Notes under the pieces: generated by a model
Database searches by the model: none
Told to the model about the DNA's origin: nothing
What the model saw: only the letters and a program-made list of their open reading frames with translations
Part shown: in pieces, positions 1-64,000 of the stretch
Position numbering within the stretch: position 1 is the first letter of the stretch
How the letters are laid out: every line of letters begins with the position of its first letter
Made by a program: the position numbers and the translations under genes
Source: Chloroflexota bacterium
GTDB taxonomy: Bacteria; Chloroflexota; UBA6077; FW602-bin22; JAMCYS01
Length of the DNA: 64,000 nucleotides
Reading direction: 5' to 3'
Assembly (NCBI GenBank): GCA_023473795.1
Contig: JAMCYS010000098.1
Span: 1 to 64,000 of the forward strand

Positions 1-318
1 AGGCCATAGAGCCCTTCACAGCGGGGGATCGACAGAGTAGGATAACGACAAGCCGCACGCCAGGGTGGGTGAATTGTTTGGCCGAGCCCTGGGTGAATTA
101 CGTGGCCGTCGACAGCGTTCAGTTCGAGTTCGTCTCCGCCGTTAGTGAGAGTCTTCCTACCCCCGCCGGCACCTGATGCCTGCTTCCGCAATCTCTCAAT
201 CCGCAAGCCAGAGGCCGATGAGCCCTCTGGCTTGCCAGGTGAAGGCCAGCGCGGCCAGGTTGCCGCTGGCCAAGGCCAGCCAGAGCGCCTGCGTTTCCTC
301 CCGTCGCTCGCAAGCGGC
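1..318. other. Left window edge, no gene recognised
   Basis: I see no convincing coding region here; the open frames are shadows of the gene that ends at 319. The only clear structure is the inverted repeat at 203-235. Confidence 0.5.
203..235 (-). terminator. Hairpin downstream of the PPC-domain gene
   Basis: A 12-bp perfect inverted repeat (203-214 and 224-235) with a 9-nt loop lies about 85 bp past the stop codon of the minus-strand gene at 319. No T-run follows it, so its role as a terminator is inferred from position and stem strength only. Confidence 0.4.
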
Positions 319-747
319 TTAGCGCGGCACTATCCGCAGCAGGTTGTTTTCCGGATTGCGCCGGGTCGTGAGGTCGAGCCCAGGCAGCACCTCCAGGCAG
401 ACCTCGGCCCGGTAGCAGACCCTGCTGCCGGCCTCCAGGTGGCCGGTGTAGACCCTCTGCAGATCGGAGACGCAGAGGTGGACGTGGGGCACGCCGTCGA
501 CGACGCTGCCCTGCATGGAGGCCATCTCCAGCGGTCCCTCCAGCTCCGCGAACTCGTTCTTGGGCGGCAAGCCGGTGCTGGCGATCCAATGGATGTGGCA
601 GCGGTCCAGCGAGCCAATGCCGGCCGCCACGGCGGCCGTCTGGATGCCCTCCGCCTGCGCCACTTCGGCCAGGCCTTCCAGCAGCAGGTCCCCCCGCTCG
701 AAGACGACGAACACCTTGGCGCCGTCGGCGGTCTTGTAGTAGCGCAT
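319..747 (-). CDS. PPC (DUF296) domain DNA-binding-like protein
   Basis: A 142-residue protein made almost entirely of one PPC/DUF296 domain. The family signature is visible: HIHWIAS near residue 51, DGVPHVHLCVSD near 84 and GHLEAG near 102, with the conserved His residues that line a possible metal site. Members are small trimeric proteins; plant relatives carry AT-hook DNA-binding extensions, but this one has none, so direct DNA binding is not shown. The ATG at 747 is preceded by a clean GGAGGG. It lies 14 bp after the AmmeMemoRadiSam-B gene on the same strand, so the two are probably co-transcribed. Family call is firm; function is unknown. Confidence 0.85.
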   Translation of the reverse strand: MRYYKTADGAKVFVVFERGDLLLEGLAEVAQAEGIQTAAVAAGIGSLDRCHIHWIASTGLPPKNEFAELEGPLEMASMQGSVVDGVPHVHLCVSDLQRVYTGHLEAGSRVCYRAEVCLEVLPGLDLTTRRNPENNLLRIVPR

Positions 748-761
748 CTGCCCTCCCTCGT

Positions 762-1970
762 TTACCTGAAGACCACGCCGGCAACCGAGACGAGAGAGCC
801 TCCCTCCTCGTCGGCCGGGCACTGGTCGTAGGCGACCACCTCTCCTGCGGCGCCGTCCATCAGCTGCAGGGCGTAGTAAATCGGCGGCAAGCCGCAGACT
901 CGCTGTCGGTCGCTGTCGGCCCGCAAGGCGTCGAGGAAAGCGGCCGGTTCGCCACTGCAAGCGGCCCGCAGGCGCCGCTCGTCGTTGTCCGCCAGTTCCT
1001 CTTTCTGCGCCTGGCCGAGAGGCCTCTCGTCGCCGAAGGCCGGCCCCACGTGCGCCAGGTCGGCGGCGGCGACCACGAAGAGACGCCTGCCTGCCAGGGC
1101 CTCGCGCAGGGCGGTGAAGGCGGGCCCGTAGGCGGGCGTGGACTCGGACTCGGTTCCCGACTCGACGTAAGGCTGGAAGCCGCCGCAGAGAATCGGCACG
1201 ACGGGCACTGCTCGTTCGCCCAGCGTATAGTGCAGCCAATTCAGGGCTAGTTCGAGGGAGTGCTCACCGCGGTGGTGCAGCTCCTCCGCATAAGCCTCGG
1301 TCTCACCCAGCACGCTCGCTAGAGCCGAGATAGACTCGGCCGCTGGCGGCAGGGCGCCCCAGGGCGTGGCGTAGCGCTGCTGGGTCAGCGTCAGCGCCCC
1401 GGGGGCGCCCATGTGGTCGGTGCCAAACACGACGACCGCTTCCGCCTCGGCCAGGGCCGCCCGGGCCCTATGCCAGACCTGGGCGTACACCGGCCCGCCC
1501 CGCGTGTAGTCGATGTGCGGGCAGATGAGGCCGCGCAGCGACGGCTCCGGCGGCGCCTTGCCGTCCGCCTTGCCCAGATAGTCGGCGAAAGCCTGCCCCA
1601 GCTCCCGCGGGTCGGCCGGATAGCTGCGTCCGGCGAGGGCCAGGGGACGGAAGGGAGCGGCGCGGTACTCTGCCAGGGCTTCGGCGGTGGCCGCCTGGAA
1701 GCGCGGGCTGTCCAGAAATAGCGCCTCGTCGAGCTGGTTGACGAAGTTCTCCAGCAGGCTTGGCGGCAGGGCGAGCCCGTAGCGCAGTTCGAAGGAGGCG
1801 CGTAAGCGACCGAGGTCGCGCGTGCCGTCGCACAGCGTCAGCAGCGGCGCCAGCGCGGCCGGCACCAGCACCATTCGACCGGAGAGGTCGAGCCGGTCGC
1901 GCAGCACCAGCACGAGCTTCTCGTCGTGGGTGATCCACTGCGCGTCGATTGGTCGCAGTTTGGGCTGCAA
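762..1970 (-). CDS. amrB: AmmeMemoRadiSam system protein B (MEMO family) with PqqD-like N-terminal domain
   Basis: 402 residues. The C-terminal ~280 residues are a MEMO domain, a dioxygenase-like fold. Expected metal-ligand regions are present: PHIDYTRGG, FGTDHMG, AADLAHVGPAFGD and a late Cys in RVCGLPP. The first ~110 residues (VLVPAALAPLLTLCDGTRD, then a helical stretch) resemble a PqqD/winged-helix peptide-binding module, which lengthens the protein beyond the usual ~270 residues. Protein B normally works with an AMMECR1 protein and a radical SAM enzyme; neither is in this window. Start is TTG at 1970 with GGAG six bases upstream. The PPC gene follows 14 bp downstream. Family call is strong, biochemical role is unknown. 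Confidence 0.85.
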   Translation of the reverse strand: MQPKLRPIDAQWITHDEKLVLVLRDRLDLSGRMVLVPAALAPLLTLCDGTRDLGRLRASFELRYGLALPPSLLENFVNQLDEALFLDSPRFQAATAEALAEYRAAPFRPLALAGRSYPADPRELGQAFADYLGKADGKAPPEPSLRGLICPHIDYTRGGPVYAQVWHRARAALAEAEAVVVFGTDHMGAPGALTLTQQRYATPWGALPPAAESISALASVLGETEAYAEELHHRGEHSLELALNWLHYTLGERAVPVVPILCGGFQPYVESGTESESTPAYGPAFTALREALAGRRLFVVAAADLAHVGPAFGDERPLGQAQKEELADNDERRLRAACSGEPAAFLDALRADSDRQRVCGLPPIYYALQLMDGAAGEVVAYDQCPADEEGGSLVSVAGVVFR

Positions 1971-2033
1971 GCAAGACTCCAGGTGTTGTCGGTAGTGGCA
2001 CGGTGCCTGGCCGGGGCAGGGGTCGCCTGCCGT

Positions 2034-3155
2034 TTAGGATACGGCAGGTACCAGCGCGCGCGGGTCTTCCCGCATCTCTTCCACTAAGTTCTGCAGGCGC
2101 TTCTGTACCGGCACGATGTCGTCTATCTCGCCGATCCGGCCGCCGGTGAAGACGAGACCGTTCCGCACCGAGCCGTCAGTGCCGATCTTGAGGCGCCCCT
2201 GCACGGCGTTGGCGAGCGAGCGATAGATACAGTGCGTTTGGGCACGGTCATCGCGATGCGAGCAAACCTTCAGGCAGTTGAGGCAGCCGCGCGCGCTTGG
2301 CGGTAGAAGGGGCAGATCAGACAGGGACTGCTCGACCACGGCGCGACTGGGCATGCCTACCGGGCTGACGTGAGTGACCTTGCTGCCCCGGGACCGCCGC
2401 CAGACTTCCTTCATGGATGGAGAGGCGGAGCACTCGTCAGTCATGGCGAAGAGCGTTCCCAGCTGGACACCGTCCGCCCCCATCTCCAGCAAGCGGCTGA
2501 CTTCCCAACCGTAGCGCAGACCACCCGCGGCCAGTATTGGTCCCCGGAAGCCGCCGTCCCGCAGCGTGCGGTACACGGGCGGGAACAGGTCCCAGGTGGA
2601 AATCTCGGGGTCCTTCGGCCCCAGGTGGCCGCCAGCCTGCCCGCTCTCCACGACGACGCCGGCCACGCTGGGGATGCGGCAGACGAGCGAGGCCAGCTTC
2701 TCGCTGGAGATTATCGCCCAGCCCGGGATGCCGGCCTCCGCCAGGCGGTTGAATGGCCCGCGCGCGAAGCCTGCCCCGATGACAACCACGTCCACGCGCT
2801 CGCGAATGGCCACGTCGAGGATCTGGTCGAATTCGCTGACCGCGAACATCACACCCAGCCCCAGAACCCCGTCGCCGGCCAACTTGCGCCCCTCGCGAAT
2901 CCGCGCCGTCAGCTCCTCGCCGCCGCCCTTACTTGTGAGCACGCCGGAGGCGGCGATCAGGCCAACCCCACCCTGGGCCGCGACCGCCCCCGCGAGCGGC
3001 TCGAGCGATACTCGCACGGCCATCTGTCCTTGCACGATGGGCAACCTCGCCCGCTTCTCACCTACGGTCAGTCCTCGCTCAGCAGCCACTTCACTTCCTA
3101 TCCACCGAATTTGAACCCGCCCAGGCCAGTGCCAGGAGCCCGCGAACCGAGCCAT
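2034..3155 (-). CDS. Nitronate monooxygenase / 2-nitropropane dioxygenase family flavoprotein
   Basis: FMN-dependent TIM-barrel enzyme of the nitronate monooxygenase family, predicted cytosolic. Visible family features: the N-terminal LPIVQGQMAVRVSLEPLAGA strand, GVGLIAASG, the VVESGQAGGHLG loop that carries the catalytic-type His, and FMN phosphate-binding ILAAGGLRYG and GADGVQLGTLFA. A Cys-rich C-terminal segment (CLNCLKVCSHRDDRAQTHC) resembles the extension found in a subset of these proteins and could hold a metal or Fe-S centre. The start is uncertain: ATG at 3155 is used here, but homology begins near 3050, where a TTG at 3044 is also possible. It sits between the membrane protein gene and amrB, all on the minus strand. 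Confidence 0.75.
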   Translation of the reverse strand: MARFAGSWHWPGRVQIRWIGSEVAAERGLTVGEKRARLPIVQGQMAVRVSLEPLAGAVAAQGGVGLIAASGVLTSKGGGEELTARIREGRKLAGDGVLGLGVMFAVSEFDQILDVAIRERVDVVVIGAGFARGPFNRLAEAGIPGWAIISSEKLASLVCRIPSVAGVVVESGQAGGHLGPKDPEISTWDLFPPVYRTLRDGGFRGPILAAGGLRYGWEVSRLLEMGADGVQLGTLFAMTDECSASPSMKEVWRRSRGSKVTHVSPVGMPSRAVVEQSLSDLPLLPPSARGCLNCLKVCSHRDDRAQTHCIYRSLANAVQGRLKIGTDGSVRNGLVFTGGRIGEIDDIVPVQKRLQNLVEEMREDPRALVPAVS

Positions 3156-3190
3156 TCTACCACGCCGCTCCGCTCCCTGGCGCTCTCGGC

Positions 3191-5719
3191 CTATGGCGCT
3201 ACCGTGAGCGCTCCGATCTGGACGTAGCCGCGGGCCGGAGCGGCGCCGTCGACGGCTAGCTGCCTGTTTCCGCCCCCGGTGTCGAAAAGGCCGAAGATGA
3301 TCTGATACTGGCCCGGCGCCAGGTCTGGCGGCACCCGCAACTTCAGTTCGTCCTTGTAGAAGCGGTCGGACTGCCAGAGCCGGGTGAGCATGTTGTTGGC
3401 GCGCAGCCCTTCCGCCCGGGCAACCGGCGCGGCGCCGGGCTGGGTCACCAGGGCCACGTAGGACCCATAGTCCGCGCCCAGGCTGGCCTGGGGCTGCCAG
3501 TATAGTCTCACGTTCAACGTCTCGCCCGGCCGTGCTTGCCTTGCCGGCAGATCGTAGCCCAGCGCCGCTATCCTGCCCTCGAACGAGACGAAGAGCTGGT
3601 TTTGAGCCGGGTGCGCCGTGTTCGTTGGTGATGTGTAGCGGAACCAGTCGGCCTGCCCGTCGAGAAAGGCCAGCTTGCCGGCAAATAGCACCACCGCTAC
3701 CAGGGCGAGCGACCACGCTCCCGTATGGCTCTCCCTCTCTGGGGTCGGCAGGGCGGGGCGGCGCTGGCGGCGGGCTGCCCAGGCCGCGGCCAGGAGCAGG
3801 GCCAGGACTATTGCCGCCATGACGGAGAGGTAATCCCCCGCCTGGGCGAGGGGAGTCTGCTCGAACCGTAACTCCACCACGTGGTCGCCCGCGGGGACGG
3901 TGAACGTCACCCAGCCGAGGTCGTAGCCATCGAAATGGGTCACCGGCGTCTCGCGGCCGTCCACGTAGGCGTGCCAGGCCGGGTAGTAAAGAAGTCGGAA
4001 AAGCAAAGACACGTCCTTGGCCGCGCTCAAGCGGTAGGCCTCGTAGTCTCCCTTCTGGGCCAGCAGGTCGGCCCGCACCTGGGCGTCCTCCGGCAGCATT
4101 GTCCTATCGAGACGCTCCGCGGGCCGGCCATCGGGCAGGTTGCTGCTGCCTTCCTTCTCCACCGGCACCCATTTGGCCCAAATCGGCAGAAACTCCGACC
4201 GCCAGGACGTGCCCAGCGAGCCCGACCAGCGCTCGTAGGCGAGCGCCGAACCCAGCGAGGCGTCGCCCACCCGCTGCTCTGGGCGCGAGAAGTCGGGGAA
4301 GTAGAAGTAGGGGCCCAGCGACAGCAGCAGAGCCAGCGCGGTGGCGGAGAGTAGCACCGGCGGCGCCAACCGGGCTGGCCGACCGCCTCCCCGCGGCAGC
4401 CAGAGCGCGGTCGCGCCCCCCAGTGCCACAACGCCGACGTTGGCCAGGTCCAGGAACCGCCAGGGGAATTGCACCAAGCCGCCAAAGGGCAGTGCCTGCC
4501 AGACGAAGGCGGAGGCGGAGGTGGAGAGGAAGGCAAAGACGGCGGCCAGCGCCCCGAAGAAGGCCATCTCCAGGCTGGCGCCTGTGGGCGGCCGGCGCTT
4601 GGCCAGAGCCAACAAGCCGGCCGCCAGCAGAACTAGCTGCACGATCCCGAGGCGGTGGTCGGGCAGGGCCGCGTTCTCGTGGAGGTCGACCGGCAACTGC
4701 GGCAGGAAAATCTGCTGCCAGGGCAGGAAGTAGTCACGGTAGTCGGCCCCAATCGGCGGCAGCAGGTTCTGGATCTGCACCCACTGCCGTTCTCCCAGGG
4801 CGGGCAACCAGAAGAAGGCGCTCAGCGCCAGCCCCAGGGCGAGGGCGGCGAGCAGGTAGGGCGCCGCCCGCCTGCGCTCGCCAGGCAGCACGAGGACGGC
4901 GCAGTAGGCGGCCAGGGCGCTGCTGCCGTAGAAGGCGGTGAGATTGTGGCTGAGGGCGAGCAGGGCGTAGAGGCCACTGGCCAGGGCCAGGCCGCCCGGG
5001 CCCGGGGCCAGAGATAGCCGTCGCAGCGCCCAGAAGACCCACGGCAGCAGCGCCAGCGCCAGCAATTCGGCCAGGTCGGCGCGCTGATAGGCCTGCAAGA
5101 AGGCCAGCGGCGAGTAGGCATAGGCCAGGGCCGCCAATAGCCCGGCGTTGAGGCCCAGAAGATCACGAGCAAGGAGGAAAGCGCCGGCTGCCGCCAGCAC
5201 CGTGGCGAGCGCCAGGGCCGTCTTCAGACTATCCACGGCGTCGAGGCCGACAACGTGTACCAGCGCCTGCAGGTAATTTCCCAGTGGGGCGTAGAAGTTG
5301 AAGATTGGGTAGCCGAGCCCCTGGACGAAGTCCGGCGCCCAGCGCGGGTAGAAGGTACCCTCGGCCAGGCACGCCTCCAACTGCACGGCGCGGAAGAGGT
5401 GGTAGAGCCCATCCGAGGTCGCTCTCAGGCCCGGCGCCAGCAGCGGCGTCAGCAGGGCCAGCGGCGGCAGCAGCACCGGCAGGAACGGCGCCTGCCGTGA
5501 GCGGACGGCAGGTGCGCCCGTATCGAGTACCGCCGATCCGGCGACTGGCGCCGGCCTGACCGCGGTGGCCGATGGTTCGCCGGGCTGCAAAGTGGCCTGC
5601 ACCGGCTGGTGCGTGGGCCCTTGCCGATTCTTCGGGCTCAACCGCGTTCTCCCAGAGAGGTGTCGGCCGCGGGGCAAACAGGGGGAAGGGCCACGGCCAG
5701 GGCGCCTATCATAGGCCAA
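3191..5719 (-). CDS. Large polytopic membrane protein, PTPS-related/YfhO-like
   Basis: About 842 residues with many hydrophobic helices. It matches the 6-pyruvoyl-tetrahydropterin-synthase-related membrane family, GT-C-like proteins of unknown substrate. Diagnostic segments: SDGLYHLFRAVQLE near residue 102, YPRWAPDFVQGLGYPIFNFY, QRADLAELLALALLPW, ALSHNLTAFY and LALSAFFWLPALGERQ. The C-terminal half has an extracytoplasmic beta-rich part (LLYYPAWHAYVDGRE) before further helices. Probable role in envelope polysaccharide or lipid glycosylation is inferred from YfhO-type relatives. Start is taken as TTG at 5719, but the first ~70 residues are low-complexity and the true start may be internal. A shattered paralogue lies immediately upstream at 6027-7671. 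Confidence 0.75.
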   Translation of the reverse strand: MAYDRRPGRGPSPCLPRGRHLSGRTRLSPKNRQGPTHQPVQATLQPGEPSATAVRPAPVAGSAVLDTGAPAVRSRQAPFLPVLLPPLALLTPLLAPGLRATSDGLYHLFRAVQLEACLAEGTFYPRWAPDFVQGLGYPIFNFYAPLGNYLQALVHVVGLDAVDSLKTALALATVLAAAGAFLLARDLLGLNAGLLAALAYAYSPLAFLQAYQRADLAELLALALLPWVFWALRRLSLAPGPGGLALASGLYALLALSHNLTAFYGSSALAAYCAVLVLPGERRRAAPYLLAALALGLALSAFFWLPALGERQWVQIQNLLPPIGADYRDYFLPWQQIFLPQLPVDLHENAALPDHRLGIVQLVLLAAGLLALAKRRPPTGASLEMAFFGALAAVFAFLSTSASAFVWQALPFGGLVQFPWRFLDLANVGVVALGGATALWLPRGGGRPARLAPPVLLSATALALLLSLGPYFYFPDFSRPEQRVGDASLGSALAYERWSGSLGTSWRSEFLPIWAKWVPVEKEGSSNLPDGRPAERLDRTMLPEDAQVRADLLAQKGDYEAYRLSAAKDVSLLFRLLYYPAWHAYVDGRETPVTHFDGYDLGWVTFTVPAGDHVVELRFEQTPLAQAGDYLSVMAAIVLALLLAAAWAARRQRRPALPTPERESHTGAWSLALVAVVLFAGKLAFLDGQADWFRYTSPTNTAHPAQNQLFVSFEGRIAALGYDLPARQARPGETLNVRLYWQPQASLGADYGSYVALVTQPGAAPVARAEGLRANNMLTRLWQSDRFYKDELKLRVPPDLAPGQYQIIFGLFDTGGGNRQLAVDGAAPARGYVQIGALTVAP

Positions 5720-6026
5720 GCTGGGTCGGCGGTCAACCCGAGGCAGCCAGGGCGCCGTTCCTGGTAGCGTGGTGCCGCGCCCGTACTCCAGCTGGACGGG
5801 CGGGATGAAGCGACGTCATTGGTAGGGTCACCGTTCGTAATAGGCCGATCACTTGCCCCCGCTGTTAGGGGGTCACCGCCCCCGTTCTCCGGATAGACGG
5901 GCGTGCTAAAGCTCGCTACTACGAACGGCGGTCGTTCCGGCAAGCATGCTTCAGTGCGACAGGGCCACGACGAGCGGCGGGCAATCTGAGATGGAGAGCG
6001 GCAGCTAGTTCCACTAGTTGGCGGGG
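5720..6026. other. Non-coding gap between intact and broken membrane-protein paralogues
   Basis: No gene, clear promoter or repeat is recognised. Similarity to the PTPS-related family stops at about 6030, so this stretch is either unrelated spacer or decayed beyond recognition. Confidence 0.4.
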
Positions 6027-7671
6027 TCAAGTGTGCTCGCCCAGGGCCGGCAGCCAGAGGAAGGCGCTGAGGGCCAGGCCGAGCACGATAGCGGCAGCCA
6101 AGTAGCTGGCCACGCGCCAGTTCCTCATCGACAGCACGAGGACCAGGCAGAAAGTCGCTAGGACTGCGCTGAAGGAGAAGGCGGTTAGATTGTGGCTGAG
6201 GATCAGCACGGCGTAGAGGACGCTCGCCGCTGCGACGCGGCCTACGCTGGGCTCAGCGGCGAGCCGACGGAAAGACCAGAGCGCGAACGGCAGCTCGCCC
6301 ACCGCCAGCAGTTCAGCTAGGTCGGCTCGGACGAAGGCGTGCATGCAAACGGCGGGCGCATAGACGTAGGCCAGCGCTGCCAATATGCCCCCGTGCCAGC
6401 CCAGTAAGTCGCGTCCCAGCAGAAACATACCAACGCTGGCGGCGTCGTCCCCGGCGGGGAGGAGTAGCGGAACCAGTTCGCGTTCGGGTCCAGGACGAGA
6501 TATCTGAACACGAGTAGGCCGACGATCGTCAGGGCGAGGGTCCAGGCCGTTGTTGCTGCTTGTTCGGTGGAAGGGTGGGATACCTGAGGAGGGCGTCGTC
6601 GCCAGATGGCCAAGCCCACGAGCCCTGCTAGAACCAGCAAGGCCACCAGAGAGAGTCCGCTGGCCACCTGTACCAGGGGCGTTGCCTCGAAGCGCAGCTC
6701 GACCAGGTGTTCTCCCGCCGGAATTGTGAACGTCACCCAGCCCAGACCATCTGGGCTGTAGGGCCCAACCACAAGTTCGCGGCCGTCGGCGTAGGCATGC
6801 CAGGCGGGGTAGTAAAGCACCTCATACAGAACTGTGACGTCCTTAGGGGTGCTGACGCGGTGTGCCTCGTAGTCGCCGCGTTGGGCGAGTAGCGTGGCCT
6901 TGATATTCAGGTCAGGTGGAAAGGCGCTCAGGGCCAGGCCCAGGACCATCGCTGCCCCGAGAAAGAGCGCTGCCCGCCAAGTTCGTCTATGGATGAGCAG
7001 AACGGCACAGTACACGGCGAGGACGGGGCTAAGAAAGAGACTGGTCAGGTTGTGGCTGAGCACGAGAGCGGCGTACAAGGCGCCAGAAACCGCGAGACGG
7101 CCGGCGCTAGGCAAAGTAGCTAGGCGCCGGAATGACCACAGGAGCTGAGGGCATACATATAGAATACTGGGGCGTAAACGAAGGTTAGCGCTGCGGGCAA
7201 GGCGCCGTTCGTACCCAGCAGGTCTCGGGCGAAGAGGAACATGCTCAAGCTGCCGGCGACCACTGCGATGATGAGAGAAACCTTGAGCGAAGCGACGAAG
7301 TCAAGGCCGGTCGCGTGGACGAGCAACTGCAAGTAGTTGGCAAGCGGAGCGTAGAAGTTGAAGATAGGGTAGCCCAGGCCCTGTATGAAGTCCGCCGCCC
7401 AGCGAGGATACCAGATGCCCTCGGCGACGGCGGCGTTCAGCTCAACGGCGCGAAAGAGGTGGTACCAACCGTCGTCAGCGCGGGGCAGGCCCGGTCCTAG
7501 TAACGGCGCCAGCATGACCAGAGGCAGTAACATGACCGGCAGCAGCACAACCCGCCCCAGTGCGGCGTGCCGATGCGGGGCTCGCGGCTGAGCCGGCGGC
7601 CGTACCGTAGGCGGCGCTACGTATTCGTGGGCTGGGACACGACTCGGCAGATAGCTGTCCTTCATACCCAA
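6027..7671 (-). pseudogene. Mosaic remnant of one or two PTPS-related membrane protein genes
   Basis: Three coding pieces correspond, out of order, to the intact neighbour at 3191-5719. Piece 1 (7671 to ~7140) is the N-terminal third, ending at YMYAL, followed by a frameshift and loss of the equivalent of ~20 codons (the RADLAELLA region). Piece 2 (7114 to ~6460) resumes at LWSFRRLA and ALVLSHNLT, then jumps from LALSAF directly to the C-terminal domain (LLAQRGDYEAHR, LYYPAWHAYADGRE), missing roughly 250 residues, and stops at NWFRYSSPPG. Piece 3 (6428-6027) then restarts at FLLGRDLLGWHGG and repeats the middle domain through LWLPALGE before ending. A single gene cannot give this order, so at least two copies were collapsed or joined. 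Confidence 0.75.
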
Positions 7672-8057
7672 CCTGTCGTCGAGCTAGCGGTGGCAGTCTC
7701 GCCAGATGGGGCCCCGGAAACCCAGCAAAATGCGGCGCTATCATAATTGGCTGGCTGGCACCGGTCAACACTTACCCCTACGACGAATCCGGCGGTCAAT
7801 CTGGGAGTGGGAGAGCAAAGCCGCGGGCTGTCCTGGAGGGGCGCCTGCCTGCCAGGCCGAGGGCGGCAAGGTGGGATAAGGCATGTCCCGGTGCCAATCT
7901 AGCGAAACGAGACGGTTGAACGTATCCTGTCACGGGGCAGACCGGGCGGGGCAGACGGTTGGCGCTGGCCGGCGGACCTGGCGTGCGGCGCACTCGCACA
8001 AGGACTGGCGCTGAAGCGGCTCTGCTGCGCGGATTGGGGAGCCGGCTCTGGGGCCGG
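7672..8057. other. Intergenic stretch without recognised features
   Basis: Nothing convincing is seen between the broken membrane protein and the small Cys-rich gene. Short open frames here lack homology and good starts. Confidence 0.4.
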
Positions 8058-8267
8058 CTAACGCGGCACGGGGTGGAGAAGTCGGCTGACGTCTTCGCAG
8101 TCGGACTCGTACCAGAAGGAAAAGCGCTCGGCGCTGGCGTCCAGCCGGCGACCAAGGTCGCAGCTGGCTGGCATCTCCGGCAGCGCGCAGCCTACTAGGC
8201 CGCAGTGCAGCCGCACGACGCCGTCGAAGCGGCCCGTGGAACTGTAGCAACATTGGTTGCACGTCAT
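8058..8267 (-). CDS. Small cysteine-rich hypothetical protein
   Basis: A 69-residue protein with seven Cys (positions 3, 6, 7, 22, 27, 36, 57), starting MTCNQCCYSS. The pattern CxxCC followed by spaced Cys suggests metal binding or disulphides, but I recognise no family. The ATG at 8267 has a very strong purine-rich ribosome site (GAGGAGGAGAC) at good spacing, the main reason to believe the gene. It sits about 230 bp downstream of nadE on the same strand. Function is unknown. Confidence 0.5.
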   Translation of the reverse strand: MTCNQCCYSSTGRFDGVVRLHCGLVGCALPEMPASCDLGRRLDASAERFSFWYESDCEDVSRLLHPVPR

Positions 8268-8496
8268 GCTGTGTCTCCTCCTCTTGCCCCGCAAGCAGAA
8301 AAGCAAGAAGGCCGGAAGGCGCTCTTCCCCGGGGCTCTGAACCTCTCGCCCTCGGGAGATCCCGCGCCCAGCAGCGGGCGCACGGCCGCCATCCCGGCCC
8401 TCGACAACGCGATTGTATCACAGCCTGGCCAGGAGCGCTATCAGCGGGCCGCCCAAATCGGGCGCTCGCCAGCTGTGCGGCCGGCACAGTCCCTGT

Positions 8497-10224
8497 CTAA
8501 CCCCGATAGCGATTGGTGATCGGCAGCCTGCGGTCGCGCCCGAAGGCCCGGGGGCTGATCTTCACGCCCGGCGGCGCCTGCCGGCGCTTGTACTCGCTGC
8601 GGTCCACTAGGGCAATCACCCGCCGCACGGTCTCCTCGGGACAGCCCAAAGCCACGATCTCCTCCGCGCTGCGGTCCTCCTCCACGTAGGCGTGCAGGAT
8701 CGGATCGAGTATTGGATAAGGGGGTAGGCTGTCGCTGTCCTTCTGATCGGGTCGCAGCTCCGCCGAGGGTGGCTTCTCCAACACGGCCGGGGGGATCACC
8801 GGCTTTTCGCCCAGCGTGTTGCGGTAGCGGCACAGCTCGTACACTTCACCCTTGAGCACGTCCTTGATCACGGCGAAGCCGCCCGCCATGTCGCCATAGA
8901 GGGTGGCGTAGCCGGTGGCCATCTCGCTCTTGTTACCAGTGGTGAGCACCAGGTGGCCGAACTTGTTGGAAAGCGCCATCATGATGTTGCCGCGCAGACG
9001 CGCCTGGAGGTTCTCCTCCGCTAGGCCGGGCTCCGTGCCCTGGAAGGAGGGAGCGAGCGTGTGCAGAGCCGCGCCGAACATCTCCTCGATGGGAACTGTC
9101 TTGATCGCCATGCCCAGGTTGTCCGCCAGCGCGACGGCGTCGTCTTTGCTGCCCGCCGAGGAATAGCGGGAAGGCATCGATACGCCCATCACCTGCTCCG
9201 GGCCCAGAGCGTCGGCGGCGATGGCGGCGACCAGGCTGGAATCGATGCCGCCAGAGAGGCCGATCAGCACCTTCTGGAAGCCGTTCTTGTGTACGTAGTC
9301 CCGAGTGCCCAGCACGAGGGCCTGGTAGACCTCCGCTGGAGCCTCCAGGGGCGCGGCCAGTCGCGCCTCCAGAGGTGGCCGCTCCCTGGCGGCGACGTCG
9401 GCCAGAACCGCGGACTGGCTCGCCGTCGGCTCTGCCGCGATCGCCTGGCGGCGGCGAGGGTCGTGCAGGCGGGCGCGGAAGACCGCCTCGGCGTCCACGT
9501 CTGCCACTAGCAGCTCCTCGGCGAACTCGACTGCCCGGGCCACGATCTGCCCCTGCTGGTCGAAGACCGCGCTGGCGCCGTCGAAGACGAGCTCATCCTG
9601 GCCGCCCACCGTATTGACGTAACAGACGATTGCCGAGTTGTCGGCGGCCCTGGTGGCCAGCATCTTCTCGCGGAAGAGCCGCTTGCCGGCGTGGTAGGGC
9701 GAGGCATTGATGTTCACCAGCACCTCAGCCCCGGCCATGGCCTGGCGGGTGGGCGGGCCGACCGGGTACCAGATGTCCTCGCAAACGCTGACGCCGAAGG
9801 TAGTGCCGCGCAGCGAGAAAATGGGCGACTCGCCGCCCCGCCGGAAGTAGCGTTCCTCGTCGAACACCCCGTAGTTGGGCAGGTACTCCTTGTGGTAGAC
9901 GCCCACGATTTCGCCGTCGTGCAGGATGGCGGCAGCGTTGTAGAGGTCGTCGGCCAGGTCCACGAAACCGACGACGGCGGTGATGCCGTGGCAGGTAGCG
10001 GCCAGGCGGCGCAGCTGCGCCAGGTTGTCGCGCACGAACTGCGGCTTGAGCAGCAAGTCCTCGGGCGGATAGCCTGTGACGGCGAGTTCCGGGAAGGCCA
10101 CCAGGTCGGCGCCCGCCGCTCGTGCCCTCTCCAGATAGTCGGCTATCTTGGCCGTGTTGCCGGCGAGGTCGCCGACGGTAGGATTGATCTGGGCGAGGGC
10201 GATGCGCAGGCTGCGAGTTTTCAT
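8497..10224 (-). CDS. nadE: Glutamine-dependent NAD+ synthetase
   Basis: About 575 residues in two domains. The N-terminal nitrilase-like glutaminase domain shows the Glu-Lys-Cys triad context (AFPELAVTGYPPED, YHKEYLPNYGVF, GVSVCEDIWYP). The C-terminal ATP-dependent NAD synthetase domain shows the pyrophosphatase P-loop LIGLSGGIDSS and the TTGNKSEMATGY segment. It converts deamido-NAD to NAD using glutamine. Start ATG at 10224 (MKTRSLRIALAQINP) fits the family N-terminus better than an upstream in-frame ATG at 10251. It is the last large gene of a tldD-tldE-chrB-nadE minus-strand run. The first 13 codons are duplicated at 11176-11214 by the tandem duplication, but the gene itself is intact. 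Confidence 0.95.
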   Translation of the reverse strand: MKTRSLRIALAQINPTVGDLAGNTAKIADYLERARAAGADLVAFPELAVTGYPPEDLLLKPQFVRDNLAQLRRLAATCHGITAVVGFVDLADDLYNAAAILHDGEIVGVYHKEYLPNYGVFDEERYFRRGGESPIFSLRGTTFGVSVCEDIWYPVGPPTRQAMAGAEVLVNINASPYHAGKRLFREKMLATRAADNSAIVCYVNTVGGQDELVFDGASAVFDQQGQIVARAVEFAEELLVADVDAEAVFRARLHDPRRRQAIAAEPTASQSAVLADVAARERPPLEARLAAPLEAPAEVYQALVLGTRDYVHKNGFQKVLIGLSGGIDSSLVAAIAADALGPEQVMGVSMPSRYSSAGSKDDAVALADNLGMAIKTVPIEEMFGAALHTLAPSFQGTEPGLAEENLQARLRGNIMMALSNKFGHLVLTTGNKSEMATGYATLYGDMAGGFAVIKDVLKGEVYELCRYRNTLGEKPVIPPAVLEKPPSAELRPDQKDSDSLPPYPILDPILHAYVEEDRSAEEIVALGCPEETVRRVIALVDRSEYKRRQAPPGVKISPRAFGRDRRLPITNRYRG

Positions 10225-10317
10225 TCTGTCTGTCTGCCTTTCCGTTGGCATTCTGACTGCGGGAATGATAACACAGCTCCCCCAGACTGGCCGGGTAGGG
10301 CAGAACCAGGCCTCGCC

Positions 10318-10779
10318 TCACTTGTAAGCGCCGTCCGGCTTACCGACCTTCACCATCTCCTGGCAGTAGGCGTAGAGGGCGTCGTAGACCAGCCGCTCGG
10401 CCGCGTTGACCTCCTGGTCGTCGGCGTAGCCGAGGTGGCGGAAGCCCTCGGCGATGGCGCCCAGGCCCGGCCCCTCAGGCTGGTGGTAGAGCGCGTTGTC
10501 GGTGTCCGCCCCGTTGACTATCTTGCCCAGCAGCGCGAGCGCCGGGTTGGCGGCCAGCTGGTACTTCTTGAGTATCGCCTCGAAGGAGCACTCTCGGTCG
10601 TGGTGGCCCAGCTCGGCACCGGCAACGTCGAAGGGGATGGCCCCCAGGCGCCGCGCCTCGCCCGCGACCTGAGCGGCGGGCACGAAGTAGAACTCGGCCT
10701 CCGGGTTGAGGAACTTCTTGATGAGCCACGGACAGGCGACCCGATCCACCTTCACGTGCTCGCGGGTGATCCACTTCAT
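10318..10779 (-). CDS. ChrB C-terminal-domain protein, copy 1
   Basis: A 153-residue protein consisting of the C-terminal domain of ChrB (chromate resistance exported/regulatory family). It begins MKWITREHVKVDRVACPWLI and contains the conserved CPWLIKKF and HHDRECSFE segments, whose Cys and His are plausible metal ligands. The N-terminal part of full-length ChrB is absent, as in many stand-alone members, and no ChrA chromate transporter is nearby, so a chromate role is not established. ATG at 10779 follows GGAGGTTAGCT. It lies upstream of nadE on the same strand. The gene is identical to the copy at 11308-11769. Confidence 0.85.
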   Translation of the reverse strand: MKWITREHVKVDRVACPWLIKKFLNPEAEFYFVPAAQVAGEARRLGAIPFDVAGAELGHHDRECSFEAILKKYQLAANPALALLGKIVNGADTDNALYHQPEGPGLGAIAEGFRHLGYADDQEVNAAERLVYDALYAYCQEMVKVGKPDGAYK

Positions 10780-11034
10780 AGCTAACCTCCACTTCACCGG
10801 CTCAACGGCGACGCGGTTTGGCGTACGGCCTGGCAATAGCCAGACCCCTATCATACTGCAGTTCAAGGGCGCGGCCGTTGCTCAACTACCCCTACAGTGC
10901 CCCTTCCCGGCAAGGCACATATGGAACCCCGGGCCCTCGCCCAGGCGCAAGAGCAGGCCCAGACCCGCGGGTAGACCGCCTGTGGCTGCAACGCGCTGGA
11001 TATGGGCGGGAATGATCGATCGCGAGCAGCGACA

Positions 11035-11068
11035 CGTGACACACCCCGAACACTCATGGTGTGTCACG
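11035..11068. terminator. Hairpin in duplicated unit, copy 1
   Basis: An 11-bp perfect inverted repeat around GTGACACACC with a 12-nt loop. It lies downstream of the tldE stop (here only a tldE tail) and upstream of chrB. No T-run is present. It could be a terminator or a processing/protein-binding site. Confidence 0.4.
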
Positions 11069-11099
11069 CTTGCAGTTGGCTAGCCGGGAGTCGAACCAG

Positions 11100-11175
11100 C
11101 TACAGCTCGCTGACGCCCGTGAAGTTCCAGCTCTTGACCTTGATGGCCGGCACCCGGCAGCCGCCGAGCTGGTCG
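11100..11175 (-). pseudogene. Orphan 3' fragment of tldE created by the duplication
   Basis: The last ~25 codons and stop of tldE are repeated here without the rest of the gene. The fragment follows directly on the orphan 5' end of nadE, so the nadE start codon at 11214 now opens a short out-of-frame chimeric reading frame of about 45 codons. Confidence 0.85.
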
Positions 11176-11214
11176 GATCTGGGCGAGGGCGATGCGCAGG
11201 CTGCGAGTTTTCAT
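11176..11214 (-). pseudogene. Orphan 5' fragment of nadE created by the duplication
   Basis: The first 13 codons of nadE, with its start region, are repeated here and joined to the tldE tail. It cannot give a functional product. Confidence 0.85.
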
Positions 11215-11307
11215 TCTGTCTGTCTGCCTTTCCGTTGGCATTCTGACTGCGGGAATGATAACACAGCTCCCCCAGACTGGCCGGGTAGGGCAGAACCAGG
11301 CCTCGCC

Positions 11308-11769
11308 TCACTTGTAAGCGCCGTCCGGCTTACCGACCTTCACCATCTCCTGGCAGTAGGCGTAGAGGGCGTCGTAGACCAGCCGCTCGGCCGCGTTGAC
11401 CTCCTGGTCGTCGGCGTAGCCGAGGTGGCGGAAGCCCTCGGCGATGGCGCCCAGGCCCGGCCCCTCAGGCTGGTGGTAGAGCGCGTTGTCGGTGTCCGCC
11501 CCGTTGACTATCTTGCCCAGCAGCGCGAGCGCCGGGTTGGCGGCCAGCTGGTACTTCTTGAGTATCGCCTCGAAGGAGCACTCTCGGTCGTGGTGGCCCA
11601 GCTCGGCACCGGCAACGTCGAAGGGGATGGCCCCCAGGCGCCGCGCCTCGCCCGCGACCTGAGCGGCGGGCACGAAGTAGAACTCGGCCTCCGGGTTGAG
11701 GAACTTCTTGATGAGCCACGGACAGGCGACCCGATCCACCTTCACGTGCTCGCGGGTGATCCACTTCAT
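11308..11769 (-). CDS. ChrB C-terminal-domain protein, copy 2
   Basis: Identical in sequence to the gene at 10318-10779: 153 residues, ATG at 11769 after GGAGGTTAGCT. This copy follows tldE directly, as in the presumed ancestral order tldD-tldE-chrB-nadE. If the duplication is real, gene dosage of this family is doubled, which would fit selection for its product. If it is an assembly artefact, only one copy exists. Confidence 0.8.
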   Translation of the reverse strand: MKWITREHVKVDRVACPWLIKKFLNPEAEFYFVPAAQVAGEARRLGAIPFDVAGAELGHHDRECSFEAILKKYQLAANPALALLGKIVNGADTDNALYHQPEGPGLGAIAEGFRHLGYADDQEVNAAERLVYDALYAYCQEMVKVGKPDGAYK

Positions 11770-12024
11770 AGCTAACCTCCACTTCACCGGCTCAACGGCG
11801 ACGCGGTTTGGCGTACGGCCTGGCAATAGCCAGACCCCTATCATACTGCAGTTCAAGGGCGCGGCCGTTGCTCAACTACCCCTACAGTGCCCCTTCCCGG
11901 CAAGGCACATATGGAACCCCGGGCCCTCGCCCAGGCGCAAGAGCAGGCCCAGACCCGCGGGTAGACCGCCTGTGGCTGCAACGCGCTGGATATGGGCGGG
12001 AATGATCGATCGCGAGCAGCGACA

Positions 12025-12058
12025 CGTGACACACCCCGAACACTCATGGTGTGTCACG
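12025..12058. terminator. Hairpin in duplicated unit, copy 2
   Basis: Same 11-bp perfect inverted repeat as at 11035-11068, here about 32 bp downstream of the real tldE stop codon. Its position supports a transcription end or RNA-stabilising role for the tldDE transcript, although no T-run follows. Confidence 0.45.
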
Positions 12059-12089
12059 CTTGCAGTTGGCTAGCCGGGAGTCGAACCAG

Positions 12090-13427
12090 CTACAGCTCGC
12101 TGACGCCCGTGAAGTTCCAGCTCTTGACCTTGATGGCCGGCACCCGGCAGCCGCCGAGCTGGTCGCGCAGCAGCTTGGTTTCCTTGGAGATGGCCTCGAC
12201 GTTGCGCAGCGCCTCCAGGTAGCTCTGGGTGAAGCGCAGATTGCGCACCGGCCGGACGATCTGCCCGTTCTCCACCAGGAACGTGCCGTCGCGCGTCATG
12301 CCGGTGAAGTGCATGGTGATGGGATGCACCGTGCGGGTATACCAAAAGCGGGTGACCAGCAAGCCGTGCCGCAGCGAGCGCACGAGGTCGTCGAGGCTGG
12401 AATCGCCGGCCTGCATGAACATATTCAAGGGCAACGGGCCGCCGGGGTTGGGCGCCGGCAGCGCGTGGCCGGTGGACTGCCTTCCCACCTTGTGGGCCGT
12501 GTAGGAATCGTACGCTACACCTTCGGCCGTGCCCTGGTTGAAGAACATCACTTTCTGCTTGGGCACGCCCTCATAGTCGAAAGGCAAGGGCAGGCCGGTG
12601 GGGTCCTGCCCGTCGTCCCAGAGGGAGACGTTTTCGCCCGCCAACCGCTGGCCGAGTTTCCCGCTCATGAAGCTGCGGTCTTCCTGGTAGGGCGTGGCCC
12701 CCAATCCCTCGTAGCCCAAGTTGTCGAGGATGTCGACGACGGCGTAATGGCTGAGTACCACCTCGTACTCGCCGGGCTCCAGCCCGGTCGCGTTGCGGCC
12801 GCGCAGGGCGCCCTCCACCGCCTCCTCGGCCAGGCTCTCGGTCGCGATTTCCCGCCAGTCCACCGCCACCTGGGCAGAGTAGCCGGAGCCATCGTCGGCC
12901 GTCACCACGCTGCTGAAGTCGGCCACCGTGGTAGCGGCGTACGCCTCCACCCCCAGGCTGTTGTGGACGGCCAGTTCATAGGTGCCCGTGCTGAAGGCGC
13001 CCGCCGCCGAGGCACCCGCTTGGAGTGCCCGGCGGCAAACCAGCAGCGCCACTTCGGCCCTGTCCTCGGGCGTGGCTTCGGCCGTGGCCGGCGAGTAGCC
13101 CTTGCCCTCCGACGCGGGCTTGGGGCCCGGCAGGGAGACGAAATCGGGGTTCTCCGGCTGCAGCCGGGCGATGCGGCTGGCCTCGTCCACCGTGCGCCGG
13201 ATGGAGCCCTGGGAAAGGTCGTTGGTTGTGGCCACGCCGATCTTCTTGCCGAAGACCACCCGCACGTGCAGGTCGGCGTTGCTCTCGGCCACGTTTTGGT
13301 GGATGTAGGAGTTGCTGAAACGGGTGAGTCCCGAGTCCTCGCCCATCAGCAGTACCTCCGTCTGGTCGGCCTGCGAGTGCTCTAGGGCCCGCTGGGCGAT
13401 CTCCTTTGCCTTCTCTCTACCGATCAC
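12090..13427 (-). CDS. tldE: TldE/PmbA-type subunit of the TldD/E protease
   Basis: 445 residues, full length for the PmbA/TldE family. As expected for this subunit it lacks the HExxxH motif that the partner TldD carries, and it keeps the family segments VVFGKKIGVATTNDLSQGS near the N-terminus and LPFDYEGVPKQKVMFFNQG centrally. TldD and TldE form a cytosolic heterodimeric zinc protease that trims unfolded peptides, for example modified-peptide precursors. ATG is at 13427, ten bases after the tldD stop, a clear two-gene operon. The last ~25 codons are duplicated at 11100-11175, but this gene is intact. Confidence 0.9.
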   Translation of the reverse strand: MIGREKAKEIAQRALEHSQADQTEVLLMGEDSGLTRFSNSYIHQNVAESNADLHVRVVFGKKIGVATTNDLSQGSIRRTVDEASRIARLQPENPDFVSLPGPKPASEGKGYSPATAEATPEDRAEVALLVCRRALQAGASAAGAFSTGTYELAVHNSLGVEAYAATTVADFSSVVTADDGSGYSAQVAVDWREIATESLAEEAVEGALRGRNATGLEPGEYEVVLSHYAVVDILDNLGYEGLGATPYQEDRSFMSGKLGQRLAGENVSLWDDGQDPTGLPLPFDYEGVPKQKVMFFNQGTAEGVAYDSYTAHKVGRQSTGHALPAPNPGGPLPLNMFMQAGDSSLDDLVRSLRHGLLVTRFWYTRTVHPITMHFTGMTRDGTFLVENGQIVRPVRNLRFTQSYLEALRNVEAISKETKLLRDQLGGCRVPAIKVKSWNFTGVSEL

Positions 13428-13436
13428 TGCCGTCCC

Positions 13437-14882
13437 TCACTTCATTAGTCCCACCCGCACGTTGCGGAAGCGGGCGGGGGCGGTGCCGTGGCCCACGTGG
13501 GCGACCTGCGGCGGCTGACCCTTGCCGCAGTTCGGCGTGCCCCAGACGTGCCAGTGGTGTTGGTCACAGATGGCATCGCAGCCTTGCCAGAAGATGGGGG
13601 TGATGCCGGTGTAGGTGGCGTTCTTCAACATCTGTCCCAGCTTGCCGTTCTTGATCTCCCAGGCGATCTCGGTGCCAAACTGGAAGTTGAGACGCTTGTC
13701 GTCGATGCTCCAGCTCTTGTTGGTTTGCATGTAGATGCCATCGTCGGTGTCGGCGATCAGGTCGGGGAAGGTCCAGCCGCCCGGTTCCAGGTTGATGTTG
13801 GTCATCCGGATGAGGGGAATGCGGTTCCAGCCGTCGGCGCGGGCCGTGCCGTTGCTGGTCTGGCCGATGAGGCTGGCGGTCTCTCGCGAGGTCAGGTAGT
13901 TCTCGAAGATGCCGTTCCTGACTATTTGCACGCGTTGCGCCGGCACGCCCTCGTCGTCGAAACCGAACGTGCCCAGAGCCCCCGGTATGGTGGCGTCGGC
14001 GAAGATGTTGACTATGTCCGAGCCGTAGCGAAGACTGCCTCGCTTATCGAGCGTGAGGAAGCTGGTGCCGGCGTAGGCGCTCTCCATTCCCAACACTCTA
14101 TCCAGCTCGATGGGGTGCCCGCACGACTCGTGGACCTGCAGCGCTAGCTGGGTGGCATCGAGCACTATCGTGGTCGTGAGGTCCCGCGGACACTGCTTGG
14201 CGCTGAGCAGTGCCACGGCCTCCTCGGCGACGCGGCCAGCGTTGCCCTTCAGGTCCATCGCCGCGAACAGCTCGTAGCCGCCGGTGCCTTGCTCCCTGCC
14301 GAAGCTGTTGGGATAGGAGCGCTTCTGCACGTCGTCCTCGCCGATCGCCGTCACCTCCAGCCCGGCCCCGGTCTCCACGATGGTCTGCTCGACGTAGGCG
14401 CCCTCGCTGCTGGCGAAGATCTTGCGTTCGCGCAGGCACTCGAAACTGGCCTCGCTCACGCCCACGCCCTTGACCTGGCGCGCGCTCTCCTGGGCGGCCA
14501 GTAGATAGTCTATCTTCTCCTCCAGGGGAACCGCGAACGGATCCTGGGCTACTGGGGTCGCGTACTTTCCCTGCTGGCGCACGGGCGGGCCGAGCCGCGG
14601 GTCGTCGCGTTTGGCCCGCGCGCTGGCCCTGGCGATGCGCACGGCCAGGCCGGTCACCCGGTCCACCTCCTCCGCGTTGAGCACGGAACTCGCCGCGAAA
14701 CCCCACGCGCCGTCCACTACAACTCGCACGCCAAAGCCCTGGCTCTCGCCCGTGGAGACGCCCTCCACCAGGCCGTTCTTGACGGCGATCACTTGGCCTT
14801 CATGGCGCACCACGCGTACGTCGACGTAACTGGCGCCCAACACCTGCGCCGTGTTGAGCGCCCGCTCGGTCAGATCCTTCAA
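13437..14882 (-). CDS. tldD: TldD metalloprotease subunit
   Basis: 481 residues. The zinc-binding HExxxH motif is visible as HESCGH starting near residue 251, in the context LALQVHESCGHPIELDRVLG, followed by GMESAYAGTSF. The N-terminal domain (VVRHEGQVIAVKNGLVEGVS, GFGVRVVVDGAWGFAASS) matches the family. With TldE it forms the active protease; the metal and catalytic site lie in this subunit. It is the first gene of the tldD-tldE pair and is transcribed away from the FmdB gene at 15025, so the 140-bp gap should hold divergent promoters. Confidence 0.93.
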   Translation of the reverse strand: MKDLTERALNTAQVLGASYVDVRVVRHEGQVIAVKNGLVEGVSTGESQGFGVRVVVDGAWGFAASSVLNAEEVDRVTGLAVRIARASARAKRDDPRLGPPVRQQGKYATPVAQDPFAVPLEEKIDYLLAAQESARQVKGVGVSEASFECLRERKIFASSEGAYVEQTIVETGAGLEVTAIGEDDVQKRSYPNSFGREQGTGGYELFAAMDLKGNAGRVAEEAVALLSAKQCPRDLTTTIVLDATQLALQVHESCGHPIELDRVLGMESAYAGTSFLTLDKRGSLRYGSDIVNIFADATIPGALGTFGFDDEGVPAQRVQIVRNGIFENYLTSRETASLIGQTSNGTARADGWNRIPLIRMTNINLEPGGWTFPDLIADTDDGIYMQTNKSWSIDDKRLNFQFGTEIAWEIKNGKLGQMLKNATYTGITPIFWQGCDAICDQHHWHVWGTPNCGKGQPPQVAHVGHGTAPARFRNVRVGLMK

Positions 14883-15024
14883 TCTATCTCTCCTTCCCGG
14901 CGGGACCGTCGCCTTGACGCTGCGGGCAGAGCGACCTAGAATAGTGCTGCTGAACTCCGCGCCGGTGGCGGCTGCGCCCGCCAGACCGTAGACACCGCCA
15001 GCGCCAGCACCGAGGAGAACCGGG

Positions 15025-15258
15025 ATGCCGATTTACGAGTACAGGTGCGAGGGCTGCCAGACCAAGTTCGAGCTCCTGCGCAGCTTTAGCCGCGCGGACG
15101 AGCCCGCCGAATGCCCCACTTGCCGCGCCGTGGGCGCGCGCCGTCTGATCTCAGCCTTCGCCTGCTTCAGCAAGAGCGACGGTGGAGCTACCACGGCCGT
15201 CGGCGGCGGTGGCTGCTCTGGCTGCTCCGCAGGCAGCTGCGCCAGCTGCGGCCACTAG
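15025..15258 (+). CDS. FmdB family zinc-ribbon protein
   Basis: A 77-residue protein starting MPIYEYRCEGCQTKFELL, the typical FmdB-type ribbon with two CxxC knuckles (CEGC, CPTC). A Gly/Cys tail (GGGCSGCSAGSCASCGH) adds further Cys pairs, as in many family members. ATG is preceded by GAGGAGAAC. Members are often called putative regulatory proteins, but the biochemical role is unproven. It is the only plus-strand gene in this part and is followed by a strong hairpin at 15281. Confidence 0.85.
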   Translation: MPIYEYRCEGCQTKFELLRSFSRADEPAECPTCRAVGARRLISAFACFSKSDGGATTAVGGGGCSGCSAGSCASCGH

Positions 15259-15280
15259 AGCCCTTTAAGACACAGTTTAC

Positions 15281-15319
15281 ACGCAAGCGGCCGAGGCCAC
15301 ACGCCTCGGCCGCTTGCGT
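15281..15319. terminator. Strong bidirectional hairpin between fmdB-like and DUF881 genes
   Basis: A 17-bp perfect inverted repeat (15281-15297 and 15303-15319) with a 5-nt loop, GC-rich core GCGGCCGAGGC. It sits 22 bp after the plus-strand FmdB stop and 17 bp before the stop of the minus-strand DUF881 gene, a classic convergent terminator position. T-runs are weak (TTT after the right arm, GTAAA complement on the left). Confidence 0.75.
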
Positions 15320-15336
15320 TTCGAGGCAGCGACTGC

Positions 15337-16032
15337 CTACTTCACCGGCTTGGCCAGCTTGAAGGCCACGTTGTGGTCGCCCTTGGGCAACACCAGCGCC
15401 GTCTTGCGGTAGATCGTGATGCCCGCGCCGGGGTACTTGCCCTTCAGCCAGCTGATCATTCCCGCCGGCCGGTTGAGGGTGCTCTCCAGAGCCTCGGGCT
15501 GGCCGATGGCCTGGAAAACGTAGGGGACTTTGATCACCCTATCCCCGCCGACCGTTAGGCCGCCGTCGGCACGGGCGAAGTAAGTGTTCACCGTGACCCG
15601 CACTCCGTTGACGGCTATGGCCTCGGCACCTGCGTCCCGCAGCTCGTTCACCAGATCGCCCGCGTCCTCAGGCGCGATGCTGCCGTCGGCGCGCAGCTGG
15701 CCCTCGATCGTCACCTCTACGCCCGGGCCGGAGACTTCGCTCGTGCCGTTGACGGCGCGCAAGCGGTTTATGTCCGCCACCATTGAGTCAAGCTCACTCT
15801 TGCCCAGCGAGCCCTCGTAGCCCAGCAGCTGGGCACGCAAGTCGTCTACCTCCTGCCTCAGCTTCTGGTTGGCGTCGTAGAGGCTGGCGATGGCGGTGCG
15901 TTGCTCGTTGGCCGGTAGAGTCAGCGTGCGGTCGATAATGCGGGTGTGGGTGCGGAACTGCACGACGAGCATAATGCCAAGCAGGAAACAGACTAAGGCC
16001 AGGGAAATCTGAGCGGAGCGTTGGCGCAACAT
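15337..16032 (-). CDS. DUF881 family membrane-anchored protein (short paralogue)
   Basis: 231 residues: an N-terminal transmembrane segment (near residues 8-26, ISLALVCFLLGIMLVVQF), a coiled-coil stretch (LYDANQKLRQEVDDLRAQL) and a C-terminal DUF881 domain with the typical GPGVEVTI, LVNELRDAGAEAIAVNGVRV and YVFQAIG segments. In actinobacteria and Firmicutes, DUF881 proteins are found near cell-division genes; no function is proven. It follows a second, longer DUF881 gene by 12 bp and is probably in one operon with it and with the TIGR01906-type gene. Confidence 0.85.
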   Translation of the reverse strand: MLRQRSAQISLALVCFLLGIMLVVQFRTHTRIIDRTLTLPANEQRTAIASLYDANQKLRQEVDDLRAQLLGYEGSLGKSELDSMVADINRLRAVNGTSEVSGPGVEVTIEGQLRADGSIAPEDAGDLVNELRDAGAEAIAVNGVRVTVNTYFARADGGLTVGGDRVIKVPYVFQAIGQPEALESTLNRPAGMISWLKGKYPGAGITIYRKTALVLPKGDHNVAFKLAKPVK

Positions 16033-16044
16033 CCCTTGGCTCTC

Positions 16045-16893
16045 CTAGTTGCCCTGCGCGGGGGTACCGGGTTCGGCGTATCTGACCTTCAGCGTGCCAT
16101 TGAAGGCCGGTACGTGGGCCTGGGCTTGCGGCTCGACCTTCATCTTGAGGCCATAGAACTGGACCCTGTACTTGAGCAAAGCCAGCGCCGCCGGGTCGTT
16201 CAGCGCGGCCTGTATCTTGCCGGCGTCGCCAATCACGGTGAACACGTAGGGCGCCGAGAGGCGGGTGCTGTTGACGAGGATCGTACTGCCCACACAGTAC
16301 ACTGACGTGGTAGAGACGATGCGCTCGTCGTTTAGGCTGATCGCCTCCGCGCCACTGGACCAGAGCACGTTTAGCATGTCGCGCAGAAAGTACTCGTGCA
16401 CCAGGTAGTTGTTGGGGTCCTCGCCCGGCGGCACGGTCTTGATCGTGCTGTCGTCAAGCGTCACCAAGAGGCCCGGGCCCGCCAGGGGAGTCAGACCGGC
16501 CTGCAACTGCTCGCTCTTCAGGTCGTCGCTGATCTCGGAGAAGGAGGCCTTGGTCTTGGCGGCCTGCTCCTGCTGTACCGTGATCTGCTTGCGCAGATCG
16601 GTGATCTCCTGCTTCAGTCCCGACTGCTCGGCCTCGAGGCGGGCGATGGTTTCCGCGCCGATACGTCCGGCGTAGTCCTCGTCCACCGGTGGAGAAGAGG
16701 GTTGGCTGCGCAGCTGGGCGGTGACGAAGACGCCAAGCACGAGGGCCACCAGCGCCCAGACGTACATATCGCGGCTGAGGCCCCAGAACCTCCCCGGCCG
16801 GGCGGCAGCACGATGCTGGCCAAGGTAGGACGTGAGGTCTACCGGCGGCTCCACCCTTGCTTCCGGTTCAAGACGTTCGGCCGGCTGGGCCAC
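16045..16893 (-). CDS. DUF881 family membrane-anchored protein (long paralogue)
   Basis: 282 residues: a ~40-residue cytoplasmic N-terminus, one transmembrane helix (MYVWALVALVLGVFVTAQ), a coiled coil rich in Gln/Glu/Lys (EAEQSGLKQEITDLRKQ) and a DUF881 domain (GPGLLVTLDDS, VLWSSGAEAISLNDERI, PYVFTVIGD). It overlaps the upstream TIGR01906-type gene by 26 bp and is followed after 12 bp by a second DUF881 gene, so the three are almost certainly co-translated. Two adjacent paralogues with different N-termini suggest a heteromeric complex, an inference. Confidence 0.85.
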   Translation of the reverse strand: MAQPAERLEPEARVEPPVDLTSYLGQHRAAARPGRFWGLSRDMYVWALVALVLGVFVTAQLRSQPSSPPVDEDYAGRIGAETIARLEAEQSGLKQEITDLRKQITVQQEQAAKTKASFSEISDDLKSEQLQAGLTPLAGPGLLVTLDDSTIKTVPPGEDPNNYLVHEYFLRDMLNVLWSSGAEAISLNDERIVSTTSVYCVGSTILVNSTRLSAPYVFTVIGDAGKIQAALNDPAALALLKYRVQFYGLKMKVEPQAQAHVPAFNGTLKVRYAEPGTPAQGN

Positions 16894-17587
16894 GTCTCGT
16901 CCTCCCTCTCGTGGCGACGCTCGCCACCAGCGTCAGCAACAGCGCCTCCGCGGCCGTCGCCACCGCCACTTTGAGCGCCGTTTCCTGGAAGAAGCCCTGT
17001 GTGAACAGATTGATCAGGTAGTACTTGCTAGGATCGAGCAACCAGAAATCGTTCGGGAAGGAAATGACGTGAAGGGTCCAGAACAGCTGGTCGAAGTCGA
17101 GCAAAGAACCCACAGCTACTAAGACGAACAAAGCGAGCGTTAGCAACGCGCCCGCCCGCGCGTGGCGAGCCAATGTGTGCCAGTAGCGCCCACGCCACCA
17201 GGCCAGCCCAGCGACGGCGAAGGCCAGGCAATAGAGGCCAAGGATGCCGAGCGCGCGCAGACCGAATTGGACCAGATTGTAGATGTCGTGCAGGTGGATG
17301 AGCTCCCGTTCCGCGAAGAGCGGCTGGATTGCGCCCCCTTTGTTTATCTGGATATCGATGGGCTTGCCGTCGCTGAAGTGCTCCGCTAACGCCGTGGCCA
17401 CCCCCCTGAGTTCCCGCGCGCCCAGCCCCGTGCGCTGTGCCGCCCCGTAGTCGAGGAAGGCGTGCTCGTAGGTGCCGACGTTCAGCACCGTCCAGATTAG
17501 ACTGCCCGCGAACAGCAAGATGGGCACCGCCAGGACGAACAAGGTCGAGGCCAGGGATTTGCCGAAGCCAGCCACACAGCTCCCCAA
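16868..17587 (-). CDS. TIGR01906/DUF1461 family integral membrane protein
   Basis: 239 residues with four to five membrane helices: one near the N-terminus (LFVLAVPILLFAGSLIWTVL), then central pairs (ILGLYCLAFAVAGLAWW, LLTLALFVLVAVGSLL), and a last one at the C-terminus. The extracytoplasmic loops carry HDIYNLV and FWTLHVISFPNDFWLLDP, the recognisable family signature. Function is unknown. The 3' end overlaps the long DUF881 gene by 26 bp, showing tight translational coupling. An ATG at 17587 is used. Confidence 0.75.
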   Translation of the reverse strand: MGSCVAGFGKSLASTLFVLAVPILLFAGSLIWTVLNVGTYEHAFLDYGAAQRTGLGARELRGVATALAEHFSDGKPIDIQINKGGAIQPLFAERELIHLHDIYNLVQFGLRALGILGLYCLAFAVAGLAWWRGRYWHTLARHARAGALLTLALFVLVAVGSLLDFDQLFWTLHVISFPNDFWLLDPSKYYLINLFTQGFFQETALKVAVATAAEALLLTLVASVATRGRTRRGPAGRTS

Positions 17588-17679
17588 GAGTAAAGGTTGA
17601 CGCAGTAATCATAACACAAAGCCCCGGCAGCGCATACGGACGACGGGGCGGACTTGGGGGGTGTCTAGGCCGCCAGAAC

Positions 17680-17708
17680 CGACGCCGGAGGGACTTGCCC
17701 TCCGGCGT
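17680..17708. terminator. Hairpin upstream of AbiTii-like gene end
   Basis: A 12-bp perfect inverted repeat (17680-17691 and 17697-17708) with a 5-nt loop lies about 95 bp past the stop of the minus-strand AbiTii-like gene and would end its transcript. The arms are GC-rich and no T-run follows. Confidence 0.55.
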
Positions 17709-17803
17709 CTCGGCATAAGCGGACTCGGGCGCGGCAACGGCCGTCCTCGCGCCAGGTGGACGGTGCCGAGGCCGTAGGGGCCGCGTTTGCGAGGTCTGGG
17801 CGT

Positions 17804-18925
17804 CTACGTTTTGCCCTTCACGTCGTCGGTGCCGTCAGGCTCGTATGTCGGTTGGACATAGCGCTCGATAGGTTGCATGTCGGTCGAGACGATGAGTTCG
17901 CCGAGCAACACGTAGGTGTTGATAGCCACAGAGAGTGCCTGAGCCTTCTCCACTGGCGCGTGCGCGGTGGACTGCACGTCGTATAAGGTTCTTAGAGAGT
18001 CGGCAAGACGCTGAGCCTCATTCTTCAAGTGTTTGGTCTTGGTTGCTTTCCAGGGCAACTTCTGATGAAGGTAGGCTAGCAATCGGTTCTTCACTTTGCC
18101 TTGGGTTACCTGCAGCTTGCGTGTCTTGTCATCGCTGCTATCTAGGTAGTCGTAGACATCCCGCGGGTCCTTCCAGAGGTAGTTCGCAACATCGGTGATT
18201 AGGTCACGGCTCGCGTACATGGCCTGGCGCCACATCTCAGCGTTATCCGACGCCAAGCCGGTTTGAATGGCGTCCAGGTGCTCGGTCTTGCCAACTGCGT
18301 GCAGCCAGTTGTCCACCCGGGAGCGGTAGGCGACCCAAACTTCGGTGAGAGCGCTGCTGTAGGCCAGGTAGGCGTACGACTCCGAGGCGAAATTGAACGC
18401 GTGCTGCTCGATCGCGGCAAGCACTTGGGCGAAAGCACTGGGTTGGAAGACCCTATGACGCCTAAAAGGCAAGGATTTCCGCCATCTGGGCGACCAAACC
18501 TCCCGGGTTTCGTCAGTTGCGTCCTCATATCCCTGCTCAGCGAAGTAACGTAGCGTATCCAAATTGATGCGAACCTCGAAAGTCGTGGTCTCGACCGCCG
18601 CATCCAAGTCCTCTGTTTCTCCAAACTCGTGCCGCATCAATGCCCCGCTCACACGGCTCTCTAACGACCCAGCGGGACGCCACACGAGCATCCCGAGGAT
18701 AATGCGGTGGGCCGGCACCTGGGCATTCTGCAAATAGCCCGTTTGCTCGTCTCGGAACCAATCTCTTGCCTGTGTCCAGCCGACTATTTGACATGCCATC
18801 TGACAGCGACGAAGCGCCGACTTCAGGTCAGGTTTGGGTTGGGATAGATCGTGCACCATATTGCGAAACAGTTGGGCCGCTTCGTCTTGGGGGGACGGCG
18901 GACGATCATCACGGACAGCCACCAC
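17804..18925 (-). CDS. AbiTii-domain-like protein, putative defence protein
   Basis: 373 residues. Residues ~30-90 (LKSALRRCQMACQIVGW...WFRDEQTGYLQNAQVPAHRI) follow the pattern of the AbiTii N-terminal domain, a module found in abortive-infection and other defence proteins: a Leu/Cys-rich helix, W-x(2)-D/E-x-x-GY, then a P-x-x-R step. The rest is mostly alpha-helical, with a C-terminal segment (HAPVEKAQALSVAINTYVLLGELI) resembling tails of the same protein class. Base composition is less GC-rich than neighbours, consistent with transfer. The start may be ATG/GTG at 18925 or the Met at codon 23. Downstream activity (phage exclusion) is inferred only from the domain and from the toxin-antitoxin pair next door. 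Confidence 0.5.
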   Translation of the reverse strand: MVAVRDDRPPSPQDEAAQLFRNMVHDLSQPKPDLKSALRRCQMACQIVGWTQARDWFRDEQTGYLQNAQVPAHRIILGMLVWRPAGSLESRVSGALMRHEFGETEDLDAAVETTTFEVRINLDTLRYFAEQGYEDATDETREVWSPRWRKSLPFRRHRVFQPSAFAQVLAAIEQHAFNFASESYAYLAYSSALTEVWVAYRSRVDNWLHAVGKTEHLDAIQTGLASDNAEMWRQAMYASRDLITDVANYLWKDPRDVYDYLDSSDDKTRKLQVTQGKVKNRLLAYLHQKLPWKATKTKHLKNEAQRLADSLRTLYDVQSTAHAPVEKAQALSVAINTYVLLGELIVSTDMQPIERYVQPTYEPDGTDDVKGKT

Positions 18926-18929
18926 TTGG

Positions 18930-19200
18930 TTCCCTTCGACTACTCAGTGCCTCGGCCTGGGACGCGTCGGTCAGCAGCTCGGCCAGCTTCACCATCATCC
19001 GCCGCTCGAGCAGCCGGGGATCGCCGTCGGTCTTGTTGGCCATCTGCCAGAACACCTTGCCGTCCCGGCTGACCGTCACCTGGCGCCAGCGGTGGCTACC
19101 TCCGCTTCGGCGTGGAACAACTCCAGATCGCGCAAGGGACCGCAGTGATTGAAGCCCTGCCAGGTTCGATGAGAAGAGAAGGGATGGCGGTTGGCCAAGT
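18930..19200 (-). pseudogene. Short degenerate coding remnant
   Basis: The minus strand reads RWRQVTVSRDGKVFWQMANK then TDGDPRLLERRMMVKLAELL before a stop near 18920, but no start codon or recognisable upstream part is in frame. The upstream 60 bases read sensibly in another frame (LRDLELFHAEAEVA). This looks like the broken 3' part of an accessory gene with a frameshift. I do not recognise the family. Confidence 0.3.
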
Positions 19201-19220
19201 ACTTGCTCTCCGCCGAATGC

Positions 19221-19604
19221 CTAGATCCGGATCTTGGCCAGACGCCCAAGCTTGTCGACCCGAATAACAAAGGGCCGCGGCTCTTCGAGTGCAGCCTTGA
19301 TGATGTGGTCGTAGCCGCGGGCGAAAACCCGCATGGTCGCCCAAAGCGTGTCCTCGGCACCGGATAAGTAGAAACAGCCCACGTCGTAACGCCGAATGGC
19401 CGCCAGCTCGACGGGCCGCACGTGCAGGTTATAGTCCTGAGTGACGGCGAAGTAGCCATAGCCGCCGATGTCGGCGAGCCACTCATCATCCGGCACACTG
19501 AGACGCCTGCCGTAGATCTTCTGATGGTGAATAATCTGCACGGGTAAATCAAGACTGACCAAGGCGTCCGGAATCTTGGTACCTATGTTGCGATCAAAGA
19601 AGAA
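19221..19604 (-). CDS. VapC45-like PIN-domain toxin, start unresolved
   Basis: A ~127-residue PIN-like protein of the VapC45 type. Acidic positions expected in the PIN pocket are seen in FFFDRNIG, PDDEWLADIG and VTQDYN. It directly follows the DUF433/VapB45-like gene, like the Mycobacterium VapBC45 pair. The conserved FFFD segment begins two bases after the antitoxin stop, yet no ATG, GTG or TTG precedes it in frame before an upstream stop; the first normal start is TTG at 19562, which would delete the first conserved Asp. Either a rare start, a small deletion at the start codon or a sequencing error is involved. The coordinate given here starts at the first conserved codon, not at a proven start. 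Confidence 0.55.
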   Translation of the reverse strand, partial: FFFDRNIGTKIPDALVSLDLPVQIIHHQKIYGRRLSVPDDEWLADIGGYGYFAVTQDYNLHVRPVELAAIRRYDVGCFYLSGAEDTLWATMRVFARGYDHIIKAALEEPRPFVIRVDKLGRLAKIRI

Positions 19605-19606
19605 GG

Positions 19607-20284
19607 TTAGGCCGCTAGTTTCACTCCCTCGAAGGTCAACGCTTGGCGTACTTCGTCCTCCGGAACGGCAAAGTCCTCGCTAAGTTCGGCGATCCCTTCG
19701 CCGGCTTCAAACCTATGCTTCAAGGCAACGGTAGAGACCCCGCGCACGGCCGGGGCGCCGAAGGAGATCCGCGGGTCGATCGTCACCGAGCTACGGCGGC
19801 CGGCCGGGTGCCAGCGCACCGCCAGGTTGTAGTCGTAGTCGAACTGCTCGAAGCGTTCGGCCAGGATCTTGGGCCAGGCGTACTGGCCCTGTCGATCGGC
19901 TACAATGACCTTGCGCAGTTCCTCGCCCCAGTCGTCGGGCGCCCTCACCAGAATATGCCTGCCCTCTGTGTATAGCCGCTGCTGAGCGAACGGATACTCA
20001 AACCCAAAAGCTTGCTGCAGATATTCCCGAGCTCTGCGCACCTGGTTCGAAGAGATGCCCATCTGGCGGAAGCTGGCGACAAAAGCGACCTCCACCAGTT
20101 GGAGGTAAGACAGGCCGATCTTCCTCTCTTTGCCTGGGAGAATCGGGCCCAGGTCGCCGCCGCCGAAGTACCAGCGAGCAACGGTGCGCGGGGTGGTGTG
20201 GGCATAGCGGGCGGCCTCGGCCACCTGGTAGGCCGATAGGTGAAGGCGCTCCAGAAAAGCGGTAGGAGAAGGCGTAGTGCTCAT
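19607..20284 (-). CDS. VapB45-like antitoxin (HTH plus DUF433)
   Basis: 225 residues. The N-terminal half looks like a MerR-like DNA-binding region (LSAYQVAEAARYAHTTPRTV, then SYLQLVEVAFVASFRQMGIS). The C-terminal ~60 residues are a DUF433 domain (VTIDPRISFGAPAVRGVSTV, ending in a helix-turn-helix-like PEDEVRQALTFEGVKLA). This layout matches VapB45 of Mycobacterium, and the downstream PIN-like gene completes the pair. ATG at 20284 follows GGGGGTGAGT. Autoregulation is expected for the family, but no operator is obvious in the 300 bp upstream. Confidence 0.7.
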   Translation of the reverse strand: MSTTPSPTAFLERLHLSAYQVAEAARYAHTTPRTVARWYFGGGDLGPILPGKERKIGLSYLQLVEVAFVASFRQMGISSNQVRRAREYLQQAFGFEYPFAQQRLYTEGRHILVRAPDDWGEELRKVIVADRQGQYAWPKILAERFEQFDYDYNLAVRWHPAGRRSSVTIDPRISFGAPAVRGVSTVALKHRFEAGEGIAELSEDFAVPEDEVRQALTFEGVKLAA

Positions 20285-20613
20285 TTCGACTCACCCCCTA
20301 CTCTGTACATCATAGCAAGGGACATTCGCCATGTACACCTCGACAAATCATGCGACAGCCAGATCCACACGGCGTACCTGACGCAGATTACTGGCGCATA
20401 CCAGTCTAGTTGCCATTCCGTGCCTCGTCCACCATCTTACTACTGGGCCGTGACAAGTTCAAAGACCGCGTCTCAACTCTGGCTTGAAGCCCTGGGCCAG
20501 CCGTGGCAGCACGCCCAAGGACGATGCGAGACGGTCTCACGAGAGCAGTCAGTGGGCTTCTGATTGAGAGGGCGATCGTTCGAGACCAGCCAGCCCCGCC
20601 GAGTTGAGAGTCC
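20285..20613. other. Gap upstream of the VapBC45-like pair
   Basis: About 330 bp of lower-GC sequence with no gene recognised. It must carry the promoter of the antitoxin gene; I could not identify a clear -10/-35 pair or operator. Confidence 0.35.
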
Positions 20614-20970
20614 CTACGCCGCCAGCAGCGCTGCCGCCAGGCGCAGTTCGTCGCGGACCAGGCGGCTGATGAGAAAGTGCTCGGCCACTCCCCGCTGGCC
20701 GAGGTTGGCCAGCTCCGCCGCTTCGCGAGGATGCCGCATCAGGTAAAGCACCTTCTCCGCCGTCGCGTCCACCAAATCCACCAAGAAGCCCCCCACGCCG
20801 TCCGGCATCTGGTAGGAGACGCCTCCACCATAGGGCGTGGCGTTCACGTGGAGAATGCGAGCCCCGTTCAGCCGATTGGCCAGCTCGCGCAGTTCGTCGA
20901 TGGCGGCCTGCCCCGCTACCTCCGCCAGGGCGTCTGGGGAATGGACGCCCACCTCCACATTCTGCAGCAT
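20614..20970 (-). pseudogene. Internally deleted trehalose synthase (GT4) gene
   Basis: A 118-codon open frame joins the N-terminus of a GT4 trehalose synthase-like glycosyltransferase (LANRLNGARILHVNATPYGGGVS) directly to its C-terminus (GVGGFLVDLVDATAEKVLYL then a conserved helical tail AEHFLISRLVRDELRL). Full-length members have about 400 residues, so roughly 280 central residues, including most of both Rossmann domains, are missing while the frame stays open. The remnant cannot be an active glycosyltransferase. The junction lies near 20820-20830. Confidence 0.7.
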
Positions 20971-21039
20971 AGCCTGCCCCCTTGCGCGGCGACTCCGTTG
21001 TGCCGCCGCACAAGGATGCAGACTCCGTACCAGCCGGAG

Positions 21040-22299
21040 TCAGTCTGCCACCGACAGCGCCCGCTTCGGCTGCACGAACAGGAGAATGATGAAGCTCAGC
21101 AGCATCAGTGCCGCCGCCACCATAAGCGAGGAACGGAGCGTGCCCGTGGCGTCGGCCACCAGCCCGGCCATGAAAGAACCAAGCAGTTGAGCGAAAGACC
21201 AGGTCATGCCGCTCAGCCCTGTCAACTCACCCATGCGCCGGCGCGGCAGCAGTTCGGTGAGGAAGGCGAAGCCCAGCGCCGTGGTGGCGGCGTTGGCTGC
21301 CCCGGCCACCATCAAGACCGCCCCTAGCTCCAGCGCCGTGTTCACCCGCGAGCCTACGAAGATAGTGACGGCGAAGACGAACAATGCCACCGCCAGCACC
21401 TTCTTCTTGCCAAGGCGGTCGCCGGCGATGCCCATCGGCACGGCGAAGATGGCGGTGAAGAGCACGAGGCAGAGGAAGAGCTTTAGGGCGGTCTCTTCGC
21501 CCAGGCCCAGCTCGAAGGCCGCGTAGCGGGTGACAAAGGGCGAGATGCCGCCGATGGCCAGCCAGAAGACGAACTGTGCCAGCACCCACTTGCCGGCTTC
21601 ACGGAAAAGGAGCAGGTCCCTGAGGTAGCCAGTGATGCCGGCGGAGGACTTTTCGGCCTTTGGCGCTGGCGGCAGGCCGGCTGGCTCGCGCACCATGAGG
21701 AAGGTAGCGCCGAAGGTCAGCACCAGTGCGACGGCGATGGCCCCGAAGACCACCGATTCATTAGTGGTCCAGATCATGGTTGCCAGGAGGAGCACGCTCA
21801 CCTGGCCGAGCATCTCCATAACGGTCATGGTTCCACCGAGGGCGCCGCGCAGCTGGGGCGAGGCGATGTCGGCCAGCATGGCGCGATAAGGCACGTTGGA
21901 CACCGCCAGGATGAAGGGCAGAATGCTGAGCAAGCCTATCATCGCCCACAGCGGCGGCACCCGGGCCAGCACCACGAGACCAACCGCCGCCAGCGGCGCG
22001 CCGACGAGGAGGTACGGCCGGCGTCGTCCCCAGCGGGTGTGGGTACGGTCGCTGGCGTAGCCCACCACCGGCTCCAGCAGGCTGCCCAGGATAGAGCGCT
22101 CTTGAGCGATGAGCCCCAAGAGCCAGTTTGGGATCGTGTAGTGGCCCAGGAAGAGCGGCAGCGCGCTGTTGAAGAAGCCATTGAAAGTTCCGCTACCGTA
22201 GCTGGCCACGCTGTAGGCGAGTCGCTGTCTCATCCTGGGGTCGGCAATCGGCGCCGCCGGTACCGCGGCCGGCATAGTGTCCGACACCACGCTACCCAT
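21040..22299 (-). CDS. MFS transporter, GPH/sugar-type
   Basis: About 419 residues with twelve predicted membrane helices. The loop after helix 2 reads GYASDRTHTRWGRRRPYLLVG, the R-x-G-R-R-P motif typical of the glycoside-pentoside-hexuronide/SLC45-like branch, and the central loop reads GDRLGKKK. It probably moves a sugar or glycoside across the inner membrane using a cation gradient; the substrate cannot be read. The ATG at 22299 is chosen over 22320 because GGAGG lies seven bases upstream. It sits 70 bp after the collapsed trehalose synthase gene, whose lost function may have been linked to the same sugar. Confidence 0.8.
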   Translation of the reverse strand: MGSVVSDTMPAAVPAAPIADPRMRQRLAYSVASYGSGTFNGFFNSALPLFLGHYTIPNWLLGLIAQERSILGSLLEPVVGYASDRTHTRWGRRRPYLLVGAPLAAVGLVVLARVPPLWAMIGLLSILPFILAVSNVPYRAMLADIASPQLRGALGGTMTVMEMLGQVSVLLLATMIWTTNESVVFGAIAVALVLTFGATFLMVREPAGLPPAPKAEKSSAGITGYLRDLLLFREAGKWVLAQFVFWLAIGGISPFVTRYAAFELGLGEETALKLFLCLVLFTAIFAVPMGIAGDRLGKKKVLAVALFVFAVTIFVGSRVNTALELGAVLMVAGAANAATTALGFAFLTELLPRRRMGELTGLSGMTWSFAQLLGSFMAGLVADATGTLRSSLMVAAALMLLSFIILLFVQPKRALSVAD

Positions 22300-22724
22300 A
22301 TTTGTCCTCCCCACGCCCAATGGTGCTCTTCGGCACCCTGGTAGCTCCGGGCGATATCGCCGCCCACAGCCGGCCGCGGCGCTATTATGCCCTAAGGCCT
22401 CCCCTGGAACAAGCGCCCGCCTCTCACCGGCAAGAAAGGGGTCCCACGCCCTTTACTCCTCGGGCGCGGCCCGGACTGTCGCCCGCCTGCGCTGCCCCTG
22501 ACATCCGTGCATAACTCGCCGTTCAGGTCGTAGGGGCCGGACTCCGTGCCGGCCCCGTGACTGAGCGGGCCCTGAGGGGCCCAGGCGGGCGGGTACAGAG
22601 CCCCGCCCCTACGGGTTTGTGCACGGATGTCAGGCTGCCCCGGTTGACTGCCGCCGCGCCGGGTGCTAGTATCCTGTCAAGCACTCATTCGCCCGTCCTA
22701 GCCCCCTTCGCCGGAGGTTCGCCC
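22300..22724. other. Gap between divergent MFS and restriction-methylation genes
   Basis: About 425 bp without a gene. It holds the promoters of both flanking genes and the palindromic element at 22497-22634. Confidence 0.5.
22497..22634. repeat. Interrupted palindromic element
   Basis: Outer 15-bp perfect inverted repeats (22497-22511 and 22620-22634, core CATCCGTGCA) enclose a second pair (22529-22537 and 22605-22613, CGTAGGGGC and its complement). The interior is very GC-rich. It resembles small non-coding palindromic elements; related TAGGGGC-containing elements occur at 44676 and 63934. Confidence 0.6.
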
Positions 22725-25700
22725 GTGGCCGTCAAGGATGCCGAGCTGGACCGCGATACCCTCATCAAAGGCTGGGCCGCCAAGCTGCAGGCCAAACTGG
22801 TGGAGGTCGTGCCCAATAGGCCCGTGGAGGCCGACTTCCGCCACGCCATCGAGCCGCTCCTCGACGAGTTCTGCGCCGCCGTCGAGGTCAAGCCACTTAG
22901 CCACGCCGAGTACTCCGTGGCCTCCGGCCGCATCGACGCCATCTTCAACCGCCTGATCGTGGAGTACAAGCGCCCCGGCGTGCTCAAGCCCGTCCAGGAC
23001 GCGGCCACCAAAGCCGCCATTGCCCAGGCGGACGGCTACGTCAGGGACATCGCCAGGAAGGAACGCCACCAGCTGAGCCGCCTGGCCGCGGTGGTCTGCG
23101 ATGGCCAGCACCTGGTCTTTATCCGCTACAGCAACGACAAGCCCCTGCAAGAGGGGCCACTGCCGATCAACGACGCCTCGCTGGCGCGCTTTCTCACCTG
23201 GCTGAGCGGCCTCTCCTCCGGCGTCGCCCTCACCGCCGAGAACCTGAACCGCGACTTCGCCATCGAGCAGCCGCGCACGCAAAACGTGCTGCGCGGCCTC
23301 TACCAGGGTTTGAGCCGGGCTCTGGCCGGGCAGGAGAACATCGTCCACAAGCTCTTCGAACAGTGGCGGCTGTTCTTCGGCGAGTCCATCGACTACTCGG
23401 AGGCCTTCGGCGGGCGCAAGCTGGAGCCGCTCAAGCAGTGGGCGCGCAAGTCGGGGCTCACTATCAATACGTCCGAGGAGGCGGAGCGCTTCTTTTTTGC
23501 CCTGCACACCTATTTCGCCCTGCTGACCAAGCTGCTGGCCTGGCTGGCCCTCTCGCGCCACCTGGCGACGAAGTTAGGGGCGCCGTCCTTCGCCGAGCTC
23601 GCCTCGCTGGACATCGTCTCGCTGCGCCAGAAGCTGCGCGACATGGAGAATGGGGGCATCTTCCGCCAGTACGGCATCGCCAATCTGCTGGAAGGCGATT
23701 TCTTCCTCTGGTATACGCACGTGCTGGACACGGGCATGGAGGCGGCCATTCACGACCTGCTCGCCCGTCTGGATGAGTACGACCCGACGACGCTGAGCAT
23801 CAAGCCCGAGGAGACGCGCGACCTCTTCAAGAAGCTCTACCACTACCTGCTGCCGCGCGAGGTGCGCCACAACCTGGGCGAGTACTACACGCCCGACTGG
23901 CTGGCCCAGCGCCTGCTGAACCAAATGGACAACGAGTTCTTCACGGCCAACCCCACGGGGCCGGCCGGGGGTGCTCTGCGGCGCAAGCTGCTGACGCTGC
24001 GCTGGCTCGACCCCGCCTGCGGTTCCGGCACCTTCCCCGTTCTGGTCATCGCCCGCCTGCGCGCCCTGGGCGCGGCGTTGATGGTGGACCAGCGCCAGCT
24101 GCTGGAGGCGATTCTGCGCAACGTAGTCGGCTTCGACCTCAACCCGCTGGCCGTGCTCACCTCGCGGGTGAACTACGTCCTCCAGATCGCCGACCTGCTC
24201 GAATACCGCAAGTCCGAGATCACCATCCCGGTCTATCCGGCGGACTCGGTGCGCCTGCCTAGCGAGGGCAGCGACATCTTCGGTAAGGGGGCCTACGAGT
24301 TCCCCACCGCCGTGGGCAAGTTCGCCATCCCCGCGGCACTCTGCACCCCGTCGCGCTTTCCGAACTTTTGCCAACTGCTCGAGCAGAACATCGAGGCCGG
24401 CATCGCCGACTCGGCCTTCCTGGCGCACGTCGGCAACCGTTTGGGGCTGGGGCAGGGCGAGTGGGACGAGCAGGCGCGCCAACGGGCGGGGGAGGCCTAC
24501 CGCCAGCTGGCGGAGCTGCACCGCCAGGGCCTGAACGGCCTTTGGGCGCGCCTCTTGGAGAACAACTTCGCTCCGCTCACCGTGGGCCAGTTCGACTACG
24601 TCGTCGGCAACCCACCCTGGATCAACTGGGAGAGCTTGCCGGACGGCTATCGCGACGAGATCAAGCCGATCTGGCAGCGCTACGGCCTGTTCCCGCACGG
24701 TGGCATGGACACGATTCTCGGTAAAGGGAAGAAGGAGATCGCCACGCTGATGACCTACGTGATGGCGGACCGGCTCCTCCGGGACGGCGGTAGACTGGGT
24801 TTCGTCATCACGCAGACTGTATTCAAGACCTCGGGCGCCTCCCAGGGCTTTCGCCGTTTCCGCATTCCTCAAGGTGAGGGCAAGGACGATCCCCTGCGAG
24901 TCGTGCACGTAGACGACCTCACGGCCATCAACCCTTTCGAGGGCGCCACCAACCGCACGGCGGTGGTCGTTCTGGAAAAGGGCAGACCTACGACCTACCC
25001 TGTTCCCTATACCCTCTGGAACAAGCGGTCTAGCGGTCGGCTCACGTACGAAAGCGTTCTTGCGGATGTCATCGCGGTGACCCAGCGCACCAACTTGGGC
25101 GCAGAGCCGGTAGAAGCCGGTGACTTCACAGCCGCCTGGATCACGGGCAGACCCCGAGCCCTGAAGGCGCTGAAGAAGGTGCAAAGGCCTTCCGAGTACG
25201 TTGCCCACGCCGGTTCCTACAGCGGCGGGGCGAACGGCGTCTACTGGCTAGAGGAGACCTACCACCGCCCCGATGGACTGGTCGTTGTGCGTAACTTGAC
25301 TGAGGGGGCAAAGGTGTCCGTCCCTGCCACGACTGAGGCATTGGAAGAGGGGCTGCTCTACCCGCTGCTACGCGGCCGCGACGTCAAGCGCTGGCGGTGC
25401 GCCTCTTCGGCGCTGATCTTGTTGGCTCAGGACCCGGACAAGCGAGAAGGCGTAGACCCAGAGGTCATGCAGAGCGACTACCCCCGCACTGCGGGCTATC
25501 TGGAACGGTTTGCGGACACACTACGGGCTCGGGCCGCCTTCAAGCGCTACTACACGCGCAAAGACAATCGCGGGCGAGTGATAGAGACCGCGCCTTTCTA
25601 CTCCATGTTCAACATCGGCCGCTATACGCTCGCCCCCTGGAAGGTTGTCTGGCGGGAGGTAGCAAGCTCGCTGGACGCAGCGGTAGTGGGCGTGGTAAAT

Positions 25701-26105
25701 GCGAAGCCTGTCATCCCTGACCACACGATCATCATGGTGGACTGTCCAACCCAGCAAGAGGCCCACTATCTGTGCGCGGCGCTCAACTCTAGCCCCGCCA
25801 AGTTAGCGGTGGAGTCTTACATCGTACTCCACCCCGACCCACACATTCTGGAGCACGTCGGCATTCCCAAGTTCGACCTGGGGAACCCTCTACACCAGCG
25901 CCTGGCCGAGCTCTCGGCCCAGGCCCATGCCGCCACCCAAGCGGGCGACACGGCCGGCTTGGCTGTCCTGGAGGTGGAGGTGGACCGCGCAGCCGGCCAA
26001 CTGTGGGGGCTGAGCGACGAGGAGCTGCGGGAGATACAGCGCGGCCTGGTGGAGCTGGGCGGGGGCGCCTCGGCCGCCGCGCCGGGCGAGGACGCTGAGG
26101 GATGA
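22725..26105 (+). CDS. Single-polypeptide restriction-methylation enzyme (Type IIG/IIL-like)
   Basis: About 1126 residues. Near residues 68-82 a PD-(D/E)XK-like nuclease site is visible (GRIDAIFNRLIVEYKRPG, with E80-x-K82). An N6-adenine methyltransferase core follows, with the SAM motif DPACGSGTF near residue 429, a second SAM-side segment VVGFDLNPLAVLTSR, and the catalytic NPPW near residue 629. The last ~400 residues would form the target recognition region and helical spacer. Nuclease, methylase and specificity in one chain is the Type IIG/IIL plan. The start GTG at 22725 has GGAGG eight bases upstream; the frame is open further up but lacks homology. Target site cannot be read from sequence. 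It opens a defence cluster with the Phd/VapC pair. Confidence 0.8.
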   Translation: MAVKDAELDRDTLIKGWAAKLQAKLVEVVPNRPVEADFRHAIEPLLDEFCAAVEVKPLSHAEYSVASGRIDAIFNRLIVEYKRPGVLKPVQDAATKAAIAQADGYVRDIARKERHQLSRLAAVVCDGQHLVFIRYSNDKPLQEGPLPINDASLARFLTWLSGLSSGVALTAENLNRDFAIEQPRTQNVLRGLYQGLSRALAGQENIVHKLFEQWRLFFGESIDYSEAFGGRKLEPLKQWARKSGLTINTSEEAERFFFALHTYFALLTKLLAWLALSRHLATKLGAPSFAELASLDIVSLRQKLRDMENGGIFRQYGIANLLEGDFFLWYTHVLDTGMEAAIHDLLARLDEYDPTTLSIKPEETRDLFKKLYHYLLPREVRHNLGEYYTPDWLAQRLLNQMDNEFFTANPTGPAGGALRRKLLTLRWLDPACGSGTFPVLVIARLRALGAALMVDQRQLLEAILRNVVGFDLNPLAVLTSRVNYVLQIADLLEYRKSEITIPVYPADSVRLPSEGSDIFGKGAYEFPTAVGKFAIPAALCTPSRFPNFCQLLEQNIEAGIADSAFLAHVGNRLGLGQGEWDEQARQRAGEAYRQLAELHRQGLNGLWARLLENNFAPLTVGQFDYVVGNPPWINWESLPDGYRDEIKPIWQRYGLFPHGGMDTILGKGKKEIATLMTYVMADRLLRDGGRLGFVITQTVFKTSGASQGFRRFRIPQGEGKDDPLRVVHVDDLTAINPFEGATNRTAVVVLEKGRPTTYPVPYTLWNKRSSGRLTYESVLADVIAVTQRTNLGAEPVEAGDFTAAWITGRPRALKALKKVQRPSEYVAHAGSYSGGANGVYWLEETYHRPDGLVVVRNLTEGAKVSVPATTEALEEGLLYPLLRGRDVKRWRCASSALILLAQDPDKREGVDPEVMQSDYPRTAGYLERFADTLRARAAFKRYYTRKDNRGRVIETAPFYSMFNIGRYTLAPWKVVWREVASSLDAAVVGVVNAKPVIPDHTIIMVDCPTQQEAHYLCAALNSSPAKLAVESYIVLHPDPHILEHVGIPKFDLGNPLHQRLAELSAQAHAATQAGDTAGLAVLEVEVDRAAGQLWGLSDEELREIQRGLVELGGGASAAAPGEDAEG

Positions 26106-26158
26106 AAGCGCGGCGGCGTGCTCACGGCGGTCGCGGGTGCGCGAAGCGGGGCGCCATG

Positions 26159-26178
26159 CTACAATCTAGACAGTCTAG
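26159..26178 (+). promoter_or_regulatory. Probable promoter -10 and operator of phd-vapC
   Basis: A TACAAT hexamer (26159-26164) is followed directly by a 13-bp palindrome, CTAGA-CAG-TCTAG (26166-26178), about 20 bp before the antitoxin start. Such a palindrome overlapping the transcription start fits autorepression by a Phd/VapC complex. No good -35 box is seen. Confidence 0.45.
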
Positions 26179-26197
26179 GTAGATCAAGGTGAGTAGC

Positions 26198-26440
26198 ATG
26201 CGCTGGCAAGTGCAGGAGGCCAAGCAGAAGTTCAGCGAGCTGGTCCAGAGGGCCGTGGAGGAAGGGCCGCAGGTGGTCACCCGCCACGGCGAGGGCGTGG
26301 CCGTGGTCGTCTCCATCGACGAATACCGCCGGCTCACCGGCGACAAGCCCGACTTTGCCAAGTTCTTGCTGTCGGCGCCCGACTGGGAGGCGCTCGACTT
26401 GGAGCGGGCCAAGGATAAGCCACGGGACGTAGCGGTGTGA
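26198..26440 (+). CDS. Phd/YefM family antitoxin
   Basis: An 80-residue antitoxin. The N-terminal DNA-binding domain has the typical start MRWQVQEAKQKFSELV and the segment GPQVVTRHGEGVAVVVSIDE; the acidic/basic C-terminal tail would bind the toxin. ATG at 26198 has AAGGTGA upstream, preferred over the GTG three codons before. Its stop overlaps the toxin start by four bases (GTGA), so the two are translationally coupled. It should repress its own promoter at the palindrome 26166-26178. Confidence 0.9.
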   Translation: MRWQVQEAKQKFSELVQRAVEEGPQVVTRHGEGVAVVVSIDEYRRLTGDKPDFAKFLLSAPDWEALDLERAKDKPRDVAV

Positions 26441-26856
26441 GCTTCCTGATCGACACCAACGTCATCTCCGAGGCCCGCAAGCCGCGCGGGAATCCCCAGG
26501 TTAAGGCCTGGCTAACGCGAATCCGGGGTGAGGACCTCTACATCAGCGTCCTCCTGCTGGGCGAGCTACGGCGAGGCATCGCGCTGCTGGCCGGGCGCGA
26601 TCCCGAACAGGCCGCCGTCTATGAGCGGTGGCTAACCCGGCTGCGTCGTGATTATGCCGACCGCATCCTGCCGGTGAGCGCCCCCGTGGCCGAGGAGTGG
26701 GGCCGACTGAATGTGCCCGATCCCCTACCGGTGGTCGATGGCCTGCTGGCCGCCACCGCCAAGGTGCACGACCTGACGCTCGTCACCCGCAACACCACTG
26801 GTTTCGCGCGTACGGGGGTGCGCTTGCTGAACCCGTTCGCGGGCGATTCATCCTAG
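26437..26856 (+). CDS. vapC: VapC-type PIN-domain toxin (FitB-like)
   Basis: A 139-residue PIN-domain ribonuclease toxin. The acidic residues of the active site are visible: D in FLIDTNVISE, E in LLLGELRRG, D in LPVVDGLLAATA and the late acidic/Asn region VTRNTTGF. It starts at GTG 26437, overlapping the antitoxin stop. The LIDTNV...SE start and the VVDGLLAATA motif place it in the FitB-like branch. With Phd it forms a type II toxin-antitoxin pair that cleaves RNA when the antitoxin is degraded. Confidence 0.92.
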   Translation: MSFLIDTNVISEARKPRGNPQVKAWLTRIRGEDLYISVLLLGELRRGIALLAGRDPEQAAVYERWLTRLRRDYADRILPVSAPVAEEWGRLNVPDPLPVVDGLLAATAKVHDLTLVTRNTTGFARTGVRLLNPFAGDSS

Positions 26857-27530
26857 ACCGCCTGGCCCCGGCGGGGGCCATCCAGATACCCGTGAAAATG
26901 GGCACTTGGTAAGCGACGGTTGTGGAGTGCGGCGGCTTGCCGCCGCGTTCCAGAGCGCAGGCAAGCCCCCCTGTCGGGGGACAATTGCCTGCGCAGTCCA
27001 AAACACGGAGCCGGCAGTCGCCCGTACGAGGAATGCCCGTTTTCATTGCCAATTGATGCCCGCAAGGGCTGTGGACGATTCCTGGCCCTGGCGCGGCGGC
27101 GAACAAGCCGCCGCGTTACCGCCCGATCTGGTGCCGGGGCCCTCAACCCCTGCCCGCTCCCGGCGGGTTCAGGGGCGGACAGTTCCGCAGGTAGTGGTGC
27201 CGTGGGACGGTCCCCCGGCGCTAAAGCACCGGGCTGAAGAAGCAAAGCCCCCTCGAAGGGGGCTGGGGAAGGTCCCTAGCCGGCTTCAGACGGCTTCGTT
27301 TGTTCAGCCCGGCTCATTTATAGCCGGGCGCCGGTGTCCCCGCGACCCTAGACAGGTTACTGGCGCGGGGACGCCTTCCAGCCTCCGCAAATCGGAAACT
27401 GTCCGCCCCTGAACTCCCAGGGGGAGAGGGGGTCTGATCGCCGTCGCGCCGCCATGCGCGCTCGGCAACAAGAAAGGCGGGAAGGGCGACTCCTTCCCGC
27501 CTCCGCGCCGTCTGCCGGCAGCCGGGCCGC
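26857..27530. other. Repeat-rich non-coding region between vapC and phoU
   Basis: About 675 bp with no gene. It contains short GC-rich hairpins (CGGCGGCTTGCCGCCG near 26930, AGCCCCCTCGAAGGGGGCT near 27246, GCCCGGCT...AGCCGGGC at 27307-27329) and the ~250-bp inverted-repeat-ended element at 27167-27414. These look like stacked small palindromic elements. Confidence 0.6.
27167..27414. repeat. Inverted-repeat-ended element, MITE-like
   Basis: The ends 27167-27187 and 27393-27414 are inverted repeats of about 21 bp (GTTCAGGGGCGGACAGTT core, one extra base in one arm). The 248-bp element has several inner hairpins and no open frame with homology. It has the size and structure of a non-autonomous mobile element, but no target-site duplication was established. 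Confidence 0.5.
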
Positions 27531-28214
27531 CTACAGCCGGGCCGTCTTGTTGACGTTCATCTCCTCCATGCGGCCGGTGACGAGGAAGACGACCCGCTCG
27601 CAGATGTTGGTCACCCGGTCCGCCATGCGCTCCAGATTGTGCGCCGCCCAGAGCAGCAGGGTGGCCCGCTGGATAGTGCGCGGGTCTTCGATCATAAACG
27701 TCAGCAGTTCGTGGTAGATCTGGTTGTATAGTGCGTCGACCTCGTCGTCCTCGGCGCTGATCTTTTTCGCCGCCTCCACGTCGCGGGCGATGAACGCGTC
27801 GAGCGAGCGCTGCAACATGTCGCGGGCCCGCTCGCCCATGCGGGGAATGTCGATGAGCGGCTTCAGCAGTGGTTCCTCGCCGTGCATGAGCGCGATCTTG
27901 CAGTTGCCCTCGGCGTGATCGGCCATCCGCTCGAGATCGGTGATGATGTTGAGGATCGCCGCCAACACCCGCAGGTCGCTCGCCAAAGGCTGCTGGCGGG
28001 CGATGAGCTGCAGGCACTTCTCCTCGACCTCGAAGCGCTTGCGGTTGATTTCGAGGTCCTCCAGAATCAGGCGCCGGGCCAGCTCGCCGTTGCGCGTGCG
28101 TAGAGCCTCGATAGACTGGTCGATGGCTCGGTCCACCATCTTACCCAGGGTCAGCATCTCGTCCTGCAAGTCAGCCAACTGTCGGTCGAACGAAGCCCTT
28201 GACACCTGCTTCAC
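27531..28214 (-). CDS. phoU: Phosphate signalling complex protein PhoU
   Basis: A 227-residue all-alpha protein with two PhoU repeats; the first contains LEINRKRFEVEEKCLQLIAR and the second EVDALYNQIYHELLTF, each with the E/D-rich metal-binding helix. PhoU connects the Pst transporter to the phosphate two-component system and limits uptake when phosphate is high. The start is GTG at 28214 after CGAGGG. It is the last gene of the pst operon; the cognate histidine kinase and response regulator are not in this window. Confidence 0.93.
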   Translation of the reverse strand: MKQVSRASFDRQLADLQDEMLTLGKMVDRAIDQSIEALRTRNGELARRLILEDLEINRKRFEVEEKCLQLIARQQPLASDLRVLAAILNIITDLERMADHAEGNCKIALMHGEEPLLKPLIDIPRMGERARDMLQRSLDAFIARDVEAAKKISAEDDEVDALYNQIYHELLTFMIEDPRTIQRATLLLWAAHNLERMADRVTNICERVVFLVTGRMEEMNVNKTARL

Positions 28215-28319
28215 CCCTCGAGTCAGAATGTTGGGACGCTACAGCGGGGGCGGAGAGCGTTACGCTGTTGGTAGCGTCATTATACGTCAAGCAACAATTG
28301 TTGCCTAGCGCGCTGCTTC

Positions 28320-28793
28320 CTACCGCTTGGGCAGACGGGCGTGGTCAACCCCGTCGATCGCCCGCGGCGTGATCTCGACCAAGACGAAGTCCTGTTTCTC
28401 GAAGTCCTCTTGCCGCAACAGCGGGGCCTTGCCCTCGGGATCGTACTTGGCCACCAGCGCCCGCATGGCGGCCAAGCTCAAGTCGGGATCGCCGACTATC
28501 TTCGCCGTGCCCTCAAGCATGGCGCTGTAGTAGTGGGTGGTGAAGGTACAGGCCTTGCCCGTGGCGATGATTACCGCCTCGTCGTCGGCCTGGAACGAAA
28601 CCCTGGGGTTGGCGGCGATGTTTTCCAACTTGCGCCCGCGGGGCACGCTGTGGAAGTAAATCTTGTCCTGGAAGTACACGAACGTCAGCGGCACCGCATA
28701 GGGAACGCCGTCGCGGCAGGTGCCCAAATGGCCGACCTGCGCCTTGTGGAAGATCTCCCGGCAGCGCTCCGCCGGCAGTTGTCCGTGAGCCAT
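28320..28793 (-). CDS. Pyridoxamine 5'-phosphate oxidase-family (FMN-binding split-barrel) protein
   Basis: A 157-residue split-barrel flavin-binding protein of the PPOX class, starting MAHGQLPAERCREIFHKA. The segments VGHLGTCRDGVPYAVPLTFV and KIYFHSVPRGRKLENI are typical of FMN/heme-type members of this family. ATG at 28793 has GGAGAGGGAG upstream. Its place inside the pst operon, between pstB2 and phoU with a 26-bp gap after pstB2, is odd; no link with phosphate uptake is known to me. The substrate cannot be read. Confidence 0.8.
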   Translation of the reverse strand: MAHGQLPAERCREIFHKAQVGHLGTCRDGVPYAVPLTFVYFQDKIYFHSVPRGRKLENIAANPRVSFQADDEAVIIATGKACTFTTHYYSAMLEGTAKIVGDPDLSLAAMRALVAKYDPEGKAPLLRQEDFEKQDFVLVEITPRAIDGVDHARLPKR

Positions 28794-28819
28794 CGCCCTC
28801 TCCCTCTCCGCCGGCCCGG

Positions 28820-29587
28820 TTAGCCAAAGCGGCCGGTAATATAGTCCTCCGTCCGCTTATCGCGCGGACGGGTGAAGACCTCCGTCTCCGTGCCGAACTC
28901 CACCAGCTCGCCCATCAGGAAGAACGCGGCCCTATCGGCGATGCGCGCCGCCTGCTGCACGTTGTGGGGCGAGATGACGATGGTGTAGAAGCGCTTCAGT
29001 TCGCGCAGCGATTCCTCGATCTTGGCGGTGGAGATCGGGTCCAAGCCCGAGGTCGGCTCGTCCAGCAGGATCACCTCCGGCTGCAGGGCCAGCACGCGGG
29101 CGATGCTGAGCCGCTGCTGCTGGCCGCCGGAGAGGCCCAAACCGGAGGTGCTGAGCCTGTCCTTGACTTCGTCCCACATCGCCGCCGTGCGCAACGCCCG
29201 CTCCACCGTCTCCTCGAGCCGGCGACGGTCGCGCACGCCCATCAGGCGCGGGCCGTAGGCGACGTTGTCGAAGATGGACATCGGCAGTGCCACCGGCAGG
29301 TCGAAGACCATGCCGACCCGCCGGCGCAGGTCGATCACGGGATAGCCCGGACTGTAGATGCTCTCGCCCTCCAGGAAGACGTCCCCGGTAACGCGCGCCA
29401 GCGGGTTGAGGTCATTCAAACGGTTGAGGGTGCGCAGGAGCGAGGTCTTGCCGCCGCCGGCCGGCCCGAACACCGTCAGGATCTCGTTGGCGACGATCGG
29501 CAGGCTGACGTTGCGCAGGGCGACCTGCTCTCCGTAGTACACGGAGACGTTCTCCACCTGCATCTTGACCCCGCCGCTTTCCGCCAT
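28820..29587 (-). CDS. pstB: PstB paralogue 2, phosphate ABC transporter ATPase with altered Q-loop
   Basis: 255 residues, a full ABC ATPase of the PstB type. Walker A is GPAGGGKT (41-48), the signature is canonical LSGGQQQR, and Walker B with catalytic Glu reads VILLDEPTSGLDP. Two departures stand out: the Q-loop Gln is replaced by Asp (GMVFDLPVALPMS, residue 96) where PstB normally has FQ(R/K)PNPFP, and the H-loop reads SPHNVQQ rather than THNMQQ, keeping the His. ATG at 29587 follows AGGGGGAACG. It lies nine bases after the pstA stop. It probably pairs with PstB1 at 32118, which has the opposite defect. Confidence 0.88.
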   Translation of the reverse strand: MAESGGVKMQVENVSVYYGEQVALRNVSLPIVANEILTVFGPAGGGKTSLLRTLNRLNDLNPLARVTGDVFLEGESIYSPGYPVIDLRRRVGMVFDLPVALPMSIFDNVAYGPRLMGVRDRRRLEETVERALRTAAMWDEVKDRLSTSGLGLSGGQQQRLSIARVLALQPEVILLDEPTSGLDPISTAKIEESLRELKRFYTIVISPHNVQQAARIADRAAFFLMGELVEFGTETEVFTRPRDKRTEDYITGRFG

Positions 29588-29595
29588 CGTTCCCC

Positions 29596-30438
29596 CTACT
29601 GTTCTGCCCGCAGCACCAGCCGGTTCATGAGCCAGTTGGCCGCCAGATTAACCAGGAGCACGGAGATAATCAAGAGGGCGCCCGTGCCGTAAGCCATTTC
29701 GAGCGAGATGCCCTCCCGCGCCAGGATGTAGAAATGCACCGACATCGTGCGCGCCGGCGAGAAGAGGGAGGTTGGCACCCGCAGCGAGGAGCCGGCGGTG
29801 AGGATCACCGCCGCCGTCTCGCCGACGCTGCGCCCGATCGCCAGAATGACGCCCGTGATGATGCCCGGCAAGGCCGAGGGCAGCACTACCCGCGTTACCG
29901 TCTGCCAGCGGCTGGCACCCAGGGCGAAGCTAACCTGCCGGTAGGAGGGCGGCACGGCCCGGATCGCCTCCTCGGCGGTGCGAATGATGGTCGGCAGCAC
30001 CATCGCCGCCAGGGTGAGTCCACCTGAGAGGATCGACCAGCCCAGGCCCAGGAAGATCACGAAGAAAGCGAAGCCGAAGAGGCCGAAGATGATCGAAGGC
30101 ACCCCGGAAAGGCTCTCGGTGCCGAAGCGGATCAGCCTCGTGGCCCGACCCTCGCGCGTGTACTCGGTGAGGAAGACGGCCGTGCCTATGCCCAAGGGCG
30201 TGGCGATGGCGATGGCCACCGCCGTGAGAAACACCGTGCCGACGATGGTGGGGAAAATGCCCCCCTCGCGGCCCATTTGCTCGGGCGAGTCCAAGAGGAA
30301 CCCCGGGCTCAGCACCGGCAGGCCGCGCTGCAGGATGTAGATCAGTATGAAGATCAGCACTGCCAGGGTCAGCAGGGCCGCTCCCCAAAGCAGCGCTTTG
30401 GCGATGGCCTCGCTACGCTTACGGCCGATGGCGATCAC
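29596..30438 (-). CDS. pstA: Phosphate ABC transporter permease PstA
   Basis: A 280-residue inner-membrane permease with about six helices. The ABC-permease EAA-type loop is visible in SYRQVSFALGASRWQTVTRV followed by VLPSALPGIITG. It forms the membrane channel with PstC. The N-terminal helix (LLWGAALLTLAVLIFILIYIL) and the LGIGTAVFLTEYTREG segment are typical of PstA. It starts nine bases after pstC and is followed after eight bases by pstB2, so all are one operon. Confidence 0.95.
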   Translation of the reverse strand: MIAIGRKRSEAIAKALLWGAALLTLAVLIFILIYILQRGLPVLSPGFLLDSPEQMGREGGIFPTIVGTVFLTAVAIAIATPLGIGTAVFLTEYTREGRATRLIRFGTESLSGVPSIIFGLFGFAFFVIFLGLGWSILSGGLTLAAMVLPTIIRTAEEAIRAVPPSYRQVSFALGASRWQTVTRVVLPSALPGIITGVILAIGRSVGETAAVILTAGSSLRVPTSLFSPARTMSVHFYILAREGISLEMAYGTGALLIISVLLVNLAANWLMNRLVLRAEQ

Positions 30439-30447
30439 GAGCTAGCC

Positions 30448-31317
30448 CTACCTCCGGGAGGTGATGAGATTGGCAGTGCCGGTCAGGATCATGATGATCA
30501 GAAAGAGAACGATGCCGGTGGCGAAGAGCGCCGCCCGGTGGTCGCCGCTGGCGTAGGCCATCTCGATGCCGATGTTCGTCGTCAGCGTGCGGGCGGGGTC
30601 CAGTATCGAATCCGGGATTTGCACGGCGTTGCCCAGCACCATGATGACGGCCATCGTCTCGCCGACGGCTCGGCCCATGCCCAGCACCACCGCCGCCACG
30701 ATGCCCGAGCGCGCCGCCGGCAGCAACACCCGCCAGATGGTCTGCCAGTGGCTGGCACCCAGCGAAAATGAGGCTTCCTTGTAGGAGCGGGGCAGCGCTC
30801 GCAGGGCATCCTCGGAGATGGCGATCACCGTCGGCAGGATCATGATTCCCAGAATGATGGCCCCGGCGAGTATGCTGAGGCCCGGGCCGCCCAGGGTGTT
30901 GCGAATGAACGGCACGAGCGTGGTCAGGCCCCAGAAGCCGTAAATTACCGAGGGAATCCCCGCCAGCAGCTGGATGGCCGGGCGCAGGGCAGCCGCCACG
31001 CTGCGCGGCGCCAGTTCCACGAGGAAGACCGCGCAAGACAGTCCGAGCGGCACTCCCAGCACCAGCGCCCCCAGGGTCACGTATACCGAGCCCAGGATCA
31101 TCGGCATAATGCCAAAGGCGTTGGCGCTGGGCGCCCAGCGCCCGCCGGTAAGGAACTCGCCGATGCCGAGATTGAGCATCACCGGCAGGCCCTCGCGCAG
31201 GATGAAAACCGTGATCAGCGCCAGCACGGAGAGAGACGAGAAAGCGATCAAAGCCAGGCCACGAGTGATGGCCCTCTCCGCGACCTCGGTCTGGGACACG
31301 CGCAGCTTCTTGTTCAT
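30448..31317 (-). CDS. pstC: Phosphate ABC transporter permease PstC
   Basis: A 289-residue inner-membrane permease. The EAA-type loop reads LPRSYKEASFSLGASHWQTI; the segments GVPLGLSCAVFLVELAPRSV and LLAGIPSVIYGFWGL are characteristic of PstC. Its ATG overlaps the pstS stop (ATGA), showing translational coupling. With PstA it forms the transmembrane pore for phosphate. Confidence 0.95.
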   Translation of the reverse strand: MNKKLRVSQTEVAERAITRGLALIAFSSLSVLALITVFILREGLPVMLNLGIGEFLTGGRWAPSANAFGIMPMILGSVYVTLGALVLGVPLGLSCAVFLVELAPRSVAAALRPAIQLLAGIPSVIYGFWGLTTLVPFIRNTLGGPGLSILAGAIILGIMILPTVIAISEDALRALPRSYKEASFSLGASHWQTIWRVLLPAARSGIVAAVVLGMGRAVGETMAVIMVLGNAVQIPDSILDPARTLTTNIGIEMAYASGDHRAALFATGIVLFLIIMILTGTANLITSRR

Positions 31318-32117
31318 TTCTTTGCCGGCACCAGGCCCTCCGAGACCAACAACTGCTGGCCTTCCGGGCTGAGAGTGTACTTGATGAAGCTTTCGGCTGC
31401 CGCGCTTTGGGGACCTTTTTGCACGAACAAGAAGGGCCGCTTCAGGGCATAGCTGCCGTCGACCACGTTCTCGTGCGTGGGCGGCACTTTGCCCACGCTC
31501 ACCGGCTTGACCTGCTCGTTGACCAAGCCGAGTGAGATGTAGCCGATGGCGTTGGGGTCGTCCGCGACTACCTGGCGCACCGCTCCGTTGGAGTCCTGCA
31601 CTATGGAGCCCGGATTGATGTCGGACTTGCCCATCACCAGTTCCTGGAAAGCGCCCCGCGTGCCCGAGCCCTCTTCGCGAGTAACGGCGTGGATTGGCTT
31701 GTCGGGACCGCCCACCGCTCGCCAGTTGGTGACCTGGCCGGAGAAGATCTGCCGCGTTTGCTCCAGGCTCAGCGCGCCGACAGGGTTACTGGGATGAACG
31801 ACCACGGCGATGGCGTCCTGGGCGATGACCGTTTCCACCAGCTGCGCTTGCTCGTCCGGCTTCAGCTCGCGCGAGGACATGCCTATCTCGGCGGCGCCGG
31901 TGAGCGCGGCCTGGATGCCCGCGGTCGAGCCGCCGCCCTGCACGTTGATCACCGCGCTGGGGTGCTGGCGCATGTACTCCTCCGCCAGCGCCTCCGCGAA
32001 GGGTTGCACCGACGTCGAGCCGGCGACGGTCACTCCGCCCTGGGCCCGGGCGCAGCCCAAGAGCAGGGGCAGCGCGGCCAGCAATGCGGCCGCCAGCGCC
32101 AGCAACCTCTGTGTCAT
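31314..32117 (-). CDS. pstS: Phosphate-binding lipoprotein PstS
   Basis: 267 residues. The signal peptide (MTQRLLALAAALLAALPLLL) ends in a lipobox LLGC, so the protein is anchored by a lipid outside the membrane. The mature part begins VTVAGSTSVQPFAEALAEEY and carries the phosphate-binding loops GGGSTAGIQ and SREEGSGTRGAF-like TREEGSGTRGAF. It delivers phosphate to PstCA. It starts immediately after the pstB1 stop and overlaps pstC by four bases. Confidence 0.95.
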   Translation of the reverse strand: MTQRLLALAAALLAALPLLLGCARAQGGVTVAGSTSVQPFAEALAEEYMRQHPSAVINVQGGGSTAGIQAALTGAAEIGMSSRELKPDEQAQLVETVIAQDAIAVVVHPSNPVGALSLEQTRQIFSGQVTNWRAVGGPDKPIHAVTREEGSGTRGAFQELVMGKSDINPGSIVQDSNGAVRQVVADDPNAIGYISLGLVNEQVKPVSVGKVPPTHENVVDGSYALKRPFLFVQKGPQSAAAESFIKYTLSPEGQQLLVSEGLVPAKK

Positions 32118-32873
32118 CTAACCGAACCGGCCGGTGATGTAGTCTTCAGTGCGTTTGTCCTTGGGCCGCGTGAAGATATCGTTCGTCGGCCCGAACTCGA
32201 CCAACTCGCCGTGCAAGAAGAAGCCGGTGCGGTCGGAGGTCCGCGCCGCCTGCTGCATGTTGTGGGTGACGATGATTATGGTGTAGTCGGGCTTCAGCGC
32301 CTGCATCAGTTCCTCGATGGCTAGGGTGGCGATGGGGTCCAGCGCCGAGGCCGGCTCGTCCATCAGGATCACTTCCGAGCCTACCGCCAGGGTGCGGGCG
32401 ATGCAAAGGCGCTGCTGCTGGCCCAGGGCGAGGTCCAGCGCCGATTGGCCCAGCTTGTCCTTGACCTCTTCCCAGAGGGCGGCCCCGCGCAGGCTCCGCT
32501 CGATTAGAAGACGCAAGTCCGTCTTGCGATCCATCCCCAGCACCCGCGGCCCGTAAGCGACGTTGTCGAAGATGGATTGCGGGAACGGGTTGGGCCTCTG
32601 GAAGACCATGCCCACGCGCTGGCGCAGCTCGACCACGTCGGTGGTTGGCGCCAGCACGTTATTGCCCGCGAGGACTACTTCGCCAGTGGCCCGGGCGCTG
32701 GGGATGAGGTCGTTCATGCGGTTGAGCGTGCGCAGAAAGGTGGACTTGCCGCAGCCCGAGGGGCCAATGAGCGCGGTGATCTCGTGTTCGTAGATAGTGA
32801 CGTTGATATCGTGTAGGACGTGGTTGTTGCCATAATAGAAGTTGAGGTCCCGCACCTCGATTTTGCCTGCCAA
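32118..32873 (-). CDS. pstB: PstB paralogue 1, phosphate ABC transporter ATPase with degenerate signature motif
   Basis: 251 residues from a TTG start at 32873 preceded by GGGGGGCAGC. Walker A (GPSGCGKS, 37-44), Q-loop ([12 protein letters not shown]92), Walker B with Glu ([13 protein letters not shown]) and H-loop (THNMQQ) are all canonical for PstB. The ABC signature, however, is LALGQ (148-152) instead of LSGGQ: the Ser that contacts the ATP gamma phosphate and the first Gly are lost. It is the first gene of the pst operon, directly followed by pstS. In a homodimer both ATP sites would be impaired; with PstB2 one site would be complete. Confidence 0.9.
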
Positions 32874-33286
32874 GCTGCCCCCCGTCCGTCCCAGACCTCG
32901 TCGCCCGGGCCGGACGATTCTAGCACAGCGGCCAGGCCAGCCGCTAGGGACTTGCCGCCGCCGGGTGTGCGACACGTTTCCCGGAAGGTGTCGATTTGGA
33001 GTGCGGCGCCCGCAGGTGCCGCCTTGGCTCTCGTTCAACCGTGCAAGGAGGCGAGACCGTTTGCGGGGAGCGGGGGTCTGGTTCGTACCACCGTAGTCTG
33101 ACTCTGCCGAATTCAAAGCGGCGGCTGCGGCCACCGCACTCCATATGGCCCGCTCTCCCGGAAATATGACGCGCACCGGTCGCCTGCGCTAGTCTCTTGG
33201 CTGTGCCAGCCCGCGGCGAGGACTTGGCGCTGGCCCTACCGGCTGGCAAGCCGCCTGGACGAGCCGGCCTGGGCGGCCAAGTCGGC
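32874..33286. other. Region upstream of the pst operon
   Basis: About 410 bp without a recognised gene. It should hold the pst promoter, but I could not identify a Pho-box-like direct repeat or a clear -10/-35. Confidence 0.4.
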
Positions 33287-34492
33287 CTACGGCGTTGGGG
33301 TGGCCGTCGCCTGGGGGGTCGGGGTGCGCGTGGGTGAGGGCGTGTAGGTCGTGCCCGGCAGCGGCGTTGGCGTTTTGCTCGGCGTCACCGTCGGGGTCCC
33401 GGTCGGCTGGACCACGCGCACGACAATCGGCTGGTCGCGCGTGGCCGCGGACGTGGGCAGCAGCTGCAGGGAAGCGGAAACCGCCTTAGGCACGTAGACC
33501 GAGGCGGCAAGCACGAGCCAGACCATCAACCCGAACGCCAGCACCGAGACGAACGCCAGCGGCCAGCGGGGGCTGAGCCGGGTCTCCGGGGGCGCGTCCA
33601 GTAAGCTGGGCACGGGCGGGGCAGTCCGTCGGGGCGAGCCTGCTGCTCGCTCGACCACCTGAGCCGCCGGCATCGCCTCGCGGTAGGTTTGCAGGGCGCC
33701 CGCCACGGCCGCCAGACCGGACCAGCGGTCTGCCGGGAGGTTGGCCAGGGCTCGCAGCACAACGATCTCCAGCTGGGGCGGCAGGCGCGGGTCGACGGCC
33801 CGGGGCCGGATCGGCTTGCTCTCCCGCTGCAGGTGTGCTACCTCCCTGGGATGGCCGGCGGCGAACGGCGGCCGGCCCACCAGCGTCTGGTACAGCAGAG
33901 CGCCGAGGGAGTAGATGTCACTGGCCTCGCTCGGCGTCTCGCCCCGCATCACCTCCGGCGAGGCGTAGTAGAGCGTGTTCAAAGGCAGACCGTCCGCCGG
34001 CAGCACGGAAAGCGCCAAGCCGAAATCGCCGATTTTCGCCGTGCCGTCACTGCCGAAGAGAACGTTCTCCGGCTTGAGGTCGCCGTGCACCAGCTCACGC
34101 TGCCGCGGCCTGGCCAGGCCGGCGACGATCTGCTCGGCTAGGGGCAGCACCTCGGCCGGCAGCAAGGTGCCCCGGCGCTTCAGGAGGTCGCGCATGCTGC
34201 CCCCCGGCGCGTACTCCTGGACCACATAGTAGGTCCCGGCGTCCGCGCCACTATCGTACATGGCCAGCACGTTGGGGTGCCGCAGGCCTTGGGCGAGGCT
34301 AGCCGTCGCCAACCACCGCGCCGCCGCGGCGGTATCCGCCGCCAGCTGGGACCGCAGCAGGCGTAGGGCCACCTCACGGTTTCTTGACTCGTCGTGGGCG
34401 AGGTAGACGGTGCCCGTGGGGCCGCGGCCTATCTCTCGCCCGATTCTATAGCGATTGCCAATAATGCGACGTTCTTGCACCTTCAGGGCCAT
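33287..34492 (-). CDS. Serine/threonine protein kinase-like membrane protein lacking the beta-3 lysine
   Basis: 401 residues: kinase fold (15-270), a membrane helix (WPLAFVSVLAFGLMVWLVLAA near 310-330) and a Thr/Pro-rich extracellular tail. The Gly loop (IGRGPTGTV, 21-29), the HGDLKPEN catalytic loop (136-143) and DFG (156-158) are kept. The invariant ATP-binding Lys of the VAIK motif is Arg44 (EVALRLLR), and the helix-C Glu that pairs with it appears as Thr63 (RWLATAS). Catalysis may therefore be weak or absent, or another Lys may substitute. The Thr/Pro-rich tail has no PASTA or other sensor domain I recognise. ATG is at 34492; the protein is in a minus-strand run with murI. Confidence 0.85.
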   Translation of the reverse strand: MALKVQERRIIGNRYRIGREIGRGPTGTVYLAHDESRNREVALRLLRSQLAADTAAAARWLATASLAQGLRHPNVLAMYDSGADAGTYYVVQEYAPGGSMRDLLKRRGTLLPAEVLPLAEQIVAGLARPRQRELVHGDLKPENVLFGSDGTAKIGDFGLALSVLPADGLPLNTLYYASPEVMRGETPSEASDIYSLGALLYQTLVGRPPFAAGHPREVAHLQRESKPIRPRAVDPRLPPQLEIVVLRALANLPADRWSGLAAVAGALQTYREAMPAAQVVERAAGSPRRTAPPVPSLLDAPPETRLSPRWPLAFVSVLAFGLMVWLVLAASVYVPKAVSASLQLLPTSAATRDQPIVVRVVQPTGTPTVTPSKTPTPLPGTTYTPSPTRTPTPQATATPTP

Positions 34493-34541
34493 CCCTTCGC
34501 GCCGGGGCTGGCGTTGGCTCCGGCTGGGTTCGCTTGCTCTT

Positions 34542-35336
34542 CTAGACTCTTGCCGCCGTCACCTGCACCGGGCGGCCCAGCAGCTGACTTGCCACTCTGG
34601 CGAACTGCGCCGGGTCGCCGCTGGTGTAGTAGACTTCGCTCCCGGGCCGCGCCGCCGCGCTCACGAGCTCGTGCTGGGCCAGCACCCGCCGCGCCTGGCG
34701 AGCCACCGCCTCCGCCGGGTCCAGAATGGTCACGCCAGGCCCGGCAATCTCCTCGATCAGCGGTCGTAGAAAGGGATAGTGCGTGCAGCCGAGGACGACC
34801 ACGTCCGCCCTGTGCTCGACCAGCGGTGCCACGTAGGCGCGCACCAGCTGCCGGGCGCGCGGCGAGTCCACCTCTCCCGCCTCGACCAGCGGCACCAGAC
34901 CCTCGCCGACCACCGTTTCCACGGCGATGTCCGCCGCGAAGCGGTGCACTAGGTCGGCGAAGGATTCTCCCTTAACCGTGGTCTCGGTTGCCAGCACCCC
35001 GACGCGCCCGGCGCGCGTGGCCGCCGCCGCCGGCTTCACGGCGGGCACCACGCCCACGACTGGCACGGCAAAGCGCTCTCTCAGGTAGGGCAGCGCCGCC
35101 GAGGAGGCGGTATTGCAGGCCACGACGATGGCTTTCGCGCCCTCCTCCAGCAGGAACCTGGCGATAGTCTCGCCGCGGCGGCGGATGAACTCCACGGGCC
35201 GCGGCCCGTAGGGCACGTAGGCGTCGTCGCCAAAGTAGACTATGTCCTCGTTAGGCAGCAGGCGCCGCACCTCGCGCAGCACCGAGAGTCCGCCCACCCC
35301 GGAGTCGAACATCCCTATCGGCCGCTCGTCAGGCAT
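34542..35336 (-). CDS. murI: Glutamate racemase
   Basis: About 264 residues, typical length. It interconverts L- and D-glutamate for peptidoglycan. Both catalytic Cys are visible in VVACNTASSAALPYL and VVVLGCTHYPFLRPL, and the substrate-binding start IGMFDSGVGGLSVLRE and YFGDDAYVPYG are canonical. ATG at 35336 has GAGGCGG upstream; a TTG two codons earlier is less likely. It implies that the organism makes a peptidoglycan wall. Confidence 0.96.
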   Translation of the reverse strand: MPDERPIGMFDSGVGGLSVLREVRRLLPNEDIVYFGDDAYVPYGPRPVEFIRRRGETIARFLLEEGAKAIVVACNTASSAALPYLRERFAVPVVGVVPAVKPAAAATRAGRVGVLATETTVKGESFADLVHRFAADIAVETVVGEGLVPLVEAGEVDSPRARQLVRAYVAPLVEHRADVVVLGCTHYPFLRPLIEEIAGPGVTILDPAEAVARQARRVLAQHELVSAAARPGSEVYYTSGDPAQFARVASQLLGRPVQVTAARV

Positions 35337-35405
35337 CGGCAACCGCCTCGTTACTCATCTTAATCTTGCCTCCGCGGCCTCCGCGCTCTCCGCGGTCGAA
35401 GCCGC

Positions 35406-36941
35406 TCACGGCCAGACCTGCTGGCCATCCACGAACGTAGCCTCCACGGGAATGGCGGCGATTTCCCCAGGCGGCACCCGTAGGGGATTGGCCCCCAGCA
35501 CTACCAAGTCGGCGGCTTTGCCCGGGGCGATGCTGCCCTTGGCCTGCTCCTCGAAGGCTAGCCGGGCTGCGTCCAGGGTATACATACTCAGGGCCTGGGC
35601 CGGTGTCAGCCGCTGCTCGGCCTCTGCCCGGTTCACGGCGGCGTGCATGCCCAGCAGCGGCTGCAGCGGCGTCACGGTGCTGTCGGAGCCCCCGCCCAGG
35701 GTGAGCCCCGCTTGCAGCATAGTTTGCAGTGGGTAGAAGCGCGCATAGCGCTCGGGCCCCAGCCGCTGGTAGTACATGCCGCCCTCGCCGCCCCACTGCT
35801 GGCAGAAGGTCGGCTGTACGGCGACGTGGATGCCCAGCTCCCCGGCGGCCACAATTTGCTCCGCCGTGGGCAACATGAAGTGCTCCAGCCGGTGGCGGTG
35901 GCCCGGCCTTGGGTAGGCCGCCAGCGCCCGCCGGTAGGCATTCAGGGCCTGGCCGATGGCCCGGTCGCCGATGGCGTGCAGGGCGATTTGCAGGCCGGCC
36001 CGGTGCGCCTCCATTACGAAGTCCGCCAGCTCCTCGTCGCTCTGGTAAAGAACCCCGTTCCAGTCCGGCCTGTCGGCGTAGGGCTCCGCGAGTGCGGCCG
36101 TGTGCGAGCCGAACGAGCCGTCCACGAGCAGGCAGCCGCCGATGCGCGGCAGGCCGGCCGCCGCCACCCGCGCCACCTCCTTCGTCTGCCACCAGAGCAC
36201 TATCTTGAGGCGCGCCTCGCCTGGTTCCGCGAGATAGTCGCTCAACGCACCCAGGTCGACGTCGCCGCTGGTGAAGCCTCCCTCCAAGGCGTGGACCGTG
36301 GTAGCGCCGACGGCCAATGCCTGCCGGGCCGCCGTATGCAGGGCCCGGCGCCAGGTGTTCTCGTCGACGGCGGCGAACAGCAGGCTCGAGGCTTTGTACC
36401 AGGCCTCGGCGCGCAGCACGCCCGTGGGCTCACCGCCGAGCGGGTCGCGCTCGTAGCCCTGCTCCCCCTCGGCCGCCCGCACCAGCGCCAGGGCGCTGCT
36501 GTTGAGCACCGCCGCGTGCAGGTCGCGGCGCGCCAGGTAAGTGGGGACCCCGCTCGCCGCCTCGTCCAGCTCGGCGCGGGTAGGGAAGCGATTCTCCACC
36601 AGCACGGTGGGGTCGAAGCCGAGACCGCGCACCAGCGTTTCCCGGCGCGCGGCCTGGCGGACCAGCGCCAGCACCTCGCCCAGGGACCGGCACTCCTGCA
36701 GCTGCAGGCCGACGCTGGCGATGCCGGTGGCCATCAGATGGACGTGGCTATCGCCGAAGCCGGGCAGCAGAGCGCGCCCGTGCAGGTCCATCACCTCGCC
36801 GCCCTGCCGAGCCGCCAGAACCTCCGCATCGCTGCCGACCAGGGCGATCCTGCCGTCCACGGCCAGCACCGCCTGGGCCCGCGGTTGCCGCGTCTCCAGG
36901 GTCACCACGTCACCGTTGATCAGAGCCAGTCTCTTCGCCAT
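35406..36941 (-). CDS. Amidohydrolase family protein (YtcJ-like)
   Basis: About 511 residues of the amidohydrolase-3 (YtcJ) branch. The metal-binding HxH is in GFGDSHVHLMATG, a further His is in LQIALHAIGDRAIGQALNAY, and the late Asp in LGGGSDSTVTPLQPLLGM. The family includes N-substituted formamide deformylase-like and other exo-type metal hydrolases, but the substrate here is unknown. Start ATG at 36941 follows GGAGGGGTGACG. It lies about 70 bp upstream of murI on the same strand. Confidence 0.85.
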   Translation of the reverse strand: MAKRLALINGDVVTLETRQPRAQAVLAVDGRIALVGSDAEVLAARQGGEVMDLHGRALLPGFGDSHVHLMATGIASVGLQLQECRSLGEVLALVRQAARRETLVRGLGFDPTVLVENRFPTRAELDEAASGVPTYLARRDLHAAVLNSSALALVRAAEGEQGYERDPLGGEPTGVLRAEAWYKASSLLFAAVDENTWRRALHTAARQALAVGATTVHALEGGFTSGDVDLGALSDYLAEPGEARLKIVLWWQTKEVARVAAAGLPRIGGCLLVDGSFGSHTAALAEPYADRPDWNGVLYQSDEELADFVMEAHRAGLQIALHAIGDRAIGQALNAYRRALAAYPRPGHRHRLEHFMLPTAEQIVAAGELGIHVAVQPTFCQQWGGEGGMYYQRLGPERYARFYPLQTMLQAGLTLGGGSDSTVTPLQPLLGMHAAVNRAEAEQRLTPAQALSMYTLDAARLAFEEQAKGSIAPGKAADLVVLGANPLRVPPGEIAAIPVEATFVDGQQVWP

Positions 36942-37111
36942 CGTCACCCCTCCCGCATTCGCCAGACCCGCCGGCGCAGGCGCGCCGCCGGATTATAGGC
37001 GGCCCGCACCGCGGCCCACAAGGCAGGCGGCCGTGCTGCCCCGCGCGCGGGAGGACAGAGACTGAAAGAGCAAAAAGCGGGCCAGTCGGGAACGAACGGG
37101 GGGCTGAGCTG

Positions 37112-38449
37112 CTAGTTGCCGGCGTCAGGCGGAGTGACCGTGGGCGGCTTGCCGGGATACGGGGGAATGATCGTGGGCGGATCACCGACGTAGGTGACGA
37201 AGCGATGCTCGCTCACCTTGTGCCCGTCGGCGTAGGTGATGTCGCGGTAGGTTTCGTATTTGAACTCGGCCAGCTGCGTCGGGCCCCGGCGCACGACGGT
37301 GCGATCTGGCGGCACCTTGCCTTCGAGCCAATAAACGAGCTGCATCAGACCTGTATCCAGCTCGGCGCGCACCCGCAGCTCGGTTGGCGTGTCGTTGAAG
37401 ATCACCACGTCCGCCCCGCCCTCCTGCACGGTGGCGTCCCAGCCGAACGGAACGTAGGAGACAAGGGAGTGGGGAGTGGCCGCCGCTATCGCCACCCCGG
37501 CGTTGAACGCGGCCCGGTAGAAGGTCGTCGCCGAGGCGCAAACGCCGCCGGCGTACACCCACTCATACTTGTTCTCGGCGTTGTAGCCCAAGCCGACTAC
37601 GTAACCGGGCGCGGAGAGCACCCGGCCGAAGCTGAAGGCCTTGCCGGGGGGGATCACAGCCCCGTCGATCGCCTTAGCGGCGACCTCGTTGTTGCGCAGC
37701 TTCTGGGGAATGAAGCCGCTGGCGTCAGTCGTATAGGCGCCCCAAACGTACCATTCGGCGTTGCTCTGCTCGGGCACCGCTTGCAGCCGCTCGGGCGGCA
37801 CTTTCTTGAGGGTATAGATGTATTCGTCGCCCAGCAACCCCGGCTGCACCTGGTAGGCCGGCGGGTTCTGCGGCCGGAATTCCAGGCGGGCGCGCTGGAA
37901 GCGCTGTACCGTGACCGCCCCAGCCTGGTACGGCTCGCTCGTCGGGTAGCCGAAGACGGTCAGGGCGCCGTGCGTTTCATAGAACTGCCGGAAGGGCGGC
38001 CCCAGCGAGTGCCCCGTCTCCGGGTAGTAGCGCCGCCCCGGGTCCGTGGGCGGCGGCATCGGCGGCTCGGCCGGGCCCAGCACGAGGTCGCCCAGTAAAG
38101 TCAGCTGCACCTGCCAGGGGTACTGGTTCTCCGGCCAGAGCTCCAGGCGGTGGCGCTGGAAGTACTGCACCAGGCGCCCGTTCTCGACGAAAGCCTCGGT
38201 GCGGGGCAGGCCGAAGGTATCGATGCCGCCGTAACGGTCGAAGAAGCTGAGGAAGGGGCCGTTCACGTTGTGCCCGGTGGTCGGGAAGAAACGGCCGTCC
38301 GGGGTCGTGCGCTTGAGCCCAGTCTGGGCGCGCAAGTCCTCCGCCAGGGCAGGGGCCGGCAGGGCCAGGCTGAGGAGAACGGCCAGCGCCAGGGCCGCGC
38401 GCCAAAATCGTCGCCCGAAGGGGAAGGTGAGAGTTCGACCAGGTTTCAC
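37112..38449 (-). CDS. Exported VanW-domain protein with two N-terminal repeat modules
   Basis: 445 residues: signal peptide (FWRAALALAVLLSLALPAPALA), two tandem repeats of ~75 residues (FFPTTGHNVNGPFLSFFDRY... and YYPETGHSLGPPFRQFYETH..., each ending in a VQ(Y/R)FQRxRLE step), then a C-terminal VanW domain (IPPGKAFSFGRVL, GGVCASATTFYRAAFNAGVAI) and a Pro-rich tail. VanW proteins are associated with cell-wall and glycopeptide-resistance loci, but their activity is unproven. Start GTG at 38449 lies only six bases downstream of a TATAAT box, so the mRNA may be leaderless. The same repeat module is in the glycosidase-like protein at 57275. Confidence 0.8.
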   Translation of the reverse strand: MKPGRTLTFPFGRRFWRAALALAVLLSLALPAPALAEDLRAQTGLKRTTPDGRFFPTTGHNVNGPFLSFFDRYGGIDTFGLPRTEAFVENGRLVQYFQRHRLELWPENQYPWQVQLTLLGDLVLGPAEPPMPPPTDPGRRYYPETGHSLGPPFRQFYETHGALTVFGYPTSEPYQAGAVTVQRFQRARLEFRPQNPPAYQVQPGLLGDEYIYTLKKVPPERLQAVPEQSNAEWYVWGAYTTDASGFIPQKLRNNEVAAKAIDGAVIPPGKAFSFGRVLSAPGYVVGLGYNAENKYEWVYAGGVCASATTFYRAAFNAGVAIAAATPHSLVSYVPFGWDATVQEGGADVVIFNDTPTELRVRAELDTGLMQLVYWLEGKVPPDRTVVRRGPTQLAEFKYETYRDITYADGHKVSEHRFVTYVGDPPTIIPPYPGKPPTVTPPDAGN

Positions 38450-38844
38450 CTCTCCATTATACCTGCCGACGGCCTCGCCGCCTAGTCCCTCAGCGGCTCG
38501 GTCCAGCCACCAGTCCGACCGCCTGCGCAGGCGGCCTGCCAGTGCCCTGCCGGTTTCCAACATTGCAGTAGCTGCCAATGATGTGGTCCCCCAACTGGTT
38601 ACTGGGCTACAGAGGACTCGCTGAGACGCTGCGTGCCCGCCATTGGCCCCGTAGCCCCAGCCAGGTCGCCGCCGCGGACGGTCAAGTAGGTTGCCGCAAG
38701 CTTGACGGCACACAGGAAGCCCGGTACACTTGGCAGGGTCGAGGGTTCCACGTTCAAGGCCTATGGGTTGGTTGCTGATGAGACGTATGTCGTGCGTGTC
38801 TCCTCTATCCCAAGGGGTTGGGGGCCCTGAGAAGTGAGAGCACC
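38450..38844. other. Gap between VanW gene and restriction-modification genes
   Basis: About 395 bp with no gene recognised. The end at 38456-38461 holds the minus-strand TATAAT of the VanW gene. Nothing else is clear. Confidence 0.4.
38456..38461 (-). promoter_or_regulatory. Minus-strand TATAAT close to VanW start, possible leaderless promoter
   Basis: A perfect TATAAT on the minus strand ends six bases before the GTG start at 38449. A transcript initiated from it would begin at or near the start codon. No good -35 match was found. Confidence 0.4.
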
Positions 38845-39846
38845 ATGATGGTCACCCCCCCACTACCCGGCTTCCCACCGTGCGTTCGCGTTCTTAGACC
38901 GAGCGCGACTGCGAGCGACATCGCGTTTGTCTTCACGGAGAGTGCCACGGAGTCAGCGCTGATAGCAGGTGACAGTCGCAAGGTGCTGTCCCTACTGCCG
39001 GACAAGTCTTTCCAGGCGTGTGTTACCTCGCCGCCGTACTGGTCCCTCCGCAATTACCATATCGCCGGACAGATCGGGCTGGAGACATCGCTCGACGAGT
39101 ACATTGATAACTTGGTCGCTGTGTTCAAGGACGTACATCGTGTCCTCCGCGACGACGGCACGCTATGGCTCAACATCGGGGACTCCTTTACTTCGGGGGG
39201 CCGCACTAGCCGTGCTCCAGATAAGAAGAACCCGGTGCGAGCTATGGACATCCGGCCGCCAACTCCAGAGGGTCTGAAACCGAAGGATCTTGTGGGGGTA
39301 CCATGGCGGTTGGCGTTCGCCTTGCAAGCGGTCGGCTGGTACCTGCGGGCGGATATTATCTGGGACAAGCCCAACTGCCAGCCAGAGAGTGTCAAGGATC
39401 GGCCCACCCGCAGCCACGAATACGTCTTTCTCTTCTCCAGGAGTGAGAAGTACGTGTATCGGTATGATGCCGTGCGCGGCCCCAGAGGGCGGAACCTGCG
39501 CACGGTGTGGGATATCAATACTCAAGCTTACAGAGAGGCCCACTTCGCCACCTTCCCAGTATCTCTGGCGGAGAGGTGCACCGCGCTGGGGACCAGGCCG
39601 GGCGATCTTGTCCTGGACCCTTTCATCGGCTCTGGGACGACCGGAGTGGCCGCATTGAAAACGAATCGCCGCTTCGTGGGGGTGGAACTGAATCCCGGCT
39701 ATGTGGGCATCGCGGAGCAACGCCTAAACGGATCAGTGAGCCCCGACGGGACGTGGAGTGGAGGAACCGATGAGGAGACCAGACGCTTCGAGACAAGTGG
39801 GCTTCCATCAGCTCCTCGTGGCCGCACGCAAGACCTGGCTAATTGA
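38845..39846 (+). CDS. DNA methyltransferase, m4C-type (beta-class order), of a Type II R-M system
   Basis: About 333 residues. The catalytic motif IV TSPPYW (61-66) lies before the SAM-binding motif I DPFIGSGTT near the C-terminus, the circularly permuted beta order. SPPYW is typical of N4-cytosine methylases such as M.Cfr9I. A later VELNPGYVGIAEQRL is the motif II/III-like end. It protects host DNA from the nuclease encoded downstream. ATG at 38845 lies after GAGAAGTGAGAG; the frame opens slightly upstream. The 3' end overlaps the nuclease gene by 77 bases. Composition is less GC-rich than neighbouring genes, consistent with transfer. Confidence 0.85.
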   Translation: MMVTPPLPGFPPCVRVLRPSATASDIAFVFTESATESALIAGDSRKVLSLLPDKSFQACVTSPPYWSLRNYHIAGQIGLETSLDEYIDNLVAVFKDVHRVLRDDGTLWLNIGDSFTSGGRTSRAPDKKNPVRAMDIRPPTPEGLKPKDLVGVPWRLAFALQAVGWYLRADIIWDKPNCQPESVKDRPTRSHEYVFLFSRSEKYVYRYDAVRGPRGRNLRTVWDINTQAYREAHFATFPVSLAERCTALGTRPGDLVLDPFIGSGTTGVAALKTNRRFVGVELNPGYVGIAEQRLNGSVSPDGTWSGGTDEETRRFETSGLPSAPRGRTQDLAN

Positions 39847-40732
39847 CGCGCTCAGCAGCGCTCTGAGCGAATTTGACCCGGAACTAGTCAAGGCACAAGT
39901 CGTAACCTACGCACCGGCCGACGCCCAAAGGATTCTAGGAGCGGCGTGGGTCAAAGACGAACACATCTTCCCCACGCCGATTGTTCTTGAGAAGGCGCCC
40001 ACATTAGTGGGCTACTACCGCCTTCTACTCGGTCTGCCGCAGAAGACCTTCTATGGCAGAGGTACCGGCATGGGCATTCTCAAGAGCATGGAGATCAAGG
40101 GCACAATCCGCGAGGAACAAAGAGAGGCTCTGCCCGACTTCTGTAGAGTCATGGGTGAGGCATTGGCCGACTTGGTGACTCAGCTATCGCCACAAATTAC
40201 TTCACAAGACGTGAGAGAACTTCCCATCTTGACGCTCGGGCAGATGTTTCAGGGGGCTAACAATGTCCAGATAGGCAAACGAGCCATCGTTGACGTGTAC
40301 CTTTCGATTGGCGAGGTTGTTCAGAATCACGTCGTTGGTCGCACCGACAGGGACACCAAGATCAGAAACGCATCCGGCCGGACGGTGACCATAGTGTTGG
40401 CACAGGATCCGGACGTCAGCATCACAGAGGATATTGCAGGCGCATTGCAGAAGAAGGTGGCTATAGAGGTTAAAGGAGGCACGGACAAGAGCAATGCGCA
40501 CAACCGAGCTGGTGAGGCGGAGAAATCTCATCAGAAAGCCAGGAGTTTGGGTTACCGGGAATTCTGGACGGTCATTGCCACCAAAGGAATCGACCTCGCC
40601 GTGCTCAAACGTGAGTCTCCCACCACCAACTCGTGGTTCGATTTGTCGCAGGTAATCGGCCGCCTCGGCTCCGACTGGGATGAGTTCCGCTCACGGATCG
40701 CCAGCGTAGTAGGAATCCCCCTGTTAGAGTGA
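39770..40732 (+). CDS. XcyI/Cfr9I-like Type II restriction endonuclease
   Basis: About 320 residues. A PD-(D/E)XK site is readable: Asp/Glu region QDPDVSITEDIAGAL (around 212-226) and VAIEVKGGTD with E233 and K235. The segment after it (KSNAHNRAGEAEKSHQKAR) and overall length match the XcyI family (isoschizomers of XmaI/Cfr9I that recognise CCCGGG). The pairing with a TSPPYW-type m4C methylase supports this, because Cfr9I systems have that type of methylase. The family and target are inferred from remembered motifs, not a database. Start ATG at 39770 has GGAGG six bases upstream; it overlaps the methylase gene by 77 bp. Confidence 0.6.
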   Translation: MRRPDASRQVGFHQLLVAARKTWLIDALSSALSEFDPELVKAQVVTYAPADAQRILGAAWVKDEHIFPTPIVLEKAPTLVGYYRLLLGLPQKTFYGRGTGMGILKSMEIKGTIREEQREALPDFCRVMGEALADLVTQLSPQITSQDVRELPILTLGQMFQGANNVQIGKRAIVDVYLSIGEVVQNHVVGRTDRDTKIRNASGRTVTIVLAQDPDVSITEDIAGALQKKVAIEVKGGTDKSNAHNRAGEAEKSHQKARSLGYREFWTVIATKGIDLAVLKRESPTTNSWFDLSQVIGRLGSDWDEFRSRIASVVGIPLLE

Positions 40733-41052
40733 ATCTCTTCACTAGCCCGCCCAAGGCCAGTTCTACCTTTGGCGGGTCCTGCGCCTACCTGCCCACCCTT
40801 TGGGACCGTCGTCTGGCATCGTGGGCGCTAGCTGGTGGCGATGGCCGGCGCTCGCTCCATCGCCATTGACTGGGTAGGCCACCGGCAGCCATCGTGCGTT
40901 GACACCCCCGCCGCGACGAGACTATACTCAGCCTCGCGCCGAACGGCCGTTGGCCCGCCCGGCGCGAGCACCCACCACCAGGCACACGCCGGGGATGGTC
41001 GGCCGACCGCCCCTCCCTTGCGCTAGGGGATAGGGCAGCCGGAGGAGACGGA
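40733..41052. other. Gap with terminator hairpin after the R-M genes
   Basis: About 320 bp without a gene. Its left end holds an 11-bp inverted repeat with one mismatch (40746-40756 and 40766-40776, CCCGCC-AAGG type), a probable terminator for the R-M transcript. The rest shows nothing clear. Confidence 0.45.
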
Positions 41053-42897
41053 TTGGCGACGAAAGCACACCGCTTGGTTCGCTGGGTCACGCTGTTCCTC
41101 TGCGTCTTGCTCCTCCTGCTCCCGACCGCCGCGCCAGTCGCGGCCCAAACAGTGCCGCGGCCGCGCTATGCCATAGACATGAGCCTCGATCCCGACTCCG
41201 CCACGGCCAAGGTACACCAGGTGGTAACCTACGCCAATCAGACCGGCGTCAGCCTCTCCTCGCTGGTTTTCCACATCACCGCTGCTTACTACGATGCCTT
41301 TGCTCTCAAGGCCGCGACCGTGGGCGGCCAGCCAGTGGCGGCTAGCTTGGACGGCATCGTGCTGGAGGTGCCTCTGGCGGCGGCCCTGGCCCCCGGGGAG
41401 GGCACCACCGTGACCTTCGACTTTGACCTTACCCTGCCCCAGCCGGGCAACCTGCGCTTTGGCTTCAACCAGGGTATCATCGCCCTCGGCAACTGGTATC
41501 CCGTGCTGGCCGTGTACCGGCAGGGGGCGCTCACCTACGGTGGCAAGCTGCCCACCGGCTGGGACCGCCACCAGCAGAACACCCCTTCCCAGAAGGCCAA
41601 TGGGGTGGAGCCGGGCGATGCCTTCTTCACCGAGGTGGCCGACTACGATGTGAAAGTGGCCCTGCCACGCCCCTTCGAGGTGGCCCACACCGGCGACAGC
41701 CAGCCGGATTCCGCGCCCACCGCCCTGCACTACGCCGCCAGCGCGGTGCGCGACTTCGCCCTCGCCTTAAGCGAGCGCTATGAGTCTGTCACGGCCCAGG
41801 TGGGCGGCACCAGCGTCACCGCCTTCTACCTTCCGGAGCACCGCGCTGGCGGCCAGCAGTACCTGGAGTCGGCCACCGGCCTGATGGCCTGGGCCAACAG
41901 GACCTTCGGCACTTACCCCTACGGCACCTACTTCGTCGCCGAGACATCCAGCGCCGATCCCTCCTGGGTGGGCCAGGAGTACCCGGGCGTCGTCTTTGTC
42001 AGCAGTCAGAGCACCTCCGGCAGCGTCGGTCTGGGCAGCTACCTGGATTATCTGGTGATTCACGAGACGGTTCACCAGTGGTTCTACGGCCGAGTGGGGG
42101 ACGACCAGTTGTGCGAGCCCTGGGTGGATGAGGCATTGACCACCCATCTCTCCTACCGCTACTACGAGTCGGTGGACGCCAGCCTGGGGCGGGCCACCTT
42201 CCAGAACCTGGCCGACCGCCGCCGCCAGGAGGCCGCGGTCTATCCCGAGCGGCCGGTGAACACCGGCATCTACGACTATGAGAACGAGGGTTACTACTTC
42301 GCGATTGTCTATCGCAAAGGCGCTTCCTTCCTGGAGGAGGCCCGCCAGCTGATGGGCGACGACGCTTACCTGGCCGCGCTGCGCGGCTACTATCAGCGCT
42401 TTGCCGGCGGCCTGGCCAGCGGTCGCGATCTGCTGGCGGCGCTGGCGCCGGCCGCTGGCGCTTCCTTTCCGGCGCTGGTGGCAGGCTACTTCGACTATCC
42501 CGAGTACCAACCGGCAGCCACTGCCACGAAGCGGGTCGCCACGGCGACCGTCGCCACCCCGCGACCGGGGGCGACCGGCACGGCCAGGCCGGCCAGCACG
42601 GCGGCGGCAACGGCCACTGCCAGCCCCACGGCGTCGCCCACCGCTACTGCCAGCGCTACCGCGACGGCTACTCCTGAGGTGACCGCGACGGCGACCGTCG
42701 CTGCGACGCCCGTGCCCCTGCCTTCGCCCACCGCCGCGCCCTTGCCGACGTCGCTGCCCACGCCGGTGCCGCCGGTCGCCGAGACGGCCCTCGACTGGCT
42801 GGGCCAGTACGGGTACTTACCGGCCGGTCTGGGCCTGGGCATGGTGGTCATCGGCCTGCTGGTCGGCCGCCTGCGCGGCCGTCGCGGGGGGGATTAG
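41053..42897 (+). CDS. M1-family zinc metallopeptidase, exported and membrane-anchored
   Basis: 614 residues: signal peptide (LVRWVTLFLCVLLLLLPTAA), a beta-rich N-terminal domain, a catalytic gluzincin domain and a Thr/Ala/Pro-rich spacer (~500-580) before a C-terminal transmembrane helix (GYLPAGLGLGMVVIGLLVG). The zinc site HETVH (337-341) is followed 19 residues later by the third ligand E360 (PWVDEAL), the M1 HExxH-x18-E spacing. The substrate-binding strand reads GQEYPGVVFV in place of the classic GAMEN. Start TTG at 41053 has GGAGGAG upstream. It would hydrolyse peptides at the outer face of the membrane. Confidence 0.85.
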   Translation: MATKAHRLVRWVTLFLCVLLLLLPTAAPVAAQTVPRPRYAIDMSLDPDSATAKVHQVVTYANQTGVSLSSLVFHITAAYYDAFALKAATVGGQPVAASLDGIVLEVPLAAALAPGEGTTVTFDFDLTLPQPGNLRFGFNQGIIALGNWYPVLAVYRQGALTYGGKLPTGWDRHQQNTPSQKANGVEPGDAFFTEVADYDVKVALPRPFEVAHTGDSQPDSAPTALHYAASAVRDFALALSERYESVTAQVGGTSVTAFYLPEHRAGGQQYLESATGLMAWANRTFGTYPYGTYFVAETSSADPSWVGQEYPGVVFVSSQSTSGSVGLGSYLDYLVIHETVHQWFYGRVGDDQLCEPWVDEALTTHLSYRYYESVDASLGRATFQNLADRRRQEAAVYPERPVNTGIYDYENEGYYFAIVYRKGASFLEEARQLMGDDAYLAALRGYYQRFAGGLASGRDLLAALAPAAGASFPALVAGYFDYPEYQPAATATKRVATATVATPRPGATGTARPASTAAATATASPTASPTATASATATATPEVTATATVAATPVPLPSPTAAPLPTSLPTPVPPVAETALDWLGQYGYLPAGLGLGMVVIGLLVGRLRGRRGGD

Positions 42898-42903
42898 CCG
42901 TCG

Positions 42904-44121
42904 ATGGCCAGGTTAGGGAAGGCCCAGACCGCCGCCGTGGCCGTGCTGCCCATTTTCATCATCGCCCACTTCAGCCACCACGCGGTTACAGGAGCGCTGG
43001 TGCCGCTGCTGCCCCGCCTGCGGGACGAACTGGGCCTCGACTACTCTAGCGCCGGGTTATTAGTGGCCGCCTACACCGTCACCTACAGCTTCATGCAGGT
43101 GCCGGCCGCGGCGCTGGGCGATCGCTTCAGCCGGCGCAGGCTCCTGGCCATCAGCCTGATCGGGGTGGGCGCCTGCGGACTCGCCATGGGCCTGGGTGGC
43201 GGCTACTGGCAACTGGCGGCGCTGCTGGCCGTCATGGGCATCTTCGGCTCCGGCTACCACCCCCTGGCCTCGGCTTTCCTCTCTCTAACCTTCGACAAGG
43301 CCCACCGGGGGCGCTCGCTAGGTACGCACACTATCGGCGGCAGCGGCAGCCTCCTCATCGTGCCACTGCTGGCGGTGAGCATCGCCGGCCTCTTCGGCAA
43401 CTGGCGGGCCGTCTTCGTCGTCCTGGCCCTCGTGCCGATGGTGATGGGTGTGGTCATCCTCTCCGCGGTTCGCCAGCAGGAGCAAGTGCATATTCGGGCG
43501 GCGGCGGCCGCCGTCGGCGGCAACAGGCTATCGGCCGCGGCCATCGCCCACGCCATCGGTCTCCTCCTCAGCATTGCGGCAGTGGCGGCGATGCTCTCGC
43601 AGTCCGTCAGCGGCCTGCTGCCGCTGTACCTCGTGGACAAGCACGGGGTGAGCCCAGAAGTGGCGGGCATAGTGGTGGGGCTGGTGAACGGCGGCGGGGT
43701 GATTGGCGCGCCGCTCGGCGGGGCGCTGTCCGACAAACTGGGGAGGGCGCCCGTGATCACGACTTCGCTGCTACTGGCGGGGCCTCTTCTGTACTGGCTC
43801 ACCGTGCTGCAGTTCGGCCCGGCGCTCTTGCTGGTGATGGCGCTCTACGGGCTGGTCCTCAGCGCGCGCATGCCTGTGATGGAGTCGGCCATCGCCGACG
43901 TCGTGCCTCCGGCACAGCGCGGCACCGTCCTTGGTGTCTACTTCTTCCTCACCCAGGAGTCGGCGGCTGTGGCCACGCCTGTGGTGGGATCGTTCATCGA
44001 TCGCCTGGGGGCCGACCCGGTGTTGACGGGCCTGGCCGTCATCGGCGGCGTGTCCGGCGTGCTGGCCGTCTTCCTGCTCCGCGCCCAACCGGCGCCGAGT
44101 GCAGCGCCTGGCGGCATCTAG
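42904..44121 (+). CDS. MFS transporter
   Basis: A 405-residue major-facilitator protein with twelve predicted helices. The loop after helix 2 reads GDRFSRRRLLAISL, and the cytoplasmic loop between 8 and 9 reads GGALSDKLGRAPVI, both MFS motif A variants. It resembles the fosmidomycin-resistance-like branch (HHAVTGALVPLLPRLRDELG at the N-terminus). It begins six bases after the M1 peptidase stop. Its stop overlaps the stop of the opposite-strand Nudix gene. Substrate is not readable. Confidence 0.8.
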   Translation: MARLGKAQTAAVAVLPIFIIAHFSHHAVTGALVPLLPRLRDELGLDYSSAGLLVAAYTVTYSFMQVPAAALGDRFSRRRLLAISLIGVGACGLAMGLGGGYWQLAALLAVMGIFGSGYHPLASAFLSLTFDKAHRGRSLGTHTIGGSGSLLIVPLLAVSIAGLFGNWRAVFVVLALVPMVMGVVILSAVRQQEQVHIRAAAAAVGGNRLSAAAIAHAIGLLLSIAAVAAMLSQSVSGLLPLYLVDKHGVSPEVAGIVVGLVNGGGVIGAPLGGALSDKLGRAPVITTSLLLAGPLLYWLTVLQFGPALLLVMALYGLVLSARMPVMESAIADVVPPAQRGTVLGVYFFLTQESAAVATPVVGSFIDRLGADPVLTGLAVIGGVSGVLAVFLLRAQPAPSAAPGGI

Positions 44122-44651
44122 AGGAAGGCGAAGTAGCGGCCGGGCAGGCCCGGCGTGGGGGGGCAGGGGGCGGCTTCCAGACAGGCCTGGCGGTCGACGA
44201 TTAGTTTGCGGACGATGGCCTTGTTCAGCGCGATCAGGTCGGGATTAGCCAGAGCCGCCTGCAGTTCGAAGTAGGCTGCCCCGTCGACCTCCACGTTGTC
44301 CGGTGCCGGCTCTCCCGCCAGCGGACGCAGGAGGAAGTTCACCACTAGGTTGTTGTCGTTGGGGCTGATGCGCTGGCGCAGGCCGACCACGCCGATGACC
44401 TCGGCCTCGACCCCCGTTTCCTCCTTGATCTCGCGCGCCACCGCCTCGTGCAGGCCCTCGTCGCTCTTCACCCAACCGCTGGGGAAGGTCCAGCGGCCGC
44501 GATTCGGCTCGTGCATGCGACGCACAAGCAACACCCGCTCGCCGTCTAGCACCACGCCGGCGACGCCGAAGCTGAAGCCGGAGCGCAAACGCAGCTGCAA
44601 GGCAATCCACCTAACAAGAAGAATCGTCCGTGGCCGAAATCGGGACACCAA
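44118..44651 (-). CDS. Nudix hydrolase
   Basis: 177 residues. The complete Nudix box is present: G-x5-E-x7-R-E-(I)-x-E-E-x-G, seen as GWVKSDEGLHEAVAREIKEE followed by TGV. It would hydrolyse a nucleoside diphosphate linked to another moiety; substrate unknown. The first ~20 residues (RFRPRTILLVRWIALQLR) are positively charged and poorly conserved, so the start (TTG at 44651 or GTG at 44648) is uncertain. The gene ends four bases inside the stop of the convergent MFS gene. Confidence 0.9.
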   Translation of the reverse strand: MVSRFRPRTILLVRWIALQLRLRSGFSFGVAGVVLDGERVLLVRRMHEPNRGRWTFPSGWVKSDEGLHEAVAREIKEETGVEAEVIGVVGLRQRISPNDNNLVVNFLLRPLAGEPAPDNVEVDGAAYFELQAALANPDLIALNKAIVRKLIVDRQACLEAAPCPPTPGLPGRYFAFL

Positions 44652-44675
44652 TCGGAACTAAAATGAAGAACCCGA

Positions 44676-44724
44676 TAGGGGCGACCGGCCCTAAAGGACT
44701 TCCTACGGTCGCCGGTCGCCCCTA
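44676..44724. repeat. Palindromic TAGGGGCGACCGGC element
   Basis: Perfect 14-bp inverted arms (44676-44689 and 44711-44724) separated by 21 bp. The core TAGGGGCGACC recurs at 63932-63942 and a shorter TAGGGGC pair is in the 22497 element, which suggests a family of dispersed non-coding repeats. It lies in the 5' region of the Nudix gene. Confidence 0.6.
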
Positions 44725-44799
44725 CGTATGCCAACCAAATCTGGCCATTCTCATAGGACGCGGCTGGCTAGGCCAAACCATTATCGGCCGCAGCCGGGC

Positions 44800-45861
44800 T
44801 TAGCGCAAGTCCGGTGCCGGCGGCGCCTCGGGCGGCGGCTCAACCGGCGGGCCCTGCCAGTTCTCAACGAGCACCTTGACGGCCGCGGCCACGGGTATTG
44901 CCAGCAGCACCCCCAGGATGCCCGCCAGGGCGCCGCCCGCCAGGACGGAGAAGATCACCGAGACCGGATGCAGGGCCACCGCCCGGCCGAGCACAAACGG
45001 GGCGACTATCTGGTCCTCTATCTGCCGGAGAATCAAGTAGAAGAGCGCCACCCCCACCAGCAGGCCCACTGAGCCGTGTGTCAGCGCCACCAGGCCGGCG
45101 ATGGTGCCGGCGGTGATCGGGCCGACGAAAGGAATGATCTCCAAGAAACCGGTGGCGACGGCCAGGGGCAGGCTGTAGGGCAGGCGGAAGATCAGCGCCA
45201 GCCCCAGCCAGGTCATCACGGTCACGAACGCGATCAGCGTCAGCAAGCCCAGGACGTACCTGCTCAGCACCTGGTCAACCCTGGCCAGAACGTAGACCGA
45301 GCGCGCCCGCGACGGCGGCGGCAAGAGGCGCAGGGCGAAAGCGGTGAAGCGCTCCCTATCCACCAGCAGATAGAACAGCACCACCAGGGTAAGAAAGCCA
45401 TTGAGCAAAGCCTCGAAGATGGCGGCGGCGAGGCCGGCTGCCTCGCGGGGCGTGCCGAAGAAGGAGGTGAGGCCGGTGATCAAGTAGTCGGCGGCCCGCT
45501 GGGCGTTGATCGAATTGCCGAAGATGCCGACTTCGCCCTCGCCGATCACGCTGCGCAGCAGGTTGGCGATGATTGAGGGCGCGTTGCTGACCAGGTCCAC
45601 CGTCTCTCGGGCCAGGGTGGGCCCGAAGAGAATCCAGAGTAGGGTCAGTAGGCCAATCAGAAAGACGTAGACCAGAGCCACGGCCGGCAGGCGGCCGACG
45701 CGCAGCAGGAGTTGCAGGCGGGTTACCAGCGGGCTAAGTATGTAAGCCAGGGCCGTCGCTACGATGAAGGGCGCGAGGATGCCACGGACGAGGTAGAGGA
45801 AGACGACGGCCGCCGCGATGCCCAGCGCGGGCCAGCCCCCGGGCACGTCCAGTCTGCGCAC
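44800..45861 (-). CDS. AI-2E family (PerM/YdiK-type) membrane permease
   Basis: About 353 residues with around seven to eight membrane helices. The family signature is clear: an N-terminal pair (LYLVRGILAPFIVATALAYI then a LSPLVTRL step), the central hydrophobic hairpin (FLTLVVLFYLLVDRERF) and the highly conserved LEIIPFVGPITAGTIAGLVA and QIEDQIVAPFVLGRAVALHP. Members are assigned to export of AI-2 or as cation/proton antiporters; function here is unknown. Start GTG at 45861 has GGAGG ten bases upstream; the open frame continues upstream without homology. Charged Pro-rich tail at the C-terminus. Confidence 0.85.
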   Translation of the reverse strand: MRRLDVPGGWPALGIAAAVVFLYLVRGILAPFIVATALAYILSPLVTRLQLLLRVGRLPAVALVYVFLIGLLTLLWILFGPTLARETVDLVSNAPSIIANLLRSVIGEGEVGIFGNSINAQRAADYLITGLTSFFGTPREAAGLAAAIFEALLNGFLTLVVLFYLLVDRERFTAFALRLLPPPSRARSVYVLARVDQVLSRYVLGLLTLIAFVTVMTWLGLALIFRLPYSLPLAVATGFLEIIPFVGPITAGTIAGLVALTHGSVGLLVGVALFYLILRQIEDQIVAPFVLGRAVALHPVSVIFSVLAGGALAGILGVLLAIPVAAAVKVLVENWQGPPVEPPPEAPPAPDLR

Positions 45862-45968
45862 GCCAGGCTTGCCTCCCACACCGTGGCTATGGACTCCTTG
45901 TACCACAAAGGCGCCAGAGACTGCAAAGGCAACGGCTCGCCGGCCCCACCGGCACTGAATCCGCGGGC

Positions 45969-46382
45969 CTACCCGGCGCCCGGCAGAGTCGATTCGGGCG
46001 GCAGACTGCCCCGGCACCGTGCCGACGCCGTGGCCACCTCGGCCGCGATAGCGCCATGCTGAGCCAACAGGTGCGCCACGGTGGCCTCGATGCCGGCCCG
46101 CAGCGCCGGGTCGAGGTCGGCCAGCAGCTCGTCTTCGTCGAGCACCCGCACCTGCCCGTCCGGGGTCGCCATCACGTCGACCACCAGGTCGCGCCACTCC
46201 GCTTCGCCCTCGCGCAGGCAGGTGCGGTCGGCCAGGTTGAAATAGTAGGCCTCGGTCGTGCCGTCGGGCAATTGCCAGTGGAAGACGTTGTAGGGCCGGT
46301 CTTCCCAGTAGTGGCCGAAGGAGAGCGTCCCCGCCGGCATGAGCACCACGGCGAGGGTGTTCTTGATCTCCAGTATTTCCAT
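45969..46382 (-). CDS. DUF402 domain protein (FomD-like)
   Basis: A 137-residue DUF402 protein starting MEILEIKNTLAVVLMPAGTL. The conserved acidic cluster is visible in FNLADRTC...EWRDLVVDVMATPDG and VLDEDELLADL; in FomD and relatives such acidic residues bind divalent metal and hydrolyse a nucleotide-linked bond. ATG at 46382 has GGAGGGG upstream, preferred over an upstream frame opening. It is divergent from the LacI regulator at 46562. Confidence 0.8.
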   Translation of the reverse strand: MEILEIKNTLAVVLMPAGTLSFGHYWEDRPYNVFHWQLPDGTTEAYYFNLADRTCLREGEAEWRDLVVDVMATPDGQVRVLDEDELLADLDPALRAGIEATVAHLLAQHGAIAAEVATASARCRGSLPPESTLPGAG

Positions 46383-46515
46383 CGCCCCTCCTGCCTCGGC
46401 CACAAGGCTACCACGCGAGTGATGGCCGTGCAAGATGGCCGGCCACGGCTGTCCGAGATCTTGACAACCCCCAAAGCAAGGGGTACACTGCCGCAAACGC
46501 TACCGGAAACCTTTA

Positions 46516-46546
46516 CGGTAACGTTGCCGGTGGCAAACCGTATTAT
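46516..46546 (+). promoter_or_regulatory. Probable LacI-type operator and -10 of the regulator gene
   Basis: The imperfect palindrome CGGTAACGTTGCCG (46516-46529) has the AACGTT centre common in LacI-family operators and lies next to a TATTAT -10 (46541-46546). The start codon of the LacI-type gene follows at 46562. Autoregulation, and probably control of the cluster downstream, is inferred. Confidence 0.5.
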
Positions 46547-46561
46547 GGTCAGAGGGCTGCG

Positions 46562-47593
46562 ATGACGGCTAGAAGGGCTAGCGGGGCAACCTTGAAGGAT
46601 GTTGCCCGCGAGGCGGGAGTGTCGGTCACCAGCGCCTTCCGCGCGCTCAACAACCGAGGAGAGTTGAGGGAAGAGTCGCGGGGTCGCATTCGCGAGGTGG
46701 CGGAGCGGCTGCATTACGTCCCCAGCGAACCCGCCCGGGCGATGGTGCGCGGCAGCACTAAGACGATCGGCTTCCTCACCAACATGCGCGCCCCACTGGG
46801 CTGGTCGGTGGTTCTGGCTGCTATGGAGGCTGTATTCGAGCCACGTGGCTACGATGTACTCGTCGCCAGTTCCGATGAGGAACCCGAACGCGAGGCACGG
46901 CGGCTCTTGACGATGGTGCGCAAGCGGGTCGACGGCGTTCTCCTTCTGCCCACTGGGAACAACCTGCAACAGATCGTCTCGCTACGCGAGCGTGGCATAG
47001 CGCTGGTGCTGCTCTATTACCAGGTTGCTGGGCTTGACGCCGATTGCGTGACATTCGATTTCCAGGGCGGCGCGCGCCGAATGGTGAGTTACCTGGTTGA
47101 GCTTGGTCACCGCCGGATTGGATACGCCGCCAGTTACCGGCGACCCGCCGAAGTGGCGCCGCACGAACTCGGGTACCGGGAAGCCCTTGAAGAAGCAGGC
47201 CTGGCCGTGGACGAGGACCTGGTCGTGCGTGCGACATCTCACACGAGCATTCAGGCGGGCTATGACCAGGGGGAGCGCCTTCTCAACAGACCTGACCGGC
47301 CAAGCGCCGTGTTTGCCGCCAACGACCTGCAGGCCATTGGAGTGATGGAGGCCTGCCGACAACTCGGACTGCGGGTGCCTAAGGATGTCTCTGTAGTTGG
47401 CCTCGGAGATATGGAGTTCTCTCGCTACCTGCAAGTTCCACTTACAACCATGTCCCAGGATCGGTACCAGGCTGGCGTCAAGGCGGCCGAACTACTCCTG
47501 GCGCGGACGGCGGACCGCATGGATGCCGCTACGCAGGTCGTCGTGCTAGAACCGAGGTTGATCGTCCGGGAGTCGGCAGCGCCACCCGGCTAG
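46562..47593 (+). CDS. LacI-family transcriptional regulator
   Basis: 343 residues. The helix-turn-helix is in ATLKDVAREAGVSVTSAFRA and the hinge helix in VPSEPARAMVRGST; the rest is a periplasmic-binding-like effector domain ending in a family-typical TTMSQDRYQAGVKAAELLL. It should bind a small ligand, probably a sugar or related compound. ATG at 46562 follows AGAGGG. The next gene, a phosphodiesterase, is in the same direction 200 bp later, followed by a binding-protein/permease set, so it likely regulates that cluster. Confidence 0.9.
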   Translation: MTARRASGATLKDVAREAGVSVTSAFRALNNRGELREESRGRIREVAERLHYVPSEPARAMVRGSTKTIGFLTNMRAPLGWSVVLAAMEAVFEPRGYDVLVASSDEEPEREARRLLTMVRKRVDGVLLLPTGNNLQQIVSLRERGIALVLLYYQVAGLDADCVTFDFQGGARRMVSYLVELGHRRIGYAASYRRPAEVAPHELGYREALEEAGLAVDEDLVVRATSHTSIQAGYDQGERLLNRPDRPSAVFAANDLQAIGVMEACRQLGLRVPKDVSVVGLGDMEFSRYLQVPLTTMSQDRYQAGVKAAELLLARTADRMDAATQVVVLEPRLIVRESAAPPG

Positions 47594-47792
47594 CCGCTGG
47601 GAAGAGGAATTGCGCCGAACGCCGGTGAATGGGGCCCGCCGGTCCGGCCGCGAATGTGAGAAAGCAGTGGGGCAAGGATATGCATAAGTAAACCCCGCGC
47701 CGCCAAGCGGCGGTTGGCAGCGTCGCAGTACCGGGTCGGGCGCAAGGGAGCGTGTAGTGACAGTAGATGCAATGCCAGAGGAGGGAAACAAA

Positions 47793-49739
47793 GTGAGCAA
47801 CACACCACGGAAAGTGCTGGTGCTGGGAATCGATTCGCCGGTGGCCTCTCGCGTGTACAAGTGGGCCAGGGCCGGGCACCTGCCCACGATCGCGAGGCTG
47901 ATCGACGAGGGGGTCTACTGCAACAACTGCCTGGTGCCCTTCCCCACCATCACCCCGCCCAACTGGACAACCATCGCCACGGGGGCCTGCGCGGGCACAC
48001 ATGGCATCACCGACATGACACACCATGACCCGGGCACCCGTCTGGACCGCGTCTACTATCCGTGGGACTCCTCGTACAATCACGCCGAGACCATCTGGGA
48101 GGCAGCTGAGAAGATTGGCAAGAAAAGCATCGTCTTCAACTGGCCCTGTACCTGGCCGCCCAAGATGAAGGACGGCTACCAGATAGCCGGCTACGGCCTT
48201 GGCGTCAACGACTTCAAGCGCGGGCTGCTCCGCGCGGAGTTCGGCAAGCAGCTACTGGCCTACGAGATGTTGCTGAGCACAGAGCCGTATCCTGACTCCT
48301 GCGATATCATCCTCGGCAAGGCTAGGGGCTGGAACGGGGTTGAGCACAGCGCAGACGCGATGGAAGCCGCGGTCGAGCTCTCCCTCCCGAAGCCGATGGT
48401 ACCGATGAAACCGGTGACGTGGCATCTCCTGGTCGATCGGTCGGGGGATAGCGGCTATGACACCGTGCTCGTCGCCAGCTCCAAGACCAAGGCTGGGGTC
48501 TACTGCCGGCTTCGCCAGGGGGAGTGGAGCGGCAATATCGAGGATGTATTCGAGACGGCCGAAGGACCGCGGCAGGCTCGCTTCCGTATGAAACTGTTGG
48601 AACTATCGCCCACGGCCGACAATCTGCGCATCTACCTGCCGGGACTGTTTGCCACAAGCGGCTGGGGATATCCCGAGTCCATCGAGAAGGAGATCGTTTC
48701 CGAGCGAGGTTTGCCTTGCCCTAGCCTCGGCTACCGAGCGTGGCTGGGAGAGTGGATCGACCCGCAGACCTGGGTTGAAGCCACGGCGCTGGAGCACACT
48801 TTTATGGTGGACGCCACCAAGTACTTGTTCTCCAAGCCTTGGGACATGTTCTTCATCCACATTCACACGCCAGACATGTTCTATCACGCCGCCTCGGCCG
48901 ACGTGGAGCCCCTCGTTGCGGCCGACAAGGACAGCGTGCCGATGATGCAAGATCTGGACCTTAGGCTGCACCAGAGCGTCGACCGGGCGCTGGGAGAGAT
49001 CATCGAGGCGGCGGGGGACGACGCTCTGGTTGTAGTCGTTTCGGACCACGGCTGCAAGGCCAAAGCCAACCAGTTCAATGTGAACGACGTGCTTGAGCGT
49101 GCGGGGCTCACCGTCTTCGAGCCGGACGAGGGTCCGCGAGCGCCCGTGTTCCGAGAAGACATGCTCACGCGTAAGGTGGACTACAGCCGCACGAAAGCGC
49201 TGGGGGTAAGATTCGTCCACATATACATCAACCTCAAGGGTCGGGACCCAGATGGCATAGTCGAACCGGAGGACTACGCGTCGGTGCAGGACGAGATCAT
49301 CAAGGCCTTGCACGAGTACGTGGATCCAAAGACGGGCCTTAAGCCAATCAGTCTGGCCCTCCGCAGGGAGGACGCGCGCCTGCTCGGTCTCTTCGGCAAC
49401 ACCGTGAGCGACGTAGTGTACGCGGTGGACCCACGGTTTGCCTCGGAGCATGGCTACCATCTCCCCACCGCCCGTTTTGGCAGTGGCGATCTGAGGGGCC
49501 TTCTGATTATATCGGGGCCTGGTGTGAAGAAGGGTGAAATCCTCGAGCGCAACGTCTCGCTCATGGACGTCGTGCCCACCATCTGCTACCTAGCGGACCT
49601 CCCTGTTCCCGCTCAGTGCGAGGGAGCGGTCATCTACCAATCGCTCGAAGACCCAAATGCGAAATCGAAGGAGGTGCAATTGCTGCAGAGACTCGTGGAA
49701 CGCCAGAAGAGGCTCCTATCTCATCCGCCGGTGTGCTGA
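47793..49739 (+). CDS. Type I phosphodiesterase / alkaline-phosphatase-superfamily protein
   Basis: 648 residues. The N-terminus (KVLVLGIDSPVASRVYKWA) carries the first metal Asp; the nucleophile segment is PTITPPNWTTIATG, where a Thr takes the role of the catalytic residue in this family; later metal ligands appear in DALVVVVSDHGCKAKA and the final His region. It would hydrolyse a phosphodiester or phosphomonoester; substrate unknown. GTG at 47793 has GGAGGG upstream, preferred over the frame opening at 47757. The C-terminus (MDVVPTICYLADLP) matches family members. It precedes the binding-protein/permease genes and may process their substrate. Confidence 0.8.
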   Translation: MSNTPRKVLVLGIDSPVASRVYKWARAGHLPTIARLIDEGVYCNNCLVPFPTITPPNWTTIATGACAGTHGITDMTHHDPGTRLDRVYYPWDSSYNHAETIWEAAEKIGKKSIVFNWPCTWPPKMKDGYQIAGYGLGVNDFKRGLLRAEFGKQLLAYEMLLSTEPYPDSCDIILGKARGWNGVEHSADAMEAAVELSLPKPMVPMKPVTWHLLVDRSGDSGYDTVLVASSKTKAGVYCRLRQGEWSGNIEDVFETAEGPRQARFRMKLLELSPTADNLRIYLPGLFATSGWGYPESIEKEIVSERGLPCPSLGYRAWLGEWIDPQTWVEATALEHTFMVDATKYLFSKPWDMFFIHIHTPDMFYHAASADVEPLVAADKDSVPMMQDLDLRLHQSVDRALGEIIEAAGDDALVVVVSDHGCKAKANQFNVNDVLERAGLTVFEPDEGPRAPVFREDMLTRKVDYSRTKALGVRFVHIYINLKGRDPDGIVEPEDYASVQDEIIKALHEYVDPKTGLKPISLALRREDARLLGLFGNTVSDVVYAVDPRFASEHGYHLPTARFGSGDLRGLLIISGPGVKKGEILERNVSLMDVVPTICYLADLPVPAQCEGAVIYQSLEDPNAKSKEVQLLQRLVERQKRLLSHPPVC

Positions 49740-49853
49740 AAGCCTGTTGAGCAGGCTGCAGGGGCAACGAAATCGACTTGTTGGGAACGCTTGCTAAATG
49801 ATAAGGCAAGCGGAAGCGGGCTTCAGCCCAAGAATGGGCCACAAGAGGAGAGA

Positions 49854-51506
49854 ATGGTGAGGAAGGACGCGTCTACGAACGGCAAGGAGCCACGAGCTTT
49901 GTCACGTCGGCACATGCTCAAGGTCCTTACAGCCGCCGGTGGTGGATGGGCGATGTCGGCCTGGCTGACCGCCTGCGCTAATCCCAGCACTACCCAGAGC
50001 ACGCCTGCGAGCGCGCCTGGGGCGACCAAAGTGCCTGCCCCCGCGATCGCCAAGACACCTAAGTTCGGCGGCGACATCGTCTCCGCTCTCTCGACTGATA
50101 TCGCCACTCTTGACACGGCTATGTTCAACGGCATAGCTGAAGGGAATATCTTCGCGCACGTATACAACAGGCTTACCACGGTTGACGAGAAAGGCGAGAT
50201 CCTGCCTTCTCTGGCCGAGTCGTGGGAAGAAGACGCAGATCATCTCAAATGGACGCTCCGCCTGCGCCAGGGGGTCAAGTTCCACGATGACACCGACTTC
50301 AACGCCGAGGCGGTGAAATTCAACATCGACCGCTACATCGATCCCAATCTGAAGTCGCTGCGCAAAGGCGAGATCCCCGCGGTCACTGGTGTCGATGTCG
50401 TCGATCCCAAGACGGTCAGAATCAAGCTCAGCCAGCCGTTTTCCGTGCTGCCGTACGCTCTGGCCAGCTACCCGGGTACCATGGTTTCTCCCGCGGCCAT
50501 CAAGAAGTATGGCGCCGACATCGCGCGCAACGCCGTTGGCACCGGCCCCTTCGTTTTCAAGGAATGGGTCAAGAACGATCGCGTGGTGGTGGTGCGCAAC
50601 GAGAAGTATTGGGACACCGCCCACCCGCCCTATCTCAAATCTATCACTTTTAAGGGTATTCCAGACGCCACAGTAGTCCTCAACGGCGTGCGCAGCAAAC
50701 AGATCCACGTCACCTATAACGTGCTGGCGAAGGACGTTGCCACGATCAAAAGCGATTCCAGTCTGCAATTGATTGAGGGCCGCCCAACGCGGCAGGTGTC
50801 TCTGCGCTTCCGCCTGTCCGTGCCGCCTTTCGATAAGAAGGAGATTCGACAGGCTATCGCCTGGGCCATCGACCGTGCTGCCATCGAGAAGGCGGTCTTC
50901 TTCGACGCCGGCCTGCCGGCTAATCAGTTCGTCGCCCCGGGACAGCTCGGCCACGACGAGAAGTTGGACGTCTACAAACGCCAAGACTTGGAGAAAGCCA
51001 AGGCTCTCCTCGCCGCCGGCGGCCAGCCCGATGGTTTCAGGTTCCGCTGCCTCATCCAAAACAACGCGGAGCACGTTCAGATGGCCCAGGCGGTCAAGGG
51101 CCAGTTGGAGAAGATCGGCGTCACGATGGAAATGGAGACCCTGGAATTTACGACCTGGGTCCAGCGACAGGGGGCCGGGCAGTTCGACACGCTAATCGGT
51201 CAGTACGACAGCGGCAACCTGGACCCGTATCAAGGCTTGGCCCGGTTCTTCACGCCGGAATCGGCGTTGAACGTCTGGAACTATAGGAACCCGGAATACG
51301 ATAAGCTGCTCAGCAAGGCGGCCGACACGGCTAATACCAGCGAGCGAATCATTATCTACAAGCAGCTAAGTGCGATCCTGGCGGAGGACGTGCCCTGGGT
51401 CATGCTGCGCTACCCGCCGCGGTTAGTCCTGCTGGCCAAGGAAGTTCAAGGGTATGTAGACATCGCGGACCCACACGTGCACCTCTACAACTGCTGGCTG
51501 GAATAG
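49854..51506 (+). CDS. Family-5 ABC substrate-binding lipoprotein (peptide/opine type)
   Basis: About 550 residues. The N-terminus has a twin-arginine motif (LSRRHMLKVLTAAG) and a lipobox-like LTAC, so export is probably by Tat with lipid anchoring, and a Thr/Ala/Pro linker follows. The SBP_bac_5 core is clear: LAESWEEDADHLKWTLRLRQ then GVKFHDDTDFNAEAVKFNID. ATG at 49854 has AGAGGAGAG upstream. It feeds the two permeases at 51739 and 52719. The substrate cannot be read; oligopeptides, nickel or sugar-related compounds are options for the family. Confidence 0.85.
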   Translation: MVRKDASTNGKEPRALSRRHMLKVLTAAGGGWAMSAWLTACANPSTTQSTPASAPGATKVPAPAIAKTPKFGGDIVSALSTDIATLDTAMFNGIAEGNIFAHVYNRLTTVDEKGEILPSLAESWEEDADHLKWTLRLRQGVKFHDDTDFNAEAVKFNIDRYIDPNLKSLRKGEIPAVTGVDVVDPKTVRIKLSQPFSVLPYALASYPGTMVSPAAIKKYGADIARNAVGTGPFVFKEWVKNDRVVVVRNEKYWDTAHPPYLKSITFKGIPDATVVLNGVRSKQIHVTYNVLAKDVATIKSDSSLQLIEGRPTRQVSLRFRLSVPPFDKKEIRQAIAWAIDRAAIEKAVFFDAGLPANQFVAPGQLGHDEKLDVYKRQDLEKAKALLAAGGQPDGFRFRCLIQNNAEHVQMAQAVKGQLEKIGVTMEMETLEFTTWVQRQGAGQFDTLIGQYDSGNLDPYQGLARFFTPESALNVWNYRNPEYDKLLSKAADTANTSERIIIYKQLSAILAEDVPWVMLRYPPRLVLLAKEVQGYVDIADPHVHLYNCWLE

Positions 51507-51738
51507 GGCTCAGCTGCGTTCAGTGCGTGGGCGGAGGGCAGCGCCTGTGGACAGACCGCGGGCTTGCGGCCCCAGGAGGGGGCCTATTCTGCTCGATGCG
51601 ATCTGTCCCGGCGGCAGCCGCCGCGGGTCGTCGAGATTTGTGTCTTGTCGGCTGTGTCTTGGCAGGCAGGCGGAGCGGCGCGGGGACCTCGTGTCAAGGG
51701 CAACGCGCCAGCACTGACGGTCGTCTAGAGGTGTGCCA

Positions 51739-52683
51739 GTGACGGCGTACATTATCCGGCGCCTGCTTATCACGGTGCCTACTATCGTTCTGGTGACCGT
51801 GGTGATATTCGCCATAATGCGCTCAATGCCGGGCGGACCGGCGCAGGCGATGCTGGGCGACCAGGCCACGCCGGAGGCCATCAAAGCCATGGAACAGCGG
51901 TTGGGGCTCGACCAGCCTTTCCACGTGCAGTACTTGGCGTGGGTGGGCAATGCTCTGCGGGGGGACCTCGGCCGGTCCGCCTTCGGCAATCAACCGGTGA
52001 GCGAGATTCTGCTGCAGCGCATCCCTCCTACCGTCGAACTGGCGATCCTCGCGATGCTGTTCTCGGTGGCCATAGGCATTACGGCCGGGGTGACGGCGGC
52101 GGTATACCACAATAGCAGGATCGACGCGGCGGCCTCCGTCCTCGCCATCCTCGGCGTGTCCACGCCATCCTTCTGGCTCGGCATCATGCTCGTGCTGGTG
52201 TTCTCCATCTGGCTACGCTGGTTGCCGTCGATGGGTTACACCAACCTGTTCATAGCCCCCGAGACCAACGTCCGGCAGATGATTCTGCCATCGCTGACGC
52301 TCGGAGCGGTGATGGCTGCCGTGGTCGCTCGGCAGACCCGTGGCGCCATGCTGGACGTGCTGTATCAGGACTACATAAGGACAGCGCGGGCCAAGGGCCT
52401 GGTTGAGAGGGTAGTGCTCACGCGCCACGCCCTAGGAAACGCCCTCATTCCGGTGGTCACCATCGTCGGCCTGCAATTGGGCCAAGTGCTGAGCGGCGCT
52501 GTCGTTGTAGAGACGATCTTCGCCTTGCCCGGCAGCGGGCAATTGCTCGTTTCCTCCATCTTCACGCGCGACTTCCCGATCGTCCAGGCGGTCGTGTTGG
52601 TGATGGCGCTTATCTTCACCGCCGTCAACTTGGCCGTGGACCTACTTTACGGCGTGCTTGATCCGCGTGTTCGCCTTAGTTGA
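51739..52683 (+). CDS. ABC transporter permease (DppB-type)
   Basis: 314 residues, six predicted membrane helices. It begins TAYIIRRLLITVPTIVLVT, the typical N-terminal helix of DppB/OppB-type permeases. The EAA-like loop is in DYIRTARAKGLVERVVLTRH followed by ALGNALIPVVTIVG. Start GTG at 51739 follows AGAGGTG (a GTG two codons earlier is also possible). Downstream comes the second permease, 35 bases later; no ATP-binding genes follow. Confidence 0.88.
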   Translation: MTAYIIRRLLITVPTIVLVTVVIFAIMRSMPGGPAQAMLGDQATPEAIKAMEQRLGLDQPFHVQYLAWVGNALRGDLGRSAFGNQPVSEILLQRIPPTVELAILAMLFSVAIGITAGVTAAVYHNSRIDAAASVLAILGVSTPSFWLGIMLVLVFSIWLRWLPSMGYTNLFIAPETNVRQMILPSLTLGAVMAAVVARQTRGAMLDVLYQDYIRTARAKGLVERVVLTRHALGNALIPVVTIVGLQLGQVLSGAVVVETIFALPGSGQLLVSSIFTRDFPIVQAVVLVMALIFTAVNLAVDLLYGVLDPRVRLS

Positions 52684-52718
52684 CGGTCGTCATTTGACCA
52701 TAGAGCTTGGGGAACGGG

Positions 52719-53630
52719 ATGAGACCGACTATGCAGATGCGAGACGAGGGGGCAGCGGCGCCGGGCAGCCCGCTGCGGGGCGAGCCTGTGCCCTATTGGC
52801 GTTGGCTTCTGGGGCGGGTGCTGCAGGTGCGCCTCGCGACTGTCGCCTTGACCCTCATCACCTGTGTAGCATGCATGGCCGTTTTTGCCCCCTGGATATC
52901 GCCGGCGCGGCCCACCGACGTGGACCTGACCGCGGTGTTGCGAGGCCCGTCGCTCAAGAACCTGATGGGCACCGACGAGCTAGGGAGAGATATCTTTAGC
53001 CGGGTCATCGACGGATCGCGCGCAAGCCTGTCGGCGGGCCTAATCTCTGCGGCCATCGGGCTGACGGTGGGCACGTTCTTTGGACTGTTGGCTGGATATT
53101 TCCTCGGCCTGGTAGACATGTTGATTATGCGTCTAGTAGATGCAATGTTGGCGTTTCCCGGCATCATTTTGGCTCTGGCGATTACCGCAGCCCTCGGTCC
53201 CAGTCTCACAAATGCTATGATCGCGATCGGCATTGTCTCAATCCCGACGTTTGCTCGCCTCGCTCGCGCCCAGGTGCTCACGATCTGCCGTCTCGACTAC
53301 GTCGAGGCAGCCAGATGCCTGGGCGCGCCCAACCGTCATATCATCATCCGGCACGTCGTGCCGAATATGCTCACCCCGATCATAGTCCAGAGTTCGCTGG
53401 CAGTGGCCTTCGCCATCCTGACAGAGGCCACACTCTCCTTCCTGGGGCTAGGGGTCCAGCCGCCCACACCCAGCTGGGGGTACATGCTCAACGTGGGTCG
53501 CGGCTACCTTAGCCAGGCTCCCTGGATGTCGCTATTCCCAGGCGTCGCCATCTTCCTGACGGTGATGTCGATCAATCTTCTGGGCGACGCCCTGCGGGAC
53601 GCGCTCGACCCGCGACTGCGGATCGAGTGA
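52719..53630 (+). CDS. ABC transporter permease (DppC-type)
   Basis: About 303 residues, six predicted helices; DppC/OppC type with LMGTDELGRDIFSRVIDGSR near the N-terminus, a conserved segment of this class, and the EAA loop DYVEAARCLGAPNRHIIIRH followed by VVPNMLTPIIVQ. ATG at 52719 follows GGGGAACGGG. The ATPase genes that normally follow (DppD/DppF) are missing in the ~330 bp gap and beyond, so ATPases must be encoded elsewhere or shared. Confidence 0.88.
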   Translation: MRPTMQMRDEGAAAPGSPLRGEPVPYWRWLLGRVLQVRLATVALTLITCVACMAVFAPWISPARPTDVDLTAVLRGPSLKNLMGTDELGRDIFSRVIDGSRASLSAGLISAAIGLTVGTFFGLLAGYFLGLVDMLIMRLVDAMLAFPGIILALAITAALGPSLTNAMIAIGIVSIPTFARLARAQVLTICRLDYVEAARCLGAPNRHIIIRHVVPNMLTPIIVQSSLAVAFAILTEATLSFLGLGVQPPTPSWGYMLNVGRGYLSQAPWMSLFPGVAIFLTVMSINLLGDALRDALDPRLRIE

Positions 53631-53961
53631 GGCCCCCCGAACCTACGCTGGAGGCACGAGCCGACTCCGAGGGTGCTCAAGTAGGTGCACGCCTCATGGT
53701 CAACCCGACCGGCCAGACGAAGACGTGACCTGTGGTGGGAGGCATCGCAGGTGAGACATGGTCGGTGGGCCTCCCGATTTCTGGATGTAAATAGACTTGT
53801 TGCGGAATAAGCGGAAAACAACTCGAGCGTGCTTCGTGCAGTCCCGGCAAACCGACCTTCAAGGTCCTTTTTGAACGCTAGGTTGAGTGCTTCTGCCCTA
53901 GTCCACAACAAGTCTAGTGAGCGACGGCGCTCGCGCCGCCGGGACAAGAGAGAGGATGAAG
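53631..53961. other. Gap between ABC permease and tdh-like gene
   Basis: About 330 bp without a gene recognised. It must contain the promoter of the tdh-kbl operon. No clear boxes or repeats were identified. Confidence 0.4.
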
Positions 53962-54993
53962 ATGAAGGCTCTGGTGAAGAAGGCGCACGGCGTCGGGCAG
54001 GTGGAGCTGCTGGAGGTGCCGCGACCCCAGGTGGGGCCGCGCGACGTGCTGCTGCGGGTCGCCGCCTGCGGTATCTGCGGCACCGACCTGCTCATCGTGG
54101 AGGACAAAGTCGACATCTACCGCCCGCCGGTGATCCTGGGCCATAACGTCGCCGGAGTGGTGGCGGAAGTCGGTCCGGAGGTGAGCGGCGTCGCGCCCGG
54201 CGAGCGGGCGGCCGTCGACATGAACGTCGGGGCCTGCGGCCATTGCGCCTACTGCCTCAGCGGGCGCGAGTACCTCTGCGCCGGCCGCAAGGGCCTGGGC
54301 TACGGCATCGACGGCGGCATGGCGGAGTACCTCGCCCTCGACGAGCGCTTTGTCGTCAAGGTGCCGGACGGCGTGTCGTTGGCAGAGGCGGCGGCCATGG
54401 ATTTCTGCAACGCCGTGCACAGCGTCGTCGACCGCACAGGCGGGGTCGCCGGCAAGTCGGTGGTGATCTACGGCCCCGGCTTCCAGGGCCTCTCGATGTT
54501 GCAGGTGGCCAGACTGGAAGGCGCCGGCCCGGTCGTCATGGTCGGCCGGCGGCGCCACGCCGAGCGCCTGCAGCTGGCCAAGCGTCTGGGCGCGGACTTC
54601 GCCGTGGCCTCAGACGAGCAAGACGTAGGCGAACTGGTGCGCGACCTCACCGACGGCCTGGGGGCCGACGTGGCCCTGGAAACCACGGGCGCCCCCTCTG
54701 CCCTGAACGAGGCGATCCACACCGTGCGCAAGGGCGGCACTATCGCCATGCTGGGCAGCCTACCCGCCGACGCCCTGGTGGATATGCACACCGTCGTCTA
54801 CAGCGAGATCACCCTCAGCCCGGTGCGCGGCTACAACGCCGCTAACGTCGCCTACTTCGTCGAGGCGTTGCGCCTGGGCAAGATCGATCTCCAGCCCTTC
54901 ATCAAATCGTTCCCACTAGAGGAGTGGGAGCAGGCCTTCGCCGAGCGGCAGGAGCGCAGGGTCATCGAACCCCTGCTCGTGCCGAGGGCGTGA
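53962..54993 (+). CDS. tdh: Zinc-dependent alcohol dehydrogenase family, probable L-threonine 3-dehydrogenase
   Basis: 343 residues of the MDR superfamily. Catalytic Cys region [13 protein letters not shown], structural zinc lobe [17 protein letters not shown], and a Rossmann fold [19 protein letters not shown] for NAD. Unusually the GHE motif after the catalytic Cys reads [10 protein letters not shown], with Asn in place of Glu. The gene is followed after 19 bp by the glycine C-acetyltransferase kbl, the classic tdh-kbl threonine degradation pair, which makes L-threonine 3-dehydrogenase the best call. Start ATG at 53962 has GAGAGG upstream; an ATG two codons earlier is an alternative. Confidence 0.75.
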
Positions 54994-55012
54994 CAGAAGA
55001 GGAGGCAGCGAC

Positions 55013-56197
55013 GTGGCCGGTGACCCCTTGGCTTTTCTCGACGACGAAATCCAGGCGCTCAAGGATCAGGGCCTCTACTTCCAGGTGAGGGTGCTGCAGA
55101 GCGAGCAGGCCCCGTTGGCCCTCATCGACGGCAGGCAGGTGATCAACCTCGCCTCCAACAACTACCTCGGCCTTACCACCCACCCCCGCCTGCGTGAAGC
55201 GGCCATCCAGGCCATCCGCGACTACGGCGTGGGCTCGGGGGCCGTGCGCACGATCATCGGCACCATGACCCTGCACGAGGAGCTGGAGCGCCGCCTGGCC
55301 GATTTCAAGCACACCGAGGCGGCCATCGTCTTCCAGTCGGGCTTCACCGCCAACACCGGTGTCATCCCCGCCCTCGTGGGCGAGGGGGACGTCATCGTCA
55401 GCGACGAGCTGAATCACGCCTCCATCATCGACGGCAGCCGTCTGACGAAGGCGCGACGCGTGGTCTACAAGCACAAGGACACGGACGACCTGCGCCAGCG
55501 GCTGGAGGAGACCAAGGGCGCCCGGCGGGTGCTGGTGGTGACCGACGGCATCTTCAGCATGGACGGCGACATCGCCCCCCTCGATAAGATTGTCGAGGTA
55601 GCGGAGCCCTACGGGGCCATTGTCATGGTGGACGACGCCCACGCTTCGGGCGTGCTCGGTGCCAACGGCCGGGGCACCGTCGACCACTACGGCCTGCACG
55701 GCCGGGTGCACGTGCAGGTGGGCACGCTCTCCAAGGCCATTGGCGCCCTGGGCGGCTACATCGCCGGCAGCAAGGCCCTGCGCGAGTGGCTGGTGCAACG
55801 TGGCCGGCCGTACCTGTTCAGTACTTCCCATCCGCCCTCGGTGGCGGCCACCTGCCTGGCCGCCCTCGACGTGCTGCGGGAGGAGCCGGGGCTGATCGAG
55901 CGCCTCTGGGACAACACCCGCTACTTCAAATCGGGGCTGCAGCAATTGGGCTTCAACACGGGCATCAGCGAGACTCCCATCACTCCGGTGATCGTCGGTG
56001 AGTCGGAGAAGGCCCTGCGCCTCAGCACGCGCCTCTTCGAGGAAGGCGTTTTCGCTCAGGCCATCGTCTACCCGACGGTGGCGCAGGGCAAGGCCCGCGT
56101 GCGCACGATCGTCACTGCCACCCACCGCCGCGAGGATCTCGACCGCGCCCTCGCCGCTTTCGCTCGCGTCGGCAAGGAACTGGGGGCCGTAGCCTAG
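55013..56197 (+). CDS. kbl: Glycine C-acetyltransferase (2-amino-3-ketobutyrate CoA ligase)
   Basis: 394 residues of the alpha-oxoamine synthase family. The PLP-binding Lys lies in [17 protein letters not shown]; other motifs: [12 protein letters not shown] at the N-terminus, [26 protein letters not shown] and [11 protein letters not shown]. It converts 2-amino-3-ketobutyrate and CoA to glycine and acetyl-CoA, completing threonine breakdown. Start GTG at 55013 has GAGGAGG seven bases upstream. It is 19 bp after tdh, same operon. Relatives BioF/HemA share these motifs; the tdh neighbour decides for Kbl. Confidence 0.88.
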
Positions 56198-56538
56198 GGG
56201 TTGAGCCAGGGCTCTGCCCAGCGTATCGCTACCCGGTGTCGCTGGCGGACACCGGGCGGATGCCGCTCTCGTCTGTGGCCAGAGAGCTTACACGTTCTGC
56301 CACCATCAAGGCATGCACGCCCGGAGGTCGAGGCTTCAGCCGGAGAAGCGATCGCGAGCCAGCCTTCCTCACCGGCTGAAGCCTCGACCTCCGCGCAGGC
56401 GCCGACCAGCCTCGGTGCCCGTGCGGCAAGAACGCATGGCCCTGCGTTTGCGACTCGGCCCCGTAGCCTCCACTGGCGCGGCATGCTATACTTGTTCTTC
56501 GCAAGCGACGTGACCTAATGGGGAGGGGCTACAGAGAA
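56198..56538. other. Intergenic region with stacked palindromes
   Basis: About 340 bp without a gene. It contains a hairpin CCCGGTGTC-7-GACACCGGG near 56231-56255 and the large inverted repeat 56323-56392. One of them probably ends the tdh-kbl transcript. Confidence 0.55.
56323..56392. repeat. Inverted repeat with 21-bp arms
   Basis: Perfect 21-bp arms (56323-56343 and 56372-56392) with core GGTCGAGGCTTCAGCCGG and a 28-bp spacer. It is one of several dispersed palindromes in the window and does not look like a simple rho-independent terminator. Confidence 0.7.
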
Positions 56539-57021
56539 ATGGATTTCGTTTGTCCGAATTGCCATAAGAGGTTCGCGACTGATCCGGGGGCGGAGCAGAT
56601 AGCCTGTGCCTCCTGCGGCAAACCAATGGCGCGCACGCAGCAGGTATCCCAGATTCTGGAGACCTGGTACTGGCCGCGCCGCTGGTATCGCGACGTACCC
56701 AAGCCGAGCCTGAACTTCTTGCTGGAGATGCTCTGGACCGCCGACGGGCAAGGAGAGAAGCTCTTCACGGCCGTGGCGCCGCCCAACGTCAACTACCAGA
56801 GCTTCGTGCACCAGGTTACCCGGGCGATCATGAAAGGCGTGGATGCCGGCTGGGCCCAGCTGGAGGTCCCCGAAGATCCCTTCGCCGACAACCCAATCTA
56901 CAAGCTGAGCTACCTTGATTCCGAGAAATTCGCCGACGCCGTGACGGCGCTCTTCCCGAACGTGGACTGGGACGAGACGATCACGGTCGAGGAACCGCTC
57001 GCGGAAGAGGTCAAGGGGTAG
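56539..57021 (+). CDS. Zinc-ribbon hypothetical protein
   Basis: 160 residues. A zinc ribbon occupies the first ~35 residues (MDFVCPNCHKRF, then ACASCGKPMA, two CxxC pairs). The rest is alpha/beta with aromatic residues (WYWPRRWYRD, FVHQVTRAIMKGVDAGW) and no family I recognise. ATG at 56539 has GGGGAGGGG about eleven bases upstream; an ATG seven codons earlier is also open. Expression appears independent of kbl because of the hairpins between them. Confidence 0.65.
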   Translation: MDFVCPNCHKRFATDPGAEQIACASCGKPMARTQQVSQILETWYWPRRWYRDVPKPSLNFLLEMLWTADGQGEKLFTAVAPPNVNYQSFVHQVTRAIMKGVDAGWAQLEVPEDPFADNPIYKLSYLDSEKFADAVTALFPNVDWDETITVEEPLAEEVKG

Positions 57022-57057
57022 GGTATACGCGTCCAGGCCCCGGGGCCCGCAGGCGAG

Positions 57058-57117
57058 CGGACTGAAGTCCGCACTACGAGCAGGACGACCTTAGTTTGTA
57101 GTGCGGACTTCAGTCCG
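57058..57117. repeat. Inverted repeat with 20-bp arms (CGGACTGAAGTCCG core)
   Basis: Arms 57058-57077 and 57098-57117 are perfect 20-bp inverted repeats; each arm is itself partly palindromic (GGACTGAAGTCC). Spacer of 20 bp. A small dispersed palindromic element is likely. Confidence 0.7.
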
Positions 57118-57222
57118 CCGTCTTTCTAGCACGACGAGCGGACAGGTGGTTGTTGATGCCCACCGTGTCCTACAATGGGGTGGTCTACCCCAACTAGTCG
57201 GGAACGGTGCCCACACAACGAG

Positions 57223-57252
57223 AAGAGGGACGGCCCAGCGGCCGTCCCTCTT
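57223..57252. terminator. Terminator-like hairpin downstream of the glycosidase-like gene
   Basis: A 13-bp perfect inverted repeat (57223-57235 and 57240-57252, AAGAGGGACGGCC) with a 4-nt loop, 22 bp past the minus-strand stop at 57275. T-richness after the right arm is weak. Confidence 0.7.
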
Positions 57253-57274
57253 GCTGTCTCCCCTCGAGAGGGGG

Positions 57275-59071
57275 TTACTTGGGCAGGTTCTGGAGCGCCG
57301 TGTACGACGGGCGCGGGCTCCAGTCCGAACGCACGATTCCGTAGGGGTACTTCTCGTCGTTCGCGCCGACCACCGTCTGGAAGTTCAGGTTCCAGACGAA
57401 CATCGCCCCCACCCAGCCCCAGTTCTTGGACATCGTGAAGGCGTCGACCAGGAACTTGGCCTGCTCCGCCTCGGTGTTGTGAGCCCCGTAGGCGTAATCC
57501 GGGTTGGCATTGGCCGTCGACCAGCCTACCTCGGTGAACCACAACTTCTTGTTGCCGTCGCCGTACTTCACCATTATGTCGTGCAACTGCTCGGCACGGC
57601 GGAAGTAGAAGCTGGGGTGCCCCTTCATAGTGGCGTCGTCGTCGGTGGCCTTGTCCATCCAGTCGCCCGGCGGGTTGTCGAACCCGTTCGGGTGAGCGCC
57701 GACCACGTCGCAGTAGTTTTTCATGCCGGCCGCGTACATTTGGTCCATGAAGACCACGTCGTCCACCGCCGTGGCGCCGTCGTTCCAGCCGGTGGGCGTC
57801 AGAGCGCCCGAGACCACGATGGCGCTGGGGTCGGCCGCCTTGACGGCCTGGTAGGCGACGCGCAGCAGGTTGACGTAATCAGCCGCATTCACCGGCTTGC
57901 AGCCCCACTCCGCGCAGGAGAGGTTCTGCTCGTTCCAAATCTCGTAGGCGCCCACGCGGCCCTTGTACCGGGTCGCCATAGCGCTGAGGAAATCGGCCAG
58001 ATCGTTCGGATTCAGGGGCGGCGCGGTAACCCTGTTGCCGCCATTAGCCCACTGGGGCGAGGCGGTGATGCTGAACAGGACCTTGAGCCCGCGCGCCGCG
58101 GCCTGGTCGACGATGGCGTCGGGCGTGTTCCACTCGAACTGGCCCTTGCCGTTCTTCTCGACCCACTCCCAGCGCAGCTGCTGCTTCACCCAGTTGAAGC
58201 CAGCGCCCTTGACCATGTCGAGCGGCTGCGCCGCGGGAACGCCCCAGAGGTGCGCTTGCATGCCGTAGCCGAAACCGCTCGTCGTCACCGGTGGGTTGAC
58301 CACAGGCGGTGGCGGGTTGTTGGTGCCTGGCGGTCCGGCTTCGGGCTGCAGGGCGGTACCGCTAATGATGCCTGCCTGCACGGAGATATCGCCACCGTTG
58401 CCGATGGTCACCTGGCCTGCCGCCGCCCAGGGCACGGCGACCTTCCACTGCTGGATCACGGCCCGCTGCAGGCGGATGGCGTAGTGGTTGCCGTTGTCCA
58501 CCACCTGCGAGGTCGGCAGACCAAAGAGGCGGATGGGGTCGGGTACGGAGTTGTAGACCGCCTTGATGGCCGGGTTGGCGTTCAATAGAGCCAACCGGGC
58601 GGCCACGATCTGGTCCCAGGTCTTGCCCGCGTCAAACGTCGCCGCGTCCAGCGGCTTGGGGGTCGACTTGAAGTTCAGCAGCCAGTCGTCCTTGCCGGCC
58701 AGCGACATCTGGTCGAAGGCGTTGATGAAGTCGACCCGCTGATCCACAGGCTTCCACTGGAAGATGGCCTTCTGGAAGACCTGCGTGACGAAGCCGTCCC
58801 ACATGAAGCGCTGGCTCATCGGGTAGCCCACGATCCGCAGGCCCCCGTCGCGCTTGAATTCGTCCCAGAACGGCACGCCGTCGTTGTTGGTCACGCTGTA
58901 GCCGGCCTGGCTGGTGCCTTCCGGCTGGCCATTCGTCTGCGTGAAGTAGTGGCCGTTGGTAATGTCCCAGTCCAGCGCCGCCGCGCTGGCGCCCATTGGC
59001 AGGGCGGCGAGGACCATGGAGAGCACCATGATCAACGCCAGGACCAGAGACAGTCTGCGGAACCTATGCAC
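57275..59071 (-). CDS. Exported glycosidase-like TIM-barrel protein with N-terminal repeat modules
   Basis: About 598 residues: signal peptide (LALIMVLSMVLAALPMGASA), two diverged copies of the repeat module also found in the VanW protein (WDEFKRDGGLRIVGYPMSQRF with VTQVFQKAIFQW; PDPIRLFGLPTSQVV with RLQRAVIQQW), a Pro-rich linker near 260 and a C-terminal (beta/alpha)8 domain of the GH39/GH5-like type. Proposed acid/base Glu is in YEIWNEQNLS (near 380), proposed nucleophile Glu in LWFTEVGWST (near 515). Substrate unknown. The start is uncertain: GTG at 59071 has AGGAGG nine bases upstream, while ATG at 59080 directly abuts it. A paralogue follows at 59099. Confidence 0.75.
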   Translation of the reverse strand: MHRFRRLSLVLALIMVLSMVLAALPMGASAAALDWDITNGHYFTQTNGQPEGTSQAGYSVTNNDGVPFWDEFKRDGGLRIVGYPMSQRFMWDGFVTQVFQKAIFQWKPVDQRVDFINAFDQMSLAGKDDWLLNFKSTPKPLDAATFDAGKTWDQIVAARLALLNANPAIKAVYNSVPDPIRLFGLPTSQVVDNGNHYAIRLQRAVIQQWKVAVPWAAAGQVTIGNGGDISVQAGIISGTALQPEAGPPGTNNPPPPVVNPPVTTSGFGYGMQAHLWGVPAAQPLDMVKGAGFNWVKQQLRWEWVEKNGKGQFEWNTPDAIVDQAAARGLKVLFSITASPQWANGGNRVTAPPLNPNDLADFLSAMATRYKGRVGAYEIWNEQNLSCAEWGCKPVNAADYVNLLRVAYQAVKAADPSAIVVSGALTPTGWNDGATAVDDVVFMDQMYAAGMKNYCDVVGAHPNGFDNPPGDWMDKATDDDATMKGHPSFYFRRAEQLHDIMVKYGDGNKKLWFTEVGWSTANANPDYAYGAHNTEAEQAKFLVDAFTMSKNWGWVGAMFVWNLNFQTVVGANDEKYPYGIVRSDWSPRPSYTALQNLPK

Positions 59072-59098
59072 CCTGTCCATCCTCCTCACACTTTGCGC

Positions 59099-60289
59099 CT
59101 AGTTCTTAGGCATCGCCTTAAGCGCGCTGTAAGCGGGCCGCGGGGAACCATCCGGATTCGTGACCGCCCAGTAGTACTGCTCTTGATCCTTGTTCATGTC
59201 CGGGTCGGCGATGTAGATGACTATCATCGGGCCGATCCAGTCTGACCATTTCTCCTTTGCGTACTTGAAGGCTCGTACCAGGTAGTCGGCCTGTTCCTGC
59301 GAACTGACGGCGTGCCAGCCATAGGGCGAACCCGGCCGGTTGTCCGTCGTCCAGCCAAACTCCAGCACGGAAACCTTCTTGGCGGCGTCGCCGCTCTCCA
59401 CCATCACCGCCCGTAGGTCCTCGACGTGACGGAAGCAATACACCCTTCCGTTGGCGCCCTCGCCGTGATTGTACTGGGCATCCTTGCTGGCGTCATCAGG
59501 GCTGACCTCGGGCGGCGCCTTGAAGCCGGCGCCGTGTGCGCCCAAAATGTCGAAATACCCCTTGGCCCCCGCGGCGTACATTTGCTTGAGGTATTGGACA
59601 TCGGGCACGGCCACGGGTGGCGGAGCCGTGGTGGGTGAAAGACCGGCGGTGATCACGAGGGACTGCGGATCGGCCTTCTTGATCGCCTGGTAGGCCGCCT
59701 TGAGCAGAGCCACGTACTCGGCAGCGCTGGGCGCCTTGTTGCCCCACTCTCGGCTCAGGTTAGGCTCGTTCCAGATTTCGTAGGCGGCGATGGTCCCGTA
59801 GGGCGAGCCGGCCTTGTAGCGCTCCGCCATGGCGCCCACGAAGTCGGCGTAGTCCCGCGGGTTGTCGGGTGGAGCGGTTGCCGCGCCGTACTTCTTGCCC
59901 GTCGCCCACTCCGGCTGGTTGTCCACGCGAGCGATCACCTTCAGTCCGGCTTTGTTGGCCGCCTGCACCAGCTGGTCGGCCCGGACGAAGTTGAGGTCCC
60001 CCTTGGCCTTCGTCTCCATGTAGCGCCACTCGAAGCGCTGCTTTATCCAGCCAAAGCCCGCGTCCTTGGCCAGGGCGATGTCCCGATCCGCCACGCCGCC
60101 CGACATCCAGAGCTGCGTGTGAAAGCCGTAGCCCAGTCCGGACGCGCTGCCGGCCGCGGGCGTCGTGGCCGGTGCCGGAGTAGCCGCCGGCGCGGCAGAG
60201 GTACAGCCGAAGGCGCTCAGACCGACCAGCAGCGCCAGCAGCGCCCCGAAATAGCGGCCGGGCGACCACGGGCAGACCGATACCTTCAC
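59099..60289 (-). CDS. Exported glycosidase-like TIM-barrel lipoprotein
   Basis: About 396 residues: a short signal segment (FGALLALLVGLSAFGC), lipobox-like Cys, an Ala/Pro/Thr-rich linker and a TIM barrel of the same GH39/GH5-like class as the downstream gene but without its repeat modules. Proposed acid/base Glu in YEIWNEPNLS (near 175); nucleophile Glu in VLEFGWTTD (near 310). Start GTG at 60289 has GAGGAG eight bases upstream; the open frame continues to 60436 without homology. The two paralogues lie on the same strand, this one upstream, and probably act on the same extracellular polysaccharide. Confidence 0.75.
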   Translation of the reverse strand: MKVSVCPWSPGRYFGALLALLVGLSAFGCTSAAPAATPAPATTPAAGSASGLGYGFHTQLWMSGGVADRDIALAKDAGFGWIKQRFEWRYMETKAKGDLNFVRADQLVQAANKAGLKVIARVDNQPEWATGKKYGAATAPPDNPRDYADFVGAMAERYKAGSPYGTIAAYEIWNEPNLSREWGNKAPSAAEYVALLKAAYQAIKKADPQSLVITAGLSPTTAPPPVAVPDVQYLKQMYAAGAKGYFDILGAHGAGFKAPPEVSPDDASKDAQYNHGEGANGRVYCFRHVEDLRAVMVESGDAAKKVSVLEFGWTTDNRPGSPYGWHAVSSQEQADYLVRAFKYAKEKWSDWIGPMIVIYIADPDMNKDQEQYYWAVTNPDGSPRPAYSALKAMPKN

Positions 60290-60625
60290 AATCCAACTCC
60301 TCGGTAGGTCTAGCACGGCATCCATGACGAGCGAACTGCCCGCTGGTTCCGCGCTGGCGGGGCGGACAGTGGGCGATAGCAGCGCCGCCCTCGCCGCGCC
60401 GGTCGCGTCCCAACTGGCCGGCGAGCGGTACGGCACCCCGCGGCCGTTGGCTCAAAACGCCGGCATTATAGCAGTCGGTCGGTGGGGTCACAACAGTACT
60501 TTGTTCTCAACTTCGGCCATCGCCGGTATTCTCGCTGAGCAGGGGCTACCGGTACTTCCCTGCCTCGCTTCGCGCGCTATAATAGCCCCAACCGTGGAGC
60601 AATATGGACAAGGAGTGAACTGGCG
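60290..60625. other. Divergent promoter region
   Basis: About 335 bp between the glycosidase-like gene (minus) and the URO-D-family gene (plus). A plus-strand TATAAT is at 60578-60583. No other element is clear. Confidence 0.5.
60578..60583 (+). promoter_or_regulatory. TATAAT -10 box of the URO-D-family gene
   Basis: A perfect TATAAT lies 43 bp before the ATG at 60626. No canonical -35 is found at 17 bp; a good start for an RNA with a short leader. Confidence 0.4.
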
Positions 60626-61780
60626 ATGGCGGCACAGATGACCCACCGTGAGAGAGTGCTCACCGCTTTGGCCCACAAGGAGCCGGACCGCGTGCCCATA
60701 GACCTGGGCAGCACCCGCGATAGCTCGGTCCACGTCGACGGGCACGCCCGGCTCCGCCAGCACTTCGGCCTGGCGGGCGGCGAGGACATCCTTACCGACA
60801 GGATGATGCGTCCCGTGGTGGTGGACGAGCGCATCCTGCGGCGGCTCGACGTCGACACGCGCGGACTCTTCCTGGGCGGCCCGGAGAATTCGCGCGATAC
60901 CATGCTGGGCCCGACCCGCTGGCGCGACGAGTGGGGCGTCGAGAGGGAGATGCCGCTCGGCTCGCTCTACTACGACCTGGTGCGCAGTCCGCTGGCCGGC
61001 GAGGTCACCATCCAGGACATAGTCAACTATCCCTGGCCCGACCCCGAGGACCCGGGGCGCTACCGCGGCCTGGTGGAGCGCGCCAAGGAACTCCGTGCCA
61101 ATACCGGCTGCGCCATCGTCCTCAACTCGGCTTCGGGCTTCGTCCACGTCTCCCAGTACCTGCGTGGCTTCCAGGATTGGTTCACCGACCTCCTGCTGGA
61201 CCCCAATCTGGCCGTGGCGCTGATGGACGCCATTTGCGAGATCAACATGGCCATCGCCACCAAGGCCCTTTCCCTGGTGCGCGACTACGTGGACATCGTC
61301 CTCACCGGCGACGACGTCGGCCACCAGAACGGCCCGCTCGTCTCTCCCGAGCTCTATCGCAAGCTGATCAAGCCGGGCCACAAGCGGTATTTCGACATGG
61401 TGAACTCGCTAACGGACGCCAAGGTGCTCTACCACTCCTGCGGTGACGTCTACCCCTTCATCCCCGACTTCATCGAGATGGGCATCGACGTCCTCAACCC
61501 CATCCAGGTGTCGGCCGCCGAGATGGACCCGGCTCGGCTGAAGAAAGAATACGGCGACGAGATGGCCTTCTGGGGCGGAGTGGACTCGTTCCGGGTGCTG
61601 CCCTTCGGCACTGTGGAGGACGTCCAGCGCGAGGTGGAGCTGCGCATCCAGCAAATGGCCCACGGCGGCGGCTACATCGTCAACGCCGTGCACAACATCC
61701 AGCCCGACGTGCCGTCCGAGAACATCGTGGCCATGTTCGACCACGCCCGCGAGTATGGCAGGTACCCGCTGCCGCGGTGA
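60626..61780 (+). CDS. Uroporphyrinogen decarboxylase (URO-D) family protein
   Basis: 384 residues of the URO-D/MtaA/CmuA superfamily, N-terminus MTHRERVLTALAHKEPDRVP, typical of the methyltransferase-like or unassigned branch and not of true HemE. The C-terminal half has DIVLTGDDVGHQNGPLVSPE, VLYHSCGDVYPFIPDFIEMG (His and Cys as possible metal ligands) and DVLNPIQVSAAEMDP. This motif set occurs in cobalamin-linked methyltransferases and in proteins of unknown role. It is the first gene of a short group with a DapA-like gene and a phosphotriesterase-like gene. ATG at 60626 has AAGGAG upstream. Confidence 0.85.
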   Translation: MAAQMTHRERVLTALAHKEPDRVPIDLGSTRDSSVHVDGHARLRQHFGLAGGEDILTDRMMRPVVVDERILRRLDVDTRGLFLGGPENSRDTMLGPTRWRDEWGVEREMPLGSLYYDLVRSPLAGEVTIQDIVNYPWPDPEDPGRYRGLVERAKELRANTGCAIVLNSASGFVHVSQYLRGFQDWFTDLLLDPNLAVALMDAICEINMAIATKALSLVRDYVDIVLTGDDVGHQNGPLVSPELYRKLIKPGHKRYFDMVNSLTDAKVLYHSCGDVYPFIPDFIEMGIDVLNPIQVSAAEMDPARLKKEYGDEMAFWGGVDSFRVLPFGTVEDVQREVELRIQQMAHGGGYIVNAVHNIQPDVPSENIVAMFDHAREYGRYPLPR

Positions 61781-61823
61781 CGCGAGCGTGGTCGCGGGGG
61801 GGGGGCGCCAGGCCTAGGCCGCG

Positions 61824-62759
61824 CTACGAACGTGGCGCGTTCGTTACCGCTACCCCGAGCTGTTCCTGCAGCACCACCGCTAGGCGCTCCATCTCCTCTG
61901 AGTCTAGAGACCGCAAAGGCGGCCGGGGCGGGCCAGCCGGGTGTCCCAGCAGGGCCAGCGCCGCCTTGCTGTAGGTGACGAAGGCCGGCCGGCCCGCCGC
62001 CAGCTCCGGCTTGAGCAGCGCCCGCAGGCGGCGCAGGCGCCCGCTCAGCTCGCGCACCCGGACGGCGTCGCCCTCGCGGGCGGCGACCCACAGGCGCAGC
62101 ATGAACTCGGGGGCGAAGTTGGGGGAGGCGGTCATAAAGCCGGCGGCGCCAACCAGCAGCTCGGGGCCGAGCACGTCCTCGGCGCCGCAGAAGACGGGCA
62201 CCTTCTCGCCGTAGCGCTCCAGCAGGGTCTGGAAGTGGTCTAGGTTGAGGCTGGTCTCCTCGATGCCCAGGAAGTCCGGCCGCTCCGCCAGCCTGTCCAG
62301 AACCGGATAAGGGACCTCCGTGCCGTTGGTCTCCACCATGAACGGCAGACCGGAGGGCGCCGCCGCGGCCAGCAGATAGTCCAGCGCCTCTTGCTCTCCG
62401 GGCCGGATGCCCGCCGGCAGGATCACCTTGACAGCGTGGAGCCCGGCCTCGCGGGCGGCCTGCCCCAGCTCGGCGGCGCTCGCCAGGGCGCTTTCCGATA
62501 TCTTGCCCAGCAGCAGCGCCCGCCCCCCAGCTGTCTGAGCTGCCCGGTGGAAGAGAGCCTTCTTCTCCGCCATGGTTAGCGCCCAAGACTCCCCCACTAG
62601 GTCGGCCAGCAGCAGCGCCTCGATGCCCGCGGCCAGCAGCCGCTCCAGGTGGGACGTGAAGGCGGCCCAATCGATCGCCAGGTCGGTGGCAAACGGGGTT
62701 ATCACCGGCACGACAGGGCCGCGTAGGGCCCGGCGCAGGCCACTATCAATTGCGCACAT
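61824..62759 (-). CDS. DapA-family protein lacking catalytic Lys, Tyr and Thr motifs
   Basis: 311 residues with the dihydrodipicolinate synthase/N-acetylneuraminate lyase fold. The family frame is clear: GPVVPVITPFATDLAIDWAA, ADLVGESWALTMAEKKALF, LHAVKVILPAGIRPGEQEA and MTASPNFAPEF. But the Schiff-base Lys in the (V/I)GIK(E/D) motif is Glu167 (FLGIEETSLNL), the Tyr of LYNxP reads VETNG (142-146), and the GTTGE loop reads LVGES. Classical aldolase chemistry therefore looks impossible. Start ATG at 62759 has GGGAG nine bases upstream. It lies between the URO-D-like gene and, divergently, the phosphotriesterase-like gene. Confidence 0.8.
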   Translation of the reverse strand: MCAIDSGLRRALRGPVVPVITPFATDLAIDWAAFTSHLERLLAAGIEALLLADLVGESWALTMAEKKALFHRAAQTAGGRALLLGKISESALASAAELGQAAREAGLHAVKVILPAGIRPGEQEALDYLLAAAAPSGLPFMVETNGTEVPYPVLDRLAERPDFLGIEETSLNLDHFQTLLERYGEKVPVFCGAEDVLGPELLVGAAGFMTASPNFAPEFMLRLWVAAREGDAVRVRELSGRLRRLRALLKPELAAGRPAFVTYSKAALALLGHPAGPPRPPLRSLDSEEMERLAVVLQEQLGVAVTNAPRS

Positions 62760-62912
62760 ATTTGTCGACTCCCGGGGCCGGTTTGCTATCCGGCTGTCCC
62801 AGCCCCCACGCTGGATTATACGGTCGGGCAGCGCCCGCCACAACGGGCCCGCGGCTCGTGACAAGGCCGCCGCAAAGTGGCAGAATAGGGCCAACTTCGC
62901 CAGGAGGAAGGA

Positions 62913-63839
62913 ATGGCTCCTATCGTCCGCACCGTGCGGGGCGACGTCGACCCCGCCGACCTGGGCATAACCCTCTGCCACGAGCACGTCATCGTCGACG
63001 CCCGCGAGGGCTTTGCCGACCCCGATATCTACTTGGACGATCCTGAGGAGGTGGCCGAGGACCTGCGTGAGGCCGCGCGCTACGGCCTGCGCACGGTCGT
63101 GGACGTGACCAACGTCGGCATGCACCGCCGCCCGCTTGCCGTGCGGCGGGTTGCCGAGCTGAGCGGACTGCACGTCGTCGCCGGCGCCGGCTTCTACCAC
63201 GGCCACTTCCTGCCGGACTACGTGCACGAAATGGACGTGGACGAGCTGGCCGCGAGCATCGTGCGCGAGGTCGAAGTCGGCATCGAGGATAGCGGCGTGC
63301 GCGCCGGGGTGATTGGGGAAGTTGGGGCCAGCGAGGGCGGCCTGACGCCCACCGAACGGCGGCTCTTCCTGGCCACGGGCCAGGCGCAGCGGCTCACCGG
63401 CGCCCCGGTGGTCACCCACACGGCCCTCGGCCAGCAGGCCATGGAGCAGCTGGACCTGCTGGAGGACGGCGGGGCTGATCCCACCAAGGTGCTAGTGGGC
63501 CACATGGACTGCAACCTGGACCTCGCCGCCCACCTGGCGGTGGCCGAGCGCGGTGCCTTCGTCGGCATCGACCGCATCAACGCCCGCAAGTATCCCTGGG
63601 ACGACAAGCGCGTCGAGCTGGTGCTAGGCCTGGCCGAACGCGGCTACGCCGGCCGCGTCATTCTCTCGCACGACCTCTCACGCAAGTCGCGCCTGCTCAA
63701 GAACGGCGGCACCGGCTACGGCTTCATCCTACGGGAGTTCGTGCCCGCCCTGCGCCGGGCCGGCGCGGACGACAACCTGCTGCACCTCATCTTGGTGGAG
63801 AACCCGTGCCATCTGCTGGCCTTCGCCCCGCGGCAGTAG
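62913..63839 (+). CDS. Phosphotriesterase-family metal-dependent hydrolase
   Basis: 308 residues, TIM-barrel amidohydrolase. Metal ligands visible: LCHEHV (H23, H25), a bridging residue in GVIGEVGASEGGLTPTER, VVTHTALG, LVGHMDCN and the Asp of ILSHDLSRKS. The Glu in GEVGAS suggests a phosphotriesterase-homology-protein or lactonase-like member rather than the carbamylated-Lys type. ATG at 62913 has AGGAGGAAGG upstream. Substrate unknown. It is divergent from the DapA-like gene, with a ~150-bp shared promoter region; the two may act in one pathway. Confidence 0.85.
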   Translation: MAPIVRTVRGDVDPADLGITLCHEHVIVDAREGFADPDIYLDDPEEVAEDLREAARYGLRTVVDVTNVGMHRRPLAVRRVAELSGLHVVAGAGFYHGHFLPDYVHEMDVDELAASIVREVEVGIEDSGVRAGVIGEVGASEGGLTPTERRLFLATGQAQRLTGAPVVTHTALGQQAMEQLDLLEDGGADPTKVLVGHMDCNLDLAAHLAVAERGAFVGIDRINARKYPWDDKRVELVLGLAERGYAGRVILSHDLSRKSRLLKNGGTGYGFILREFVPALRRAGADDNLLHLILVENPCHLLAFAPRQ

Positions 63840-63931
63840 GCGGCGGTTGTCCCAAGAATAGGAGTCAACCATAGCCCTCTAGGTCACCAATCGGCGTGAA
63901 AATGGTTTGCGTGGGGCAAGCGTGATTTCGT

Positions 63932-63953
63932 AGGGGCGACCCTTGGGTCGCCC
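63932..63953. repeat. Partial TAGGGGCGACC palindromic element
   Basis: GGGCGACCC (63934-63942) is followed after TT by GGGTCGCCC (63945-63953). The core is the same as in the 44676 element. Right window edge; the element may continue beyond the window. Confidence 0.5.
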
Positions 63954-64000
63954 GCCTTCCCTGCGCTACGGGGACATGGCCCGCGGGCGAGGCTTGCCTC

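Follow-up and report, generated by a model that had tools for sequence, protein, structure and literature searches.

Probable remains of two tandem pseudogenes beside an intact PTPS_related membrane protein gene in a Chloroflexota genome

Tandem paralogues that decay by deletion to pseudogenes are known in bacteria, and it is with this general pattern, rather than with any single case, that we compare the locus described here. The hallmark of GT-C glycosyltransferases is sugar transfer from a lipid-linked donor. The family to which the genes of this locus relate, PTPS_related (PF10131), is placed in the GT-C clan in an excerpt of PMC7801869, which lists its function as unknown.

The window, meaning the whole 64-kb stretch of DNA that was analysed, carries on its minus strand one intact gene, termed copy C, and upstream of it a stretch (7671-6036) made of four pieces that match copy C in the residue order 26-210, 226-302, 543-705 and 176-310. 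Copy C serves as the ruler for all residue numbers, in its 842-aa form starting at 5719 (5719-3191), and the same intact protein was the tblastn query against positions 5601-8500.

3191-5641, minus strand: copy C, intact PTPS_related membrane protein (PF10131); the mechanical open reading frame is 3191-5719
7151-7671, minus strand: N-terminal piece of copy A (A-N), C residues about 27-210, with a TTG start at 7671 or an ATG at 7665; tblastn match 7674-7096, residues 26-228, frame -2, 169 bits
6920-7150, minus strand: middle piece of copy A (A-M), C residues 226-302, frame shifted after an apparent deletion of about 46 nt; tblastn match 7162-6920, residues 222-302, frame -1, 79.7 bits
6434-6919, minus strand: C-terminal piece of copy A (A-C), C residues 543-705, in frame with A-M after an apparent loss of about 720 nt; tblastn match 6919-6434, residues 543-705, frame -1, 167 bits
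6036-6440, minus strand: middle piece of copy B (B-M), C residues 176-310, from a gene without both ends; tblastn match 6440-6006, residues 176-316, frame -3, 154 bits

Judged by eye, the homology of A-N ends at residue 210 (about 7151), that of A-M begins at residue 226 (7150) and that of B-M ends at residue 310 (6036); the 3' edge of A-C is known only to within about 10 nt and reaches past the assigned start of B. The scores of 79.7-169 bits compare with a top match of 30.0 bits (mean 23.4) in 100 codon-block shuffles of 5721-7700 and with 23.1 bits for the reversed stretch, confirming the odd order of pieces (N-terminal, middle, C-terminal, middle again) beside an intact paralogue given in a preliminary description of the locus. 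In gene direction, the joins lie at residues 210/226, 302/543, about 705 (A)/about 175 (B), and 310 (B)/intergenic DNA. The earlier jumps of 'about 20' and '250' codons were roughly right: with C as the ruler they come to 15 codons (about 46 nt, out of frame) and 240 codons (720 nt, in frame), and the sequence then steps back from about 705 to about 175. With a frame change and gaps in copy A, and both ends of B missing, the original reading frame is broken.

A further element separates copy C from the broken end of B.

5825-5980, no strand assigned: dispersed palindromic intergenic repeat

The ends of this repeat resemble CCGTTCGTAGTAGSGC, a pattern that occurs with at most one mismatch at 8 places, against 2 for the reversed pattern. 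The genome holds at least 13 matches to the repeat, itself included (40 of 53 candidates scored), and 11 of 12 loci examined align to it at E 0.01; its copies look assembled from re-used modules.

That at least two copies are involved, as the preliminary description had it, is borne out by residues 226-302, which are present twice, as A-M and B-M, in versions that are 61% identical in both protein and DNA over 77 aligned codons. Two copies, A and B, are thus needed besides the intact C. Amino acid identity to C is the same to within a percent for the three A pieces (52.0, 51.9 and 52.5%) and different for B-M (60.0%), as would be expected of a single copy A and a single copy B. The G+C content at third codon positions is 0.68-0.76 for A, 0.81 for B and 0.85 for C.

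The codon alignments among the copies are 57-65% identical, and in all six comparisons conservation is lowest at the third codon position, a pattern that constraint on C alone would likewise produce by reducing third-position identity. By the NG86 method the four pieces differ from C with dN of 0.33-0.45 and dS of 0.99-1.71, rates so near saturation that NG86 returns no dS for A-M against B-M or A-N against B-M. The YN00 contrasts between dN and dS are weaker, at 0.50/1.00 for A-M and 0.39/0.67 for B-M (0.33/0.84 with the pair reversed), the method giving no usable values for A-N and A-C. Read in their own frames (7671-7154, 7156-6920, 6919-6434 and 6440-6036), the four pieces contain no stop in 548 codons, a count in which open stretches are favoured because the piece limits were set by homology. 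Unconstrained sequence at such divergence would carry many stops, suggesting that A and B were long constrained. These sequence comparisons make it likely that constraint acted on both through most of the period after the duplication and that the DNA was deleted relatively recently.

A pair of promoter-like sites bears on the same question.

7740-7768, minus strand: promoter-like TTGACC-17-TATGAT before copy A
5708-5736, minus strand: promoter-like TTGACC-17-TATGAT before copy C

These two are the only exact matches to TTGACC-17-TATGAT on either strand of the 64 kb, and the only promoter-like sites in 5500-8600 (shuffle mean 0.2); a looser promoter pattern has four further matches in the window, on the plus strand. 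As MAFFT failed to align the second hexamers of the two upstream stretches, we used an ungapped comparison from the first hexamer instead, in which A and C are identical at 19 of 37 bases, 12 of them in the hexamers; of the 25 bases that lie outside the hexamers, 7 agree, which is chance level. The presence of this site in both A and C, together with the absence of stops from the pieces, makes the loss look recent relative to the duplication. Before B no promoter-like site was found in 5500-8600, as expected if the front of B was lost. The distance from the site to the aligned TTG is 69 nt in A and 67 nt in C, and these near-equal distances suggest that C starts at 5641. The mechanical start at 5719 overlaps C's own promoter-like site. 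Thus the TTG at 5641 is the likely start of copy C (816 aa), and we suggest this correction to the annotation of the intact gene.

Copy C reaches the PF10131 gathering cut-off of 26.4 with 55.5 bits, in a match that spans only profile positions 1-279 of 621, and no PDB chain was matched by its sequence at E 0.1. The B fragment scores 25.4 bits, below the cut-off (23.1 in the genome search), and the two ORFs of copy A have no Pfam family at E 0.01, so the relation of B-M and of A to the family rests on their 60% and 52% identity to C, respectively. Judging by its family alone, copy C may be a sugar-transferase-like membrane protein.

Our reading of the stretch is that two pseudogenes, A and B, very probably survive there as remnants of a tandem array A-B-C, with C its one intact member. 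Such an array of PTPS_related (GT-C-clan) membrane protein genes would be the product of duplication within this lineage, to judge from the relatives sampled, and A and B would have kept open frames through most of their history before losing DNA by four simple deletions. Two of these would lie within A (about 46 nt and about 720 nt); the third would have taken A's last 137 or so codons through B's first 175 or so, and the fourth would have removed about the last 530 codons of B. Every jump runs forward in gene direction through A-B-C, so four deletions suffice for the observed order. The preliminary description held that no single gene could decay into such an order, which stands for one gene; two neighbouring genes, on the other hand, can, by forward deletions. 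Ordinary pseudogene decay of duplicated genes is thus the most likely course, and the odd order of pieces requires no unusual mechanism. What the sequence itself shows is the order of the pieces, the two versions of the middle part, the open frames and the promoter-like hexamers common to A and C; that the ancestor was a tandem array, that it lost DNA by deletion and that this happened recently is what we infer. Counting against this reading, four clean deletions without any in-frame stop make for a rather tidy decay. An excerpt of PMC10292909 mentions a deletion bias in small indels, as reported by others, and describes its own large variants, arising de novo in wild-type E. coli, as biased towards insertions; given the latter bias, that paper alone, as excerpted, gives no support for decay through larger deletions.

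Relatives were sought in 61 genomes, of which 38, the present one included, have a match. None of the 60 other genomes searched belongs to the same family or genus, and the homologue with the best E-value among them (L085) is 34% identical to C. A search of genome_contigs gave seven loci that are just 27-39% identical. The ancestral intact array was not seen in the 60 genomes or the seven distant loci, none of which is close. For the trees, relatives came from 30 loci tried and were kept if the best match covered more than 60% of the part in question. FastTree groups A with C for the N part (21 relatives, support 0.998); for the M part (22 relatives) A, B and C group at 0.916, with B beside C at 0.825; for the C part (9 relatives) A and C group with a modest 0.828, A lying on a long branch (0.85 vs 0.23). 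With A, B and C clustering apart from the homologues of other genomes, the duplication would have occurred in this lineage, as far as sampled.

Of seven homologous loci that were inspected, one (L083) carries PMT_2 genes clustered with two long relatives, non-adjacent and both PTPS_related, and another (L084) has one long relative beside a PMT_2 gene; the Pfam scan covered these two and L085, which sits beside SelA and SelB genes and shows no NAD synthase among six neighbouring ORFs scanned. Clusters of such membrane proteins occur, and an adjacent close pair was not seen in these seven loci. Among the literature matches listed, no title concerns this gene array.

The organism might instead carry full copies of A and B, or differ between strains, with the assembler having joined parts of them. 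We consider such a mis-assembly unlikely, while acknowledging that the draft assembly consists of 170 contigs (completeness 95.94%, contamination 4.8%), that clean deletions without a stop codon fit an artefact too, and that the draft contains two exact two-copy tandem duplications, of 990 nt at 10186-12165 and of 2025 nt in contig C29. Assemblies built from short reads can misrepresent exact tandem duplications. Against this, no exact word shared among A, B and C exceeds 17 nt, which gives a k-mer assembler few places to jump, and the candidates scored from the assembly include no further copy of the membrane part. The preliminary description had suggested looking for more paralogues in the genome, and none of the membrane part emerged: a protein search that scored 16 of 57 candidates yielded 16 matches, five being copy C and the A and B pieces and the remaining 11 covering the C-terminal part alone (residues 609-841), and a family search (4 of 4 candidates scored) returned copy C and the B piece. 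With the mosaic as query, a DNA search, which is blind to gene parts that the mosaic lacks, gave five matches (40 of 89 candidates scored): four lie on contig C104, one being the mosaic and three falling in copy C, and the fifth is an exact match of 24 nt on contig C34 (E 2.7e-4). For the DNA upstream of A (7672-8060), the sole match was to itself.

The duplications themselves merit a brief description. Positions 10186-11175 and 11176-12165 are an exact head-to-tail repetition, 100% identical and without a spacer, that doubles a ChrB_C (PF09828) gene (10318-10866 and 11308-11856); it is flanked by a NAD synthase gene on one side and a PmbA/TldD-type gene on the other, both of which retain full domain matches. 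This doublet is either a recent duplication or an assembly artefact. The second exact tandem duplication (L069, contig C29, from 29888 onward) has a shift of 2025 nt and an identical run of 2026 nt, and the occurrence of two such perfect repeats in a single draft may reflect a tendency of the assembly.

Homologous (unequal) recombination of the tandem paralogues, proposed in the preliminary description, would be favoured by the tandem position of related copies and by both middle pieces stopping near the same motif (residues 302 and 310). A crossover between paralogues would connect equivalent residues (n to n+1), however, and none of the four joins does so; moreover, copies that are just 57-65% identical in codon alignments are poor partners, such identity being low for homologous recombination. 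We therefore regard it as a very improbable cause of the mosaic. Fainter still is the prospect that A's promoter still drives a transcript through the mosaic, that the in-frame A-M/A-C fusion or the RNA has a part in regulating or diversifying C, and that the mosaic is kept rather than merely decaying. We give almost no credence to a shortened functional gene, in which the in-frame A-M/A-C fusion (ORF 6317-7114) would be translated and used: the loss of 720 nt preserves the frame and leaves an open fused ORF, yet this ORF is out of frame with A's start, has no promoter-like site directly upstream and no Pfam match at E 0.01, and terminates by running into B in another frame.

Returning to decay of the array A-B-C, its consequences reach little beyond annotation: two neighbouring dead paralogues with few deletions may read as one shuffled gene. 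In comparison with PTPS_related (PF10131, GT-C clan), copy C is alike by its 55.5-bit match, which is partial, and has 34% identity to its best-E-value homologue. Like bacterial pseudogenes of tandem paralogues, the locus would consist of extra-copy remnants beside one intact copy, as open pieces broken by deletions; it would differ from them in that here four deletions across two adjacent copies give a shuffled-looking order.

Follow-up and report, generated by a model that had tools for sequence, protein, structure and literature searches.

What kind of ATPase drives a phosphate importer whose operon encodes two PstB proteins, each altered in a motif that the other has kept? The question is raised by a locus in the window, that is, the whole stretch of 64,000 nucleotides of Chloroflexota DNA analysed here. 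In ABC dimers, each nucleotide site is built from the Walker A, Walker B, Q-loop and H-loop motifs of one subunit and from the signature of the other (PMC7756269), and the first-pass annotation had proposed that a heterodimer of the two proteins, PstB1 and PstB2, would unite the good halves in a consensus site and the altered halves in a degenerate one. Both genes, here called pstB-alpha and pstB-beta, lie where that annotation had placed them, on the minus strand, in a compact operon with the order pstB-alpha, pstS, pstC, pstA, pstB-beta, a NimA-like gene and phoU. The features of the operon are the following:

32118..32873, minus strand: pstB-alpha (PstB1 of the first-pass annotation), TTG start, TIGR00972 at 385.8 bits
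32598..32600, minus strand: Q-loop Gln of alpha, intact; Gln in 58/58 alpha representatives
32418..32432, minus strand: ABC signature of alpha, degenerate (LALGQ) and predicted to lie opposite the nucleotide of beta
31314..32117, minus strand: pstS, phosphate-binding protein, TIGR02136
30448..31317, minus strand: pstC, permease, TIGR02138 at 294.6 bits
29596..30438, minus strand: pstA, permease, TIGR00974 at 286.5 bits
28820..29587, minus strand: pstB-beta (PstB2 of the first-pass annotation), TIGR00972 at 343.7 bits against a cut-off of 343.2
29300..29302, minus strand: Q-loop residue Asp96 of beta (GAC), Gln lost; Ala in 49, Asp in 7, Ser in 4 and Gln in 0 of 60 beta representatives
29120..29134, minus strand: canonical LSGGQ of beta, present in 60/60 beta representatives and predicted to complete the site of alpha
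28964..28966, minus strand: H-loop His208 of beta, retained in the window; Asn in 52/79 unique betas
28320..28793, minus strand: gene for a NimA/PPOX-like flavoprotein, placed between pstB-beta and phoU and scoring under the curated cut-off
27531..28214, minus strand: phoU, TIGR02135 at 206 bits

Curated phosphate models recognise PstS, PstC and PstA, phoU stands in the same operon, and the equivalog cut-off of TIGR00972 is cleared by alpha and barely by beta. Both genes are annotated as plain PstB; scores that satisfy the PstB model, in beta's case only just, explain why they have been overlooked. Both open frames are unbroken, and the window contains no N at all. No protein similar to the NimA/PPOX-like one was found in any other locus examined. 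On the plus strand, a Phd/YefM-like antitoxin gene is followed, with a 4-base overlap, by a PIN/VapC-like toxin gene (26189-26856), and a 1182-residue ORF (22557-26105) is akin to the DNA methyltransferase of a restriction system, both as judged by eye.

Read directly from the sequence, PstB-alpha is as first described, with normal Walker A, Q-loop, Walker B and H-loop and with LALGQ in place of the LSGGQ signature. The description of PstB-beta held for its intact LSGGQ, for the replacement of the Q-loop Gln by Asp96 (VFDLP) and for the H-loop context SPHN; the H-loop itself is less altered than was claimed, because His208 is retained and only the Thr before it has become Pro. The other motifs of beta are GPAGGGKTS (Walker A) and VILLDEP (Walker B), and the catalytic Glu of Walker B is kept in alpha and beta alike. 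With the Walker A Lys and the Walker B Asp-Glu in place, beta should still bind ATP. The two proteins are about 50% identical. An AF2 model of beta, which reached a pLDDT of 93 with 51 sequences (61 with only 4), superimposes on E. coli PstB (9k3x) with a TM score of 0.93 at 51% identity, so that beta is predicted with high confidence to be a well-formed nucleotide-binding domain (NBD). A homodimer of either window protein would lack the two canonical nucleotide sites of a PstB homodimer.

The first-pass annotation had suggested asking whether the paired losses are conserved, and the answer is clearly positive, as 73 distinct complementary alpha/beta pairs were found besides that of the window. 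They are spread over at least six phyla, namely Chloroflexota, Aminicenantes, the ‘Deltaproteobacteria’ phylum, WOR-1, Elusimicrobiota and Omnitrophota, the genomes of relatives being labelled with the taxon names of the seed loci; the phylum set of the window itself shows kinship to loci named as Chloroflexota. In every pair, alpha has Walker A, Q-loop and H-loop with a broken signature (LSLGQ, LTLEQ, LTEEQ and others), and beta has LSGGQ with the Q-loop Gln replaced by Ala, Ser or Asp and the H-loop His frequently lost. The 352 unique PstBs of all loci comprise 77 of alpha type, 79 of beta type and 196 canonical ones, and none of the 352 carries both losses.

The pairing is not a product of the way in which the loci were collected. 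A search with alpha only yielded loci from Aminicenantes (L035), the ‘Deltaproteobacteria’ (L053), WOR-1 (L081) and Chloroflexota (L045 and L068), all with broken signatures, and in L035, L053 and L081 the gene adjoining alpha is a beta with LSGGQ and without the Q-loop Gln. As alpha was the query that led to these three loci and beta turned up beside it, and as alpha neighbours later emerged from searches with beta, the association is not circular. The record of L045 ends too early to show whether a beta adjoins its alpha. In L068 (4065-5105) a beta is present, with a masked stretch (X) covering the Q-loop.

According to searches with a beta profile, in which the best matches alone were read and the counts are thus lower bounds, the system occurs in at least 20 of 400 genomes of Chloroflexota (the window's own included), 6 of 199 of the Aminicenantes phylum, 23 of 247 of the phylum of L053, 21 of 74 of the WOR-1 phylum, 2 of 199 of Elusimicrobiota and 7 of 237 of Omnitrophota. 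Among the best 30 matches in 250 genomes of Bacillota, all were canonical single PstBs and none was a beta. The pairs lie in one operon or one divergent cluster with a single pstS-pstC-pstA set, usually with phoU. In L264 and L265, where alpha has a canonical neighbour, that neighbour is the final gene of an independent canonical operon. The betas of L155 and L160 have no alpha inside the region examined, and a signature variant in L117 (LSGGE) has no beta nearby. Natural fusions of alpha and beta were absent from the loci examined. Canonical and asymmetric pst operons also occur back to back in a number of genomes, as in L264 (7934-16933), L274 (5134-13534) and many Chloroflexota of family f20.

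Motif conservation was counted over representatives less than 90% identical to each other (58 alphas and 60 betas). No variation occurs at the predicted consensus site, which comprises Lys44, Gln93, Glu174 and His205 of alpha (58/58) together with LSGGQ of beta (60/60). On the other side, the signature of alpha drifts at position 2 (Ser, Thr or Ala), position 3 (Leu, Glu or Gly) and position 4 (Glu or Gly), and position 208 of beta is Asn in 38 and His in 22 representatives, while the Q-loop Gln is replaced in all unique betas. The altered signature of alpha is thus opposed by an intact one in beta, and the Walker-bearing half that would face the altered signature has itself lost Q and often H. 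The exception is the Walker B Asp-Glu of beta, present in 60/60 representatives, where exporters typically lose the catalytic Glu of the degenerate site. By this comparison the changes sort by composite site and not by gene, in agreement with the proposed consensus/degenerate split.

A further sign comes from position 4 of the alpha signature and the H-loop residue of beta, which belong to different proteins and to the same composite site. They match in 73/73 pairs, with Glu facing Asn in 52 and Gly facing His in 21, a perfect table that may reflect few independent events, because the sequences share ancestry and the states largely track deep clades. Taken together, the motif pattern strongly supports the prediction that alpha and beta form an obligate heterodimer, in which a consensus site is combined with a degenerate one.

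In a tree calculated without the motif columns, beta forms one clade (SH-aLRT 84), and alpha splits in two, roughly in step with the groups of beta. The labels require 3 changes on this tree, against 58.8 in shuffles, and the distance matrices of alpha and beta are correlated (Mantel r 0.79, reached in 0/2000 permutations). The window's own order and class are otherwise without beta, which is absent from all 28 other genomes of the class, the two weaker matches there being the canonical PstBs of G003 and G009. Relatives with one normal PstB and without the altered copy, which the first-pass annotation would have counted against its reading, do exist in this class; as the pair recurs in distant phyla, they reflect a sporadic distribution. 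The host genome has a second, complete and canonical pstSCAB-phoU-phoBR operon on another contig (C152). The operon of the window is an accessory system, and one probably acquired by transfer, given that the class is otherwise without beta and the host has its canonical Pst operon.

For pstS, pstC and pstA of the window, the nearest relatives come from a different phylum (that of G401); these loci (L264 to L268) share the order alpha-S-C-A-beta-phoU and have betas much like that of the window, with Gln replaced by Asp and an H-loop VPHN or VPHS. The core of the operon was probably transferred into the window's lineage. As the order and class lack beta, transfer or multiple loss was preferred to plain vertical inheritance inside the class. 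The phoU gene, unlike pstS, pstC and pstA, is nearest to a homologue of its own order (L099, 72% identity), and the operon is a mosaic in this respect.

With these observations in place, the operon very probably encodes an asymmetric Pst-type phosphate importer, composed of PstS, PstC, PstA and a PstB-alpha/PstB-beta heterodimer, and four other explanations were weighed against it. The asymmetric transporter could import another oxyanion, as its host already owns a canonical Pst operon; with PstS, PstC and PstA passing the curated phosphate models and phoU in the cluster, this is an unlikely reading, albeit the least unlikely of the four. Beta could also be a regulatory, non-hydrolysing PstB, for instance in PhoU/PhoR signalling, that joins the complex part-time while an alpha homodimer does the work. 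Conformations of Pst do signal to PhoR (PMC5775613), and phoU, sometimes with phoBR, adjoins the asymmetric operons. Yet LSGGQ, which is kept in all 60 beta representatives, is needed only when it faces a nucleotide in trans, and the signature of alpha itself is broken in every pair. A regulatory beta is slightly less probable than the import of another oxyanion. In favour of the asymmetric importer itself, substitution of the signature Gln (Q160K) or of the catalytic Glu (E179Q) in E. coli PstB abolishes transport (PMC5775613), so that a dimer of two alphas should function poorly.

Redundancy as in the tandem PstBs of Bacillota, in which each copy can form working homodimers and one is specialised in expression level or signalling, draws on the known adjacent pstB pairs and on E. 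faecalis, whose PstB2 alone, when overexpressed, restores uptake (PMC12096839). Pairs of that type retain all motifs (PMC12096839; L042, L055 and L066), whereas here both signatures would be broken in an alpha homodimer and the Q-loop Gln would be missing altogether from a beta homodimer, and the intact halves of alpha and beta are invariant in exactly complementary fashion, all of which leaves redundancy a shade less credible again than a regulatory beta. The least weight by far, close to nil, goes to an artefact, whether from faulty assembly or sequencing or from the decay of a duplicated gene. The host assembly does consist of 170 contigs with an estimated contamination of 4.8%, but the same pattern stands in the 73 other pairs, the frames are intact, and LSGGQ and the Walker motifs of beta are invariant. 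Chance or sequencing error is ruled out by these further pairs together with the lack of doubly altered PstBs among the 352.

In the asymmetric importer that we favour, alpha and beta would form the ATPase as an obligate heterodimer. The consensus site, made of Walker A/B, Q-loop and H-loop of alpha and LSGGQ of beta, would hydrolyse one ATP per cycle, and the degenerate site, made of Walker A/B of beta without the Q-loop Gln and of the broken signature of alpha, would bind ATP with little or no hydrolysis, acting as a hinge or glue. As both the catalytic Glu and the Walker A Lys are kept, the beta site might still hydrolyse ATP, and a change in the Q-loop is not always catalytic in its effect, since a Q-loop mutation in ABCC1 has no direct link to hydrolysis (PMC7756269). 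The subfamily-specific changes carried by both the beta Q-loop and the PstA coupling helix suggest that PstA may be the docking partner of beta, and PstC that of alpha. The PstA helix has Val in 74/82 asymmetric systems as against Ala or Gly in canonical ones, with PstC unchanged, a weak hint that is confounded by phylogeny. The gain may be the use of one ATP per phosphate or a reduced idle hydrolysis, and a link to low-energy lifestyles is offered as speculation.

The wider reading is held with less assurance, although it seems to us somewhat better than even. According to it, the alpha/beta systems would form an ancient, distinct class of Pst, found in several phyla and probably spread by transfer, in which alpha and beta, as an obligate heterodimer, would hydrolyse ATP at one site and not at the other, the latter being without the Q-loop Gln and with the catalytic Glu, and phosphate would be imported at about 1 ATP per cycle. 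As the first-pass annotation had supposed, a consensus/degenerate Pst importer, or any degenerate PstB pair, appears to be undescribed in the open-access literature, and we have encountered no description of a degenerate site that loses the Q-loop Gln and keeps the catalytic Glu. Apart from correcting the annotation, in that alpha and beta differ from ordinary PstB, the system offers a nutrient importer that exists both in a canonical, two-site form and in an asymmetric, one-site form, the two frequently sharing a genome, and whose soluble NBD subunits can be swapped. The reason why one dead ABC site persists, and the cost of an import cycle, one ATP or two, have mostly been studied in exporters.

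Among known systems, the closest is PstSCAB of E. coli (PDB 9k3x/9k3s), which shares the subunits, the operon, the PstB fold and phoU, but has a single PstB whose homodimer holds two canonical sites, unlike the two diverged PstBs of the window with their complementary losses. Tandem PstB1/PstB2 of Bacillota, such as those of E. faecalis (PMC12096839) and PstBA/PstBB of B. subtilis (PMC11466899), likewise come as two pstB genes per pst operon, with the difference that the motifs are intact in both E. faecalis copies, as in L042, L055 and L066. Such adjacent genes were called previously unstudied in 2025 (PMC12096839), and PstBA and PstBB have been modelled as a pair with no mention of a degenerate site (PMC11466899). 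Heterodimeric ABC exporters (PMC7756269) also have one full composite site and another without the signature and further residues; the window system differs from them in being an importer, in having separate soluble NBD subunits and in its degenerate site, which keeps the catalytic Glu that most exporter sites of this kind lose and has lost the Q-loop Gln instead. DppD/DppF (PMC12136057), of another substrate family, is an importer with unlike NBDs, although in E. coli the motifs of both are functional and each can hydrolyse ATP (PMC12136057). Finally, RbsA and NupO (PMC11466899) belong to importers with one degenerate site, but in these, which serve other substrate families, the NBDs are fused on a single chain and it is the Walker A Lys that has been lost.

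Follow-up and report, generated by a model that had tools for sequence, protein, structure and literature searches.

The DHDPS-like gene and its neighbors

The window, the whole 64,000-nucleotide stretch of Chloroflexota DNA that was analyzed, contains a gene for a protein of the DHDPS/NAL superfamily, flanked by a convergent and a divergent gene (Table 1). The reading frame starts with ATG, sits inside a longer open frame and has a normal codon bias; only at its two ends is the third-position signal slightly weaker. The Pfam DHDPS profile (PF00701) matched the protein from end to end (residues 13-299; 124.1 bits against a cut-off of 22.1, E 6e-36). An AlphaFold2 model, built with 37 sequences (the window protein and homologues), had a mean pLDDT of 95.2 and a pTM of 0.92, and the best PDB matches of this model in a fold search were all DHDPS/NAL enzymes, with TM scores of 0.81-0.88. 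The protein has the TIM-barrel fold of the superfamily and is probably a folded, maintained member of it.

Table 1. Features of the DHDPS-like gene and the adjoining region
Feature	Position	Strand	Basis
DHDPS/NAL-superfamily protein, 311 aa, without the beta6 Schiff-base Lys	61824..62759	-	ORF, Pfam, AlphaFold2, PDB fold search
Glu167 (codon GAG) at the catalytic Lys161 position, end of beta6	62259..62261	-	Alignment and codons
Glu143 (codon GAG) at the catalytic Tyr133 position, end of beta5	62331..62333	-	Alignment and codons
Lys111 (codon AAG) on beta4; column otherwise mostly Leu/Met/Ala	62427..62429	-	Alignment and codons
Lys86 (codon AAG) for a conserved Gly, end of beta3	62502..62504	-	Alignment and codons
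Asp53-Leu54-Val55 for Gly43-Thr44-Thr45 of the GTTGE loop	62595..62603	-	Alignment and codons
URO-D / MtaA-CmuA-like protein, 384 aa, convergent neighbor	60626..61780	+	Pfam URO-D, 96 bits
PTE-family hydrolase, E. coli PHP type, 308 aa, divergent neighbor	62913..63839	+	Pfam PTE, 251 bits
Shared upstream region, 153 bp	62760..62912		Sequence scan

The protein stayed below the cut-offs of the more specific family profiles. It scored 106 bits with the DapA profile TIGR00674, against a cut-off of 206.15, and 44-91 bits with the NCBIfam profiles KdgD, NanA, Arch_KDGaldase and HpaI-NOT-DapA, whose cut-offs are 278-397. Its genome has two paralogues of the DHDPS family that carry the lysine, neither of them above the DapA cut-off, and the 96%-complete assembly gave no match to dapB in a search whose control was positive in 11 of 14 genomes. 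A role of the window protein as the DapA of lysine biosynthesis (4-hydroxy-tetrahydrodipicolinate synthase) was rejected on its score, half of the cut-off, and on the missing dapB match. Since the paralogues also fall below the cut-off and dapB is unmatched, the protein is unlikely to act in diaminopimelate synthesis. By the same evidence, with all three of the DHDPS-family genes found below the DapA cut-off, the organism probably makes lysine by another route or takes it up.

The closest solved relative of the URO-D-like neighbor is a methylcobalamin:CoM methyltransferase, and those of the PTE-family neighbor are the PHP structures 1bf6 and 4lef (E ~4e-58). A scan of the region between the two divergent genes gave one sigma-70-like match at 62858-62886, oriented toward the PTE gene, and found neither inverted repeats nor operator-like palindromes. 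From the position of the gene beside these neighbors, the sequence-only reading had suggested that the protein may have a new role. The neighborhood comparison did not bear out a role shared by the three genes. Outside the genome of the window, no PTE or DapA homologue among the fetched loci is accompanied within ~1.5 kb by a second gene of the three. A conserved three-gene cluster likewise found no support, as two of the three genes occurred together in no other fetched locus, each covering ~1.5 kb on either side. Recoded stops in the PTE homologues were also discarded as an idea; in the three loci that were read, the flags for internal stops were traced to the ordinary termination codon, which lies where the match ends. 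Elsewhere in the window, two adjacent minus-strand genes (57275-59089 and 59099-60436) encode GH5/GH39-like glycoside hydrolases with similar catalytic regions; both are apparently secreted and may have arisen by tandem duplication.

Substitutions at the active site

Catalytic positions (Lys161, Tyr133 and Thr44-Thr45) are given in the numbering of E. coli DapA. The lysine on beta6 and the tyrosine on beta5 are described as the catalytic pair of the DHDPS/NAL superfamily (PMC5114784; PMC11201819). These two residues, together with the Thr/Ser of the GxxGE loop that serves the substrate carboxylate, mark the superfamily as class I aldolases, and the window protein has none of the three. The motif GIEET aligns Glu167 with the column of the catalytic lysine, and the motif LPFMVE aligns Glu143 with that of the tyrosine without a gap. 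In the motif ADLVGE, the Gly-Glu of the GxxGE loop is kept and the Thr-Thr has become Leu-Val. Tyr106-Tyr107 and Arg138 are missing as well. These absences set the protein apart from DapA, which it otherwise resembles in the whole-length match to PF00701, the Gly-Glu of the loop, the conserved glycines and the C-terminal Lys265/Arg279/Pro281 pattern. Because the site for the pyruvate carboxylate, Thr44-Thr45, is gone, pyruvate itself may not bind.

The rarity of these changes was assessed in a survey of 158 distinct DHDPS-family homologues, comprising the best matches in the phylum, most members in the class of the window genome (29 genomes) and the named loci of a search with the alignment of L005, the nearest relative. 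Column 167 holds Lys in 154 of them. Of the other four, L124 has Glu there, L140 Leu and L151 Ile; in L105 the motif GKIEAA is displaced by one residue, so that the lysine is probably still present. The tyrosine column reads Tyr in 116 homologues, Gln in 30, Phe in nine and Ala, Ser or Ile in one each; Glu occurs there in none. The window protein keeps 24 of the 29 columns conserved at ≥70%, and is thus not generally degraded. It departs from them at A48, D53, K86, E167 and V235, and positions 53, 86 and 167 belong to the pocket, as known or as judged from the alignment. The loss of the lysine, of the tyrosine and of the Thr-Thr, all reported in the sequence-only reading, was therefore upheld, as was its statement that the fold elements are intact, which the predicted structure and the conserved columns both support. 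Our literature search found no paper on a DHDPS without the lysine.

The lysine was not simply lost, since the protein, which has seven lysines in total, has gained one on each of two neighboring strands: Lys111 on beta4 and Lys86 on beta3. Lys at column 86 is found in none of the 158 homologues, which have Gly, Asn, Thr, His, Ser or Gln there, and column 111 tolerates Gln, Ser and His. This tolerance of polar residues suggests that both columns face the barrel core or pocket. A single sequencing or point error was considered and rejected as the source of the changes. Lys to Glu at 167 is a one-base change, but at least two bases each must differ for Tyr to Glu and for Gly to Lys, and the frame is otherwise normal. 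Distant homologues do have Lys at this position, but changes spread over several codons, in a protein that is otherwise well preserved, make a local sequencing error unlikely.

Relatives with and without the lysine

No close orthologues of the window protein were found in its family, which consists of one genome, in the 29 genomes of its class, in a sample of 400 genomes of the phylum, or in 298 genomes of a second class and 41 of a third. A first scan of genome contigs and a search of viral contigs gave no match, and matches on plasmids were 23-32% identical. A second contig scan with the L005 alignment returned 17 loci, all of which have Lys where the residue was readable (L053 is fragmentary).

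The nearest relative, L005 (JAUJPG010000008.1, from a Chloroflexota MAG; L038, with the same match on a contig of equal length, 157,509, was taken as one record with it), is a normal Lys enzyme with 34% identity to the window protein. Like the window protein, it lacks Tyr106-Tyr107 and Arg138 and has a C-terminal LLxPExxAGxPA...KAAL segment. FastTree grouped the two with a support of 99. A grouping of two long branches, as here, may be spurious; the shared C-terminal segment supports this one independently. In contrast to the window protein, L005 has kept Lys167, the tyrosine, Gly86 and Met111, which indicates that the lineage of the window protein changed all four positions after the split. 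Its gene adjoins two amidohydrolase-like genes rather than URO-D and PTE genes.

Lysine loss was found in three lineages of one class: the window protein, L124, and the pair L140/L151. L124, from a genome of the same order (G129), shares with the window protein the Glu at the Lys161 column, Lys111 on beta4 and Thr169, and is also an orphan, as a search for its close orthologues found none. The two proteins are only 24% identical, and L124 differs in keeping the beta5 tyrosine and Arg138 and in having no Lys86. The gene for L124 lies at G129:C71:1179-2424, with a LysR-type regulator-like frame divergent from it (2624-3601 in the wider locus, L188).

L140 and L151 resemble the window protein in having independently lost both the lysine and the tyrosine and in having an ionizable residue at column 111. 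They differ in the residues themselves, with Leu or Ile at 167 and His or Glu at 111, and in their link to an active-looking paralogue. The L140 gene (G038:C158:16650-17904) is convergent to that of L130, and the L151 gene (G056:C221:10308-11559) to that of L144; both L130 and L144 carry the lysine and the tyrosine. L140 and L151 are 65% identical, and the Nei-Gojobori dN/dS was ~0.28 for this pair and 0.17 for the pair with the lysine, both rough values at a dS of ~1. Both appear to evolve under purifying selection, which suggests that L130/L140 and L144/L151 are catalytic/non-catalytic pairs.

When all columns were scanned for a gain of charged residues in the members without the lysine, column 111 ranked first. 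An ionizable residue is present there in all four such proteins (Lys in the window protein and L124, His in L140, Glu in L151) and in one of 155 proteins with the lysine (Fisher 2e-7). The scan was run after Lys111 had been seen in L124, so the rank among all columns deserves more weight than this raw p-value. With L140 and L151 counted as one, the link across three lineages has a p-value of 6e-6, or 0.002 after multiplication by ~285 columns. Lys111 itself occurs only in the window protein and L124, the two proteins with Glu167.

Possible functions of the altered pocket

The reading we prefer, to which we give a probability of roughly one in three, is that the active site was rebuilt with a displaced lysine, as in transaldolase, and that the protein may perform related chemistry rather than being dead. 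In its favor, L124, the only other homologue with Glu167, also has Lys111 despite its 24% identity. Lys111, or else Lys86, would serve as the displaced amine and form an imine with the substrate, a keto acid or keto sugar. Lys86, unique to the window protein, is a second candidate amine that sequence alone does not separate from Lys111. Glu167 and Glu143 could then act as acid-base residues, like the Glu beside the Schiff-base lysine in many class I aldolases. Imine formation and any substrate are putative parts of this scheme. A Glu adjacent to the lysine aids imine formation in most aldolases (PMC2728841), and transaldolase carries its lysine on a different beta-strand from that used by other class I aldolases (PMC3962226). 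The likeness to transaldolase would be one of working principle only, with a (beta/alpha)8 barrel, a Schiff-base lysine on a different strand and carboxylates nearby; no sequence relation to transaldolase was detected, the Pfam and NCBIfam profiles that matched the window protein being all DHDPS-family, and it is not a member of the transaldolase family. For a displaced lysine, KDPG aldolase is said to offer a precedent from directed evolution.

Several findings weigh against a displaced lysine. The coupling comes from four sequences without the lysine in three lineages, and in two of these sequences residue 111 is His or Glu, which are incapable of forming an imine. Both the window protein and L124 are orphans without close orthologues, and the pairing of a buried Lys with a Glu could have a structural role only. 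That the Schiff-base lysine moved naturally from beta6 to beta4 within the superfamily at least twice, in the window protein (with a second lysine on beta3) and in L124, with Glu left at the old site, is the rather unlikely broader form of the proposal. The sequence-only reading had stated that such a protein cannot do normal aldolase chemistry. This holds for canonical catalysis by Lys161 and Tyr133, but is too strong as a general statement, given the two new lysines at columns that appear to face the core and the co-occurrence of Lys111 with the loss of Lys167.

Another explanation, doubtful but close behind in our estimate, is an enzyme without a Schiff base, in which a pocket rich in Lys and Glu would perform acid-base or metal-assisted chemistry (as an isomerase, epimerase, hydratase or lactone-acid lyase) and Lys111 and Lys86 would only pair with the new carboxylates. 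Three new carboxylates, the two Glu and Asp53, lie near the C-terminal ends of beta2, beta5 and beta6, and the L140/L151 lineage has no amine at 111, yet its dN/dS of ~0.28 points to constraint. Against this, neither a metal-binding His nor a known isomerase motif was recognized in the window protein.

Less probable is a pseudoenzyme, a binding or regulatory protein that is perhaps the partner of a catalytic paralogue. The apparently selected L140 and L151 adjoin proteins with the lysine in two other genera of the class, and the genome of the window has two DHDPS-family paralogues with the lysine. However, these paralogues are on other contigs and are only 22-28% identical, and charged residues newly present at several pocket sites would be unusual for a simple loss of function. 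A decaying gene, or an assembly or binning artefact in one metagenome-assembled genome, is improbable. In its favor, no close orthologue appeared in any set searched and the genome comprises 170 contigs with 4.8% contamination. Against it, the frame is full-length with normal codon bias, the structural columns are mostly intact, the fold is confident, several pocket codons carry multi-base changes, and the longest branches of the tree do not include its end branch (0.88).

The displaced-lysine proposal concerns a single orphan gene, joined by a suggestive statistical companion, and the case is somewhat more interesting than the sequence-only reading stated. In the DHDPS/NAL superfamily, the beta6 lysine is regarded as the defining residue. 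Natural members in which the fold is retained and this lysine moved or dropped would show migration of the catalytic nucleophile within the barrel, which is otherwise deduced by setting transaldolase against other class I aldolases. Genes of this kind also call for caution with annotation as dihydrodipicolinate synthase.

A separate variation in the survey concerned the beta5 tyrosine. A sizeable subgroup with Gln in its place (xxQD or xxQN on beta5; 30 of 158 homologues) has kept the lysine, often in a YxKxE motif on beta6; examples are L104, L108, L116, L122, L131, L134 and L146.
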